Program-made: the position numbers and the translations under genes
Shown here: piece by piece, positions 1 to 42,320 of the stretch
How positions within the stretch are numbered: position 1 is the stretch's first letter
How the letters are laid out: each line of letters opens with the position of its first letter
From: a virus
IMG/VR virus record: IMGVR_UViG_3300043313_000471
Span: 1 to 42,320 of that record
DNA: 42,320 nt
Direction: 5' to 3' (one strand)
Notes under the pieces: generated by a model
Databases searched by the model: none
What the model was told of the DNA's origin: nothing
Seen by the model: only the letters and a program-made list of their open reading frames with translations

Positions 1-69
1 CGGCCGGCACCACCGGGGCGCAGCATGTCATCCCGCCGTTCGACGAGACGCTGCACGCGACGACCGATG
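1..69. repeat. Terminal direct repeat, left copy (contig overlap)
   Basis: The first 69 bases are identical to 42252-42320. The reading frame of the tail protein runs through the join without interruption, so this is most simply the overlap of a circular assembly, giving a unique genome of about 42,251 bp. It says nothing about the physical ends of the packaged DNA. Confidence 0.95.
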
Positions 70-926
70 ACGGCACGGTGGTCTGGACCAGCATCGGCAG
101 CGGCGACATTCCCGCCGGCGGCATACCGGGAGACGTGCGTACCGCCACCTATTTTGCCACCGATCGCGGCCGGCAGAGCCTGGAATATCTGGCGGCGCTG
201 GTGCGGGCCAAGCTGCTGTATCGTTCGCGCTGCATCGAGATCACCTTCGATTGCGATTATCTGCGCGGCATCGACCAGACCACGCGCAAGACGGCGACCC
301 TGCATGACCCGCGCATTGCCGGAGGCGTGGCGCTGGGCAAGATCAAGGGCGCGGTGCTCGAGGTGAGCGACAGCGGCGTGGCTGCCTGCCATGTCACGAT
401 TGCCTGCTGCGCGGGATTTGATGGCGTGGTGGAGGAGGACGAGGGTTCGCCGCTCTATGTCGCGGACGGTTATGTCGACACAGGATACCAGCAGCACGAG
501 AACGTGGTGGCGGTCCTGCCGGGCGCAACCGACCTCGGCTATGCGCCGCCGGTCTATACCGCAACCGACGACGGCGTGACCTTCCCGTTGACCAGGGACA
601 TGATCACGGTGGTCGACGCCTGGCACCAGGGCGAGGATGTGTCGGGCGCCGCCCTGACCGCGATGGCCGATGCCGCGCGACTGGCGGAACAACCCTACAC
701 GCGCGATGACGCGGGGTCGCCGCTCGATGCCATATTCCGACGCCAGCAACAGGTGGCGATGCTGCAAGCCAACTCGCTCGGAAAACTGCTCAAGGAAAAT
801 CCGTCCTGGCAGGAATTCCAGTTCAGGCCGGTCAACAACGGGCCATTCCACAAGGTCTACAACGTCAAGTTTTCTGACCTGCAGATCCCGATGGGGATCG
901 ACCTGCAATCGGGCGCCACTGCATGA
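1..926 (+). CDS. Tail tip/hub-like structural protein, 3' part (continues from 40535..42320)
   Basis: This is the C-terminal part of a protein of about 880 aa that begins at 40535 and is split by the contig ends; the first complete codon here starts at base 3. It opens with the last of three similar modules (an AGTTG start, then T-x-DGTV-x-W-T/S-S-L/I-G). It then has a mixed alpha/beta domain (LEYLAALVRAKLLYRS) and a C-terminus with many polar and aromatic residues. Its place directly after tape measure and a 151-aa tail gene, and before fibre genes, fits a baseplate or tail-tip protein carrying the fibres. I do not recognise a named family with certainty. The stop overlaps the next start (ATGA). 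Confidence 0.75.
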   Translation, partial: AGTTGAQHVIPPFDETLHATTDDGTVVWTSIGSGDIPAGGIPGDVRTATYFATDRGRQSLEYLAALVRAKLLYRSRCIEITFDCDYLRGIDQTTRKTATLHDPRIAGGVALGKIKGAVLEVSDSGVAACHVTIACCAGFDGVVEEDEGSPLYVADGYVDTGYQQHENVVAVLPGATDLGYAPPVYTATDDGVTFPLTRDMITVVDAWHQGEDVSGAALTAMADAARLAEQPYTRDDAGSPLDAIFRRQQQVAMLQANSLGKLLKENPSWQEFQFRPVNNGPFHKVYNVKFSDLQIPMGIDLQSGATA

Positions 927-1165
927 GCCAGGAATTTGAGTCCATTGTCCGGCCGTTCCAGGACAACCGCATCACGCCGGCGCAAACCTATTACAAGCCG
1001 GGGCAGATCGGCGTCCCCAATGTGATCTTGCGCATCGGACGAAGCGGCGGTTCCGGCAAGGTGGTCACGGGATCATATAGCTACAGTGCAAGCTTCTACA
1101 TGACCAAGCGCGAGAACATGAAAATCTATATCGGACCTGATGGCCAGCAGGGTTCCGATCCATAA
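923..1165 (+). CDS. Small tail-region protein, unknown function
   Basis: An 80-aa protein, translationally coupled to the preceding gene by an ATGA overlap and to the next by TAATG. It contains a Gly/Ser/Tyr-rich middle (GRSGGSGKVVTGSYSYSASFY) and no signal peptide or membrane segment. I recognise no family. Tight packing between a tail-tip gene and receptor-type genes suggests a small structural or assembly part of the tail tip; this rests on position only. Confidence 0.65.
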   Translation: MSQEFESIVRPFQDNRITPAQTYYKPGQIGVPNVILRIGRSGGSGKVVTGSYSYSASFYMTKRENMKIYIGPDGQQGSDP

Positions 1166-2010
1166 TGGCGTTCGTTGAACGTTATCGTAACATACCAAGC
1201 AAGGTCCACATCACGCGCCTTCTCGGCACCAACAAGGCCGGGGATGTGCTTCCGGACATCTGGGCGGATGTCGAAAGAGTTGAATACTTCACGTTTGCCA
1301 CTCAACAGAAACATACCGGGCAATACCAGGAGGTCATTTCCAAGTTCAGATGGCGTGACGATCCCGATGATGCAGATACATATCGCGCCGAGGACGACAG
1401 GTCCGAAAATGAAGACCTGAACTCAACTGAAACCGTAACCCTGAAAGTCTGCTCTCCGGATGAAGATGATCTGAACGATCCGGAAGAGTGGATACCCATT
1501 CGGGTCATCAAGCGGCTGCGGATGGTCGAGGGCGGCGAAGGAGGCATGACTTCCAAGCTATTCCTGACCGATCAATTGACAAAGGACTTAGGCGTCAGGC
1601 TCAGGCGCATTCATCACTACGACACAAGCCTGGACGACAAAGCCGAAGCAGTATTCGATGCCGATCCGACACGTAAGGCATATGTCGAGAGGGCGCATCT
1701 CTATGCGAAGGACGACGAAACCAAAGACGACGACCAGTATATCGAATGTGAAATACTCACACGGATCCTGAAATACGAGAACGCCCACGAACAGTCTGTC
1801 GGCACGGATCAAAAGACCTACGTAAAACTCAAGAACCAGTACCTGATTGATGAAACCGAGCCAGCCCTACTGGAAGAGCTCGGGACCGACGACAAAAACC
1901 CTCCTTACCGGCTCGACCCGTATCAGAACATCGTCAATATCAATTTTGGCGGACTGGCTGTCGAGTTCGGTGACAGGGACCAGGATGCGCCAAAGGAAAA
2001 CACGGGATGA
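1165..2010 (+). CDS. Acidic tail-associated protein, unknown function
   Basis: A 281-aa protein rich in Asp and Glu, with stretches such as RWRDDPDDADTYRAEDD and KDDETKDDDQY, which could bind cations or fold on assembly. There is no signal peptide or membrane segment. Its base composition is less GC-rich than most of the genome, with runs of AT-richer codons, so it may be a recent arrival compared with the neighbouring tail genes. It starts one base inside the preceding stop and ends in an ATGA overlap with the LamG-like gene, so it belongs to the same transcript. Function unrecognised; a tail-tip or chaperone role is inferred from context. Confidence 0.7.
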   Translation: MAFVERYRNIPSKVHITRLLGTNKAGDVLPDIWADVERVEYFTFATQQKHTGQYQEVISKFRWRDDPDDADTYRAEDDRSENEDLNSTETVTLKVCSPDEDDLNDPEEWIPIRVIKRLRMVEGGEGGMTSKLFLTDQLTKDLGVRLRRIHHYDTSLDDKAEAVFDADPTRKAYVERAHLYAKDDETKDDDQYIECEILTRILKYENAHEQSVGTDQKTYVKLKNQYLIDETEPALLEELGTDDKNPPYRLDPYQNIVNINFGGLAVEFGDRDQDAPKENTG

Positions 2011-3233
2011 GTTTTCTTGAGCTCGATAAAGGCATTCCTGATTTTTCCAAGGCGGTAATTTCGTTGTGGTTCAGGGCGCCGCTCGAGTCGGTGATCGCAG
2101 CGGCCGACAATAGCCTGCCAACAGGCGCAGATAATTTCTACATGATGCAGGGGATCCTGCCGCTCGTCACGTTTGGCAAGCCGCAGCAGAACAAGAATTA
2201 CCAGGTGGTCTACAGCGAAGACATCGCTCACGGCGATCCTTTCGATGTTGCCGTTATCAGTGCCTATACCGGATGGACAAACGGCCCGGCTTATGATGTC
2301 GATCCAAGTTTTATCGGGCTTGACTGCCGATCGGATGGCACATTCAAGGTCGAGTTCAATCTGCAGAGCGACAAGAAAGGTTCGTATAATTCGCTGATAT
2401 GGTTCGCTACCGACGCTGCCTATATCGCCGACTACGACGGCCCACCTCCCGTTGGCAGCGGTATCGTCGGTTCGGCCGGTTCGTGGTTTCAGACCACGAT
2501 CGTCGACGGCACCAATGGCATCCAGGATGCGCAGCCGGAGCATTTCAATGTCGAGAACGGGATCAAGCTCAAAGCGGATGTCTGGCACCATGTCGTGCTG
2601 TCGTTCGATGTGAGCGGGTCGTGCTCGGTCGGGGAGAAGCCAACCAGCACTTGCCTGATGTGGTATGCCATCGACGATACGAACTACAACGGCGTCGAAC
2701 ATATGGGGCCGCAGAGGGATGATGATGATGAACTGGGACCTAACGCTATTCTGACTTATACCGTTTACCGCGAGTCGGGCGTGAGCGACGATCCGATAAT
2801 TTTTTATAATAACAACGTTCCAAACCCATCCGGCGGCTGCAGCCCTGGACCGTTGCCGAGCGACCAGGTCGATTTTGCGTTTCCTTCTTCTGCCAAATAT
2901 GTCGACGCTATTTTCAGGGTGGAGATGGCCGAATTCCAGATGTGGACCGGCGTCACGCTGGACACCGGCATCGAGGACAATCGCCGCATGTTCATCAAGG
3001 ACAATGGCAGGCCGGAGCTGGATTATTCCCTGGCGGAAGATGTGCTGGGCAAGCCGATTATCCGGCTGCACAAATCCGGCAACTGGATCGTCGGCCACAA
3101 CACCGGCTCGATCGGCACCGATGCCGAAGGCAAAAAAATAGAGAGTGGTCAATTCATTCCGACCGCAAAGACCAGGCGCTGGAAGCCTGATCCATCACTG
3201 CATGGTCCACAGAACCCTGGCAAAAAGACATGA
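2007..3233 (+). CDS. LamG-like (concanavalin A-like) tail protein
   Basis: A 408-aa protein. The central KADVWHHVVLSFD segment (about residues 190-202) is the typical strand of LamG/concanavalin A-like beta-sandwich domains, which bind sugars. The region before it (SLIWFATDAAYIADYDG) and the later FRVEMAEFQMWTGVTLD stretch fit the same fold (compare the usual 'EVAIYNRALT' end strand). In phages such domains sit in fibres or tail tips and contact host polysaccharide. The gene is coupled to both neighbours by ATGA overlaps. Fold confidence is moderate; ligand unknown. Confidence 0.7.
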   Translation: MSFLELDKGIPDFSKAVISLWFRAPLESVIAAADNSLPTGADNFYMMQGILPLVTFGKPQQNKNYQVVYSEDIAHGDPFDVAVISAYTGWTNGPAYDVDPSFIGLDCRSDGTFKVEFNLQSDKKGSYNSLIWFATDAAYIADYDGPPPVGSGIVGSAGSWFQTTIVDGTNGIQDAQPEHFNVENGIKLKADVWHHVVLSFDVSGSCSVGEKPTSTCLMWYAIDDTNYNGVEHMGPQRDDDDELGPNAILTYTVYRESGVSDDPIIFYNNNVPNPSGGCSPGPLPSDQVDFAFPSSAKYVDAIFRVEMAEFQMWTGVTLDTGIEDNRRMFIKDNGRPELDYSLAEDVLGKPIIRLHKSGNWIVGHNTGSIGTDAEGKKIESGQFIPTAKTRRWKPDPSLHGPQNPGKKT

Positions 3234-4450
3234 CGCAAACTTATCGCACCGACGACTTCGCCAGATGGGGTTCGGGGCAGGGCTTCAACCTGTCGCCGGA
3301 GCAGGTCGACATCAATTTCTGGGATCTGGTGCAGCGGATGATCGCGCAGGAGGCGCGACCCGATCCTGCTCCCGGTATCGATCATTTCGAGATCGTCGGC
3401 ATCAACATGTACGTCCACATGACCGACGCCACGGTGCTCGGTCCCTATGTGCTGCCGGTGGCGCTTTACAACGACCGCGGCGAATGGGAGCCGGAAGTCG
3501 CCTATTCGGTGATGGACACATTTTCCATTAACGGCGGGCTCTATGTCGTCATCTTCGATCACACATCGGAACTGACGTTCGACGCCGGCGCCAATGACGG
3601 CGCGGGCCACGACTATTATCAGCTGATGATCCAGACGCCAGGCTCGGCGTTGCCGGCGGGCGGCGCGGTGGGAATGCTGCTGGTGAAAACCACCGAGACC
3701 GATTATGCGGCCGGCTGGGGCTACACCGATGCCAGCGTGGTGAACTTCTCGCCGGCCGACGAGAGCACCCTGATATCAAACAATGTTGCCGACGCGCTGG
3801 AAGAACTGGCGGCGGCCGACTTCACCGGCGATGCCGCCGATGTGGTTTACGATCCCGCCACAAGCGGACTGACCGCGACCGATGTGCAGGGCGCGCTCGA
3901 CGAACTGGCGGCGGCGAGCACCAGTGGCGCGGCCGGCAGGCAAACCATCTGGGTGCCGGCAGTCGCGATGACGCCGCGCACTACCAACGGGGCCGCAGCC
4001 GGCTCGGTCGAGACGGCCACCAATAAGAACATGATCCGGACGCTCGACTTCGACGCTGGCACGGCCGAGTATGCGCAGTTCGATATTGCCATGCCGAAGT
4101 CGTGGGACCGGGGCAACCTGTATTATAAGGCGTTCTGGTCGCATGCGGCCACGACAACAAATTTCGGCGTGTCCTTTGCCATGGTCTCGGTGGCAGTGTC
4201 AAACGCCGATGCCCTCGATGTCGCCTTTGGCTCAATTGTTGCAACCAACGACACCGGCGGCGCTACCAACATACAATACGTTACTGGCGAGAGCGCCCCG
4301 ATGACGGTGGCCGGTACACCGGTGGAAGGCGACGTGATCATGTTCCGGATCAACCGCAATCCGGCCGACAGCGGCGACACGCTGGCCGTGGATGCCAGGC
4401 TGCACGGGGTCCAGATCTTCTACGCCACCAGCGCCGGCACGGACGACTGA
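3230..4450 (+). CDS. Tail fibre-like protein
   Basis: A 406-aa protein with an N-terminal half of unknown fold and a middle region holding two copies of a motif common in phage fibres: ISNNVADALEELAAADF and LTATDVQGALDELAAAS (about residues 183-226). These usually mark short helical or stem segments between beta domains. The C-terminal half (about 235-406) is Ala/Thr-rich and beta-prone, like a fibre tip. It overlaps its neighbours by ATGA and TGATG, so it is made with the LamG-like protein before it and the YxLTG-repeat protein after it. Confidence 0.7.
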   Translation: MTQTYRTDDFARWGSGQGFNLSPEQVDINFWDLVQRMIAQEARPDPAPGIDHFEIVGINMYVHMTDATVLGPYVLPVALYNDRGEWEPEVAYSVMDTFSINGGLYVVIFDHTSELTFDAGANDGAGHDYYQLMIQTPGSALPAGGAVGMLLVKTTETDYAAGWGYTDASVVNFSPADESTLISNNVADALEELAAADFTGDAADVVYDPATSGLTATDVQGALDELAAASTSGAAGRQTIWVPAVAMTPRTTNGAAAGSVETATNKNMIRTLDFDAGTAEYAQFDIAMPKSWDRGNLYYKAFWSHAATTTNFGVSFAMVSVAVSNADALDVAFGSIVATNDTGGATNIQYVTGESAPMTVAGTPVEGDVIMFRINRNPADSGDTLAVDARLHGVQIFYATSAGTDD

Positions 4451-5418
4451 TGCTTCGCGTCACACAGCTATCCGGGTTCGGCGGCCAGGGATCTGGCGCG
4501 GTCACCACCGGCAAGGTCTTGGCAGATGGCGGTTCGTATGGGCTGATCGGCAGCACGGCCGCTATCCTGAATTCAGGCGAGGCAACCAAGATCCTCGCCG
4601 CCGATGGCGGTTCCTACGGTCTCACCGGGACCGCGGCCGGTGTCCAGAAAGGTGGCGGACCAGCCGCTGATTTCATCGCGCGCACGACCGGCATGGATGG
4701 CACGCACGTCACGGCTTTTACCAATCTGATCAACGGCCTGGTGTCCGACGGCATTTGGGCCAAGCTCGACATGCTGCACGTCTATGCCACCAACAGCAGC
4801 GCGAACGCGCTGCTTAACCTGGTCGGCAACGTTTACAACGGCACAACGGCCGGCTCGCCCACGTTCACGGCTGACAGGGGATTTCGGGGAGCGGAAGCAA
4901 GCGCCACCATGTACATCGACACCGGGTTCAATCCGGCCACGGCGTCCTCGCCAAAGTTTACGCTGAACTCAGCGCACATCTCGGCATGGGCTGCGGACAA
5001 CGCCGCGCCGGGTTATTCCCAGTATGCGATCATGGGACTGGCTGGCAGCAGCGCCGACACGCTGATCATTCCTCGAAGCCAGTTCGGCGGCGATACGCGA
5101 TACAGCGTCAACAACTCCACTCAGATCATCGTCGTTCGTGCAACTCAGGAGGGGTACTTTCTAGCTAATCGCTCTGCCAGCAACGCCGTCCAAGGTTATA
5201 AAAACGGAGCTTCTGACGGCACTGGTTCGGCAACGGCCAGCGGACTGATCAACGGCACCTTTACAACACTCAGCACCAACCTTGCGGGCACCGGCAATCA
5301 TTTCGGCGGCCCGCACCAATGCGCGATGGCGAGCATCGGTGCGTCTTTGACCGGCACGGAAGTCGGAAACTTCTACACCAGGCTGCGCACCTACATGACG
5401 GCTGTCGGCGTGCCGTGA
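4450..5418 (+). CDS. Tail protein with two YxLTG repeats
   Basis: A 322-aa protein. Its N-terminus has two copies of a short repeat (LADGGSYGLIGSTAAIL and LAADGGSYGLTGTAAGVQ, about residues 20-65), which is the same unit found 24 times in the 1179-aa protein at 7389-10928. The rest is a beta-rich domain ending in NFYTRLRTYMTAVGV, an ending often seen on LamG-like phage tail domains. The shared repeat suggests that the two proteins assemble together or exchange modules. The start overlaps the preceding stop (TGATG). Confidence 0.7.
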   Translation: MLRVTQLSGFGGQGSGAVTTGKVLADGGSYGLIGSTAAILNSGEATKILAADGGSYGLTGTAAGVQKGGGPAADFIARTTGMDGTHVTAFTNLINGLVSDGIWAKLDMLHVYATNSSANALLNLVGNVYNGTTAGSPTFTADRGFRGAEASATMYIDTGFNPATASSPKFTLNSAHISAWAADNAAPGYSQYAIMGLAGSSADTLIIPRSQFGGDTRYSVNNSTQIIVVRATQEGYFLANRSASNAVQGYKNGASDGTGSATASGLINGTFTTLSTNLAGTGNHFGGPHQCAMASIGASLTGTEVGNFYTRLRTYMTAVGVP

Positions 5419-5693
5419 CCGAACTCAAATCGTGGGTCCGTGAAAATTCCACGCTGGTCTATTTCCTGATCGCGCAAATGCTTGCCCTTGGCGCGGGCGG
5501 CGCGAGCATGCTTGCCTACATGGTCAAGCTCGAAAACAGGGTCCACACGATGGAGGTTCGGGGGGCTGCCTATACTGTGACGCGGATGGACGAGATGAAA
5601 CTGTCCATTGCCATCTTGGAACAGAACATCAAGAAGAACGAGGCGTCGATCGAGCGCATCATCAACGAGTATCTGAAGGACAGACCGAAATGA
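5415..5693 (+). CDS. Small membrane protein with coiled coil (holin- or spanin-like)
   Basis: A 92-aa protein starting at a GTG that overlaps the preceding stop (GTGA). One long hydrophobic segment (about residues 13-37, LVYFLIAQMLALGAGGASML then AYMV) is followed by a charged helix (about 60-90, KLSIAILEQNIKKNEASIER) likely to form a coiled coil. Two genes downstream is the endolysin, so this is the best candidate for a lysis membrane protein (holin or inner-membrane spanin). Class cannot be settled from sequence alone. Confidence 0.6.
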   Translation: MTELKSWVRENSTLVYFLIAQMLALGAGGASMLAYMVKLENRVHTMEVRGAAYTVTRMDEMKLSIAILEQNIKKNEASIERIINEYLKDRPK

Positions 5694-5851
5694 GCGAGGC
5701 AATCGTCGAGTATCGCATTGAGATCATCGGCAGCGAGGTGACGGTGGTCATCACGGCCAGCGACGATGACGCCGCGCAGCGGATGGCCGATCTGCTGGAT
5801 CGTCAATTCAAAAGCGGCGTCGTCAACGAGGAGGATCCGGATGAGCCGTAG
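5690..5851 (+). CDS. Small acidic protein, unknown function
   Basis: A 53-aa ORF that starts in an ATGA overlap with the membrane protein gene and overlaps the endolysin start by 11 bases in another frame. The predicted fold is a beta hairpin (YRIEIIGSEVTVVITAS) followed by a helix (DDAAQRMADLLDRQF). It has no membrane segment. The tight coupling on both sides supports real translation within the lysis cassette; function unknown. Confidence 0.5.
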   Translation: MSEAIVEYRIEIIGSEVTVVITASDDDAAQRMADLLDRQFKSGVVNEEDPDEP

Positions 5852-6644
5852 AGCAAAGGCTACACAGAAACTGCTGGACCAGGTCAACGAGTCCTGCCCG
5901 GCGCGCAACAAGGGCAGCGATGGTTGGATCGGCGACACCGCGCACCAGAACACCAAGTCCGACCACAACCCCAACAGCGCCGGCGTGGTGCAGGCGCAGG
6001 ACATCACGCACGATCCGAAGAACGGTTTTGACAGCCACAAGTTCGCTGAGTACCTGCGCACCCACAAGGACAAGCGCATCAAGTATGTGATCTCGAACCG
6101 CAAGATATTCTCCGGTCCCGCCGGACCGCAGCCGTGGGTCTGGCGTTCCTACAGCGGCAAGAACCCGCACGATGCCCATGTCCACGTATCTGTTGGGGAC
6201 AGCGCGGCGATTTATGACAGCGCGGCGGCCTGGGAGATCCCGTTCACCACCGGGCTGCCAGACCTCGACGCGCCCGACGTCACCTTGCCGGTGCTGAAGA
6301 AGGGATCGAAGGGTATCTATGTCGCGATCCTGCAGGTGCTGCTGGGCTTCGTCAACGGCGAGATCGACGGCGACTTCGGCAACATGACCGACGGGGCGCT
6401 GAAGCAGTTCCAGCGCGAGCACAAACTGGGCGCCGACGGCATCTGCGGCACCTATTCCTGGCGCGAGCTGATGCGGCCGTGGGCCAAGGAAACCGGGTTG
6501 CTGCCGACCGATCCGAAACAGAAGCTGACCGAGATGGCGCTGATCGCGCAGAAGACCGGATCGACGGCGACGGTCGACGAACTGGTCACCTCCTTCGTGG
6601 TGGTGCTGGAGGACATCCTGCCGCCGGGGTTCATCGTACAATGA
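5841..6644 (+). CDS. Endolysin: M15-like peptidase plus peptidoglycan-binding domain
   Basis: A 267-aa protein expected to cut peptidoglycan cross-links at lysis. Residues about 35-120 hold the zinc-ligand pattern of M15/VanY-type peptidases: H42 in SDHN, D54 in AQDITHD, and HVH at 113-115. Residues about 147-215 form a PG_binding_1 repeat (LKKGSKGIYVAILQVLLGF, then DGDFGNMTDGALKQFQ, DGICGTYSW). No signal peptide is present, so export depends on a holin. I chose the ATG at 5841 because GAGGAGG lies just upstream; an in-frame extension to 5766 would overlap the 53-aa gene entirely. It lies among tail-fibre genes, not at the end of the late block. Confidence 0.85.
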   Translation: MSRRAKATQKLLDQVNESCPARNKGSDGWIGDTAHQNTKSDHNPNSAGVVQAQDITHDPKNGFDSHKFAEYLRTHKDKRIKYVISNRKIFSGPAGPQPWVWRSYSGKNPHDAHVHVSVGDSAAIYDSAAAWEIPFTTGLPDLDAPDVTLPVLKKGSKGIYVAILQVLLGFVNGEIDGDFGNMTDGALKQFQREHKLGADGICGTYSWRELMRPWAKETGLLPTDPKQKLTEMALIAQKTGSTATVDELVTSFVVVLEDILPPGFIVQ

Positions 6645-6678
6645 CGCAAACTGTAGACAACCTGGAAGGAGAACTGAA

Positions 6679-7107
6679 ATGGCTACCTATGTGAAATACG
6701 ACACCGCGATCGAGAAGCTCTGCGACAAGAAGATCGACGCCTTCGGCACCACCGACATCTGGAAGGCGGTGATCCACACCGACGCGCCGGCGCCGACCAC
6801 CGACAGCGTGCTGACCGACCTGGTGCAGATCGCCGGTTCGAACGGCTACACCACCGACGGCAGCGACATCACGTTCAACTCGACGCGGACCGGCGGCACC
6901 GTCACCGCCACCGGCACCGACGTGGTGTGGACGGCGAGCGGCGGCAACCTCGGCGCGTCGACGACGGGACGCTATGTCTCGGTCTACGACAGCACAGCGA
7001 CGGCGAAGGATCTGTGGTGTTCGTGGGACTACGGCAGCGTTTTCACGGTGGCTACCGGAGAGACACTGACGCTGGATTTCGGCGCCAACATCTGGACCAT
7101 GACATGA
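6679..7107 (+). CDS. Conserved phage structural protein
   Basis: A 142-aa protein preceded by a clear ribosome site (GGAAGGAGA). The sequence alternates short beta strands rich in Thr and Gly (GYTTDGSDITF, TGTDVVWTASGG, GRYVSVYDSTATAKDLW, FTVATGETLTLDF). This pattern recurs in small phage proteins encoded near fibre genes, often with a TGRYVxVYxxT core. I cannot assign a role; a decoration or fibre-attachment protein would suit the fold and the position just before the large repeat protein. Confidence 0.65.
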   Translation: MATYVKYDTAIEKLCDKKIDAFGTTDIWKAVIHTDAPAPTTDSVLTDLVQIAGSNGYTTDGSDITFNSTRTGGTVTATGTDVVWTASGGNLGASTTGRYVSVYDSTATAKDLWCSWDYGSVFTVATGETLTLDFGANIWTMT

Positions 7108-7388
7108 GCAAACCCGCGCGGCCGGTGACCCTGGCGCTTGTCTGCAAGCGCTATCCGGTCGCAAAACTGCGCGGGCTAATTCCGCCCAGGTTTCTGGAAG
7201 CGCTCGAGCACAATCAGATGATCTCGTCGTGCTGCCGGCATCCGGAGGACCACGACATCGAGGCGTTCAAGTCGCGCGCGGAAGAAACCGCGCCTGATAT
7301 CTACGTGTTTCACTGCCGGTGCGGCAAACAGCACCGGCGCTTCTGCATCGGCGGTGGCGACGAGCGGCCGATGTGGGAAGTGGGGTAG
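7104..7388 (+). CDS. Small Cys-rich protein, possible zinc ribbon
   Basis: A 94-aa protein starting in an ATGA overlap with the previous gene. It has an SSCCRHPEDH segment (about residues 41-50) and a second cluster HCRCGKQHRRFCIGG (about 70-84), giving enough Cys and His to bind zinc. No membrane segment. It ends at the base before the ATG of the giant repeat protein, so it could act as its assembly partner; that is inferred from position only. Confidence 0.6.
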   Translation: MSKPARPVTLALVCKRYPVAKLRGLIPPRFLEALEHNQMISSCCRHPEDHDIEAFKSRAEETAPDIYVFHCRCGKQHRRFCIGGGDERPMWEVG

Positions 7389-10300
7389 ATGGCTCTCCCG
7401 GTAACCATCACCGGCATCTCAACGGCGGTCGCGCCGGTTGGGCCGTTCAAGTCGACCAACGGCAATTACTACTTCTTCGGTCTCGACGGCACCACGGCGA
7501 CGACGCTGCAGGCGTACAAGGCTGGTGCTGGTGCCACGATATATTCCATTGCGACCACTCTGGCTCAGAGTGTAGTTTTTGCAAACAACACGGGCACCGG
7601 CAATAGAATTTGCCAAACATTCACAACCGGCGCTTCTGATCAAGCCATTACGTCAATAACTTTTGCCCTGTCAAAAGCCAGTCTTCCGACCGACAATCTT
7701 GTTGTCGACCTCCAGTTGTTTGATACGGGGACAAGCAAGCCAACCGGTGCGGTGCTTGGCACCACGGGGGCAATCGCCGGATCGGCGCTCACCACTAGCG
7801 CAGCTCGATATACGTTTACGTTTGCCACTCCGGTCGCCATCAGCCCAAATACCCGATATGCCGCAATTCTCAGGCGTGTTGGTGCAGGCAGTGCTTCAGC
7901 TTATTTTTTAATCCATCAAAGCAGCGGTGCCGGTCAAAACGCCGATGCCGCTCAGGGTTCCAACGGTTACACCGTAGGAACCAGCACTTGGCAAACCTAT
8001 AGCATTATCGACTATGATCTGATCGTCACCGGAACGACAACTGGCGATCCGTCAGTTTCGTGGGGCAGCATCGCCACTAAGACCGGCTTCACCACCGCCA
8101 TCCTCAATATCGCGGCCTATCAAGTTGGCAACGTCATCCACCTGGCGGTGCAGGACGGCACGATGTCGTCCAGCGTGGCGACGAAGTATCTGTCGTTCGA
8201 TGCGGCAACCGATACGTTTCTGGCGACGACGGAGACTGTGGCGGCGGCATCAGTCGTCACGGGGCAGGCGACGGCGGGCTGGGGTGCTTCGCTCGTTGTC
8301 CGCAGCAACGGCAACGCCGTCATCCTCTACAACGGCCTGCAGGTCAATACATCCGGCACTGCCCGTGCTCGAATGTATTATCGCGAACGCACTGGGCTGA
8401 ACACCTACGGCACGGCAACGCGGGTCGATGCCAACACGGCCACCGACAACACGACGCCCTTTGCGGTACTGGGCGCGGCTGGCAGAGTGCATTTTGCCTT
8501 TACGGCGGCTGCGACGACCGGCCTCCGCACATTGTCGGCGGCCAATGCGCTGAACACATTTGCGTCGAATGCGAGCATGACGGCTCCCGGCGACGGTGTC
8601 AGCTACGACCGATCGGGGACGATCAAGGTTGTATTCACCAGCAATGTGAACGGCAGCCAGGGCACGTTGCGGTTTGACAGTTCCGACAACCCGGCGGCGA
8701 CATTCGCCAACCAGAGTATTGCAGCAGCGACGATCCCACATCGGATCGGGACGTTTCCGAACACGGACGATGTTACGATTGTCTATCGCTCGTCAGCGGA
8801 CAGCGACCTCTATTCAATAAAATCAAGTGATGACGGCGCGACGTTCGGTGCGCCGGTCGCGTTCTTTGTCGGTACGGTCGCCAATGCCGACACCAGCGTG
8901 TCGCGCAGTTCTAGCGGCAGCGTGTACACGCGCGGGTCGAATAGCGTTGTCGGGTACATCGTCAACGATGGCGGCACGCTTAAATACAATGAAAATTCGC
9001 TGGCCACCAACAAGACGCTGGATGCGACGGTCGGCGCTACTTATGCGGTCACTGGCGCCAGCACGACGACTGTCCTGCTCAAGCGCAAGCTCGACGCGAC
9101 CACGGGCTCGAGCTACACCCTCACCGGTACCGACGTCGCGATCGCCAAAGGCGCGCCGCCGAAACGGCTGACCGCGGACCCCGGCAGCTATCTTCTCACC
9201 GGGGCATCCACCACCACCATCCTGCGCCGCGCCAGGATCGATGCGGCGGCCGCAAGCTATGCGGTCACCGGCGCGTCGACCAGCAACGTCCTGCACAAGG
9301 CGAAGATCGATGCGACGGTGGGCGGCGCCTATGCGCTGACGGGCACGGCCGTCAGCCTGCTGCACAAGTACCGGCCGGTCGCGCTCGGCGGCAGTTATCT
9401 TCTCACCGGCACTGATGCGGCACTGACCAAGCTGGCGCAGAAGACACTGGCTGCCGGCACGGCCTCGTATGCGCTCACCGGCACCGACGCGGCTGTCATC
9501 AAGCGGGTGTTCAAGCGACTGACGGCAGACGGCAGTTCATATGCCGTTACGGGCGCGGCGCCATCGGCCGTCCTGGTCAAGCGGAAACTGACCGCCGACG
9601 CCGGCACCTACGCACTCACCGGCACTGCGGCGACGCCGTGGCATGGCTACAAGGTTATTGCGGGTGCCTCGAGTTACGCTCTGACCGGCAACGCGACAGC
9701 CGTCCTGCTGCATCGCTGGAAGGTCGCGGCGACCGGCGAAACCTACGCACTGACCGGCAATTCCGCTACGTTTCTCATTCACAAGGATATTGTAAGCGCA
9801 GCGCCTGGCGCCTATGCCCTGACTGGCGCCGCCGTCAACTTCCAGATCCGCACCGACAAGTTCCTTTCCGCGGCGCTGGGCACTTACACCATTACCGGCA
9901 CACCGGTCAGCGTGCGGGTGACTTGGAAACTGGCCGCGACCGCCGGAAGCTATGCGGTTACCGGCACCGACGCTGCGCTGACTAGGCGCGTGCCCAAGAC
10001 CCTGGTCGCCGGCAGCGCAAGCTACGCACTGACAGGCACGGCGGCCTCGGTCCTGCACCGCTGGAAGACCGCAGCACTCGGCAGTTCCTATGCGCTGACG
10101 GGTTCGCCCGCCACCGTCGTCCACCGCTTCAAGATCGCGGCGGCCAGCGCCAGCTACGCGCTAACGGGCACCGCTGCCAACGTCACCAAGGTTGCCGCTA
10201 GGACGGTCACAGCGGCCCCTGGGGCCTATGCGCTGACGGGTGCGACTGCATCCGCCCTGCACCGCGTCAAGCTACCAGCGGTCGCCGGAAGCTATTCCCT

Positions 10301-10928
10301 GACGGGTTCGCCGGCCACCGTCCGATACGGCTACAAGGTTCCGGCAGGCTCGAGCAGCTATGCGCTGACGGGCGCCGCGGTCACCTTCCCCAGGACCAGG
10401 CGGCTCATCGCAACGGGTGGCACTTATGCCCTGACCGGCAAGCCGGCGCTGGTGCTGTACAACTGGCGGTTCCCGGCGGTCGGCAGTTCCTACACCATCA
10501 CGGGCACACCGGCCACGCTGCGGCGCGCCAAGACGATCCAGGCGGCGGCCACGACCTATGCCCTGACCGGCAGCGTTGCCTACGTCACCCAGGTCCGTCT
10601 GCTGTTCCTGGAAGCGGAAACCACCAGCTATCGCCTGACCGGCAACGTCGCGCGGCTGTTTACCGGCGAGTGGGGGATCTCGAACCGCACCGTTCTCGCT
10701 GTAGCCGAGGATCGATCGATCGCGGTGGCGGCCGAGCTGCGGACCGTGAAGGCGGTGGCCGAAACCCGCCTGGTGCGCGTGCCGGCGGAACTGCGCATGG
10801 TGGCAGCGCCCGAGGAATTCAGGACCATCCAGGCAAGAGGAGAGAACCATGGCGTTTCCACAATGGGCACCAAAGGACGAGGACGAACTCCTCGACTACA
10901 ACATCGACTGGTCACCCCGGCTGACTAG
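7389..10928 (+). CDS. Giant fibre/adhesin with 24 YALTG repeats
   Basis: A 1179-aa protein. Residues about 50-215 look like an extracellular jelly-roll domain of the 'choice-of-anchor R' kind (QTFTTGASDQAITSITFALS, then a PNTRYAAILRR strand). Residues about 220-535 are beta-rich and propeller-like. Residues about 541-1091 are 24 tandem repeats of 21-27 aa with core SYALTG. Residues about 1098-1152 are six nine-residue repeats of the form R-x-V-x-x-x-A-E-x, a pattern seen in trimeric phage fibres. The last 26 or so residues are encoded over the start of the next gene. Likely a long, flexible receptor-binding fibre. Confidence 0.8.
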   Translation: MALPVTITGISTAVAPVGPFKSTNGNYYFFGLDGTTATTLQAYKAGAGATIYSIATTLAQSVVFANNTGTGNRICQTFTTGASDQAITSITFALSKASLPTDNLVVDLQLFDTGTSKPTGAVLGTTGAIAGSALTTSAARYTFTFATPVAISPNTRYAAILRRVGAGSASAYFLIHQSSGAGQNADAAQGSNGYTVGTSTWQTYSIIDYDLIVTGTTTGDPSVSWGSIATKTGFTTAILNIAAYQVGNVIHLAVQDGTMSSSVATKYLSFDAATDTFLATTETVAAASVVTGQATAGWGASLVVRSNGNAVILYNGLQVNTSGTARARMYYRERTGLNTYGTATRVDANTATDNTTPFAVLGAAGRVHFAFTAAATTGLRTLSAANALNTFASNASMTAPGDGVSYDRSGTIKVVFTSNVNGSQGTLRFDSSDNPAATFANQSIAAATIPHRIGTFPNTDDVTIVYRSSADSDLYSIKSSDDGATFGAPVAFFVGTVANADTSVSRSSSGSVYTRGSNSVVGYIVNDGGTLKYNENSLATNKTLDATVGATYAVTGASTTTVLLKRKLDATTGSSYTLTGTDVAIAKGAPPKRLTADPGSYLLTGASTTTILRRARIDAAAASYAVTGASTSNVLHKAKIDATVGGAYALTGTAVSLLHKYRPVALGGSYLLTGTDAALTKLAQKTLAAGTASYALTGTDAAVIKRVFKRLTADGSSYAVTGAAPSAVLVKRKLTADAGTYALTGTAATPWHGYKVIAGASSYALTGNATAVLLHRWKVAATGETYALTGNSATFLIHKDIVSAAPGAYALTGAAVNFQIRTDKFLSAALGTYTITGTPVSVRVTWKLAATAGSYAVTGTDAALTRRVPKTLVAGSASYALTGTAASVLHRWKTAALGSSYALTGSPATVVHRFKIAAASASYALTGTAANVTKVAARTVTAAPGAYALTGATASALHRVKLPAVAGSYSLTGSPATVRYGYKVPAGSSSYALTGAAVTFPRTRRLIATGGTYALTGKPALVLYNWRFPAVGSSYTITGTPATLRRAKTIQAAATTYALTGSVAYVTQVRLLFLEAETTSYRLTGNVARLFTGEWGISNRTVLAVAEDRSIAVAAELRTVKAVAETRLVRVPAELRMVAAPEEFRTIQARGENHGVSTMGTKGRGRTPRLQHRLVTPAD
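9009..10665 (+). repeat. Coding tandem repeats, 24 units of about 63-80 bp
   Basis: The units share the protein core (A/G)(S/T)YALTG(T/N/S)(A/P), with variants such as YAVTG, YTITG, YLLTG and YSLTG. They are linked by short basic segments (LHRWK, LVKRK, RRVPK). The DNA is clearly diverged between units, so the array is old and kept by selection on protein sequence, not a fresh duplication. Two more units of the same type occur in the gene at 4450-5418. Confidence 0.85.
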
Positions 10929-11127
10929 CCCCGATGTGATCTCGGCGTCGGAATGGATCGTGCCCGCGGGCCTGGTGGTCGAGAACGAGATCATGACGGA
11001 TAGCTCGACCACGATATGGCTGTCGTCGGGCACCACAGGCGAGGCCTATGACGTGCTCAACCGGGTCGACACCATGGAGGGCCGCACCATGGACCAGACC
11101 GTGACGCTGAAGATCAAAACGAAATGA
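10849..11127 (+). CDS. Fibre-tail adaptor-like protein
   Basis: A 92-aa protein with a strong ribosome site (AGAGGAGAGAACC before ATG). The layout is an N-terminal W-P/A-P-K-D-x-D-E-x-L-D-Y segment (QWAPKDEDELLDYNIDWS), a run of beta strands, and the ending TTIWLSSGTTGEAYDVLNR, then RTMDQTVTLKIK. This matches small phage proteins described as fibre-tail adaptors, which form one Ig-like sandwich. It overlaps the end of the giant repeat protein by 80 bases in another frame and precedes the Asp-box propeller, as expected for a protein linking fibres to the tail. Confidence 0.65.
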   Translation: MAFPQWAPKDEDELLDYNIDWSPRLTSPDVISASEWIVPAGLVVENEIMTDSSTTIWLSSGTTGEAYDVLNRVDTMEGRTMDQTVTLKIKTK

Positions 11128-11136
11128 GCAACTGAC

Positions 11137-13368
11137 ATGACCGACGACGAAGACAGGTATGTCACAATCTCGGTGACGAAGAAAAAGCCGGACAAGCCCG
11201 GCAAGCCAGACAAGCCGCCGATCGAGCCGCCGGAGGAAATCATCGAGCCACCGCCGGTCGCCGCCACCGGCTGGTCGCGGGTTCCGCTCGGTCCCGGCGG
11301 GTTCATTTCCGGCGTCGAGATCCATCCCTCCGGCACCATGATCTGCCGGATGGATACCTCTGGCGGCTATCGCTGGGACGCCGAGGCCGGTCGCTGGGTC
11401 ATGATGGTGACGACCGACAGCATGCCGGCCGATGTCACCACCCCCGGCTACGGCACCAACTGCGGCGCCTACGCCATTGCGATCGCGCCCAGCGACGGCA
11501 ACCGCGTCTACATGGCCTGGCAGCATCTGACGCAGTACCTGGTGATGCGCAGCGATGACGGCGGGGTGACGTTCCAGCACACCGGCTACGTTGCGGGCTC
11601 GGACTACGACTGGGACGGCAACGGGCCGAGCCGCGCCGCCAACAAACGCATGGCGGTCGATCCCAACGACGCCGACCTGGTCATCCTCGGCACCAACAGT
11701 GGCGTCAAGTGCTCCAGGGACGGCGGCGCGACGTGGACGACCCTCGACCTGCCTGCCTCTCCCAAGCCAGCGCAGGGCTATCTGGTCGCCATCGATCCCC
11801 TCGGCATCATGTACGTCATGGTATCCGGGATCGGGGTCTATCTCTCCGCTAACGCCGGCGACAGCTGGCAGCTGGCGGCGCCTGATGGTCCACTATCGGC
11901 GCAGCAGATGATCGTCACCCGCAACGGCCGGGTGATGTCGGTGATCGACTACAGCTACGCCAACGAGCTCTACGCGCCGGTCAGCATCCTCGATGAGGGG
12001 ATATGGCTCACGGTGCAGCCGGACGCGGTGCCGCATGCCATTCTTGGCGGCATTGCGGTCGACCCCGACGACGACAACCACATCGTAGTGGTCGACAACG
12101 AGGGCAACGTCTCATCCTCGTTCGATGGTGGCGTGACGTGGAGCGGCTTTGCCGGACACCACTACAGCTGCCCCGAAATACCCTGGCTCGACACGCTGTA
12201 CGGCGACTGGGCCGGCGAATGGGGGATGTACGGCTCGGGTTTGATGTTCGATCCGGGTGCTGCCAACAAGCTCTACATGGGTTTCGGGCTCGGCATTGCC
12301 TACGGCTACCCGTCGCCGGCCGCCAAGATGGAATGGCGCGACACCTCGCTGGGCCTAGAGCAGCTCTGCGCCAAGCGGCTGATCAAGCCTGCGGGTAACC
12401 CCAACGTGATCCTGGCGGTGATGGACCAGGGCGTGTTCACTTGCGACGGCATCAACTACCCGCAAACAAAAGGCATCATGCCGGAATTCGCCGCGGCCTG
12501 GGACTGCGACTGGTGTCCGGATGATCCGCAGACCGTGGTCGCGCTGATCAACCAGGCTCACGGCGGCCGGCCGGACCAGAGCGGCGTGAGCCGGGACGGC
12601 GGCCAGACGTGGGCCATGTTCAACAACTGGGACTTCAATGGCGGCGTGACCCGCAGCGGCGGCATGATCGCCTGTGGCACCGATCCGGATAACTTCATCA
12701 TCGTGATGGCCGACAACGGCCAGCAGAACGGGCTCTACTACACCAGGGACGCCGGCAACAGCTGGTCGTTGTGCGAGTTCAGCAACATCCCAGGGATCCC
12801 GCCATCGGGCGACACCGGCTGGGTGCAGAATTACTATTACAACCGCCACACCATTTGCGGCGACCGGGTGCTCGACGGCACCTTCTATGGACGGAACAAC
12901 AACGTCGGATATGTCCGCAGCACCGACTTCGGCGAGACCTGGGAGCTGATGCACGCGCTGGCCGGCGGCGTCCATGCCAATGCGCGGCTGGTGTCGGTGC
13001 CAGGTCATGCCGGGCATCTGCTCTATGCCAGCGGATCCAGCGGGCACACCAACTTCGGCGGGGCGATGAAGCGCTCGACCGATGGCGGCGCGACCTGGAC
13101 CGACACCAACACCGGCGAGGTGCTGTGCATGGGGTTTGGCAAGGGCGCCACGGACTATCCTTCAATCTATATCGTCGGATGGGTTGACAACGTGTACGGC
13201 ATCTATCGCTCCGACGACGAGTTGGCGACGTGGCAAAAGATCGGTGACTACCCGATGGGATGTTTCGACACGCCGGCCGACATCTGCGGCGACCTCGACG
13301 TTTACGGGCACTGCTATGTGTCGTCGCTGGCCAGCGGCATCTTCAAATACATGGGAGAAACGCGATGA
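11137..13368 (+). CDS. Asp-box (BNR) beta-propeller tail spike, glycosidase-like
   Basis: A 743-aa protein. After a short Lys/Pro-rich linker (residues about 13-40) it has at least eight Asp-box motifs of the S-x-D-x-G-x-T-W type: SDDGGVTF, SRDGGATW, SANAGDSW, SFDGGVTW, SRDGGQTW, TRDAGNSW, STDFGETW, STDGGATW. Asp boxes sit on the outer hairpins of sialidase-type and xyloglucanase (GH74)-type propellers. The spacing over the whole length fits a double seven-bladed GH74-like protein, which would make this a sugar-degrading or sugar-binding spike against capsule or exopolysaccharide. Catalytic residues cannot be named with confidence. It follows the adaptor gene by 9 bases. Confidence 0.75.
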   Translation: MTDDEDRYVTISVTKKKPDKPGKPDKPPIEPPEEIIEPPPVAATGWSRVPLGPGGFISGVEIHPSGTMICRMDTSGGYRWDAEAGRWVMMVTTDSMPADVTTPGYGTNCGAYAIAIAPSDGNRVYMAWQHLTQYLVMRSDDGGVTFQHTGYVAGSDYDWDGNGPSRAANKRMAVDPNDADLVILGTNSGVKCSRDGGATWTTLDLPASPKPAQGYLVAIDPLGIMYVMVSGIGVYLSANAGDSWQLAAPDGPLSAQQMIVTRNGRVMSVIDYSYANELYAPVSILDEGIWLTVQPDAVPHAILGGIAVDPDDDNHIVVVDNEGNVSSSFDGGVTWSGFAGHHYSCPEIPWLDTLYGDWAGEWGMYGSGLMFDPGAANKLYMGFGLGIAYGYPSPAAKMEWRDTSLGLEQLCAKRLIKPAGNPNVILAVMDQGVFTCDGINYPQTKGIMPEFAAAWDCDWCPDDPQTVVALINQAHGGRPDQSGVSRDGGQTWAMFNNWDFNGGVTRSGGMIACGTDPDNFIIVMADNGQQNGLYYTRDAGNSWSLCEFSNIPGIPPSGDTGWVQNYYYNRHTICGDRVLDGTFYGRNNNVGYVRSTDFGETWELMHALAGGVHANARLVSVPGHAGHLLYASGSSGHTNFGGAMKRSTDGGATWTDTNTGEVLCMGFGKGATDYPSIYIVGWVDNVYGIYRSDDELATWQKIGDYPMGCFDTPADICGDLDVYGHCYVSSLASGIFKYMGETR

Positions 13369-13598
13369 CGATTCTGCTCTCGTTCCTTAACCTGTGCCTG
13401 TACATCGCGATCATCTGCCTGATCGCCTATGTGATCCTGTGGGTGATCCAGGGCTTCTTCGGCTGGCAGATCGATGCCAACGTGCTGAAGTTCGGCAAGA
13501 TCGTGGTCGGGCTGCTGTGCCTGATTGCCGTCGTGGCGTGGCTCACGGGCGTGCTGGGTGGCGGTCCCGGTCTGCCGTTGTTTTGGGCCGTCAGGTAA
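13365..13598 (+). CDS. Small two-helix membrane protein (holin-like)
   Basis: A 77-aa protein beginning in an ATGA overlap with the spike gene. Two hydrophobic segments (about residues 4-30 and 46-66) are separated by a short loop (GWQIDANVLKFGK). Size and topology are those of a class II holin, but the gene is about 7 kb from the endolysin and another candidate membrane protein is closer to it. It is the last gene of the rightward late block, facing a leftward group. Alternative: a membrane protein unrelated to lysis. Confidence 0.6.
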   Translation: MTILLSFLNLCLYIAIICLIAYVILWVIQGFFGWQIDANVLKFGKIVVGLLCLIAVVAWLTGVLGGGPGLPLFWAVR

Positions 13599-13679
13599 GC
13601 AGATCGCAAAGCCCTACGGGCGCGACATCGGCGAACTGCCGCCGGTCCCGCCACCACCGCCTTCGATCTGCAGGGGGTG

Positions 13680-13832
13680 CTAGTTTGGTCGTCGTGCTGT
13701 CGGAAACCAAAGGTTTCGGATAATTTCCTCGATCTGCTCGATGCGGTGAACTTCGCGGGGGGTTAGCTCTCGCTCGCGTTCGAGCAACCTATCGTATTCC
13801 TCACGAAGTTCGGTCCAACTCGCCGCTGCCAT
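13680..13832 (-). CDS. Small helical protein, unknown function
   Basis: A 50-aa ORF whose ATG overlaps the stop of the upstream leftward gene (TGATG), with GGAGGAG ahead of it. It is almost entirely helical and charged (ELREEYDRLLERERELTPRE, then EQIEEIIRNLW). Coupling and ribosome site support translation. Function unknown. Confidence 0.5.
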   Translation of the reverse strand: MAAASWTELREEYDRLLERERELTPREVHRIEQIEEIIRNLWFPTARRPN

Positions 13833-14077
13833 CACTGCTCCTCCCCAACCCCCAGTTTCTTCAACGCAGCTGCCGCCGGCAGCGTGACCGGCGTGCGCCG
13901 GGATCCGCGTGTTTTCACGCTGCCGCTGATGTTGGTCCGGCTGCCGGCGTCAGCGCTGGCCTGGCGCATCAGCCGCAGCCTTTCCTTCTCTTGTTCAACC
14001 TTGGTCAGCTTCCGAGCCGGCTTCCGCTTCGCTTTTTTTTTCCCGTTCTTCATGTCGCCCTCCTGCTGCATCGCCAC
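13832..14077 (-). CDS. Small basic protein, unknown function
   Basis: An 81-aa Lys/Arg-rich protein (KNGKKKAKRKPARKLTK near the N-terminus), perhaps nucleic-acid binding. The C-terminal half has TPVTLPAAAALKKLGVGEE. The start lies 28 bases inside the upstream membrane-protein gene in another frame, and the stop is coupled to the 50-aa gene. An in-frame ATG eight codons in (MKNGKKK) is another possible start. Function unknown. Confidence 0.5.
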   Translation of the reverse strand: MAMQQEGDMKNGKKKAKRKPARKLTKVEQEKERLRLMRQASADAGSRTNISGSVKTRGSRRTPVTLPAAAALKKLGVGEEQ

Positions 14078-14418
14078 GATCTACCGCCGCGGGTGATGAC
14101 CTTGCGCAGGCCGAGCCGGGTGCAGATGTCGCGCGGAGTGGCGCGTGGTCGGCGCTCGCGGCGGGTCTGTTGGCGTTCTTCGGAGGGTGTCGGTTCGGTG
14201 GTTTCGTGGACCGGAACTGCAGCTGCGGCAACAACCGGCGCCGGCATCAGCGGCAGGCGATCAGCCTTCGGTGCCGGCGGTGGTTCGTGGAACCAGCGTT
14301 CGTCGATTGGGCTGGCGACAGAGTCAGGTGGGCGTGGCGGATCGCGGTCGTGAACGGCGATCAACACCATCGAGCACAAGGCAGCACTGCCAAGGGCCAA
14401 TTTCAAGGCGGACACCAT
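14050..14418 (-). CDS. Membrane-anchored Pro-rich protein
   Basis: A 122-aa protein when read from ATG at 14418; the open frame extends further but without a plausible start. One N-terminal hydrophobic segment (ALKLALGSAALCSMVLIAV) is followed by a Pro/Ala-rich stretch (about residues 25-70). The basic C-terminus has the pattern DICTRLGLRKVITRGGRSWRC, similar to short proteins of unknown function in Bradyrhizobium-type genomes. It heads the three-gene leftward group, whose promoter must lie in 14419-14616. Function unknown. Confidence 0.55.
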   Translation of the reverse strand: MVSALKLALGSAALCSMVLIAVHDRDPPRPPDSVASPIDERWFHEPPPAPKADRLPLMPAPVVAAAAVPVHETTEPTPSEERQQTRRERRPRATPRDICTRLGLRKVITRGGRSWRCSRRAT

Positions 14419-14616
14419 TTCAGAGATCCGCGACGGCGCTGCTGGTCCGCTGCGCGCGCGGTTTTGTCCCAACAGCCAAAGGTGTAGAACGAAAGCGGCC
14501 AAAGGGGGGCAACGTATAGTCTGCATTACACCTTTTGGTGAGCCATCTCGTCGCAGGGTAAATTCCACCTATAGTCGGTCGACGGATAGACGGCGTGGTT
14601 GGATTGAGTTCCTGCC
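14419..14616. promoter_or_regulatory. Divergent control region with TACACCT motifs, upstream of the XRE gene
   Basis: A 198-bp non-coding stretch between divergent genes. It holds AGGTGTA (14480-14486), TACACCT (14527-14533) and the variant TCCACCT (14564-14570), the same element that is repeated in the other control region at 21.4-21.8 kb. The heptamer TATAGTC occurs at 14515-14521 and 14570-14576. A possible rightward promoter is TTGGTG (14535) and TAAATT (14559) at 18-bp spacing. Proposed operator region for XRE autoregulation; not proven. Confidence 0.5.
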
Positions 14617-14838
14617 ATGAAAAAGAACGGTCGAACCCTCCGCCAATGTTTCGCCGCGAACCTGAAGGCGGCGCGGGTCGCCCGCGGCCTGTCCCAGGAA
14701 GCCATGGCCCACGAGGCCGGCCTGCACCGGACCTACATCGGCTCGGTCGAGAACGGCGAGCGCAACATCTCCATCGACAACATCGAGAAGCTGGCAAAGG
14801 CGCTGGGGATGGATCCAACGGAGCTGGTGCGGCGGTAA
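14617..14838 (+). CDS. XRE-family helix-turn-helix regulator
   Basis: A 73-aa protein that is essentially one HTH domain: LKAARVARGLSQEAMAHEAG (helices 1-2), then LHRTYIGSVENGERNISIDN (recognition helix and loop), then IEKLAKALGMDPTELV. The HRTYIGxxExGERNIS pattern is shared by small XRE repressors and by the controller (C) proteins of restriction-modification systems. No C-terminal dimerisation or cleavage domain is present, so this is not a LexA-like CI. It lies tail to tail with the integrase, three bases apart. It is the likeliest lysogeny repressor. Confidence 0.85.
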   Translation: MKKNGRTLRQCFAANLKAARVARGLSQEAMAHEAGLHRTYIGSVENGERNISIDNIEKLAKALGMDPTELVRR

Positions 14839-14841
14839 CCA

Positions 14842-16605
14842 TCAGGCGGCCCACCGTCCCAGCGACACCACGTTATTTTCGCTGCCGCGATAACGTTGCA
14901 CTTGACGTGACAGGTTTGCCGTTATCGCTGCAGACCGATCTTCGCTAACCCCTTCATTTGCAAAGATTTCTTCGGTTGATCGGGTTTGTGGGAATAGCTT
15001 CACCCCCATGATGGCTGACAATCTGCCATAGGCGTCGACCACATAAGGCTGTCGGTAGCCGGTCGGCTGCACGACGATGCTGTCCATGATGTTTCGGAAG
15101 GCGATCGCGACGTCTGGATCAATGGTGTCCGTGCTCAACTTGGCGTGCAGTTCCTCGATGGTTTCGCGGTAGCGGTCAATGGCGGCCGGGTGTAGGTCGA
15201 TCACGTTGCCCATATTGGTGCTCTGCAACAGGCGCAGCCGTTCCACCAGGCCCACCCGTTCGGCTTCCTTGGCTTCCATCGATGCCACCAGTTCCTTGAC
15301 CGGGGTATCGCTGTCGGCGATCGCGTCCACCAGCCGGCTGATCTGGACGGTCAACTTGTTTACCTTCTTCTCGACTTCGGTGCGCTCGGCGTTGTCTTTG
15401 GTTGCCTGGGCGGCATATTCCGCATGGTAGGCTCGCATGGCCTCGGCGTGCCGCTTTGGGTCGACCAGGTGCTTGCGGAAATTATCGACCACCAGTTTCT
15501 TCAGTAGGTCGATGTCGTAAAGTTTGCCATGCTGGCAGGTGGACTTCACCTTCGCCGCTGCACAGGCAACGAACTGCTTGCCTCGCGAAGTGCTGGCGAA
15601 GATCATGTGACCGTGACATTGGCCGCAACGAAGCAAACCAGAGAGAAGATGGTTGCTGCGCCGAACCACGCGGCGTGTCCCACTCCCTCTGCCGGTGCCG
15701 GTGCCTGATCGCTTGAGAGACCGACTCTCGCGGACTGCCTGGGCGGCATCCCACAAATCCTGATCGATGATCCGCAAGTGCGGGACGGCTTTAACGACGT
15801 GATCCTGCTCGGGGTTAAGCCGGGCTATGACACCGTTGTCGTCCAGTTTCCGGACGTTGTGGTGCCGGTTATAAACCAGCTCGCCTACATAGAGGCGGTT
15901 ACCCAATAGTCCCGACTTGCCACCACCACCCATGAACGATTGATGGCTCCAAACCGCCTCACCGCTCGGCGAGACAATGCCGTCACGGGTCAGGCCAACC
16001 GCAATAGCGCGCGGCGAAACGCCATTGGCGTATTCGGTAAAAATGCGCCGGACGATGGTGGCGTGTTCGGTGTAGATCTCGCGCTCACCCGGCTTGCCGG
16101 GGATGTCGCGGTAGCCATAGCTGACCGCGCCCATGACATGGCCATCGTTAACCCGGCCCAAATGATGGCGCCTGATTTTGTCGCCAAGGTCCTTGAGAAA
16201 CATCGCACCGACCATGCCGCGGATGCCGACATGCATGTCGGTGGCGGTGCCCTCGTTGACGGCGCGCAGTTCAACCTCGAAAAATTTGAGCCTGTGGAAG
16301 ATGGCTGGAAGATCGACGGGGCTGCGGGATAAGCGATCAAGGCTTTCAACGAGCAAGACATCGATCTTCTTCGTCTGGACCAACTCCATCAACCGAGCCA
16401 AGCCAGGCCGGTCGAACTGTGTCGCGCCGGTTCTTGCCTTGTCGAAACACTCATATGCGATGTTGATGCCCTCGCGCTTTGCGTAGGTTTTGCAAAGCGA
16501 AAACTGATCGTCAATCGATCGGTCGTTTTGTTTTTCGTCGGAGAAGCGGGCGTAAAGGGCTGCGGTTTTTTGATTGTGCTTCGGGCTTGCCATGGTCTCT
16601 CGCAT
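14842..16605 (-). CDS. int: Large serine integrase
   Basis: A 587-aa site-specific recombinase of the large serine family. The N-terminal resolvase domain (about 14-160) has the catalytic serine at S22 in YARFS, then SIDDQ and LDRLSR (89-94). A recombinase domain follows (about 165-300), a zinc ribbon with C327, C330, C348 and C357, and a coiled-coil-rich segment (about 375-450). It should integrate and, with a directionality factor not identified here, excise the prophage. An in-frame ATG at 16593 is an equally good start. It is the last gene of the leftward early operon. No att site can be assigned from this sequence alone. Confidence 0.93.
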   Translation of the reverse strand: MRETMASPKHNQKTAALYARFSDEKQNDRSIDDQFSLCKTYAKREGINIAYECFDKARTGATQFDRPGLARLMELVQTKKIDVLLVESLDRLSRSPVDLPAIFHRLKFFEVELRAVNEGTATDMHVGIRGMVGAMFLKDLGDKIRRHHLGRVNDGHVMGAVSYGYRDIPGKPGEREIYTEHATIVRRIFTEYANGVSPRAIAVGLTRDGIVSPSGEAVWSHQSFMGGGGKSGLLGNRLYVGELVYNRHHNVRKLDDNGVIARLNPEQDHVVKAVPHLRIIDQDLWDAAQAVRESRSLKRSGTGTGRGSGTRRVVRRSNHLLSGLLRCGQCHGHMIFASTSRGKQFVACAAAKVKSTCQHGKLYDIDLLKKLVVDNFRKHLVDPKRHAEAMRAYHAEYAAQATKDNAERTEVEKKVNKLTVQISRLVDAIADSDTPVKELVASMEAKEAERVGLVERLRLLQSTNMGNVIDLHPAAIDRYRETIEELHAKLSTDTIDPDVAIAFRNIMDSIVVQPTGYRQPYVVDAYGRLSAIMGVKLFPQTRSTEEIFANEGVSEDRSAAITANLSRQVQRYRGSENNVVSLGRWAA

Positions 16606-16744
16606 ATTGTTCTCGTGCCATCGCCCGGCCTATCGCCCTCGCCAGCTCCAGCCACTGGTCATCGTGGCTGGGGTGGCTCAGGTTTCTTGGGTCCGACGGT
16701 TCGGGATCCCGAACTGTCCCCTTGGCATGGCGACGCACCATCAC
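16511..16744 (-). CDS. Small protein overlapping the integrase start
   Basis: A 77-aa ORF with a helical core DDQWLELARAIGRAMAREQ then a basic tail ending SPLRPLLRRKTKRPID. The core resembles short proteins in alphaproteobacterial phages and genomes that end in an LRP(L/V)L motif. It overlaps the integrase 5' end by 95 bases in another frame. It might be an excision or integration partner by position, but it shows no HTH, so I assign no function. Confidence 0.5.
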   Translation of the reverse strand: MMVRRHAKGTVRDPEPSDPRNLSHPSHDDQWLELARAIGRAMAREQYARDHGKPEAQSKNRSPLRPLLRRKTKRPID

Positions 16745-16771
16745 ATTTACCCTGATTTGCCTTAAAAAGTC

Positions 16772-16966
16772 CTAATTTTCTATAGCTGCGGCTATAGCCA
16801 CTGGCGTAAGGCTTTGGTTTAACAAGCGTTTTTCAGGGACACCCGGTGTCTCCAGACAGGCCAGCTCGTGCGCTGTCAGTGCTTCGCCCGTGGCGTTGAT
16901 CGGGTAGCCGCAGACGGGGCATTTGCGCTGCACCGTTCCCATCGGGATCATTTGGCGGATGCTCAC
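16772..16966 (-). CDS. Small zinc-finger-like protein
   Basis: A 64-aa protein starting at GTG, coupled to the upstream gene by a GTGA overlap and preceded by AAGGAG. It has CPVCG (about residues 16-20) and HELAC (about 33-37), spaced like a small CCHC zinc finger. The last codons form a perfect inverted repeat in the DNA (CTATAGC-TGCG-GCTATAG, 16780-16797). Probably a DNA- or protein-binding early protein. Confidence 0.6.
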   Translation of the reverse strand: MSIRQMIPMGTVQRKCPVCGYPINATGEALTAHELACLETPGVPEKRLLNQSLTPVAIAAAIEN

Positions 16967-17169
16967 AACAGCTGCTCCTTCTCCGCCAGCGCACGATAAT
17001 CCGCGGCGATTTCCTCCATCAACGCGATCTGGAGCTTGGCGGCCTTTGGAGTCATGTCGCCGGCGTCAACCCGGCGCGGATAAGCGTAATAGCGGTACTT
17101 CAATTCGCGCTCGGCGCATTTCAGTTTCTCGGCGGCGGTGAAAACCTTGTCCTCAGTTGCGTTGCTCAT
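16963..17169 (-). CDS. Small early protein, unknown function
   Basis: A 68-aa helical protein (FTAAEKLKCAERELKYRYYA, then MTPKAAKLQIALMEEIAADY). I use the ATG at 17169 because TGGAG lies eight bases upstream; the in-frame ATG at 17181 lacks a ribosome site. It overlaps the neighbours on both sides. The helix with regular Leu/Ala spacing suggests self-association. Function unknown. Confidence 0.6.
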   Translation of the reverse strand: MSNATEDKVFTAAEKLKCAERELKYRYYAYPRRVDAGDMTPKAAKLQIALMEEIAADYRALAEKEQLL

Positions 17170-17476
17170 GCTGGACTCCATTGAGCTGGCTAGCCTCGAC
17201 CTGGGTGGCGCGGATGGAAGCGACCACGCCGTTCAACCGCGCGATCTCCTGCTGCACCTCACCGCAGATATTGGCGTGCTCGGTGAGACTGGAGGACACG
17301 CGCTCGGCGTTGATCATCACCAGCTTTTCGAGATCATCGATCTGCTTGCGCAGGCTGTTGAGGTTGGTGACGACATCGGCGGCGAGCTGGCCAACTACCT
17401 GCTTAATAGTCTCGCGCATTTTCTCGTTGTGCGAGGGCGGCTCGATGTCAGTGATGGAAGTCGCCGGGACGTTCAT
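17153..17476 (-). CDS. Small coiled-coil protein
   Basis: A 107-aa protein predicted to be a long coiled coil (about residues 18-90: LAADVVTNLNSLRKQIDDLE, then SSLTEHANICGEVQQEIARL). Coupled to the upstream gene by ATGA. No membrane segment or motif. Function unknown; it forms part of the leftward early operon. Confidence 0.6.
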   Translation of the reverse strand: MNVPATSITDIEPPSHNEKMRETIKQVVGQLAADVVTNLNSLRKQIDDLEKLVMINAERVSSSLTEHANICGEVQQEIARLNGVVASIRATQVEASQLNGVQHEQRN

Positions 17477-17727
17477 TGAGGCTCTCCTGCGGTTGCGGGT
17501 TTAATTACTTCCGGCCAGACGACGCCGACGCCCTTGCGCCAGTCGAACACGGTGTTGTCGCCGCCGTCGGTGATGATGACGCGCTCGACGAAGCCGAACC
17601 TGGCGCCGACCGAGGTGGTGTAGTGGCAGGCGGCCTTGACGGCTTCCTCGGCGCCGACGCGCTCGCGGACATATTCGTGGCTGCCGTCGATGAAAAACTG
17701 GCACACCGAAAATTCGGGTTGGTTCAT
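17473..17727 (-). CDS. Small early protein, unknown function
   Basis: An 84-aa protein with an alpha/beta look (FSVCQFFIDGSHEYVRERVG, then FVERVIITDGGDNTVFDWRK). The ATG at 17727 is preceded by GGGAG at good spacing; the longer frame would begin with GTG at 17742 inside the upstream gene's last codons. Sequence like VERVIITDGGDxxVFxW is seen in small phage proteins of unknown role. Likely real, function unknown. Confidence 0.6.
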   Translation of the reverse strand: MNQPEFSVCQFFIDGSHEYVRERVGAEEAVKAACHYTTSVGARFGFVERVIITDGGDNTVFDWRKGVGVVWPEVIKPATAGEPQ

Positions 17728-17729
17728 CC

Positions 17730-18110
17730 CTAGAGCTCCCACAGATCCTTCCCCAGTTTTGCTTTGATGACATCCACAAGCGCGAGCAGCGCGTTAATGG
17801 TGGCAAGCCTGTCTTCATCGGAACAGCCGTCAAGGTGCTGGTCCAACTCCTCTCGCACCGAAAACTGCCAAGCCGGTCCCTTGTCGCCATCACCAAGTCC
17901 ACGGACGACAAAGGTGACAATTATGTCGTCGTCGGTTGCGTTGGGTTGGAATGACATGTCCGGCGGAAAGCTCGCCAGTGTGTTTTCGATCCCATCCTCA
18001 AAGGACTTGGCGGCGATTTTTTCAAACTCGTTAAGGCCGTCCCAACCGTCGAACGAAACACGGCTTCCGCCGAAATAGTCCTCGTCAAAAATTCGTTTTC
18101 CATCGCCCAT
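17730..18110 (-). CDS. Early protein, paralogue of the 127-aa gene at 19986-20369
   Basis: A 126-aa acidic protein starting at an ATG with GGAGGAG upstream. The VSFDGWDGLNEFEKIAAKSF segment followed by EDGIENTL is closely matched by VSFEGWHGLNDFEKLAAKGF with EEGLENNL in the gene at 19986-20369. The later GDGDKGPAWQFSVREE and SDEDRLATINAL also correspond. So the operon carries two diverged copies of one gene. No known family; both copies flank the RecT block. Confidence 0.65.
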   Translation of the reverse strand: MGDGKRIFDEDYFGGSRVSFDGWDGLNEFEKIAAKSFEDGIENTLASFPPDMSFQPNATDDDIIVTFVVRGLGDGDKGPAWQFSVREELDQHLDGCSDEDRLATINALLALVDVIKAKLGKDLWEL

Positions 18111-18162
18111 CACAACACTCCTCCGCACACCGCGCCGCCCTCTCGAAGGCAGGGGGGACTTT

Positions 18163-18615
18163 TCAGGACGGCGCGGGTGCGGTCCGGCTTTCACCGGTTT
18201 CGATCCAGAGCAGGCGTTCGATCTCGCTGCGTTGCTCCGGGGTGATGCCTGGCAGAACCACTCGCTCAATGAACTCGACCGCGTCTTGCCAGAACAATTC
18301 AAACTGCTCGCCACTCATGTCGCGCGGGCCGGTGCCGTGCGGAATTGCCGTCACCTTGCCGCCACCAATGTCGATCAAGTCGGCGCGCCCGGTGCCGACC
18401 GCGATCCAGCCGCGGACGTTGCGCACCCGCATGCCCTTGGCCTCGCCGATCAGCTCGAACACTTTTGCTGCCCGGTTCGACAGAAACTTCGGCCGCTCCT
18501 GGTAGATCTCGACCCGCACGCGCTGTCCGATCTTCAGCCGTGACAGCACCGCCAGGGTTTCGCGGCCGTCGGCGCGCAAACCGGTCTCCTGCACGATGAA
18601 GGGGCAGCGTTCCAT
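18163..18615 (-). CDS. Phage protein, possibly DUF1367-like
   Basis: A 150-aa protein read from ATG at 18615. It has a beta-rich N-terminal half (LSRLKIGQRVRVEIYQERPK), then LSNRAAKVFELIGEAKGM, and a helical end with FELFWQDAVEFIERVVLPGI. The order (basic strand, 'kxFxLI', then 'FexFwxxaxxxIxxxilp') recalls phage DUF1367 proteins, which lie among recombination genes; this is a loose match. An 8-bp inverted repeat (18130-18137 and 18169-18176) brackets its stop codon. Confidence 0.55.
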   Translation of the reverse strand: MERCPFIVQETGLRADGRETLAVLSRLKIGQRVRVEIYQERPKFLSNRAAKVFELIGEAKGMRVRNVRGWIAVGTGRADLIDIGGGKVTAIPHGTGPRDMSGEQFELFWQDAVEFIERVVLPGITPEQRSEIERLLWIETGESRTAPAPS

Positions 18616-18616
18616 C

Positions 18617-18946
18617 TCACACCCCCAGCGGAGGAATGGAGTTGTCGGATGGTGTTGCCACCTCCACAAACTCACCACACCAATCGTCTTGCTCTACACG
18701 AGGCCATTTGTCCTCCCAGCACTCGGTTGCTTCCTGGTTGAGGTCTTCAAGCACGTCATCTTCTTTGGGTGGTTCGATATGGGCAAGCTCACGCATCGAC
18801 CACGCGATGTCCCGAAGTAGCTCGCTATTGTGAATGTCCAGCCACTTTTTTGTTGGATAGTCCATCCGCGGGGCGTAGCGCCTACACTCGTCCTCATGAA
18901 AAAATTTGCATTCGGCACACCGCCTCGTCATCGACACCCGCTCCAT
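18617..18946 (-). CDS. Small Cys-rich early protein
   Basis: A 109-aa protein with a CAECKFFHEDECRRYAPRM N-terminal segment (three Cys plus His, probably a metal site) and a WPRVEQDDWCGEF motif near residue 85. This pair of motifs recurs in short proteins of proteobacterial phages and prophages. The ATG overlaps the RecT stop (TGATG). An in-frame ATG five codons in (MTRRCAEC) has a better ribosome site (GGAG) and may be the true start. Function unknown. Confidence 0.65.
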   Translation of the reverse strand: MERVSMTRRCAECKFFHEDECRRYAPRMDYPTKKWLDIHNSELLRDIAWSMRELAHIEPPKEDDVLEDLNQEATECWEDKWPRVEQDDWCGEFVEVATPSDNSIPPLGV

Positions 18947-19788
18947 CAGGTTGACTCGCCGTCAATGCCGGCAGCGATCTTGATGCGGTGGGCGTTGATG
19001 GCAGCCTCAAGCCTGGCATAGACCTTGGGCGCGGCTTCCTTGATCTCGACGATCGTGTCGGCGTTCAGCGCATTCCAGGCCGCGATCTCGGCAACGGTGT
19101 CAGATGTTCTGACATAAGCGAGGAAGCGCGCGCCCCATTCGACGAAGGTTTCCGGCTCGTTGGTGTTCTCGTTGTACCGGACCTCGAGCTCATGCGGCTC
19201 GGCGATCTCGCCGGTCTCGGCATCGTGCGGCGGCATGGGCGCCTGCGGTTTCAGACCCTCGGCAGGCGCCGGCGGTGCGGGCGTTCGCGGCGCGGTGACG
19301 CCAGGGATCTCCTCGTCGTCGAATACTATTCCGAGCAGGATGTCGGGCGCGAAGCGGCGTCCCCAGGTCCGCGACGCTGCGTACATCAGCATCTGGTCCG
19401 GGTTCTTCCTCCATTGCTCGTTTTGGGTTTTGGCGTCGCGCACCTTCAGCGTCACCGACTGCGCCTCGGCCTCGCCTTGCAGGCGTCCGGTCAGTGTGAT
19501 GGTGCGGTCGTCGCCTTCGCCCGAATAGACCGGTCGCAACGGCTCTGCGAGCGAGTTGTTGAGGATGGCGATCGCCAGCTTGCCCGACATCATCGGCCGG
19601 CCGTTGATGATGTACATTTCCTGCATCAACGCCCAGGCATCCATCCCGTAGCGATTGGCGAGATTGACTGCGATGTAGCAGTTGCCGACACTTTTTCGGA
19701 AAGCCTCCGGCACCAGCGTGGCACCGGCAAACGCCTCCGCAAGTTTGAGGTTGGTGAGTGGGTCGACGGCGGCGATCTGCTGGTTCAT
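18946..19788 (-). CDS. recT: RecT-family single-strand annealing protein
   Basis: A 280-aa recombinase that anneals complementary single strands produced by the exonuclease encoded upstream. The family signature is the N-terminal half: LVPEAFRKSVGNCYIAVNLA, then GMDAWALMQEMYIINGRPMM followed by SGKLAIAIL, and YAASRTWGRRFAPDILLGI. The C-terminal third (about 180-280) is variable, with a Pro-rich linker. The ATG at 19788 is preceded by AGGAG, while the longer frame upstream is out-of-frame overlap. It overlaps the 64-aa gene by ATGA. Confidence 0.85.
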   Translation of the reverse strand: MNQQIAAVDPLTNLKLAEAFAGATLVPEAFRKSVGNCYIAVNLANRYGMDAWALMQEMYIINGRPMMSGKLAIAILNNSLAEPLRPVYSGEGDDRTITLTGRLQGEAEAQSVTLKVRDAKTQNEQWRKNPDQMLMYAASRTWGRRFAPDILLGIVFDDEEIPGVTAPRTPAPPAPAEGLKPQAPMPPHDAETGEIAEPHELEVRYNENTNEPETFVEWGARFLAYVRTSDTVAEIAAWNALNADTIVEIKEAAPKVYARLEAAINAHRIKIAAGIDGEST

Positions 19789-19979
19789 TGCGGGCTCCTG
19801 ACGAGAAATTGCTGGAGGAAGGTGGCGACGGCGATCTCGGCCAGTTTCGTGGCGCGGTGCCGCTCGTTCGTGGATGCGTGCATCCAGTGGCGGCCCTCGT
19901 ATTGCAGGACGGCGATCGCCACCATCTCGATCAGCTCGGGATCGTCGATCGGGGCTACTTCGAATTCGGGTTTCGGCAT
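19785..19979 (-). CDS. Small early protein, unknown function
   Basis: A 64-aa protein coupled to recT by an ATGA overlap. Predicted helical after an acidic start (FEVAPIDDPELIEMVAIAVL, then NERHRATKLAEIAVATFLQQ). Its place between the paralogue gene and recT, and its tight coupling, suggest a part in the recombination module. Function unknown. Confidence 0.6.
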   Translation of the reverse strand: MPKPEFEVAPIDDPELIEMVAIAVLQYEGRHWMHASTNERHRATKLAEIAVATFLQQFLVRSPQ

Positions 19980-19985
19980 CTGTGG

Positions 19986-20369
19986 TCAATCCTCCAGGCC
20001 GGCGCGGATTAGCGCGCGGACATATTCCGTCACCGCTTCCAGGCTTTTTAGAATTTCCATCTGGTCTTCGTCTGAGTAATCGCTATCAACGCCGTTGAAG
20101 GTTTCCTTCATTGAACATTCCCAACAGGGTCCATTGTCGCCATCACCTAAGGCCTGAAGCCAAATTTGAATTGTAAGATCGCTGCTGTCCTCGTTGGGCT
20201 CAAGCATTAGACAAGGCGGATTTAGTTGAAGGTTGTTTTCCAACCCTTCTTCAAATCCTTTTGCGGCGAGCTTTTCGAAATCATTAAGACCATGCCAACC
20301 CTCGAACGAAACGCGGCCGTCACTACAATCGAAGTCAAAGCGCCGCTTTGGGTTGGCATTCATTACCAT
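19986..20369 (-). CDS. Early protein, paralogue of the 126-aa gene at 17730-18110
   Basis: A 127-aa protein starting at ATG 20369 (GGAG eight bases upstream; a second ATG two codons on is possible). It shares VSFEGWHGLNDFEKLAAKGF, LENNLQLNPP, LGDGDNGPCWECSM and YSDEDQMEILKSL with the other copy, with clear divergence. It lies two bases after the exonuclease stop, so it is made with Exo and RecT. Nothing in the sequence reveals its function. Confidence 0.65.
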   Translation of the reverse strand: MVMNANPKRRFDFDCSDGRVSFEGWHGLNDFEKLAAKGFEEGLENNLQLNPPCLMLEPNEDSSDLTIQIWLQALGDGDNGPCWECSMKETFNGVDSDYSDEDQMEILKSLEAVTEYVRALIRAGLED

Positions 20370-20371
20370 CG

Positions 20372-21196
20372 TTAATTCTCCGCACTTGCCCTCTTGATCG
20401 TAACGGCGCCGTTGCGGCTGCGCGCGATGATCTTGGCGCCGTAGACGACGCGCCCGACATCCTCTGGCAGCAGCTCCTTGATGGACTTGACGATCGCGAT
20501 GTTCTCTTTCGCCGGGTCGATGGTTTGGTCCCAGGCGTGCAACAGTGCCTGCATTTCGACCCCCCAGTTCGGCATATTGTCCGGGTCGTCTACGTCGAGG
20601 CTGATGCGCCGCCATTTCTCCGGCGGAACGATCGGGTTGATGACGGTCGGATACGGCTCGACCAGGTTGGCAACGCAGTCGAGGAACGCATCGACTCGCG
20701 CCCACACCGCCGCGCGGTAGGCATCATCGACATGGATCGGATACTCGGTGGGCTCGCCGCCGCCATGCACGATCAGCAGCGAGGCGCCGGCGGCACCGGT
20801 GCATTCGGCCTCGAGGAATGCCTGGCAGGTGTAGTAGTTCACGATGTGCGCCAGCGACTGCCAGTCACCGCAGCACTTCACCTGAATGATCCAGTTATCG
20901 GCCTCGCGATACCCGTCCAGCGTGACGCCGACATTTGGCCGCTGCGGATGTGCCACCACCTCGCCGCGGCGGGTGATCTTCTGCCCGGTGGCTTCCTCGT
21001 GGTAGTCCAGCACGAACGGCTCGAGGAAGCTGCCGAACTTCATCGGCCAGTTTTCTTTGATCGGCTCGACCGACAGCCCGGTGCGCTCGCGGAACTGGCG
21101 ATTGATGCGGGCGCCGTTGCCTTCGCACAGCGGCGGCATGAAGCTGCCGGTCACGTCGAAGGGCTCGCGCAACCTGAGTTGCTCGTCGGTCAACAT
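20372..21196 (-). CDS. YqaJ-like phage exonuclease (PD-(D/E)XK fold)
   Basis: A 274-aa nuclease expected to resect double-strand ends for RecT. After MKFGSFLEPFVLDYHEEATG (conserved G-x-x-x-E region, about residues 52-71), the metal-binding core reads NVGVTLDGYREADNWIIQVK (about 88-107), with D93 or so and a final lysine. A helix with Q and Y (YYTCQAFLEAE) follows. The acidic residue normally two before the lysine is Gln here (QVK). The partnership with recT three genes downstream supports the call. The first gene but one of the leftward operon. Confidence 0.75.
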   Translation of the reverse strand: MLTDEQLRLREPFDVTGSFMPPLCEGNGARINRQFRERTGLSVEPIKENWPMKFGSFLEPFVLDYHEEATGQKITRRGEVVAHPQRPNVGVTLDGYREADNWIIQVKCCGDWQSLAHIVNYYTCQAFLEAECTGAAGASLLIVHGGGEPTEYPIHVDDAYRAAVWARVDAFLDCVANLVEPYPTVINPIVPPEKWRRISLDVDDPDNMPNWGVEMQALLHAWDQTIDPAKENIAIVKSIKELLPEDVGRVVYGAKIIARSRNGAVTIKRASAEN

Positions 21197-21269
21197 GGTA
21201 AACCTCTAGCGTTCCGACGGCGCGAGACCGTCGGTCAGGACAGGTTTCAGAATTTCAGCGTCGTTGGAT

Positions 21270-21383
21270 TTAGCGGGCCGGCTTGCGGCTGGACTTCTTG
21301 GTCGCGGTCTTCTTGGCAGCAGCGGCGGTCTTCTTGCCGCCCTTGCGCGTTGTCTTCTTGGCGGGCTTTCCGGCCTTCATCAT
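21270..21383 (-). CDS. Histone H1-like Lys/Ala-rich peptide
   Basis: A 37-aa peptide, very rich in Lys, Ala and Thr, with repeated AKKTA/TKK units (GGKKTAAAAKKTATKKSSRK). GGGAG lies a suitable distance before the tandem ATG codons. Such tails are typical of DNA-compacting H1-like or 'KAT' proteins of alphaproteobacteria, so it may coat DNA or recruit the recombination proteins. It is the first gene of the leftward operon; a hairpin (CCGACGG-7-CCGTCGG, 21214-21234) separates it from the exonuclease gene. Confidence 0.6.
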   Translation of the reverse strand: MMKAGKPAKKTTRKGGKKTAAAAKKTATKKSSRKPAR

Positions 21384-21786
21384 CACGCAACTCCCCGTTG
21401 TCGGATATTTTCTAGCGCGGCGAAAATTCCAGTCTCATCATTTGGGGTACGTCAATTTGCATTCGTCAATAGCGCCACGCATTGCAGGTGTAAGCGGAAA
21501 CGCTGTGAAAAAAGACATTCCCGCGCACCTCGGTCGCGGCAATTTCGCGGGCCTATCTACACCTGCCGACTGGGGATAAGTGCGTTGCACCTATTTACTT
21601 TTCCCGAACGGTCATGTTTCGACCTACACCTGGTTGCATGTCGGGAACCGAACATAGATCAGGGTTTAATGCCCTGACGACGGGCAAAAAATATTTTTTG
21701 CAGCGTTGACGATTTCGTTTTGATGCAGCCCTTTGGTGTCCGCGGCCTCGAAGGCAGGGACGTTTAGTCCAACGGGGTCACTGCTA
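21384..21786. promoter_or_regulatory. Central divergent control region
   Basis: A 403-bp stretch without a convincing gene, between the leftward and rightward early operons. It holds AGGTGTA at 21486-21492, TACACCT at 21558-21564 and 21625-21631, and TGCACCT at 21586-21592, matching motifs upstream of the XRE gene. CGTCAAT repeats at 21450 and 21464 read as TTGACG on the minus strand (candidate leftward -35 elements); TTGACG at 21706 may serve the rightward side. A hairpin TCAGGG/CCCTGA (21659-21677) and an AT-rich palindrome lie just before it. No -10 can be assigned with confidence. Confidence 0.55.
21684..21701. repeat. Perfect 18-bp AT-rich palindrome
   Basis: GCAAAAAATATTTTTTGC reads the same on both strands. 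It lies five bases before a TTGACG element and about 86 bases before the Cro-like gene. Possible roles are operator, UP-element-like promoter part, or an easily melted replication start. Too AT-rich and symmetrical to be expected by chance in this GC-rich genome. Confidence 0.6.
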
Positions 21787-22038
21787 ATGTCCACCAATGT
21801 TGATCGTGCGCTTGCGCGGGCTATTCAGCTTGCCGGCGGACAAAGTGCGCTGGCGCGAGCCGTCGGCTATACCCAGAATGCGATCTGGAAGGCGAAGACC
21901 TGTGGCCGGGTCACGGCCGAGCTCGCCGTCAAGATCGAGAAAGCCACCAACGGCAAAGTGCGGCGCGAACAGCTGGCGCCGAAGATATTCGATCCAAAGA
22001 CCGTCACGCCGATCACCGATGACGAAGCGGTGGCGTGA
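21787..22038 (+). CDS. Cro/YdaS-like helix-turn-helix regulator
   Basis: An 83-aa DNA-binding protein, first gene of the rightward early operon. The HTH is ALARAIQLAGGQSALARAVG followed by YTQNAIWKAKTCGRVTAELA, where the 'gGqsaLArAvGvtqnavwkw' pattern is that of YdaS/Cro-type proteins. The frame extends upstream to 21733, but the ATG at 21787 fits the start of the HTH family. The natural role is Cro-like: turning down the repressor or early promoters through the motifs just upstream. Stop overlaps the next start (TGATG). Confidence 0.75.
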   Translation: MSTNVDRALARAIQLAGGQSALARAVGYTQNAIWKAKTCGRVTAELAVKIEKATNGKVRREQLAPKIFDPKTVTPITDDEAVA

Positions 22039-22454
22039 TGCCGGGGCAGCTTCATCTTTTCCGCGGAAAAAAGCAGCGTGGCACGCGTGCACCGCGTGCG
22101 ACGGAATTTGCGCTGCATGTTGCGATTGCCGACGTCATCCGGCGGTGGATCGAACCTGGCTGGCGTTTCACGCATCTTCCCCTCGGAGAGCTGCGCGACA
22201 AGATCACCGCTGCGCGGCTGAAAAGAATGGGCACCACGCCGGGCTGGCCGGATCTGATGTTTTTCCGTGACGACGGCCGCGTCTGCTTCCTCGAATTGAA
22301 AAGGAAGGGCGGTGCGCTGAGCGAAGCGCAGGCCGAGCTCGCCACGTTCCTGCACGCGGCCGGCCATGGCTTTGAGATCACCGACGACTTCAAAAAGGCG
22401 ATCGAGATCCTCAAGGGCTGGGGCGTCGTGCGCGCCGGGGTGGCTGTGCAGTGA
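22038..22454 (+). CDS. VRR-NUC domain nuclease
   Basis: A 138-aa protein consisting of one virus-type replication-repair nuclease domain. The core GTTPGWPDLMFFRDDGRVCF then LELKRKGGALSEAQ has the PD...ExK metal-binding arrangement (D in PDL, E-x-K in LELK), about residues 72-102. ATEFALHVAIADVIRR is the leading helix. Such enzymes cut branched or flapped DNA, so it belongs to replication and recombination. ATG overlaps the regulator stop. A 9-bp hairpin follows the gene. Confidence 0.85.
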   Translation: MPGQLHLFRGKKQRGTRAPRATEFALHVAIADVIRRWIEPGWRFTHLPLGELRDKITAARLKRMGTTPGWPDLMFFRDDGRVCFLELKRKGGALSEAQAELATFLHAAGHGFEITDDFKKAIEILKGWGVVRAGVAVQ

Positions 22455-22461
22455 AATGACC

Positions 22462-22498
22462 CACCGCAAAACGCAGCCAGCAACTGCCCTTTGCGGTG
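22462..22498 (+). promoter_or_regulatory. Hairpin between VRR-NUC and PEP-CTERM genes
   Basis: CACCGCAAA (22462-22470) and TTTGCGGTG (22490-22498) form a perfect 9-bp stem with a 19-base loop. There is no T-run after it, so it is not a standard terminator. It lies 35 bases before the PEP-CTERM start and could mark the left boundary or an operator of that gene. Confidence 0.45.
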
Positions 22499-22532
22499 CG
22501 CCATAGCACCGTTTGCAAACAGGAGACCTACT

Positions 22533-23099
22533 ATGTTGAAGCAATTGCTTTTAACCACCGCCACCGTGCTGGCGCTGTCGGCGCCGGCCGGCGCGGCCTT
22601 TGTCGCACCGCTCGGAAATAACCCGAACTCCTCGACCGGCCATTTTTCCAACTCCGTGCTCGGAACGACGTTCATTGACGACTACACGTTCACCTTGAGT
22701 GGGTCACCGCAGTTTGTTGCGTTTGCGTCAGCGACCAACTCCTACGCCGGGCCGGGCGACTTCATCAGCAACTTTACCGGGCAGCTGTTCTCGTTCGGTG
22801 CCGACCTTGCCTACAACACGGTCGACGACTTCGCAGTCAACCCGCCCGCGGTCGCACATCCCTGCACCGACAATCCGACCGCGTGCCAGGAGCTCTCGGG
22901 CAGCGCGATCCTCGCCGCTGGCGGTTACTACCTGCAGTTCCAGGGCACGGGCGGCGGCACCGCTGGCTATGGTGGCGATCTCACCACAGCACCGATCGCT
23001 GCAATCCCGGAGCCGTCGACCTGGGCGATGATGATCCTGGGCTTTGCCGGCATCGGCTTCATGGCATATCGCCGCGGTGCCCAGTTCCGCTTTGCTTGA
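22533..23099 (+). CDS. PEP-CTERM (PEPxxWA) exported protein, FxDxF-like
   Basis: A 188-aa secreted protein. The signal peptide is [20 protein letters not shown] with AA just after it (about residues 1-22). The body has [13 protein letters not shown] (about 45-57), close to the FxDxF family of PEP-CTERM proteins, and is rich in Asn, Ser and Gly. The C-terminus has [20 protein letters not shown] then AYRR: a PEP motif, a membrane helix and a basic tail. In hosts with exosortase this signal is cut and the protein leaves the membrane, often into exopolysaccharide. AGGAG precedes the ATG. A terminator follows directly. Very unusual cargo for a phage. Confidence 0.85.
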
Positions 23100-23109
23100 A
23101 CGTAACTCG

Positions 23110-23142
23110 GGCGGCGGTGCTTTGTGCCGCTGCCTGTTTTTT
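23110..23142 (+). terminator. Rho-independent terminator after the PEP-CTERM gene
   Basis: An 11-bp stem (GGCGGCGGTGC with GTGCCGCTGCC, three G-T pairs), a TTT loop, then TG and six T bases, starting 10 bases after the stop codon. It would end transcripts of the PEP-CTERM gene, which suggests that this gene is an independent unit inside the early operon, or that reading further needs antitermination. Confidence 0.7.
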
Positions 23143-23166
23143 GGACCATGCAATGAGACTTTTCAC

Positions 23167-23508
23167 ATGAAACAATGGGAGCAACGAATTCTGATGCAGA
23201 TCCAGATGCCGGGGGAAACGGGTTGGTCGACAGAACAGGTATTCACCGGCGAGCGGCTGTATTGCTATCTGCAGGCCGAGGTCACCGAGGCGATCGATCT
23301 TGCGGTCGGCCAGGTCGCCGAGCTGCAGCAACTAACGCTGCATGAGGTCGCCGGCATCATCGCGCATGGCCTGATGGAAACCGCGATGCGCCAGATCATG
23401 GCCGCAAAAATGCCGTGCTCGCTGGCCGAATTCGAGGCTGCAGCCAGGCAGGTTTATCAAAGCTGCCACGGCCTCAACGATCATGGAGACGCCCACCCCA
23501 AGCAATAA
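23167..23508 (+). CDS. Early protein, unknown function
   Basis: A 113-aa protein read from ATG 23167. It is mostly helical (ERLYCYLQAEVTEAIDLAVG, then LHEVAGIIAHGLMETAMRQI) with no motif I recognise. It lies 12 bases before the TTG start of the helicase and so is probably translated with it. It might be a replication accessory protein; that is only position. Confidence 0.55.
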   Translation: MKQWEQRILMQIQMPGETGWSTEQVFTGERLYCYLQAEVTEAIDLAVGQVAELQQLTLHEVAGIIAHGLMETAMRQIMAAKMPCSLAEFEAAARQVYQSCHGLNDHGDAHPKQ

Positions 23509-23520
23509 GAGGCCGAAAAA

Positions 23521-25041
23521 TTGCCCGTTGAATTCGCCCAACGACAGGATGATCTCGGCCCGTTCGCCGAAGGCGTTGCGCTGTGGTCTCGGATGATCGC
23601 AACGTCGCCGGACAAGCGGCCGGCGGTGTTCCGCAATTGCATCGCGGAGGGTGCGACGTTCGTGGCCAAGGGCGCACCGCTCGGGCTGATCACGGAGGCG
23701 CTGATCGAGCGCGCCGAGCGGCACCATCTGGTTGACGAGCTCGGCGGTCACGAGGCAGTGGAATCGCTGGTGGCACACGGGCTGAACGGGGAAGCGGAGT
23801 CGTTTGAACCATTCACCCTGGACGAAGAACGGCTGAACTGGGAACCGCAACCGGAAATTACATACGCGCCAGCCAGACCTATCATCGCCGCACCCTATGT
23901 CTGGATTGATCCCGAGAACATCCCGCTGCGTGACTGGCTCTACGGAAGGCTGCTGGTGCGGCGATTTCTCACCGTGACCATTGCGCCAGGCGGCGTCGGA
24001 AAGTCATCCCTGATCGCCTGCGAGGCGCTGGCGATGGCTTCAGGGCGCAATCTCCTCGGTGTGCTGCCGACGCGCCGGCTGAAGGTCTGGCTCTGGAATC
24101 TCGAGGATCCGCAGGAGGAGACCGCGCGCAAGATACAGGCGGCGGCGAAGCACTACGGCCTGACCGCGAGCGACATCACCAGCTGGCTGTTCGTCAATTC
24201 GGGGCGCGATCATGCGCTGGTGATCGCCAAGGAAGTGCGCGGCGGCACCATCATCCTGCGGCCAGTGATTGACAACATCGTGCAGCAGCTCCGAGAGCAT
24301 GGCATCGATGTGCTGGAGGTCGATCCCTTCGTCTCCTGCCATGAGGTTTCCGAGAATGACAATTCCGCCATCGATATGATCGCGAAGGAATGGAGCCGCG
24401 TGGCCGAGCTGGCCGATTGCGCGATCCATCTCGTGCATCATACCCGCAAAGCGCCAGCTGGCACCGAGGTCACGACCGACTCAAGCCGAGGCGCGAAGGC
24501 GCTCACCGATGCGGCGCGGGTAGCGCGGGCGCTCAATCAGATGAGCGAGGAGGATGGCGCGAAAGCTGGCGTCGATAACCACCGGCTGTTCTTCCGCGGC
24601 TTCAACGACAAGGCTAATCTCGCGCCGCCTGTCACCGAATCGAACTGGTTCAAGCTGGCCAGCGTCTGGCTCGACAATGCGCCCGGCGGCGGCGACAGCG
24701 TCGGCGTCGTGACGCATTGGGACTGGCCGGACCCGCTCGCTGGCGTTACCGCCCATGACTTCGATAAGGTTGCCGAGGTGGTCAACAGCCAAGACTGGCG
24801 CTTGGATGTGCGATCGACTGACTGGGTCGGCAAGGCAGTGGCGGAGGCGATGGGGCTGGATGAGGAGGATGATAGAGATAAGGCCAAGATCAGCAGCCTG
24901 CTCAAACTGTGGATTTCGGCGCGCAGTTTGGAGGTTGTGAAGGGCTACGACCAGCAGCGGCGGGAGCGAAAATTTGTACAGGTGTGCAGTGCAAGAAATA
25001 CCCTGCTCCAGTCAGCAAAAGTCTCACTGGAGCAGACTTGA
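23521..25041 (+). CDS. RepA-like replicative helicase (AAA ATPase)
   Basis: A 506-aa protein with an N-terminal helical region like the part of DnaB-type or primase-helicase proteins (about 1-90) and a RecA-like ATPase domain (about 120-370). Walker A is APGGVGKSS (155-163) and Walker B VLEVD (264-268); IHLVHHTRK and SSRGAKALTDAARVARAL fit the later motifs of RepA-type helicases. It should unwind DNA at the phage origin. The start is a TTG with AAGAGG upstream; downstream starts would cut the conserved N-terminus. Its last codons run into a repeat/hairpin array. Confidence 0.8.
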   Translation: MPVEFAQRQDDLGPFAEGVALWSRMIATSPDKRPAVFRNCIAEGATFVAKGAPLGLITEALIERAERHHLVDELGGHEAVESLVAHGLNGEAESFEPFTLDEERLNWEPQPEITYAPARPIIAAPYVWIDPENIPLRDWLYGRLLVRRFLTVTIAPGGVGKSSLIACEALAMASGRNLLGVLPTRRLKVWLWNLEDPQEETARKIQAAAKHYGLTASDITSWLFVNSGRDHALVIAKEVRGGTIILRPVIDNIVQQLREHGIDVLEVDPFVSCHEVSENDNSAIDMIAKEWSRVAELADCAIHLVHHTRKAPAGTEVTTDSSRGAKALTDAARVARALNQMSEEDGAKAGVDNHRLFFRGFNDKANLAPPVTESNWFKLASVWLDNAPGGGDSVGVVTHWDWPDPLAGVTAHDFDKVAEVVNSQDWRLDVRSTDWVGKAVAEAMGLDEEDDRDKAKISSLLKLWISARSLEVVKGYDQQRRERKFVQVCSARNTLLQSAKVSLEQT

Positions 25042-25142
25042 GCACACCGGAACATCTCCAGACCCTGCTCCACTTCCACTTCCTTACAGGAAGAGGAAGT
25101 GGAGTGGAGCAGGTTCCACTGGAGATACCGGCACTGGAGCAG
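25003..25142. repeat. ACTGGAGCAG repeat and hairpin array
   Basis: Three exact copies of ACTGGAGCAG: inverted at 25003-25012, direct at 25026-25035 and 25133-25142. Near-copies are CTGCTCCAC (25065-25073, inverted) and GTGGAGCAG (25104-25112). The first two form a 10-bp hairpin with a 13-base loop; the middle two lie in a larger imperfect hairpin (CTGCTCCACT...AGTGGAGCAG) around TTACAGGAAG. The array spans the end of the helicase gene and the space before the NusG-like gene. It could be an origin with iterons, an antitermination (put/nut-like) RNA site, or both. Confidence 0.75.
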
Positions 25143-25151
25143 AGTGGAGAA

Positions 25152-25685
25152 ATGAAACCACCTTGGTACGTAGTCCTGATCGGCGCCCAGCAGGAACTGA
25201 CCACGGTGTGGCGGCTGCATGTGCTCGGGCTCGAGATGTTCACCCCGGTGCTGCGACGGCGGATCCCGACCGGCCGGGTTCACCGCGGCAAGCCGCTCAC
25301 CAGGCTGGTGGTGCGTCCGATGTTCCCGTCCTACGGCTTCGTCCGCGTTGGCGAGGCCCAGGACATCGATACGGTGCGGTCGGTGCGTGGGGTGCGGGAC
25401 TTCCTGCGAAACGAACGGGCGGGCTTTGTAACCATTCCTGATGTCGCTGTGGCGGCGATCTACAACAAGCAGCAGGAGGAGCTGATGGAGTTCATCGAGG
25501 CATCGCGCCGGCGCCGCCGGTTTGCATCGAAGCTGCATCTCGGCCAGCGGGTGCGGGTGGAGGATGGTGGGGTCTATTCCGGCCTCGTGGCGCCCGTGGA
25601 TCGCATTGACGCTTCCGGCAGGATCCAGGTGCTGTTCGGAATGATACGCCACTCGCTGCCGGCGGATATGGTGGTGACGACATGA
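25152..25685 (+). CDS. NusG/RfaH-like transcription antiterminator
   Basis: A 177-aa protein with the two domains of the NusG family. The N-terminal domain (about 1-100) has WYVVLIGAQQELTTVWRLHV, then EMFTPVLRRR and RPMFPSYGFVRV, the typical 'WYvv...E...L...g.e.y.P.....r.lFPgYvFv' pattern. The C-terminal KOW domain (about 125-177) has LGQRVRVEDGGVYSGLVAPV and GRIQVLFGMI. It would bind RNA polymerase and let it pass terminators, plausibly the ones at 23110 and 32043. It starts just after the repeat array, with GGAG before ATG at 25152. It overlaps the next gene by ATGA. Confidence 0.85.
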   Translation: MKPPWYVVLIGAQQELTTVWRLHVLGLEMFTPVLRRRIPTGRVHRGKPLTRLVVRPMFPSYGFVRVGEAQDIDTVRSVRGVRDFLRNERAGFVTIPDVAVAAIYNKQQEELMEFIEASRRRRRFASKLHLGQRVRVEDGGVYSGLVAPVDRIDASGRIQVLFGMIRHSLPADMVVTT

Positions 25686-26338
25686 CGGATGTACGATCAT
25701 CTCCTGTCAGCGCCAGTGTAGCAGAACGGGCGGCCCAAATTGCCGAGCAATGGATCGTTCCTGACCGGGTCGTTCCCGAAGGTCACATGATCGGCGAGCG
25801 CATCGAGCGGCAAAACAAGGTCGCGCGGGAGATCGCCGAAGCATTGCGGGCGGGGCTCCCCGATGAAGCGGCGACACCCGAAGACAACGAAGCGAAGCTA
25901 TTCGCGGCTCTAATGCGGATTGCTGAACTTGAAGCCGAGTTGCGCGGTGAAGCGGCGGCACAGCCAGAGGCCACAGAGGACGACATAGCGGCGGTTATAG
26001 TTGCCGCCCAAACCAGTAATTCAAACATCTGCGCTGCTGCGCTTTTGCAGAAATTTACAATAACCCGCAGGGTGTCTATCGGTGAAGCGGCGACACCGGG
26101 GGCGCAACCAATTGACCATGAGAAATTCTGTATTGCTTATGCGTGGTGCTACGGGACCGCATTGGAACGCGAACACTACGGCAAAGAGCCTGACGACGGT
26201 CTGACGCCAGAAACCTTATGGGAAAAAGCGGGCGACGAAGAACGTGACTTTATGCGCGGCATCGTCAAGGACACATTCTCCATGCTCGCTCCTGCCCAAG
26301 CAGCGCCAGTGTCCTCCACACATCGCGAGGGCGAATGA
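25682..26338 (+). CDS. Helical early protein, unknown function
   Basis: A 218-aa protein, Ala/Glu-rich, with a coiled-coil-prone stretch (about 75-90, KLFAALMRIAELEAELRGEA). It has a repeated GEAA(T/A)P-type motif (GLPDEAATPEDN, GEAAAQPEA, GEAATPGAQP). The C-terminal third looks globular (KFCIAYAWCYGTALEREHYG). Coupled by ATGA to genes on both sides. No known family; it lies between the antiterminator and the methyltransferase. Confidence 0.6.
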   Translation: MTDVRSSPVSASVAERAAQIAEQWIVPDRVVPEGHMIGERIERQNKVAREIAEALRAGLPDEAATPEDNEAKLFAALMRIAELEAELRGEAAAQPEATEDDIAAVIVAAQTSNSNICAAALLQKFTITRRVSIGEAATPGAQPIDHEKFCIAYAWCYGTALEREHYGKEPDDGLTPETLWEKAGDEERDFMRGIVKDTFSMLAPAQAAPVSSTHREGE

Positions 26339-27144
26339 ATGTCCTCGACCTCTTTTCCGGCATCGGCGGATTCAGCCTCGGGCTTGAACGAGCCGGAATG
26401 CGAACCGTCGCGTTCTGCGAGATCGAACCCTATGCCCGCAGTGTCCTCGCCAAGCACTGGCCTGATGTCCCCTGCTACGACGACGTGCGAGGTCTTACCG
26501 CTGAACGCCTCGCCGCAGATGGAATTGCTGCCGATGTCATCTGTGGGGGGTTCCCCTGCCAGGACATCAGCGTGGTCGGAAAAAATGGCGGGATCAATGC
26601 AGAACGCAGCGGTCTATGGTCAGAGTACGCCCGAATTGTTGGCGAGGTTCGACCCCGATTCATCATCGTGGAGAACGTCGCAGCACTCCTTGGAAGGGGG
26701 ATTGACCGAGTTCTCGGAGACTTGGCCGCGCTCGGGTATGACGCGGAGTGGCACTGCATACCAGCTAGCTACGTTGGCGCCGCTCACCGACGAGACAGAG
26801 TTTGGATTGTGGCGAACCCCGACTGTGGGGATGCTCAACGCGGATCGCGCGAAAGATCCCGACTATGGACGGAGAAAATTAGCGAAAGGGCAGACGATAA
26901 CCCTGGCCGACCAAGTAAGGGTTTGGCCGACGCCGACAGCATCGCGACGTTCGGGGCTGCAATCTCACGGCAAGAACGCAATTCTTGGGAACCTGAACCC
27001 GACGTGGGTCGAGTGGCTAATGGGGTTCCCTCTCGGGTGGACCGCCTTAAAGGATTGGGCAACGCCGTCGTCCCGCAAATCCCGGAAATCATCGGCAGGG
27101 CAATCATGAACAGTCTCACGCTGTCTTCGCAGGAGCGACCATAA
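26335..27144 (+). CDS. Cytosine-C5 DNA methyltransferase (Dcm-like)
   Basis: A 269-aa enzyme that would methylate cytosine in a short DNA target, probably protecting phage DNA. Conserved motifs appear in order: I, LDLFSGIGGFS (4-14); IV, GGFPCQDIS with the catalytic C74; VI, ENVAALL (112-118); VIII, RRDRVWIVA (151-159); X, GNAVVPQIPEIIG (241-253). The region between VIII and X, which normally holds the target recognition domain, is only about 80 aa, so the enzyme is short. No restriction enzyme is beside it. The start overlaps the previous stop (ATGA). A second frame covers nearly the whole gene. Confidence 0.88.
   Translation: MNVLDLFSGIGGFSLGLERAGMRTVAFCEIEPYARSVLAKHWPDVPCYDDVRGLTAERLAADGIAADVICGGFPCQDISVVGKNGGINAERSGLWSEYARIVGEVRPRFIIVENVAALLGRGIDRVLGDLAALGYDAEWHCIPASYVGAAHRRDRVWIVANPDCGDAQRGSRERSRLWTEKISERADDNPGRPSKGLADADSIATFGAAISRQERNSWEPEPDVGRVANGVPSRVDRLKGLGNAVVPQIPEIIGRAIMNSLTLSSQERP
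26339..27109 (+). CDS. Overlapping ORF within the methyltransferase gene
   Basis: A 256-aa open frame, +1 relative to the methyltransferase, starting four bases after it and ending 35 bases before it. Its C-terminal half has the shape of a protein I know from other phage methyltransferase loci: FDPDSSSWRTSQ, then FSETWPRSGMTRSGTAYQL, WPTPTA, and LNPTWVEWLMGFPLGWTAL. The Trp/Pro/Gly-rich motifs look selected, not random. It may be a real dual-coded protein. The alternative is a conserved shadow: parts such as VGGSPARTSA are simply the other frame of motif IV, GGFPCQDIS. Both starts would share one ribosome site. Confidence 0.45.
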   Translation: MSSTSFPASADSASGLNEPECEPSRSARSNPMPAVSSPSTGLMSPATTTCEVLPLNASPQMELLPMSSVGGSPARTSAWSEKMAGSMQNAAVYGQSTPELLARFDPDSSSWRTSQHSLEGGLTEFSETWPRSGMTRSGTAYQLATLAPLTDETEFGLWRTPTVGMLNADRAKDPDYGRRKLAKGQTITLADQVRVWPTPTASRRSGLQSHGKNAILGNLNPTWVEWLMGFPLGWTALKDWATPSSRKSRKSSAGQS

Positions 27145-27192
27145 CCCTCCTTGCATAGCTCCCACTACCTGCTGTACGTTCCCCGCCGTTCG

Positions 27193-27213
27193 GCCCTGCA
27201 TCTGGTGCAGGGC
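27193..27213 (+). terminator. Strong hairpin after the methyltransferase gene
   Basis: GCCCTGCA-TCTGG-TGCAGGGC gives a perfect 8-bp stem with a five-base loop, 49 bases after the methyltransferase stop. There is no T-run, so it may be a weak or factor-assisted terminator, or an RNA-stability element closing the rightward early operon. The rest of 27145-27335 holds no convincing gene. Confidence 0.4.
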
Positions 27214-27311
27214 TGACGTGGTCATGATTCCGTGTCCGAAACGGTTTGCCGTTCGTCGTTGAAGCGGAAATCAGCCACACCGGCAGATCGCCGGACAAAC
27301 ACCTTTTCGAG

Positions 27312-27329
27312 GGTGGGCTTTAGCTATGG
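27312..27329 (+). repeat. 18-bp direct repeat, left copy
   Basis: GGTGGGCTTTAGCTATGG is repeated exactly at 27870-27887. The right copy contains the ribosome-site region and ATG start of the HNH gene. The left copy has the same layout but opens into only a short frame. The two copies bracket the leftward exported-protein gene and so look like the footprint of its insertion. Confidence 0.8.
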
Positions 27330-27335
27330 TCGGTT

Positions 27336-27809
27336 TTATTGCCGGTTTATTGGTCCTACACCCGTAATGCGCCGGACCTCAACAGTGGGACGCGGCATGT
27401 CCTTGTCGGGACGCCCGCACCCGAACTCGTTGCACATCACTGCTATATGGCCGGCGTTTACGTCGTCGGTCTTGCCTGAGCCGTAGATCTTGACCAAATG
27501 GCCCGGTTCGGCGCTGACGGTGACCCTGGCCGAGTACAATTTCCGGCCGCCAGCAAAGACGGTCATTAGGGTTTCGCCGGCCGCAAGCCCGTGCAATGTC
27601 ATCACGCGATCGGTGAGTGGCTTGGCTTGCACGACGGCATCCGTGCTTAGTTCGATGCGGTCGAACACCGTTGGGAAATTCAGTTCCTGAGCCTGCCCCA
27701 CCGACATGGAAATGGCATCTGTGGGAACGGTGATCTCGGGCCTAACTTCCGATTGTGCCCAGGCTGAGCCGGCCAGTATTGTCGCTGCTACCGCCACCAA
27801 TAACCGCAT
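27336..27809 (-). CDS. Exported protein resembling CpaC/RcpA pilus-secretin N-terminal domain
   Basis: A 157-aa protein with a signal peptide (MRLLVAVAATILAGSAWA, cut near residue 18) and no membrane anchor. Residues about 25-105 have VPTDAISMSVGQAQELNFPT, then FDRIELSTDAVVQAKPLTDR, VMTLHGLAAGETLMTVF and ARVTVS. This is the layout of the pilus-formation N-terminal domain at the front of CpaC-type secretins; the secretin itself is absent. A Cys pair (CNEFGC) is near the C-terminus. Start at ATG 27809 (GGGGGAA upstream). It runs against both neighbours between direct repeats: a probable moron acting in the periplasm, perhaps on Tad pili. Confidence 0.65.
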   Translation of the reverse strand: MRLLVAVAATILAGSAWAQSEVRPEITVPTDAISMSVGQAQELNFPTVFDRIELSTDAVVQAKPLTDRVMTLHGLAAGETLMTVFAGGRKLYSARVTVSAEPGHLVKIYGSGKTDDVNAGHIAVMCNEFGCGRPDKDMPRPTVEVRRITGVGPINRQ

Positions 27810-27869
27810 GATGAATTCCCCCATGGTTGGACTGTTCACGATTATAGCTGCGGGTGTAGGGAAAGGGAA

Positions 27870-27887
27870 GGTGGGCTTTAGCTATGG
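27870..27887 (+). repeat. 18-bp direct repeat, right copy
   Basis: Identical to 27312-27329. It ends within the ATGG start of the HNH endonuclease gene, so the repeated unit includes that gene's translation-start region. The copies are 558 bp apart. Confidence 0.8.
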
Positions 27888-28204
27888 CACTGAAAACCCT
27901 AAGACCCAGGGCTCACCCCAGGCACCTGTACAAGAGTTCGCGTTGGCTCAACGTCACACGCAAGCAGGCTCTGCTCAATGCCGGATATCGGTGTGCACGT
28001 TGCGATGCCGACCTGTCCAACACCAAGTACCTCGCCCATGTGCACCACATCATTCCAACCTCACATGCACCCGAACTGATCCACGATCCCTTCAACCTGG
28101 AAGCACTGTGCAGCAGGTGCCACAATAGGGAACATGGACGTGGTTCCCATGGTTGTGCCGTTGATGGCTCGCCTCTCGATCCCGATCATCCATGGAACCA
28201 ATGA
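27884..28204 (+). CDS. HNH endonuclease
   Basis: A 106-aa HNH nuclease. The zinc pairs are CARC (C37, C40) and CSRC (C76, C79). The catalytic core is HVHHIIP with HH at 54-55, N71 in FNLEALC and H80/H84 in CHNREHG. In HK97-like and related phages an HNH protein beside the terminase helps cut DNA at cos during packaging, and here it lies 201 bp before the large terminase gene. That suggests cos packaging, though no cos site can be pointed out. Confidence 0.88.
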   Translation: MALKTLRPRAHPRHLYKSSRWLNVTRKQALLNAGYRCARCDADLSNTKYLAHVHHIIPTSHAPELIHDPFNLEALCSRCHNREHGRGSHGCAVDGSPLDPDHPWNQ

Positions 28205-28405
28205 TGGTAAGAGGATAAGCGTCACTTAGCTGATGGTATCGTTATGCCGTTTCTCGGTATGCAGATGCCAATCTGGCAATTCTTCAATGATATCAGGGGG
28301 GTACATCGAAAAATTGAAAGCTGATCTCGCTATACCCGCACCCCTACCTCAAAACAGATTTATTTTGGTTTTTTCGGTTCAAACTGGGTTCCAGAGGGGT
28401 TTTCT

Positions 28406-30019
28406 GTGGGTTTACGTGGGTACGGATCGGTTGGACACAAGACGCTGGCGGATACCGGTGGAGGGGAACGGCGCTGGCCGTGGAAGAAGAATAAACTATC
28501 GCGGCTTGAGCGGGTGATTGCGTTCCTTGAATTTTTGCCGATCACGAAGGGCAAGCTGACCGGGCACAAGCTGGAATTGTTGCCGTCGCAGCGGGCGTTC
28601 GTCGGGGATCTGTACGGCCACGGGGACGACCAGGCGGTACGGCTCGGGATCTTTTCCGAACCACGCGGCAACGGCAAGACCGGGCTGATCGCCGGGCTGA
28701 TGCTTTGCCATTTGCTGGGGCCGGAAAGCGAGTTGCGCGGCGAGTGTTATTCGGCCGGCATCGACCGGCTGCAGGCGGCGCTGATTTTCAATGAGATGGA
28801 AGCGATCATCCGCACGGTGCCGGAATTCCAGAAGCGCTGCAACATTCAACGCTTTCGCAAGATCATTGAGGTTCTGGACGGCGACGGCAAGGGCTCGAAA
28901 TACGAGAGCTTGTCGGCCGACAGCCGGCGAGCTCATGGCCTGGCGCCATCGTTCTGGGCCTATGACGAACTGGCGCAGGCAAAGGACCGTGTACTGCTCG
29001 ACAACCTGCAGACCGCGATGGGCAAGCGCAACCGCTCGCTCGGCGTGGTGATCTCGACGCAGGCGGCTGATGACGATCATCCGCTGTCGCAACTGATCGA
29101 TGACGTCAAGACTGGCGCTGATCCTACGATGGTGGTGCACCTGTTGAGCGCGCCGACCGATGCCGATCCGTTTGATCCGGACGTGATCCGCAGCGTCAAT
29201 CCGGCGTTCGGCAAGTTTCTGGACGAGGCGGATGTGTTGTCGGAGGCCGAGCGGGCGCGGCGGATGCCGTCGTTCGAGAGTGCGTTCCGCAATTTGCGGC
29301 TCAATCAGCGGATTGCACCGCACGCGCGCGACCAGTTGCTGACGCCGGCGGTGTGGGCGCTGGGCGATGCCGAGATCGACGAGGACATGTTTTGCGATGG
29401 CCGGCCGGTGTTCGGCGGGCTGGACCTGTCGTCGACGATCGACTTGACGGCGCTGGTGCTGGCGGCCGAGGACGACGAGGGCAACGTGCACCTGCTGCCG
29501 CGGGCCTGGACGCCTGGCGAGACGCTGATCGAGCGCATGCTGTACGACCGCGCGCCGTATGATGCCTGGGTGCGTGGCGGCCAGTTGACCGCAGTGCCGG
29601 GCAAGGCGATCGATTACGAATTCGTCGCTGTGGCATTGGCCGATGCCGGGGCGCGGATGAATTTGCGCCAGGTCAATTTTGACCGCTGGGCGATCAAGCA
29701 GTTCAACCAGGCGCTGGACCGTCTGGGGATCACCGCGCCGCTCGAGCCGTTCGGGCAGGGTTTTCAGGATATGTCGCCGGCGGTGAAGGCGTTTCAGTCA
29801 CTGGCGGTGCAAGGACGCATCAGGCACGGCAACCACCCGCTGCTGCGCTGGTGCTTTGCCAATGCGGTGGTGGTGCGCGATGCCGCCGACAATTGCAAGC
29901 TCGACAAGTCGAAAGCCTACGGTCGGATCGACGTCGCAGTGGCGGCGGTGATGGCGGTGGGCGCGATGAGGGCGACGACGGCAACGCCGGAATACGAGAT
30001 CGCGGCGCTGATCGGCTAG
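28406..30019 (+). CDS. terL: Terminase large subunit
   Basis: A 537-aa packaging motor. Walker A is SEPRGNGKTG (84-93) and Walker B FWAYDE (183-188). STQAADDDHPLSQLIDD (about 217-233) fits the coupling region, and the C-terminal nuclease begins at FGGLDLSSTIDLTAL with D340. This is the HK97-type (Terminase_1) architecture. The start is a GTG with AGAGGGG upstream; no earlier ATG keeps the family N-terminus. No small terminase is recognisable upstream: 28205-28405 holds only a short unconvincing ORF. Confidence 0.92.
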   Translation: MGLRGYGSVGHKTLADTGGGERRWPWKKNKLSRLERVIAFLEFLPITKGKLTGHKLELLPSQRAFVGDLYGHGDDQAVRLGIFSEPRGNGKTGLIAGLMLCHLLGPESELRGECYSAGIDRLQAALIFNEMEAIIRTVPEFQKRCNIQRFRKIIEVLDGDGKGSKYESLSADSRRAHGLAPSFWAYDELAQAKDRVLLDNLQTAMGKRNRSLGVVISTQAADDDHPLSQLIDDVKTGADPTMVVHLLSAPTDADPFDPDVIRSVNPAFGKFLDEADVLSEAERARRMPSFESAFRNLRLNQRIAPHARDQLLTPAVWALGDAEIDEDMFCDGRPVFGGLDLSSTIDLTALVLAAEDDEGNVHLLPRAWTPGETLIERMLYDRAPYDAWVRGGQLTAVPGKAIDYEFVAVALADAGARMNLRQVNFDRWAIKQFNQALDRLGITAPLEPFGQGFQDMSPAVKAFQSLAVQGRIRHGNHPLLRWCFANAVVVRDAADNCKLDKSKAYGRIDVAVAAVMAVGAMRATTATPEYEIAALIG

Positions 30020-30038
30020 GCCGAGAGGAAACAATCAA

Positions 30039-32033
30039 ATGCGATACACCATCAAATCGGCGCCGCCACCCGGCGGCGAGCCGGACGAATTCGTCATGAG
30101 TGACGACACGGTCGACCGCATGGGCGACGTGATCGAGGCGCAGGGCTGGGCGCTCGACCGCATCAAAAGCCCGCCGCCGGTGCTGTTTAACCACGACAAG
30201 AACCAGATGGTCGGATCCTGGACCGACATCCGGAAAGACGGCAACCGTCTGGTCGGCCGCATCGTCTGGACCAACTCGAAATGGCCGGCCGCGCAATATG
30301 TCCGCGACCTGGTGCGGGAAGGTCATCTGCGCACCGTGTCGGTCGGCTTCCGGCCGCTTGAGCGGCAGCCGCTGAGCAAGGAAGCCAACAAGGAATTCGG
30401 GCCATTCCGGTTTACCAGGTCCGAGCTGCTGGAATGCTCGCTGGTCTCGGTGCCGGCCAACCCCAACGCGATTGCAATCGCAAAATCCCTCAACCTCTCT
30501 GACGAAACTGTCGCGGAAGTCTTTGGCGAGTCTGCACGAAGCTACGCGGATCGAACCGGCAAGCCTGCCATCACACCTCCGGTGCGAAAGAGCACACCCA
30601 TGTCTAGAGCAGAGACTATCTCAAACAAGATCCAGTCCGCGCAGCAAAGCCTCAATGCCTTGCTGGCAAATTATGAAGAACTCGTTGGCAAATCTGAAAT
30701 GAACGAGGACGAGACCCTGCGCTTTCGGGACGAGCTGCCCAAGCAGATCGACGATGCCAGGGCCGAGCTGAAAAGCTACCAGCACGCCGAGCGCACCTTG
30801 TTTGGCAGCAATGGCAACGACGCCTCGCCGCCGCGCACGACCGACGAGCCAATCATGGCGCCGGCCATCGTCAAGAGCAGGGAGTCCGCCATTAGTGGGG
30901 ACGCGCAATTGCCTGCCGTGCTTCCGCGTAAGAACATGGGATATTCCGACCACCAGTTCAGGGCGCTTGCCGCCTGGACGAAATCGCAGGCGGCGCATGA
31001 ACCCGATCTGGGTCGTACCTTGCGCGATCTGTACAAGGACGGGAAGAACAGCGAGTTCACCGCAGCCGTGCTGCGAGCCGCGGTCAACCCGGCCAATACC
31101 ACGGTGGCGACGTGGGCGGCCGAGTTGATCCAGACCGACACCCAGCCGTTCCTCGATCGGCTGATGGCGGATTCGATCTATCTGCCACTTGCCGCTGCCG
31201 GCGTGCGGTACACGTTCGGTAACGCCGGCGTGCTGAAAATTCCGGTGCGTGCTTCGACTCCGACGTTGGCAGGCGCGTGGACCGGTGAAGGATCCGCCAA
31301 GCCGGTCAAGCGGGCATCGTTCACGACGGTGACGCTGTCGCCGACAAAACTTTCGGTGATCTCGACCTTCACCGAGGAAATGGCAAACTACAGTGCGCAG
31401 TCGATCGAGCAGATTATTCGCCAGGCGATGAGCGACGACACGTCGGCGGCACTCGACGCCTACCTGATCGACAACGTGGCGGCGTCGACGGGTGTCAGGC
31501 CTGCCGGACTGCTCAACGGTGTTACACCGCTAACGGCATCGGCGGCGTCTACGTCGGCGGGAAAGATGGTAGCCGATCTCAATGCACTGGCTGCGGCGAT
31601 CGAGGCGGCCGGTGGTGGGCGGAATATCATCTTCATCATGAACCCGGCCCAGGCCAGGCTTCTGGGAACGGCAACATCGACGACCGGCGACTTTATTTTC
31701 GCCGATCCCCAGACCGCTGCTTCCAGGTTTGGCGGGCGGTTGATCGTGTCGGCAACCTGTCCGGCGGGGAAGGTGATCGCAATAGATGCGGCCGACTTTG
31801 CTACCGCACAGGGAGATGCGCCGCGGTTCGCCGTGTCGACGGATGCTACCCTGCATGAGGAAGACACCACACCGCTGGCATTGACGACAGGTGCTCAGGG
31901 GTCGGGCGTGGTCGCCTCGCCGATGCGGTCGCTGTTCCAGACCGACGCGGTCGCGGTCCGGATGTCGATGTATGTCACGTGGGGCATGCGCCGCACCGGC
32001 ATGGTCCAGACCATCACGTCAGTCGGCTGGTAG
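30039..32033 (+). CDS. Fused prohead protease and HK97-like major capsid protein
   Basis: A 664-aa polyprotein. Residues about 1-150 are the HK97-type assembly protease, with H52 (LFNHDKN), S101 (LRTVSVGFRP) and E132 (LLECSLVSVPANP) as the likely catalytic set. Residues about 185-270 are a charged helical delta domain (scaffold). The capsid fold starts near residue 295 (MGYSDHQFRAL) and ends RRTGMVQTITSVGW. Most phages encode these as two genes; here the protease must cut itself and the scaffold away. An internal ATG (30601) before the delta domain lacks a clear ribosome site. A strong terminator follows. Confidence 0.92.
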   Translation: MRYTIKSAPPPGGEPDEFVMSDDTVDRMGDVIEAQGWALDRIKSPPPVLFNHDKNQMVGSWTDIRKDGNRLVGRIVWTNSKWPAAQYVRDLVREGHLRTVSVGFRPLERQPLSKEANKEFGPFRFTRSELLECSLVSVPANPNAIAIAKSLNLSDETVAEVFGESARSYADRTGKPAITPPVRKSTPMSRAETISNKIQSAQQSLNALLANYEELVGKSEMNEDETLRFRDELPKQIDDARAELKSYQHAERTLFGSNGNDASPPRTTDEPIMAPAIVKSRESAISGDAQLPAVLPRKNMGYSDHQFRALAAWTKSQAAHEPDLGRTLRDLYKDGKNSEFTAAVLRAAVNPANTTVATWAAELIQTDTQPFLDRLMADSIYLPLAAAGVRYTFGNAGVLKIPVRASTPTLAGAWTGEGSAKPVKRASFTTVTLSPTKLSVISTFTEEMANYSAQSIEQIIRQAMSDDTSAALDAYLIDNVAASTGVRPAGLLNGVTPLTASAASTSAGKMVADLNALAAAIEAAGGGRNIIFIMNPAQARLLGTATSTTGDFIFADPQTAASRFGGRLIVSATCPAGKVIAIDAADFATAQGDAPRFAVSTDATLHEEDTTPLALTTGAQGSGVVASPMRSLFQTDAVAVRMSMYVTWGMRRTGMVQTITSVGW

Positions 32034-32042
32034 CTAAACCTG

Positions 32043-32069
32043 GCCCCAGGGGAAACCCTGGGGCTTTTT
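32043..32069 (+). terminator. Rho-independent terminator after the capsid gene
   Basis: GCCCCAGGG-GAAA-CCCTGGGGC forms a perfect 9-bp stem closed by a GNRA tetraloop and is followed by five T bases, 10 bases after the capsid stop. It would separate the highly needed capsid message from the portal and tail genes downstream, which then depend on read-through, antitermination, or another promoter. Confidence 0.85.
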
Positions 32070-32093
32070 CCTTGAACCTGAAGGGGTCATGCA

Positions 32094-32603
32094 ATGGCAG
32101 ACGACGACAACAAGCGAGACGAGGAGCGGCGCCGAAGCGCCGAGGATGAGCGCAAACACGCCGCCGATGAGGAAGCCAAGCGGATTGCGCAAGCCGAGGA
32201 AGATCGCAAGCAACAGGCCGAAGCCGATGACAAGCGGAAAGCCGAGGCCAAGCAGCGGGCACTGGTGCCGAATGCGGAAGGTAACGTCATGGTGGAAGCC
32301 ATCATGGGGCCGTACCGCGGCCAAAGGCTCACCATGACCGCGGCGGACGGCCAGGCGGCGATCAATGACCATTGGGCGCGCGATCCGGTCGAGGCTCTTT
32401 ATGAGCATGAGGCGCTCGACGATGAGCATCGGAAGGAAGCGATCGACGCCGCGCAGGCCTGGGCGCAGGCCCAATGGGATGCGGCGCAGGGCATTGAGCC
32501 GCCCGAACCGCCGCCACCGGAAGGCGGGATTACAAAACGGCGGGCGATGAGGCCCGACGACGGCACCGACTACAAGACCCGCCACACAGAACCAAAACCC
32601 TGA
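32094..32603 (+). CDS. Charged coiled-coil protein between capsid and portal genes
   Basis: A 169-aa protein whose first 60 residues are almost all Glu, Lys, Arg, Asp and Ala (DEERRRSAEDERKHAADEEA), a single long charged helix. A small globular middle (VMVEAIMGPYRGQRLTMTAA) and a Pro-rich end follow. GAAGGGG precedes the start. A head-assembly role fits its place; scaffolding is already covered by the delta domain of the capsid polyprotein, so it may be a decoration or portal-ring accessory. Not recognised. The stop overlaps the portal start. Confidence 0.65.
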   Translation: MADDDNKRDEERRRSAEDERKHAADEEAKRIAQAEEDRKQQAEADDKRKAEAKQRALVPNAEGNVMVEAIMGPYRGQRLTMTAADGQAAINDHWARDPVEALYEHEALDDEHRKEAIDAAQAWAQAQWDAAQGIEPPEPPPPEGGITKRRAMRPDDGTDYKTRHTEPKP

Positions 32604-34027
32604 TGGGCGTCATGCAGTCGCTGGCGCGGATGATCACTCCGCGCCAGAAAGCCAACCCCGCGGGCGAAGGCAACTACCATCCCGGCCCCTACACGGTGTC
32701 GGGTGGCGTGCTGCCGCATGCCTGGGGGCAATATCTGAATTACTGGCAGATGGACCTCGATCCGCTGTCGCCGCCGGGATGCTCGACGGTCGAAGCCTGC
32801 GTCTGGGCCTATATTCGCGCCGTCGCGCAATTGCCGGGTTACCACAAGCGCGAACTCGGCAACGGCGGCACCGAGACGGTGAACACCTCGGCGCTGTCGC
32901 GGTTATTGCGGGCACCGAATGCCTACCAGACGCCGTCGGACTTCCTGGTGCATCTGATCCGCTCGCTGCTCTACACCGGCAACTCATACTGGATCGCGCA
33001 GCGCAACGATCGCCAGGAAGTCGAGGCGCTGCACTGGACCGATCCGCGAAGTTGCCGGGTGCGCGAGATCAGGGTGCAGGGCCAGGTTTTTTCCGAGGTC
33101 TTCTATGAGATCGGCGAAAACCCGTTGATCAATTTGACCAGCCTTGCCGACAATTCGCTGGTCGTGCCGGCGCGCGACGTGCTGCACATCAAGCTCGACA
33201 CACGGCGCAACCCGCTGATCGGCGAAACCTGGCTGTCCGCGTTGGGGCCGGATCTCGCCACCGATGCCGCCATCCACAGTTCGGCGGCGACGTTCTCCGG
33301 CAACATGAGCCGGCCGTCTGGCGTGCTGACCACCGACCTGCAGATCAAGCAGCCGGACGTCGAGGCCTTGCGCGCGCGATGGAACGAACAGGCCAAGGGC
33401 CTCAATGCCGGCGGCGTGCCGATCCTCACCCACGGCCTGAAGTTTCAGCCGATCTCGATATCAAACCAGGATGCGCAAATCGTCGAACAACAGAAGCTGA
33501 CCGACCAGAAGATTGCCTCGGTGTTCGGCGTGCCGGCCATCCTGCTCGGCATCAACGATACCGCCACGCAGAAAAGCACCGAGGCAATCATGGCGGAATG
33601 GCTCGCCTCGGGCCTCGGCTTCCTGATCAATCATATCGAGCAGGCGTTCGACAAGTTCACTGGTCTTTCCGCGTCGCCGGCGGGGCGGGAATGGACCGAA
33701 TTCGACACCCGCATGCTGTTGCGCTCGGCGTTCCGCGATCGCATCGATGGCCTGGCGCGCGGCGTGCAGGGCGGCATCTATTCGCCGAATGAGGCGCGAC
33801 TGCTCGAGGGGTTGCCCGAGGCAGAGGACGGCGACGAGCCGCGTGTGCAGCAGCAGGTGGTGCCACTGTCGGCGTGGGACAAACAACCGCCGGAGCCTGC
33901 ACGGCCTGCAGCGCCTGCAACGCCGCAGGATCAAACACCGGAAGAAGACCAAACGCCGCCCGACCCCGACAAAGCCAAAGCCTATGCCCGATTTCTTATA
34001 GAACGAGCGATCGATCATGCAGCTTGA
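32603..34027 (+). CDS. Portal protein, HK97 family
   Basis: A 474-aa protein of the HK97-type portal family, which forms the dodecameric ring at the capsid vertex for DNA entry and tail attachment. Typical signs are [18 protein letters not shown] near the N-terminus, [40 protein letters not shown] (about 193-212), and [20 protein letters not shown] (about 300-320). A Pro/Gln-rich tail precedes the final helix. It lies downstream of the capsid gene, the reverse of the usual order. It is coupled to the coiled-coil gene by TGATG. Confidence 0.9.
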
Positions 34028-34739
34028 CAGCAACTCGATCCTGGCCGCAGTCGGCGAGGTGGTGGCGGAGGAACGCCATCACCGCGTGGCGCTAGCCGCC
34101 AGAATTGGTGATGTGGCCGAACTATTGCGCCAGCCGGGGCCAGTCGGCGAGCGGGGTATGCCTGGAGAAGCCGGCCGCGACGGGGCACCCGGTGACCGCG
34201 GAGAGCCAGGGCCGGCGGGGCCGCCAGGTGTTGTCGGTGAACCTGGCCGCGACGGTCGCGATGGATTGCATGGCTTGCCTGGACCGGTTGGCGAACGCGG
34301 CGTGCCTGGCGAACGGGGCGCTGCGGGGCCAGCGGGACCGCAAGGCGATGTCGGAGAGAAGGGCGTCGCTGGAGATCCCGGCTATGCCGGTGAAGCCAGG
34401 GGGCTGTGGAGCGCGACCGAAAACTATCGGGCGATGGATGTGGTCGCCTTTAACGGCTCGGAGTGGCGCGCGGTTTACGACAATCCGGGGCCGTTACCCG
34501 GCGATGGCTGGAGGCAGGGCGCCAAGGGCATCAAGGGCAAGCCTGGCGACCGTGGAGAAAAGGGCGAGCCCGGCGCAAAGGGCGAACGCGGGCCGCCTGG
34601 CATCGTGCAAAAGCACGTCGTCGATGTGCTGCTTAGGCTGGATGATTTTCAGTTTGTAGCCTTGTATTCGGACGGCACCGAGAAAGCGTTGCCTTTGCAG
34701 CCGATGCTCGAACGCTATTACCAGGAGATGGTGGCATGA
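34017..34739 (+). CDS. Collagen-like protein with a carbohydrate-binding-like insert
   Basis: A 240-aa protein. After a helical start (about 1-38) a Gly-x-y collagen tract runs about 39-130, interrupted by a small domain with [20 protein letters not shown] then [10 protein letters not shown] (about 130-165). This looks like the short chitin-binding-type module found in phage and bacterial surface proteins. A second Gly-x-y tract (about 168-195) follows, then a globular end. Collagen tracts form trimers, so this is likely a head- or neck-attached fibre that sticks to polysaccharide. It starts 11 bases inside the portal gene. Confidence 0.8.
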
Positions 34740-35392
34740 GCGGCGCCTGGGGGCATTCCTTCCTGGTCCTGCAGTCGATGGCCAACATCGACACCGACTT
34801 GATCACGCTCGATGACCTCAAGCTCGAGCTGGGTATCACGGGCACGGCCGAGAACGCGGCGCTGCAGGCACGCATCACCCGGCTGTCGAAGCAGATCGCG
34901 GAATATTGCGACCGGATCCTGGCCTTGATTGAGGTGGAGGAAACCTTCGCATTCAGCGCAGGCAATCGGTTGTGTCCGCAGGCGCGATCGTTCGGTGCCT
35001 CGGCGCAGCCCATCCCACTGGTGCTGATGCAGTACCCTGTCACCGAGATAGTGTCGCTGACGATCGACGACACAGAAATCGATCCTGACGATTACGATCT
35101 CAACGCTGCGTCTGGCCTGTTGTGGCCACGTTCCGGCCTATGGTCCGGCCGGATCGTGGCACAGTATTCAGGCGGTTATGATCTGCCTGACGGCGCGCCG
35201 GCGACATTGCAAAGTGCCGTGATCGAATCAGTACGGCAGCGCCGGGCGTTTTCGTCGCATGACCCGGCCATTCGCGAGGTCGTGCACGGCGACACCCGGA
35301 CCAGTTATTTTTCGGAAACGCGCAGCTCGAGCTACGGCATGCCGCAATCGGTGGCCGAGTCGATCGACCTGTTTCGTCGGCAATATGTCTGA
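34736..35392 (+). CDS. Head-tail connector (gp6-like)
   Basis: A 218-aa protein whose N-terminal helical core ([20 protein letters not shown], then [20 protein letters not shown]) is that of gp6-like connector proteins that bind under the portal. The middle has [20 protein letters not shown] and [20 protein letters not shown], the beta arm seen in many members. The start overlaps the collagen-like gene by ATGA. A shorter start at MANIDTDL (14 codons on) is possible. Confidence 0.8.
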
Positions 35393-35394
35393 TC

Positions 35395-35739
35395 ATGATC
35401 GACTATAGCGCACTACTCTACGACCCGGTCTATGCCGAGATCGGCGTGCCGGCGAACTTCATTGCCGGCGAGATCGAGGCATCAATCACCGTGATCGACG
35501 ACACCCGGCCGAAGCAGATGCCGGCCGAAACGTTCGCCGATGTGCGCAGCATGGGGCCTGGTGCATTCGCGCGGATCCCCGAACTGGTGGCCAACGGCAT
35601 TACGCAGGACGTCTGGATAGATGCGGCGCTGAATTTCAACGGCCGCAACTGGACCGTGCGGTCATATGAACTGCGCGGCAGTCCGGCCGGAGAGGACCAG
35701 GGCGAGGTGCGGTTTTTGCTGAAGACCGGCAATGGTTGA
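35395..35739 (+). CDS. Head closure (stopper)-like protein
   Basis: A 114-aa beta-rich protein (EIEASITVIDDTRPKQMP, then WTVRSYELRGSPAGEDQGEV). Size, composition and place between the gp6-like connector and the tail terminator candidate match head-closure proteins. No decisive motif is visible. It starts two bases after the previous stop. Confidence 0.65.
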   Translation: MIDYSALLYDPVYAEIGVPANFIAGEIEASITVIDDTRPKQMPAETFADVRSMGPGAFARIPELVANGITQDVWIDAALNFNGRNWTVRSYELRGSPAGEDQGEVRFLLKTGNG

Positions 35740-36151
35740 TATCAGAGAGGACATCCTGGCGCGGCTGGTCGAGGTGGTGGCAACGGTGCCGAACATCGTC
35801 ACCGTCATTCGTAACAACACCGACTGGGTAGACCGGCAGATGCCGCTGGCGATGGTGCTGGATGGCGACGAGGAGGTGACTTCGGACAAGCCGCAGGTGC
35901 AGGTCATGGAGATGACGCCGCAAATCACCATCATCGAACAATCAGAAACGATCGGCTCGGACCTGACCACATTCCGGCGCGAGCTGCTGAAACTGGTGCT
36001 GGTCGATGCCACGCTGCTCGCGCTGACCGGCAGCAACGGTAAGATCCGCTATGTGGGATGCACGACCCAGTTCGATTGGGGGAGAGATCATTACGGCGTG
36101 CTGCATATGCGTTTCGAGTTCAAATATCCGCTGCAACACCACGTCCTCTAA
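35732..36151 (+). CDS. Tail terminator-like protein
   Basis: A 139-aa protein with an N-terminal helix (REDILARLVEVVATVPNI), strands around MPLAMVLDGDEEV and VQVMEMTPQITII, and a beta end (YGVLHMRFEFKYPLQH). This is the arrangement of tail terminator or minor tail proteins (gpU-like) encoded just before the tail tube. It overlaps the preceding gene by eight bases. Confidence 0.65.
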   Translation: MVDIREDILARLVEVVATVPNIVTVIRNNTDWVDRQMPLAMVLDGDEEVTSDKPQVQVMEMTPQITIIEQSETIGSDLTTFRRELLKLVLVDATLLALTGSNGKIRYVGCTTQFDWGRDHYGVLHMRFEFKYPLQHHVL

Positions 36152-36166
36152 CAGGAGATCACCACC

Positions 36167-36694
36167 ATGCCTGCATCGCCAAGCGTCCAGAACTATCACA
36201 TCGGAAAGGGCATCGTCTCTTTCAAGGAAGAAGGCGGCTCGACGTTTGTCGATCTCGGCAACGCGCCGTCGTTCACTTACGAGCCGACCGTCGAGAAGCT
36301 TGAGCACTTCTCGTCGCGCGAAGGCGTCAAGACCAAGGACTTCAGCGCGATTTCCCAGGTCGGCGCCACCATCACGCTGGAGCTGGACGAAATCACCGCG
36401 CTCAATCTCAGTTTCTTGCTGCTGGGCGAGGCGGATGACACCGTCCCGACCGCCGTCACGATTGCCGCCCTGACCAAGACCGAGTTCACCGGCGACATCA
36501 AGGTGGTCGGCACCAACGACATCGGCCAGAAGGTCGATTTCCTCGCCACCGTTTCGTTCGTCCCGTCCGGTGAGTTTTCCTTCATTACCAGCGAGGACGA
36601 CTTCTCAGTGATTACGCTGGAGTGCGAAGTGCAGAGGGACGAGGATGGCGCGTTCGGCGTGGCGACCATCAACGAGCCGGCGGTGACGCCGTAA
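36167..36694 (+). CDS. Major tail tube protein
   Basis: A 175-aa beta-rich protein with AGGAG before its ATG. It carries the usual parts of a siphovirus tube subunit: an N-terminal hairpin (GKGIVSFKEEGGSTFVDLGN), a GATITLELDEITALNLSFLL strand-helix, and a final sheet (FSVITLECEVQRDEDGAFGV). Its place immediately before the tail chaperone pair supports the call. Confidence 0.8.
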   Translation: MPASPSVQNYHIGKGIVSFKEEGGSTFVDLGNAPSFTYEPTVEKLEHFSSREGVKTKDFSAISQVGATITLELDEITALNLSFLLLGEADDTVPTAVTIAALTKTEFTGDIKVVGTNDIGQKVDFLATVSFVPSGEFSFITSEDDFSVITLECEVQRDEDGAFGVATINEPAVTP

Positions 36695-37152
36695 TGGCCG
36701 ACCTTCTGGACATTGCGCCGTCAACCGCCGTTGCCGCTGTGGTTGTCGCTGGCGAGCCAATCGATGTGCGGCGCCTGAAGGTCGACGAGGTGGCCGCGCT
36801 GGCAAAGCGGTTTCCGAGCGTGCTGGCGATGTTTGTCACTGGCGTCGATGCGTCGATGCTGCCCGGCCAGGCGCTTGCCGCCATCATTGCCGCCGGGTGC
36901 AATCACATTGGCGACGAGAATGCGGAGGCGAAGGTAGGTTCATTCCTGATCGAGGATCAGTTCAAACTGCTCGATGCGATCATGGGGCTGACATTCCCAA
37001 ATGGGGTGGTCCCGGCAATGGAGGCGTTCGGAAATCTCGCGCGCCACATCGTCGGGGCGGCCGAAGATCCCAAGGTGGTGAAAATGCGCTTGAAGCCATC
37101 GCCATCGCCATCACCGCCCTCATCCGACGAGGCTTCCCGCCAGAGTATGTGA
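36694..37152 (+). CDS. Tail assembly chaperone, upstream frame (gpG-like)
   Basis: A 152-aa protein of the tail-assembly chaperone class (VDEVAALAKRFPSVLAMFVT, then FKLLDAIMGLTFPNGVVPAM). Its last 20 or so residues (KPSPSPSPPSSDEASRQSM) look like unselected sequence, while the -1 frame over the same bases gives a sensible protein (ALEAIAIAITALIRRGFPPE). This points to a programmed -1 frameshift near 37070-37090 that adds the downstream domain, as in lambda gpG-gpGT. The start overlaps the tail-tube stop (TAATG). Confidence 0.75.
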   Translation: MADLLDIAPSTAVAAVVVAGEPIDVRRLKVDEVAALAKRFPSVLAMFVTGVDASMLPGQALAAIIAAGCNHIGDENAEAKVGSFLIEDQFKLLDAIMGLTFPNGVVPAMEAFGNLARHIVGAAEDPKVVKMRLKPSPSPSPPSSDEASRQSM

Positions 37153-37307
37153 TGAGCCTGTCGCCGCGACAGATCGTGGCCTACCTGGAATTCTCCGACA
37201 AGCTGGACCGGATCGCACGCGCCACGTCGTTAAGCGACACAGTGATCGGTACCCGATGCGACGAGAAGGAAGTCAAGAAGCTGATGAAAGAACTATCTGC
37301 CGGATAG
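37152..37307 (+). CDS. Tail assembly chaperone, downstream domain (gpT-like)
   Basis: A 51-aa frame with its own ATG overlapping the upstream stop (TGATG), in the -1 frame relative to the chaperone. Sequence MSLSPRQIVAYLEFSDKLDR, then DEKEVKKLMKELSAG. The same frame stays open well upstream and matches protein-like sequence from about 37075, so it is probably made mainly as a G-T fusion by frameshifting; independent translation from the ATG is the alternative. Confidence 0.6.
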   Translation: MSLSPRQIVAYLEFSDKLDRIARATSLSDTVIGTRCDEKEVKKLMKELSAG

Positions 37308-37715
37308 TATGTTTTCGATTGTTTTGGACGACGCTTCAAGTGTCCGTAAATGCGGATAGACTTCCGTTTCAGCCGCATCAATGGCTCGCGACAAAGACAT
37401 AAGCCCATTACCGTCTAGCAAGTGAACACTCGCTACGACGTTGCTATAGGTATGGTTGGCGGTCTCGCGGAGTTGTTTACATTGAGGCGTATGAGCGACA
37501 ACACCACTGCATGCAGTTATAGCTCTATCTTTCAGGCGATTGACCCTGTCGACCAACTGGTTTGCTAATTGAGCGGTGGGTGATGGCTTCGCTAATTGAG
37601 CAGTGGCCGGTGGCTTCAACGGCACTGGACCAGCCGATGAGAACATCGAGCCGATGATGAAAAGCATCGCCAGACCGATCAGGACCAACGCCTGCTTGAA
37701 ACGTAGTTCCGACAT
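37293..37715 (-). CDS. Leftward membrane-anchored protein (moron candidate)
   Basis: A 140-aa protein with one N-terminal membrane helix (FKQALVLIGLAMLFIIGSMF) and a periplasmic remainder. That part has a doubled TAQLAKP/TAQLANQ motif (about residues 37-52) and two Cys (ITACSGVVAHTPQC) that could form a disulfide. It then has a helical end. The ATG at 37715 has AAGGGG upstream. It runs against the tail genes that surround it and overlaps the end of the chaperone frame by 15 bases. This fits a gene expressed from the prophage, such as a superinfection-exclusion or envelope protein; the role is inferred. Confidence 0.65.
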   Translation of the reverse strand: MSELRFKQALVLIGLAMLFIIGSMFSSAGPVPLKPPATAQLAKPSPTAQLANQLVDRVNRLKDRAITACSGVVAHTPQCKQLRETANHTYSNVVASVHLLDGNGLMSLSRAIDAAETEVYPHLRTLEASSKTIENILSGR

Positions 37716-37816
37716 ATGTGTGCCCCTTTCCAACCGGGCACCATAACGACCGATGCGCCGGCCCGTCTATGCTTATTCCTGCCACATTGTTGTTAATCCA
37801 CGCCAAAGGTTAAGCC

Positions 37817-38371
37817 ATGGCTGAGTTCAAGGTCACATCCGACACGCCGGACTGGCTGAAAGCGATCCGGGACAAGCAGAAGCCGGTGGCCGAGGCTGCG
37901 GTGGCTGCATTGCGCGAGACCGCCGCCAACTCGGTGCAGGAGGGGCGCAGGGACATTGCCAGCGCCGGGCCAAACTTTCGAGAGAACTGGCAGAAGGGTC
38001 TGCAGTATCGCACCAAGGGCGCCAAGGAAGGCGACACCCCGTCGCTGAATGCGCAGGCCACCATCTATCATCGCTACGGCATCGCCGGCGTGTTCGAGCA
38101 CGGCGCCACGATTTCCGGCAAGCCGCTGCTGTGGATCCCCACCACGCGCGGCGGGCCGGCACCGAAAAAGTCCGGCAAGAAACTGGTGTCGGCCACCGTC
38201 AACGGCAAGCCGATGCTGTTCGATGCCGGTGACCGCGATCGCAACAGGAAGCCGCTCTATGTCGGCGTGCCGCAGGTCACCATCAGAAAAATGTTCCACA
38301 TCACCGAGATCGTCAAGCGCAACCTGGAGGACATGGCCAGGCTGTTCATCAAGAACTTCAAGGACAACTAG
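37817..38371 (+). CDS. Minor tail/head-completion protein (DUF6441-like)
   Basis: A 184-aa protein: long N-terminal helix (WLKAIRDKQKPVAEAAVAAL), then YRYGIAGVFEHGATISGKPL-like strands (YGIAGVFEHGATISGKPLLW), a KKSGKKLVSATVNGKP stretch, and a C-terminal helix (FHITEIVKRNLEDMARLFIK). The 'FExGxxIxGKxxLWIP' pattern is seen in phage proteins of the DUF6441 or HK97 gp10-like kind, which complete the tail. It lies between the chaperone and tape measure genes. Confidence 0.6.
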   Translation: MAEFKVTSDTPDWLKAIRDKQKPVAEAAVAALRETAANSVQEGRRDIASAGPNFRENWQKGLQYRTKGAKEGDTPSLNAQATIYHRYGIAGVFEHGATISGKPLLWIPTTRGGPAPKKSGKKLVSATVNGKPMLFDAGDRDRNRKPLYVGVPQVTIRKMFHITEIVKRNLEDMARLFIKNFKDN

Positions 38372-38374
38372 GGC

Positions 38375-40078
38375 ATGGCAGAGAAACTCTCGATCACCAT
38401 TGCGCTGGAAGGCGGCAAGGCAATCGAGCAGCAGCTCGAGGGCATTGGCAAGGCCGGCCAGAAAGCGTTTGAGGAGATCGCACGGGCGGCGGAAAAGGCC
38501 GGCGGGTTCAAAAACCTGAAGCCAGAGGAGGTGACTGCCAAGCTGAAGGACCTGGGTGTTGTCGGCAAGGAGGCGTTCGACAAGATCCAGACCGCCGTCG
38601 CGAGCGCATCCAATTGGGAAAGGGTTGTCGGCGCGGTTGCGAGCGTCGAAAAAGGCTTTGCCGGACTGGCCTCGGCGGCAGCCGGGTTTGCCAAGGCGCT
38701 GGGGCCGATCGGCGTGGTGGCCGGCACCGTGGGCGTTGGGATTGTCAAGGTGATGAGCGAGGCGGCTGAGGCGATCAACAAGGTCGATGCAGCGGCGATC
38801 AAGGCCGGGAGTTCGATCGAGCAATTCGATCGGCTCAGGCAGGGTTTCGAGAAAGCGGGGCTTTCGGCTAGCCAGGTGGCCAGCGGCATGACTGCGATCG
38901 GCAGGGCAGCGGAGCAGGCCAAGCTCGACCAGGTCGCGGAGGACTTCAAAACGCTGCAGGAAGCCGCCACCCGCGGTTACGGCGGCCAAGGCACCGAGGA
39001 GTTGAACCGGCTGATCGCGGCGGCGCAGGGCGGCGGCAAGGCGGCCGATGCGGCAAATACGGCACTGAAAAGTCTCGGCGTCACGCTTTCGGGCGACCTT
39101 CCCCAGTCGCTGGGGCAACTGATTGCCAAGTTCGGCGAGACCCAAGGTGTGGCGGCGTTCGTCGAACAATTGCGCACGATGCCGGACAGCGCGAGTCGTT
39201 CGGCGCAGGCGATTGCTGGCCTGGATGCGGCAGGCGTCGCGCTGGTCCAGGCACTCCGCAACGGCCAGATCACCGCCGACCAGTTCACGCAAAGCATGAA
39301 AACGCTGACGCAGGAACAGGCCAATGCAGCTAATCTGTGGGAACAGAATTCCAACAAAATGGCATCTAGCTGGGAGCGGTTCAAGACCAACATCGGCGGC
39401 GACCTGCTTGCTTCCAACACCATGCGGGAATTCAACAGCATCCTCGAGGCTCTCAATACACTGCTCACCGCCACGGCCGAGGACTGGAGCAAGGCGATCG
39501 GGAAAATCTTTGAGCCGATCACCAGTTTTGTCGAAAGACTAACGCAGGCTATTTCTGCTTCGATCGGCCAGGTCACCGGCTGGATCAACAGCCTGCTTGA
39601 GCTGATCGCCAAGGTCGGTGGCGCGATTGCTGCGATCGGCCGCGGCGGCGGTACGCCGGGATCGACGACACCGATACCCGGCAATGCCAGCGGCGGCCTG
39701 ATCGGCGGTCGCGGCACCGGCACGTCCGACAGCAACCTGGCCTGGGTCTCGCGTGGCGAGCATATCATGCCGGCGCGCGCGGTGAAGCAGCCAGGCGTGC
39801 TGGCCTTGCTGGAAGCGCTGCGGCGGTCCGGTGGCAGCCTGCGCGGGGTGATGGACGGGATGGGAAGGTTCGCGGGTGGAGGCATGGTGCCGAGGCTTCC
39901 GGCGTTCGCCGCTGGCGGCATGGTCGGCGGCATGGGGCATCTCGGCACGGTTGATTTGAGAACAGACCACGGCACGGCGAGGCTGATGGCCGGGGCCAGC
40001 GCGATGGAGCAACTGTCGCGGCTGGCGGTGACCAAGCGCATGACCTCGACAGGCAGGAAGCCGGGGTTCATCGGCTGA
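38375..40078 (+). CDS. Tape measure protein
   Basis: A 567-aa protein, long helical N-terminal part (about 1-330) with hydrophobic stretches (AAAGFAKALGPIGVVAGTVG, about 100-130), then a Gly-rich region (GNASGGLIGGRGTGTSDSNL) and a C-terminal domain with VSRGEHIMPARAVKQPGVLA followed by GGMVPRLPAFAAGG. These are typical of siphovirus tape measures. At about 0.15 nm per residue it implies a tail near 85 nm. It follows the gp10-like gene by three bases and overlaps the next by TGATG. Confidence 0.88.
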   Translation: MAEKLSITIALEGGKAIEQQLEGIGKAGQKAFEEIARAAEKAGGFKNLKPEEVTAKLKDLGVVGKEAFDKIQTAVASASNWERVVGAVASVEKGFAGLASAAAGFAKALGPIGVVAGTVGVGIVKVMSEAAEAINKVDAAAIKAGSSIEQFDRLRQGFEKAGLSASQVASGMTAIGRAAEQAKLDQVAEDFKTLQEAATRGYGGQGTEELNRLIAAAQGGGKAADAANTALKSLGVTLSGDLPQSLGQLIAKFGETQGVAAFVEQLRTMPDSASRSAQAIAGLDAAGVALVQALRNGQITADQFTQSMKTLTQEQANAANLWEQNSNKMASSWERFKTNIGGDLLASNTMREFNSILEALNTLLTATAEDWSKAIGKIFEPITSFVERLTQAISASIGQVTGWINSLLELIAKVGGAIAAIGRGGGTPGSTTPIPGNASGGLIGGRGTGTSDSNLAWVSRGEHIMPARAVKQPGVLALLEALRRSGGSLRGVMDGMGRFAGGGMVPRLPAFAAGGMVGGMGHLGTVDLRTDHGTARLMAGASAMEQLSRLAVTKRMTSTGRKPGFIG

Positions 40079-40533
40079 TGCCACTCGGGGCCGACAACAA
40101 CTACACCCTGCTGGTCATGAGCCCGATCGGCGTGCCGCTGTATTCGGCGCGCGGGCTGACCCAGACCCTGACGCCGGTGTCGGAAGCCAAGCCAACCCCG
40201 CGCCGCACCATCAACGGGGAATTGCGCTGGCTCGGGCTCGAGCAGATGCAGAAATACGAAAGCACCATTTCCTGCACCGACCAGCAGGCGCCGCGGTTCG
40301 ACGGCGTCTGGCCCGGGATGGCGGTGCTGGTCAACTGCGTCTGCGAACTGGCCTATGTCACCTCGGGCGGATCGCCCGGCCGCACCGTGGTGCCGGGCAC
40401 CACGCCACGCACCACGCCGGACGGGTATACGTATTACTATCCGCAGATCGCTTTCATGGTGGTCGACTACGACCAGTCAATGGACGAGTACGCGCACGAC
40501 TATCAATGGCAGATCAGCCTGCGGGAAATCTGA
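40078..40533 (+). CDS. Tail protein after tape measure, distal-tail candidate
   Basis: A 151-aa beta-rich protein (YTLLVMSPIGVPLYSARGLT, then RFDGVWPGMAVLVNCVCELA and YPQIAFMVVDYDQSMDEYAH). It is coupled to the tape measure gene by TGATG and to the 880-aa tail-tip gene, which begins two bases after it. A distal-tail role is inferred from place; no family is certain. Confidence 0.6.
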   Translation: MPLGADNNYTLLVMSPIGVPLYSARGLTQTLTPVSEAKPTPRRTINGELRWLGLEQMQKYESTISCTDQQAPRFDGVWPGMAVLVNCVCELAYVTSGGSPGRTVVPGTTPRTTPDGYTYYYPQIAFMVVDYDQSMDEYAHDYQWQISLREI

Positions 40534-40534
40534 C

Positions 40535-42320
40535 ATGCCAATCGCCGGGCCATTTTACTGGGCGTGGTGTGAACCAGAAGAAACTGTATTTGGTCCTGAG
40601 CATCACCGGATGGACGAATACATCTTCTCGGCCAAGCGCACCCTGGCCGAGGGCGAGAAGCCGCTGCTCGAGATCGAAATTCAGAACCCGCATGTCGGCA
40701 TCCTGTCACCGGAGCGGAAATACTGGGCATGGTTTGCCTGGGACAATGGCAGCGAAATCGTGCCGCTGTTCTTTGGCGCAGTGGTCGGCTCGCCGGTCGA
40801 AATCTTTGAGGAGGTGATCAAGCTGCAGTTCGTGGCTGATCCGATTGACTACCAGCAGCGGGTGCAGCTGGTGGCCGAGACGATGAAGGTGCCGCCGTTC
40901 TACGACCCGGTATTCATCGATGTCGGCCAGCGTGACGATCCGAACAGCATCCTGGAAGCCTACGCCAAGGTGTGGGACGTCGATCCGGTCACGCATGAGG
41001 TGATCGCCAACGACATCATCACCGGCGTCGACGGCAATGAGGACTTCACCGGCGACGATCATTTCTACGACGCCATGAACATGACCATCGGCCAGCCGCC
41101 GGCGACCGCGATCCTGATGGATGCCTCGGTGTCGTGGACGCAATCCGCCCGCGGCATCGTCGACATCACCAACGGCTATCGGAAATTTACCGGCATTGCC
41201 GGCGACGCCATCATCGGCGACTGGCCCAGGCCACAGACCGATATCGGTGGCGGATACCGCGTCTACTTTAGTGACTGCTACGATACCGCGGGCGCTTCGG
41301 AAGCCACCGTTGTTTCACATACATGGTCATGGACCAACACGGAAAAGAAGCACAACGACGGAGACACGCTAAGTACTAATATAAGCTACTCGATGCCGAT
41401 GGGCGGCACCATCCATGCGGAAAAGGTGTTGACCGAGAAATCCCAGTCCGGCGTGCTGGACCCGTTCGCCACTGACAGCGATGGCGATCCGGCGCCGCTG
41501 AATATCCCGCCGTCCTACCAGTCGACCACCGGCTATGTCATGGGGTGGAATGTCGCGGCGTCATTGGTGCTGCAATACAGCGCCGAACGGCAACGCACCG
41601 AGCGGGTTGTTTTCTCGGTGGCTGCCGATACGCAGTTCACATATCCACGACCGTCGCAACAGATTGAAATGCTCAACCGGAGCGGGGCTGACGTCGGCGT
41701 GCCTATCATCAATCTGCTAAACTGGACCACGATTGCCGGGACCGCAGTCGATGTCGGCCAGATCATCTTTCCCGACAATCTGGATATCCCCGGGGCTAGG
41801 AGCGTGCAGATCTGCACGGTGGCCGGCACCGCAGGGACCGTTGCGCCCGAGTTCTCCGACATCCCTGGTGTCACCACTGTCGACGGCACCGTGACATGGT
41901 CGAGCCTGGGCGGCGCCACGCCGACCGATAATGCGGTGGACTGGACCGCCATATCGCACGTCAACGCCGGCACCGTCATCCTGCCGACGCGGCCGTTCTA
42001 TACATCCTTCGGCGATTTGGTGCTGCCGGGTACGCATGTGTTTCCGCAAACCGGCGTCTCGGTGGCGCAAGGCCAGACAGTCCGGGCCGCCAACGGCAGC
42101 TTCCAGGTCTGTACGCTGGCCGGCGAGATACCCGTCAATCCCAACCCGACGTTCTCTACCATCTGGGGCACGGTGACAACGGTGGGTTCGTCGGAATGGA
42201 CATCGCTCGGCATGAGCCTGCCATCGGGCACGTCCTATTTCATTGCGACGACGGCCGGCACCACCGGGGCGCAGCATGTCATCCCGCCGTTCGACGAGAC
42301 GCTGCACGCGACGACCGATG
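40535..42320 (+). CDS. Tail tip/hub-like structural protein, 5' part (continues at 1..926)
   Basis: First 595 codons of a protein of about 880 aa, continued at base 1 of the window because the contig is circular. The N-terminal 160 or so residues (YIFSAKRTLAEGEKPLLEIE, then VFIDVGQRDDPNSILEAYAK) look like a tail-hub or attachment domain. From about residue 400, three modules each run from a CT(V/L)AG/TTAG start to an xDGTVxWxSxG end. These are Ig- or FN3-like and probably contact host glycans or brace the fibres. ATG 40535 lies just after the preceding stop. Confidence 0.75.
   Translation, partial: MPIAGPFYWAWCEPEETVFGPEHHRMDEYIFSAKRTLAEGEKPLLEIEIQNPHVGILSPERKYWAWFAWDNGSEIVPLFFGAVVGSPVEIFEEVIKLQFVADPIDYQQRVQLVAETMKVPPFYDPVFIDVGQRDDPNSILEAYAKVWDVDPVTHEVIANDIITGVDGNEDFTGDDHFYDAMNMTIGQPPATAILMDASVSWTQSARGIVDITNGYRKFTGIAGDAIIGDWPRPQTDIGGGYRVYFSDCYDTAGASEATVVSHTWSWTNTEKKHNDGDTLSTNISYSMPMGGTIHAEKVLTEKSQSGVLDPFATDSDGDPAPLNIPPSYQSTTGYVMGWNVAASLVLQYSAERQRTERVVFSVAADTQFTYPRPSQQIEMLNRSGADVGVPIINLLNWTTIAGTAVDVGQIIFPDNLDIPGARSVQICTVAGTAGTVAPEFSDIPGVTTVDGTVTWSSLGGATPTDNAVDWTAISHVNAGTVILPTRPFYTSFGDLVLPGTHVFPQTGVSVAQGQTVRAANGSFQVCTLAGEIPVNPNPTFSTIWGTVTTVGSSEWTSLGMSLPSGTSYFIATTAGTTGAQHVIPPFDETLHATTD
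42252..42320. repeat. Terminal direct repeat, right copy (contig overlap)
   Basis: Exact copy of 1-69. The 880-aa tail gene stays in frame across the join (base 42252 equals base 1), which supports circularity of the assembled genome. Confidence 0.95.

Follow-up and report, generated by a model that had tools for sequence, protein, structure and literature searches.

The locus and its features

The DNA analysed here, hereafter the window, is the entire IMG/VR virus record IMGVR_UViG_3300043313_000471, 42,320 bases in length. It encodes terminase, portal, and tape-measure-like genes, a head protein with protease similarity, and RecE/RecT-like and nuclease genes. A serine recombinase gene is located centrally in the record, the terminase, capsid, and tape-measure genes are at 28–40 kb, and long, mostly unassigned genes fill 1–13 kb. 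Because of this arrangement, the record is probably free or circular phage DNA and not an integrated copy with host flanks. The phage is presumably temperate and tailed. One of the long genes (11137–13368, plus strand) encodes a 743-residue protein with BNR/Asp-box and sortilin-like repeats, which might be a tail protein that binds a receptor or glycans. The features around the PEP-CTERM gene, together with the recombinase, are as follows.

14842–16605, minus strand: large serine recombinase, presumed phage integrase (Resolvase, Recombinase, and Zn-ribbon Pfam domains)
21733–22038, plus strand: Cro/YdaS-like DNA-binding regulator, likely start ATG 21787 (PF15943, 66.4 bits, cut-off 30; weaker P22_Cro match)
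22035–22454, plus strand: VRR-type nuclease, Holliday-junction-resolvase-like, likely start ATG 22038 (phrog_824, phrog_93, phrog_5702; VRR_NUC slightly below the Pfam cut-off)
22462–22498, plus strand: weak stem-loop in the gap separating the nuclease and PEP-CTERM genes
22521–22526, plus strand: ribosome binding site AGGAGA, seen in the sequence 6 nt 5' of the ATG
22533–23099, plus strand: phage-encoded FxDxF-family PEPxxWA-CTERM protein of 188 residues (curated NCBIfam and Pfam cut-offs exceeded; frame without internal stop)
22533–22598, plus strand: signal peptide, residues 1–22, with an A-x-A type cleavage region (read by eye in a segment of 23 protein letters)
22671–22691, plus strand: FxDxF motif region FIDDYTF, residues 47–53 (alignment with nine bacterial FxDxF proteins)
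23004–23075, plus strand: PEPxxWA-CTERM sorting signal, composed of IPEPSTWA, a hydrophobic helix, and RR (NF035944 aligns here with E 8.7e-12)
23108–23142, plus strand: predicted Rho-independent terminator directly 3' of the PEP-CTERM gene, with a 13-pair stem (23108–23136) followed by T6
23167–23508, plus strand: next phage gene, 113 residues, in-frame ATG 23167 (no Pfam family match)
23521–25041, plus strand: AAA helicase/primase-type replication protein (AAA_25, phrog_25693/906)
24909–25685, plus strand: NusG/RfaH-like antiterminator (phrog_6386, PF02357; RfaH model below its cut-off)

The protein combines an export signal with a sorting tail

The PEP-CTERM gene starts with ATG at 22533 and its stop codon ends at 23099. 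A first-pass annotation, made from the DNA letters, had described a signal peptide, an FxDxF-like body, and a full sorting tail, and profile searches bear this out. At the protein level, the C-terminal signal matches the PEPxxWA-CTERM model NF035944 with 38.6 bits, above its cut-off of 35. The FxDxF model NF038126 gives 74.2 bits against a cut-off of 50 (E 1.4e-20) and covers residues 7–181, corresponding to profile positions 3–165 of 165. TIGR02595 (21.0 bits, cut-off 16) and Pfam PEP-CTERM (29.2, cut-off 20.7) are likewise exceeded. When the record was searched in six frames, NF035944 scored 41.6 bits (E 8.7e-12), and the same search found no match among 14 control genomes.

Alignment of the window protein with nine bacterial FxDxF proteins shows 28–34% identity along the whole body. 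Ala22 and Phe47 are invariant in this alignment and Phe53 is nearly so. The N-terminal signal peptide, as read by eye, and the C-terminal tag are thus found in one protein, as is expected of an exosortase substrate. The window gene is almost certainly an intact, phage-carried substrate of the exosortase type. The structure model has a beta-rich body of low confidence (mean pLDDT 60) and a helix at residues 161–180. Fold-search matches in the PDB, some of them to pre-peptidase C-terminal-like domains, were weak and derived from this low-confidence model, and were set aside. Searching the PDB by sequence profile with the window protein returned nothing meaningful.

The gene closes a putative early transcript

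The PEP-CTERM gene is the third in a row consisting of the Cro/YdaS-type regulator, the nuclease, and the PEP-CTERM gene itself. It is separated by 78 bp from the nuclease and by 67 bp from the next gene, all on the same strand. Host contamination or chimeric assembly, by which a bacterial gene would sit in a phage contig, is hardly credible here: IMG/VR records may carry host flanks, but the gene is enclosed by same-strand phage genes at these short distances, continuous replication genes stand behind it, and the same type of arrangement is found again in independent contigs.

The gene had initially been read as a self-contained, moron-like unit with a hairpin in front and a Rho-independent terminator directly behind. 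The terminator stands: its folding has a z of -3.9, none of 200 shuffles was equally stable, and no other terminator-like hairpin in scans of the window was longer or richer in GC. The stem-loop in front is present and lacks a T-run; the fold of 22440–22532 has a z of -1.8 with 7 of 200 shuffles equally stable, so that it is not convincingly beyond chance and was rejected as a terminator. No sigma-70-like promoter was found in 22400–22533, where scan matches did not exceed the chance level; alphaproteobacterial promoters may differ from the pattern used. Since the front hairpin is unremarkable and no promoter is seen, the gene looks like the last one of an immediate-early transcript and not a self-contained moron, the timing being taken from gene order. 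Its place behind the Cro/YdaS-type regulator and the nuclease, in the same orientation, suggests that it is switched on early after infection, not in the lysogen. Of the moron-like unit, what remains is the terminator of its own and the lack of the motif in 15 relatives, several of them incomplete (see below). Like phage morons, the window gene is accessory and followed by a terminator; unlike them, it has no promoter of its own that could be seen and sits in a Cro-type early transcript.

By analogy with lambda tR1, the terminator at 23108 could serve to attenuate early transcription. The NusG/RfaH-like antiterminator gene is located 3' of this strong terminator, and its product possibly lets transcription read through into the replication and late genes. 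Between the divergent early operons, a small Lys/Ala-rich ORF of 38 residues (21270–21386, minus strand) has a histone-H1-like composition; it may be due to chance.

The gene order bears on whether the protein is lysogenic-conversion cargo, which would be made in lysogens, add to the matrix, and improve aggregation or biofilm formation with no direct effect on other phages. The presumed serine integrase is in line with this explanation, and PEP-CTERM proteins can mediate floc formation (PMC9850573). Nevertheless, a gene behind a Cro/YdaS-like gene with no promoter of its own in sight is probably silent in a lysogen, and we regard this explanation as unlikely.

The gene is accessory among relatives of the phage

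In IMG/VR, relatives of the window's TerL reach up to 86% identity. The PEPxxWA motif was found in none of 15 related phage records, several of which are short fragments. Two relatives, L024 and L056, keep the nuclease (47% and 44% identity) with no PEP-CTERM gene behind it. Hence, the PEP-CTERM gene is accessory in this lineage. A decayed copy in close relatives would have spoken against the first-pass reading; none of the relatives has such a remnant. Neither the whole protein nor the generic tail had a match among cultured phages, and plasmids gave no match either; in both searches low-complexity filtering may hide tail-only matches. The phage proteins compared included no relative of the window body.

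Exosortase and the likely host

The phage had been described as lacking an exosortase, and we found none in the window record. The same holds for 21 other PEP-CTERM-bearing virus records, for which an exosortase-bearing genome served as positive control. We then sampled 249 genomes from the family to which Bradyrhizobium sp. Gha belongs (Xanthobacteraceae in GTDB). An exosortase is present in six of them. Matches to the FxDxF model, mostly driven by the tail, occur in five; four of these five have an exosortase together with many PEP-CTERM genes. One of the four, G659, additionally contains a helicase remnant similar to the window's helicase/primase-type protein, relatives of which are found in 37 of the 249 genomes.

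The 24-residue tail of the window protein was compared with host tails. It is identical to 31 Bradyrhizobium-family tails at a median of 19 positions (range 16–22), and to 26 Sphingomonadales tails at a median of 14 (range 10–16). Full FxDxF proteins above the cut-off were detected in 12 of 198 sampled Sphingomonadales genomes and in none of the 249 from the Bradyrhizobium family. As full FxDxF bodies are present only in the Sphingomonadales samples while the tail is nearer to the Bradyrhizobium family, the body origin and the tail do not indicate the same host. The window protein is like the FxDxF family (NF038126) of Sphingomonadales in matching it at full length, from the signal peptide through the FxDxF region and the body to the tail; it differs in being phage-encoded and in having a tail of the kind found in exosortase-bearing Bradyrhizobium-family genomes. 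Judged from the sequences, the tail comparison and the exosortase sampling favour exosortase-bearing members of the Bradyrhizobium family or near relatives as host, probably a soil-type alphaproteobacterium. Candidate hosts with an exosortase thus exist, and the enzyme is patchy in the likely family (6 of 249), so that the host question is narrowed.

In named genomes, relatives of TerL are distant prophages (41–55% identical), mainly in Hyphomicrobiales and Sphingomonadales, and host assignment through TerL was dropped on account of this distance. Among these genomes, one Bradyrhizobium genome searched had no motif and Sphingomonas echinoides had 27 matches. A BLAST search with the body only against 385 Alphaproteobacteria genomes, with a query that is weak for this family and no positive control, returned nothing.

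PEP-CTERM genes recur in uncultured phage records

A protein search of IMG/VR gave 16 loci, whose likeness to the window protein is limited to the tail region. IMG/VR was also scanned with three DNA patterns, and matches were kept on the basis of reading frame, a signal-like N-terminus, a hydrophobic tail, and a basic end. Filtering left 58 distinct genes, one of them plainly false, giving 57 plausible PEP-CTERM genes; they lie on contigs that IMG/VR classes as viral, of which a sample was checked for hallmark genes and the rest may include host flanks. The checked contigs carry a gpA-type TerL (L005, L006, L009), a portal (L004, L005, L009, L012), a serine integrase with TerL (L003), RecT (L016), or a phage PolA (L007, L010, L014). 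PEP-CTERM genes hence recur in uncultured phage records. The L005 contig (IMGVR_UViG_2751185896_000001, 54935 bases), with portal and gpA-type terminase genes, contains five PEPxxWA-CTERM matches.

The first-pass annotation knew of no described phage role for this family. The titles, abstract openings, and selected passages of the literature describe none, though an earlier description may exist.

Bodies are exchanged at one locus in a second lineage

A second phage lineage, whose members have PolA proteins 83–90% identical, carries its PEP-CTERM gene among PolA, PurZ-like, and helicase genes. Specifically, the gene is located between PolA and the PurZ-like gene in L014, L010, L185, and L007, and is lacking from the same locus in L187, L188, and L189, of which L188 is short. 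Three unrelated bodies occupy the locus: one in L014 and L010, one in L185, and one in L007. Only the signal and tail regions are alike between the types. The body common to L014 and L010 is 57–60% identical between them, and the L014 version has a counterpart of 53% identity in L012, whose contig encodes a P22-like portal. The PurZ-like gene belongs to the 2-aminoadenylosuccinate synthetase family (phrog_1211; L014, L007, L010, L185, L187, L189), and this lineage may have modified adenine in its DNA.

A constant address with a variable cargo suggests that phages use these genes and do not carry them accidentally, and it is the strongest argument to that effect. Its extension to the window phage, which belongs to a different lineage, would be by analogy. 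This pattern bears on a passenger origin, in which a host PEP-CTERM gene was recently captured with its terminator and has no selected role. The window tail is close to host tails, the gene is not found in related phages, and hosts with the system have many such genes, which makes chance capture easy. On the other hand, the frame is intact and preceded by a ribosome binding site, and without selection it is difficult to account for recurrence in many virus contigs together with one locus holding differing bodies. For the window's own gene, of which there is a single instance, a passenger origin is nevertheless conceivable, though we consider it rather unlikely.

Retention of tail and signal while bodies change, as seen in the phages compared, would also be expected if only the tag mattered. 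The phage protein would then act as a competitive substrate that occupies the host exosortase and blocks host PEP-CTERM export, thinning the matrix and easing release or spread. The bodies, however, are full-length and domain-like and have not been lost, and the occurrence of one body type at 53–60% identity across phages suggests that bodies matter; such competition is highly improbable.

Proposed role

The first-pass annotation offered two effects, alteration of the matrix of lysogens or blocked adsorption of other phages. Because the second lineage has its gene among replication genes, with no integrase noticed in the partial stretches inspected, a benefit to lysogens only is unlikely as a general explanation. 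The early position and the body exchange lead us to place exclusion of competing phages before slow matrix building, and we adopt exclusion as a tentative reading.

We propose that the host PEP-CTERM/exosortase sorting system handles a substrate carried by the phage. A short immediate-early transcript would comprise the Cro/YdaS-like regulator, the nuclease, the PEP-CTERM gene, and the terminator. The signal peptide would direct export of the protein and the C-terminal helix would hold it in the inner membrane. In an exosortase host, cleavage at the PEP motif would hand the protein over to the outer surface or to the matrix of exopolysaccharide. This would alter the envelope of the freshly infected cell so that competing phages adsorb or inject less well, amounting to superinfection exclusion. 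Some phages exchange the ectodomain but retain the tag. Taken as a whole, an early exosortase-tagged envelope protein that excludes rivals is the best explanation we have, possible though short of probable. More doubtful is the generalization that phages of exosortase-bearing bacteria share an exchangeable cargo slot, in which an early secreted protein with constant signal and tag and a replaceable ectodomain would be delivered to the cell surface by the host exosortase, remodel the infected cell, and exclude rivals. If so, it would, as far as the present searches show, be the first case of a phage making use of the exosortase route.

Llp of phage T5 is an early superinfection-exclusion lipoprotein. 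The window protein, as proposed here, is comparable to Llp and to Ltp of phage TP-J34 in being a small, phage-encoded, exported protein displayed on the envelope, and Ltp lipoproteins are described as phage proteins put on the host surface to exclude rivals (PMC3952083). It differs from both in having no lipobox, no cysteine near the cleavage site, and a predicted exosortase tag, and homology is not expected. PEP-CTERM proteins have been proposed as exosortase substrates linked to exopolysaccharide (PMC1569441). In Aquincola, overexpression of the PEP-CTERM protein PepA increased bound and decreased soluble exopolysaccharide (PMC9850573). The window protein shares the sorting logic of PepA-type matrix proteins and possibly a matrix role; PepA, in contrast, is bacterial and RpoN-regulated, and its model NF033554 is not among the families matched by the window protein.

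In environmental bacteria, many proteins whose function is mostly unknown are exported through exosortase systems. Should phages carry such genes under selection and exchange the outer domains at a fixed place, PEP-CTERM proteins would become candidates in the surface conflict between phage and bacterium, and their function would become testable by simple infection assays. The proposed role, if true, would also give phages a further way of placing proteins on the surface of Gram-negative hosts, one that needs no lipoprotein.

Elsewhere in the window, a 118-bp segment inside a DNA methyltransferase gene (26924–27041, plus strand) is 85.6% identical to two Synechococcus phages.
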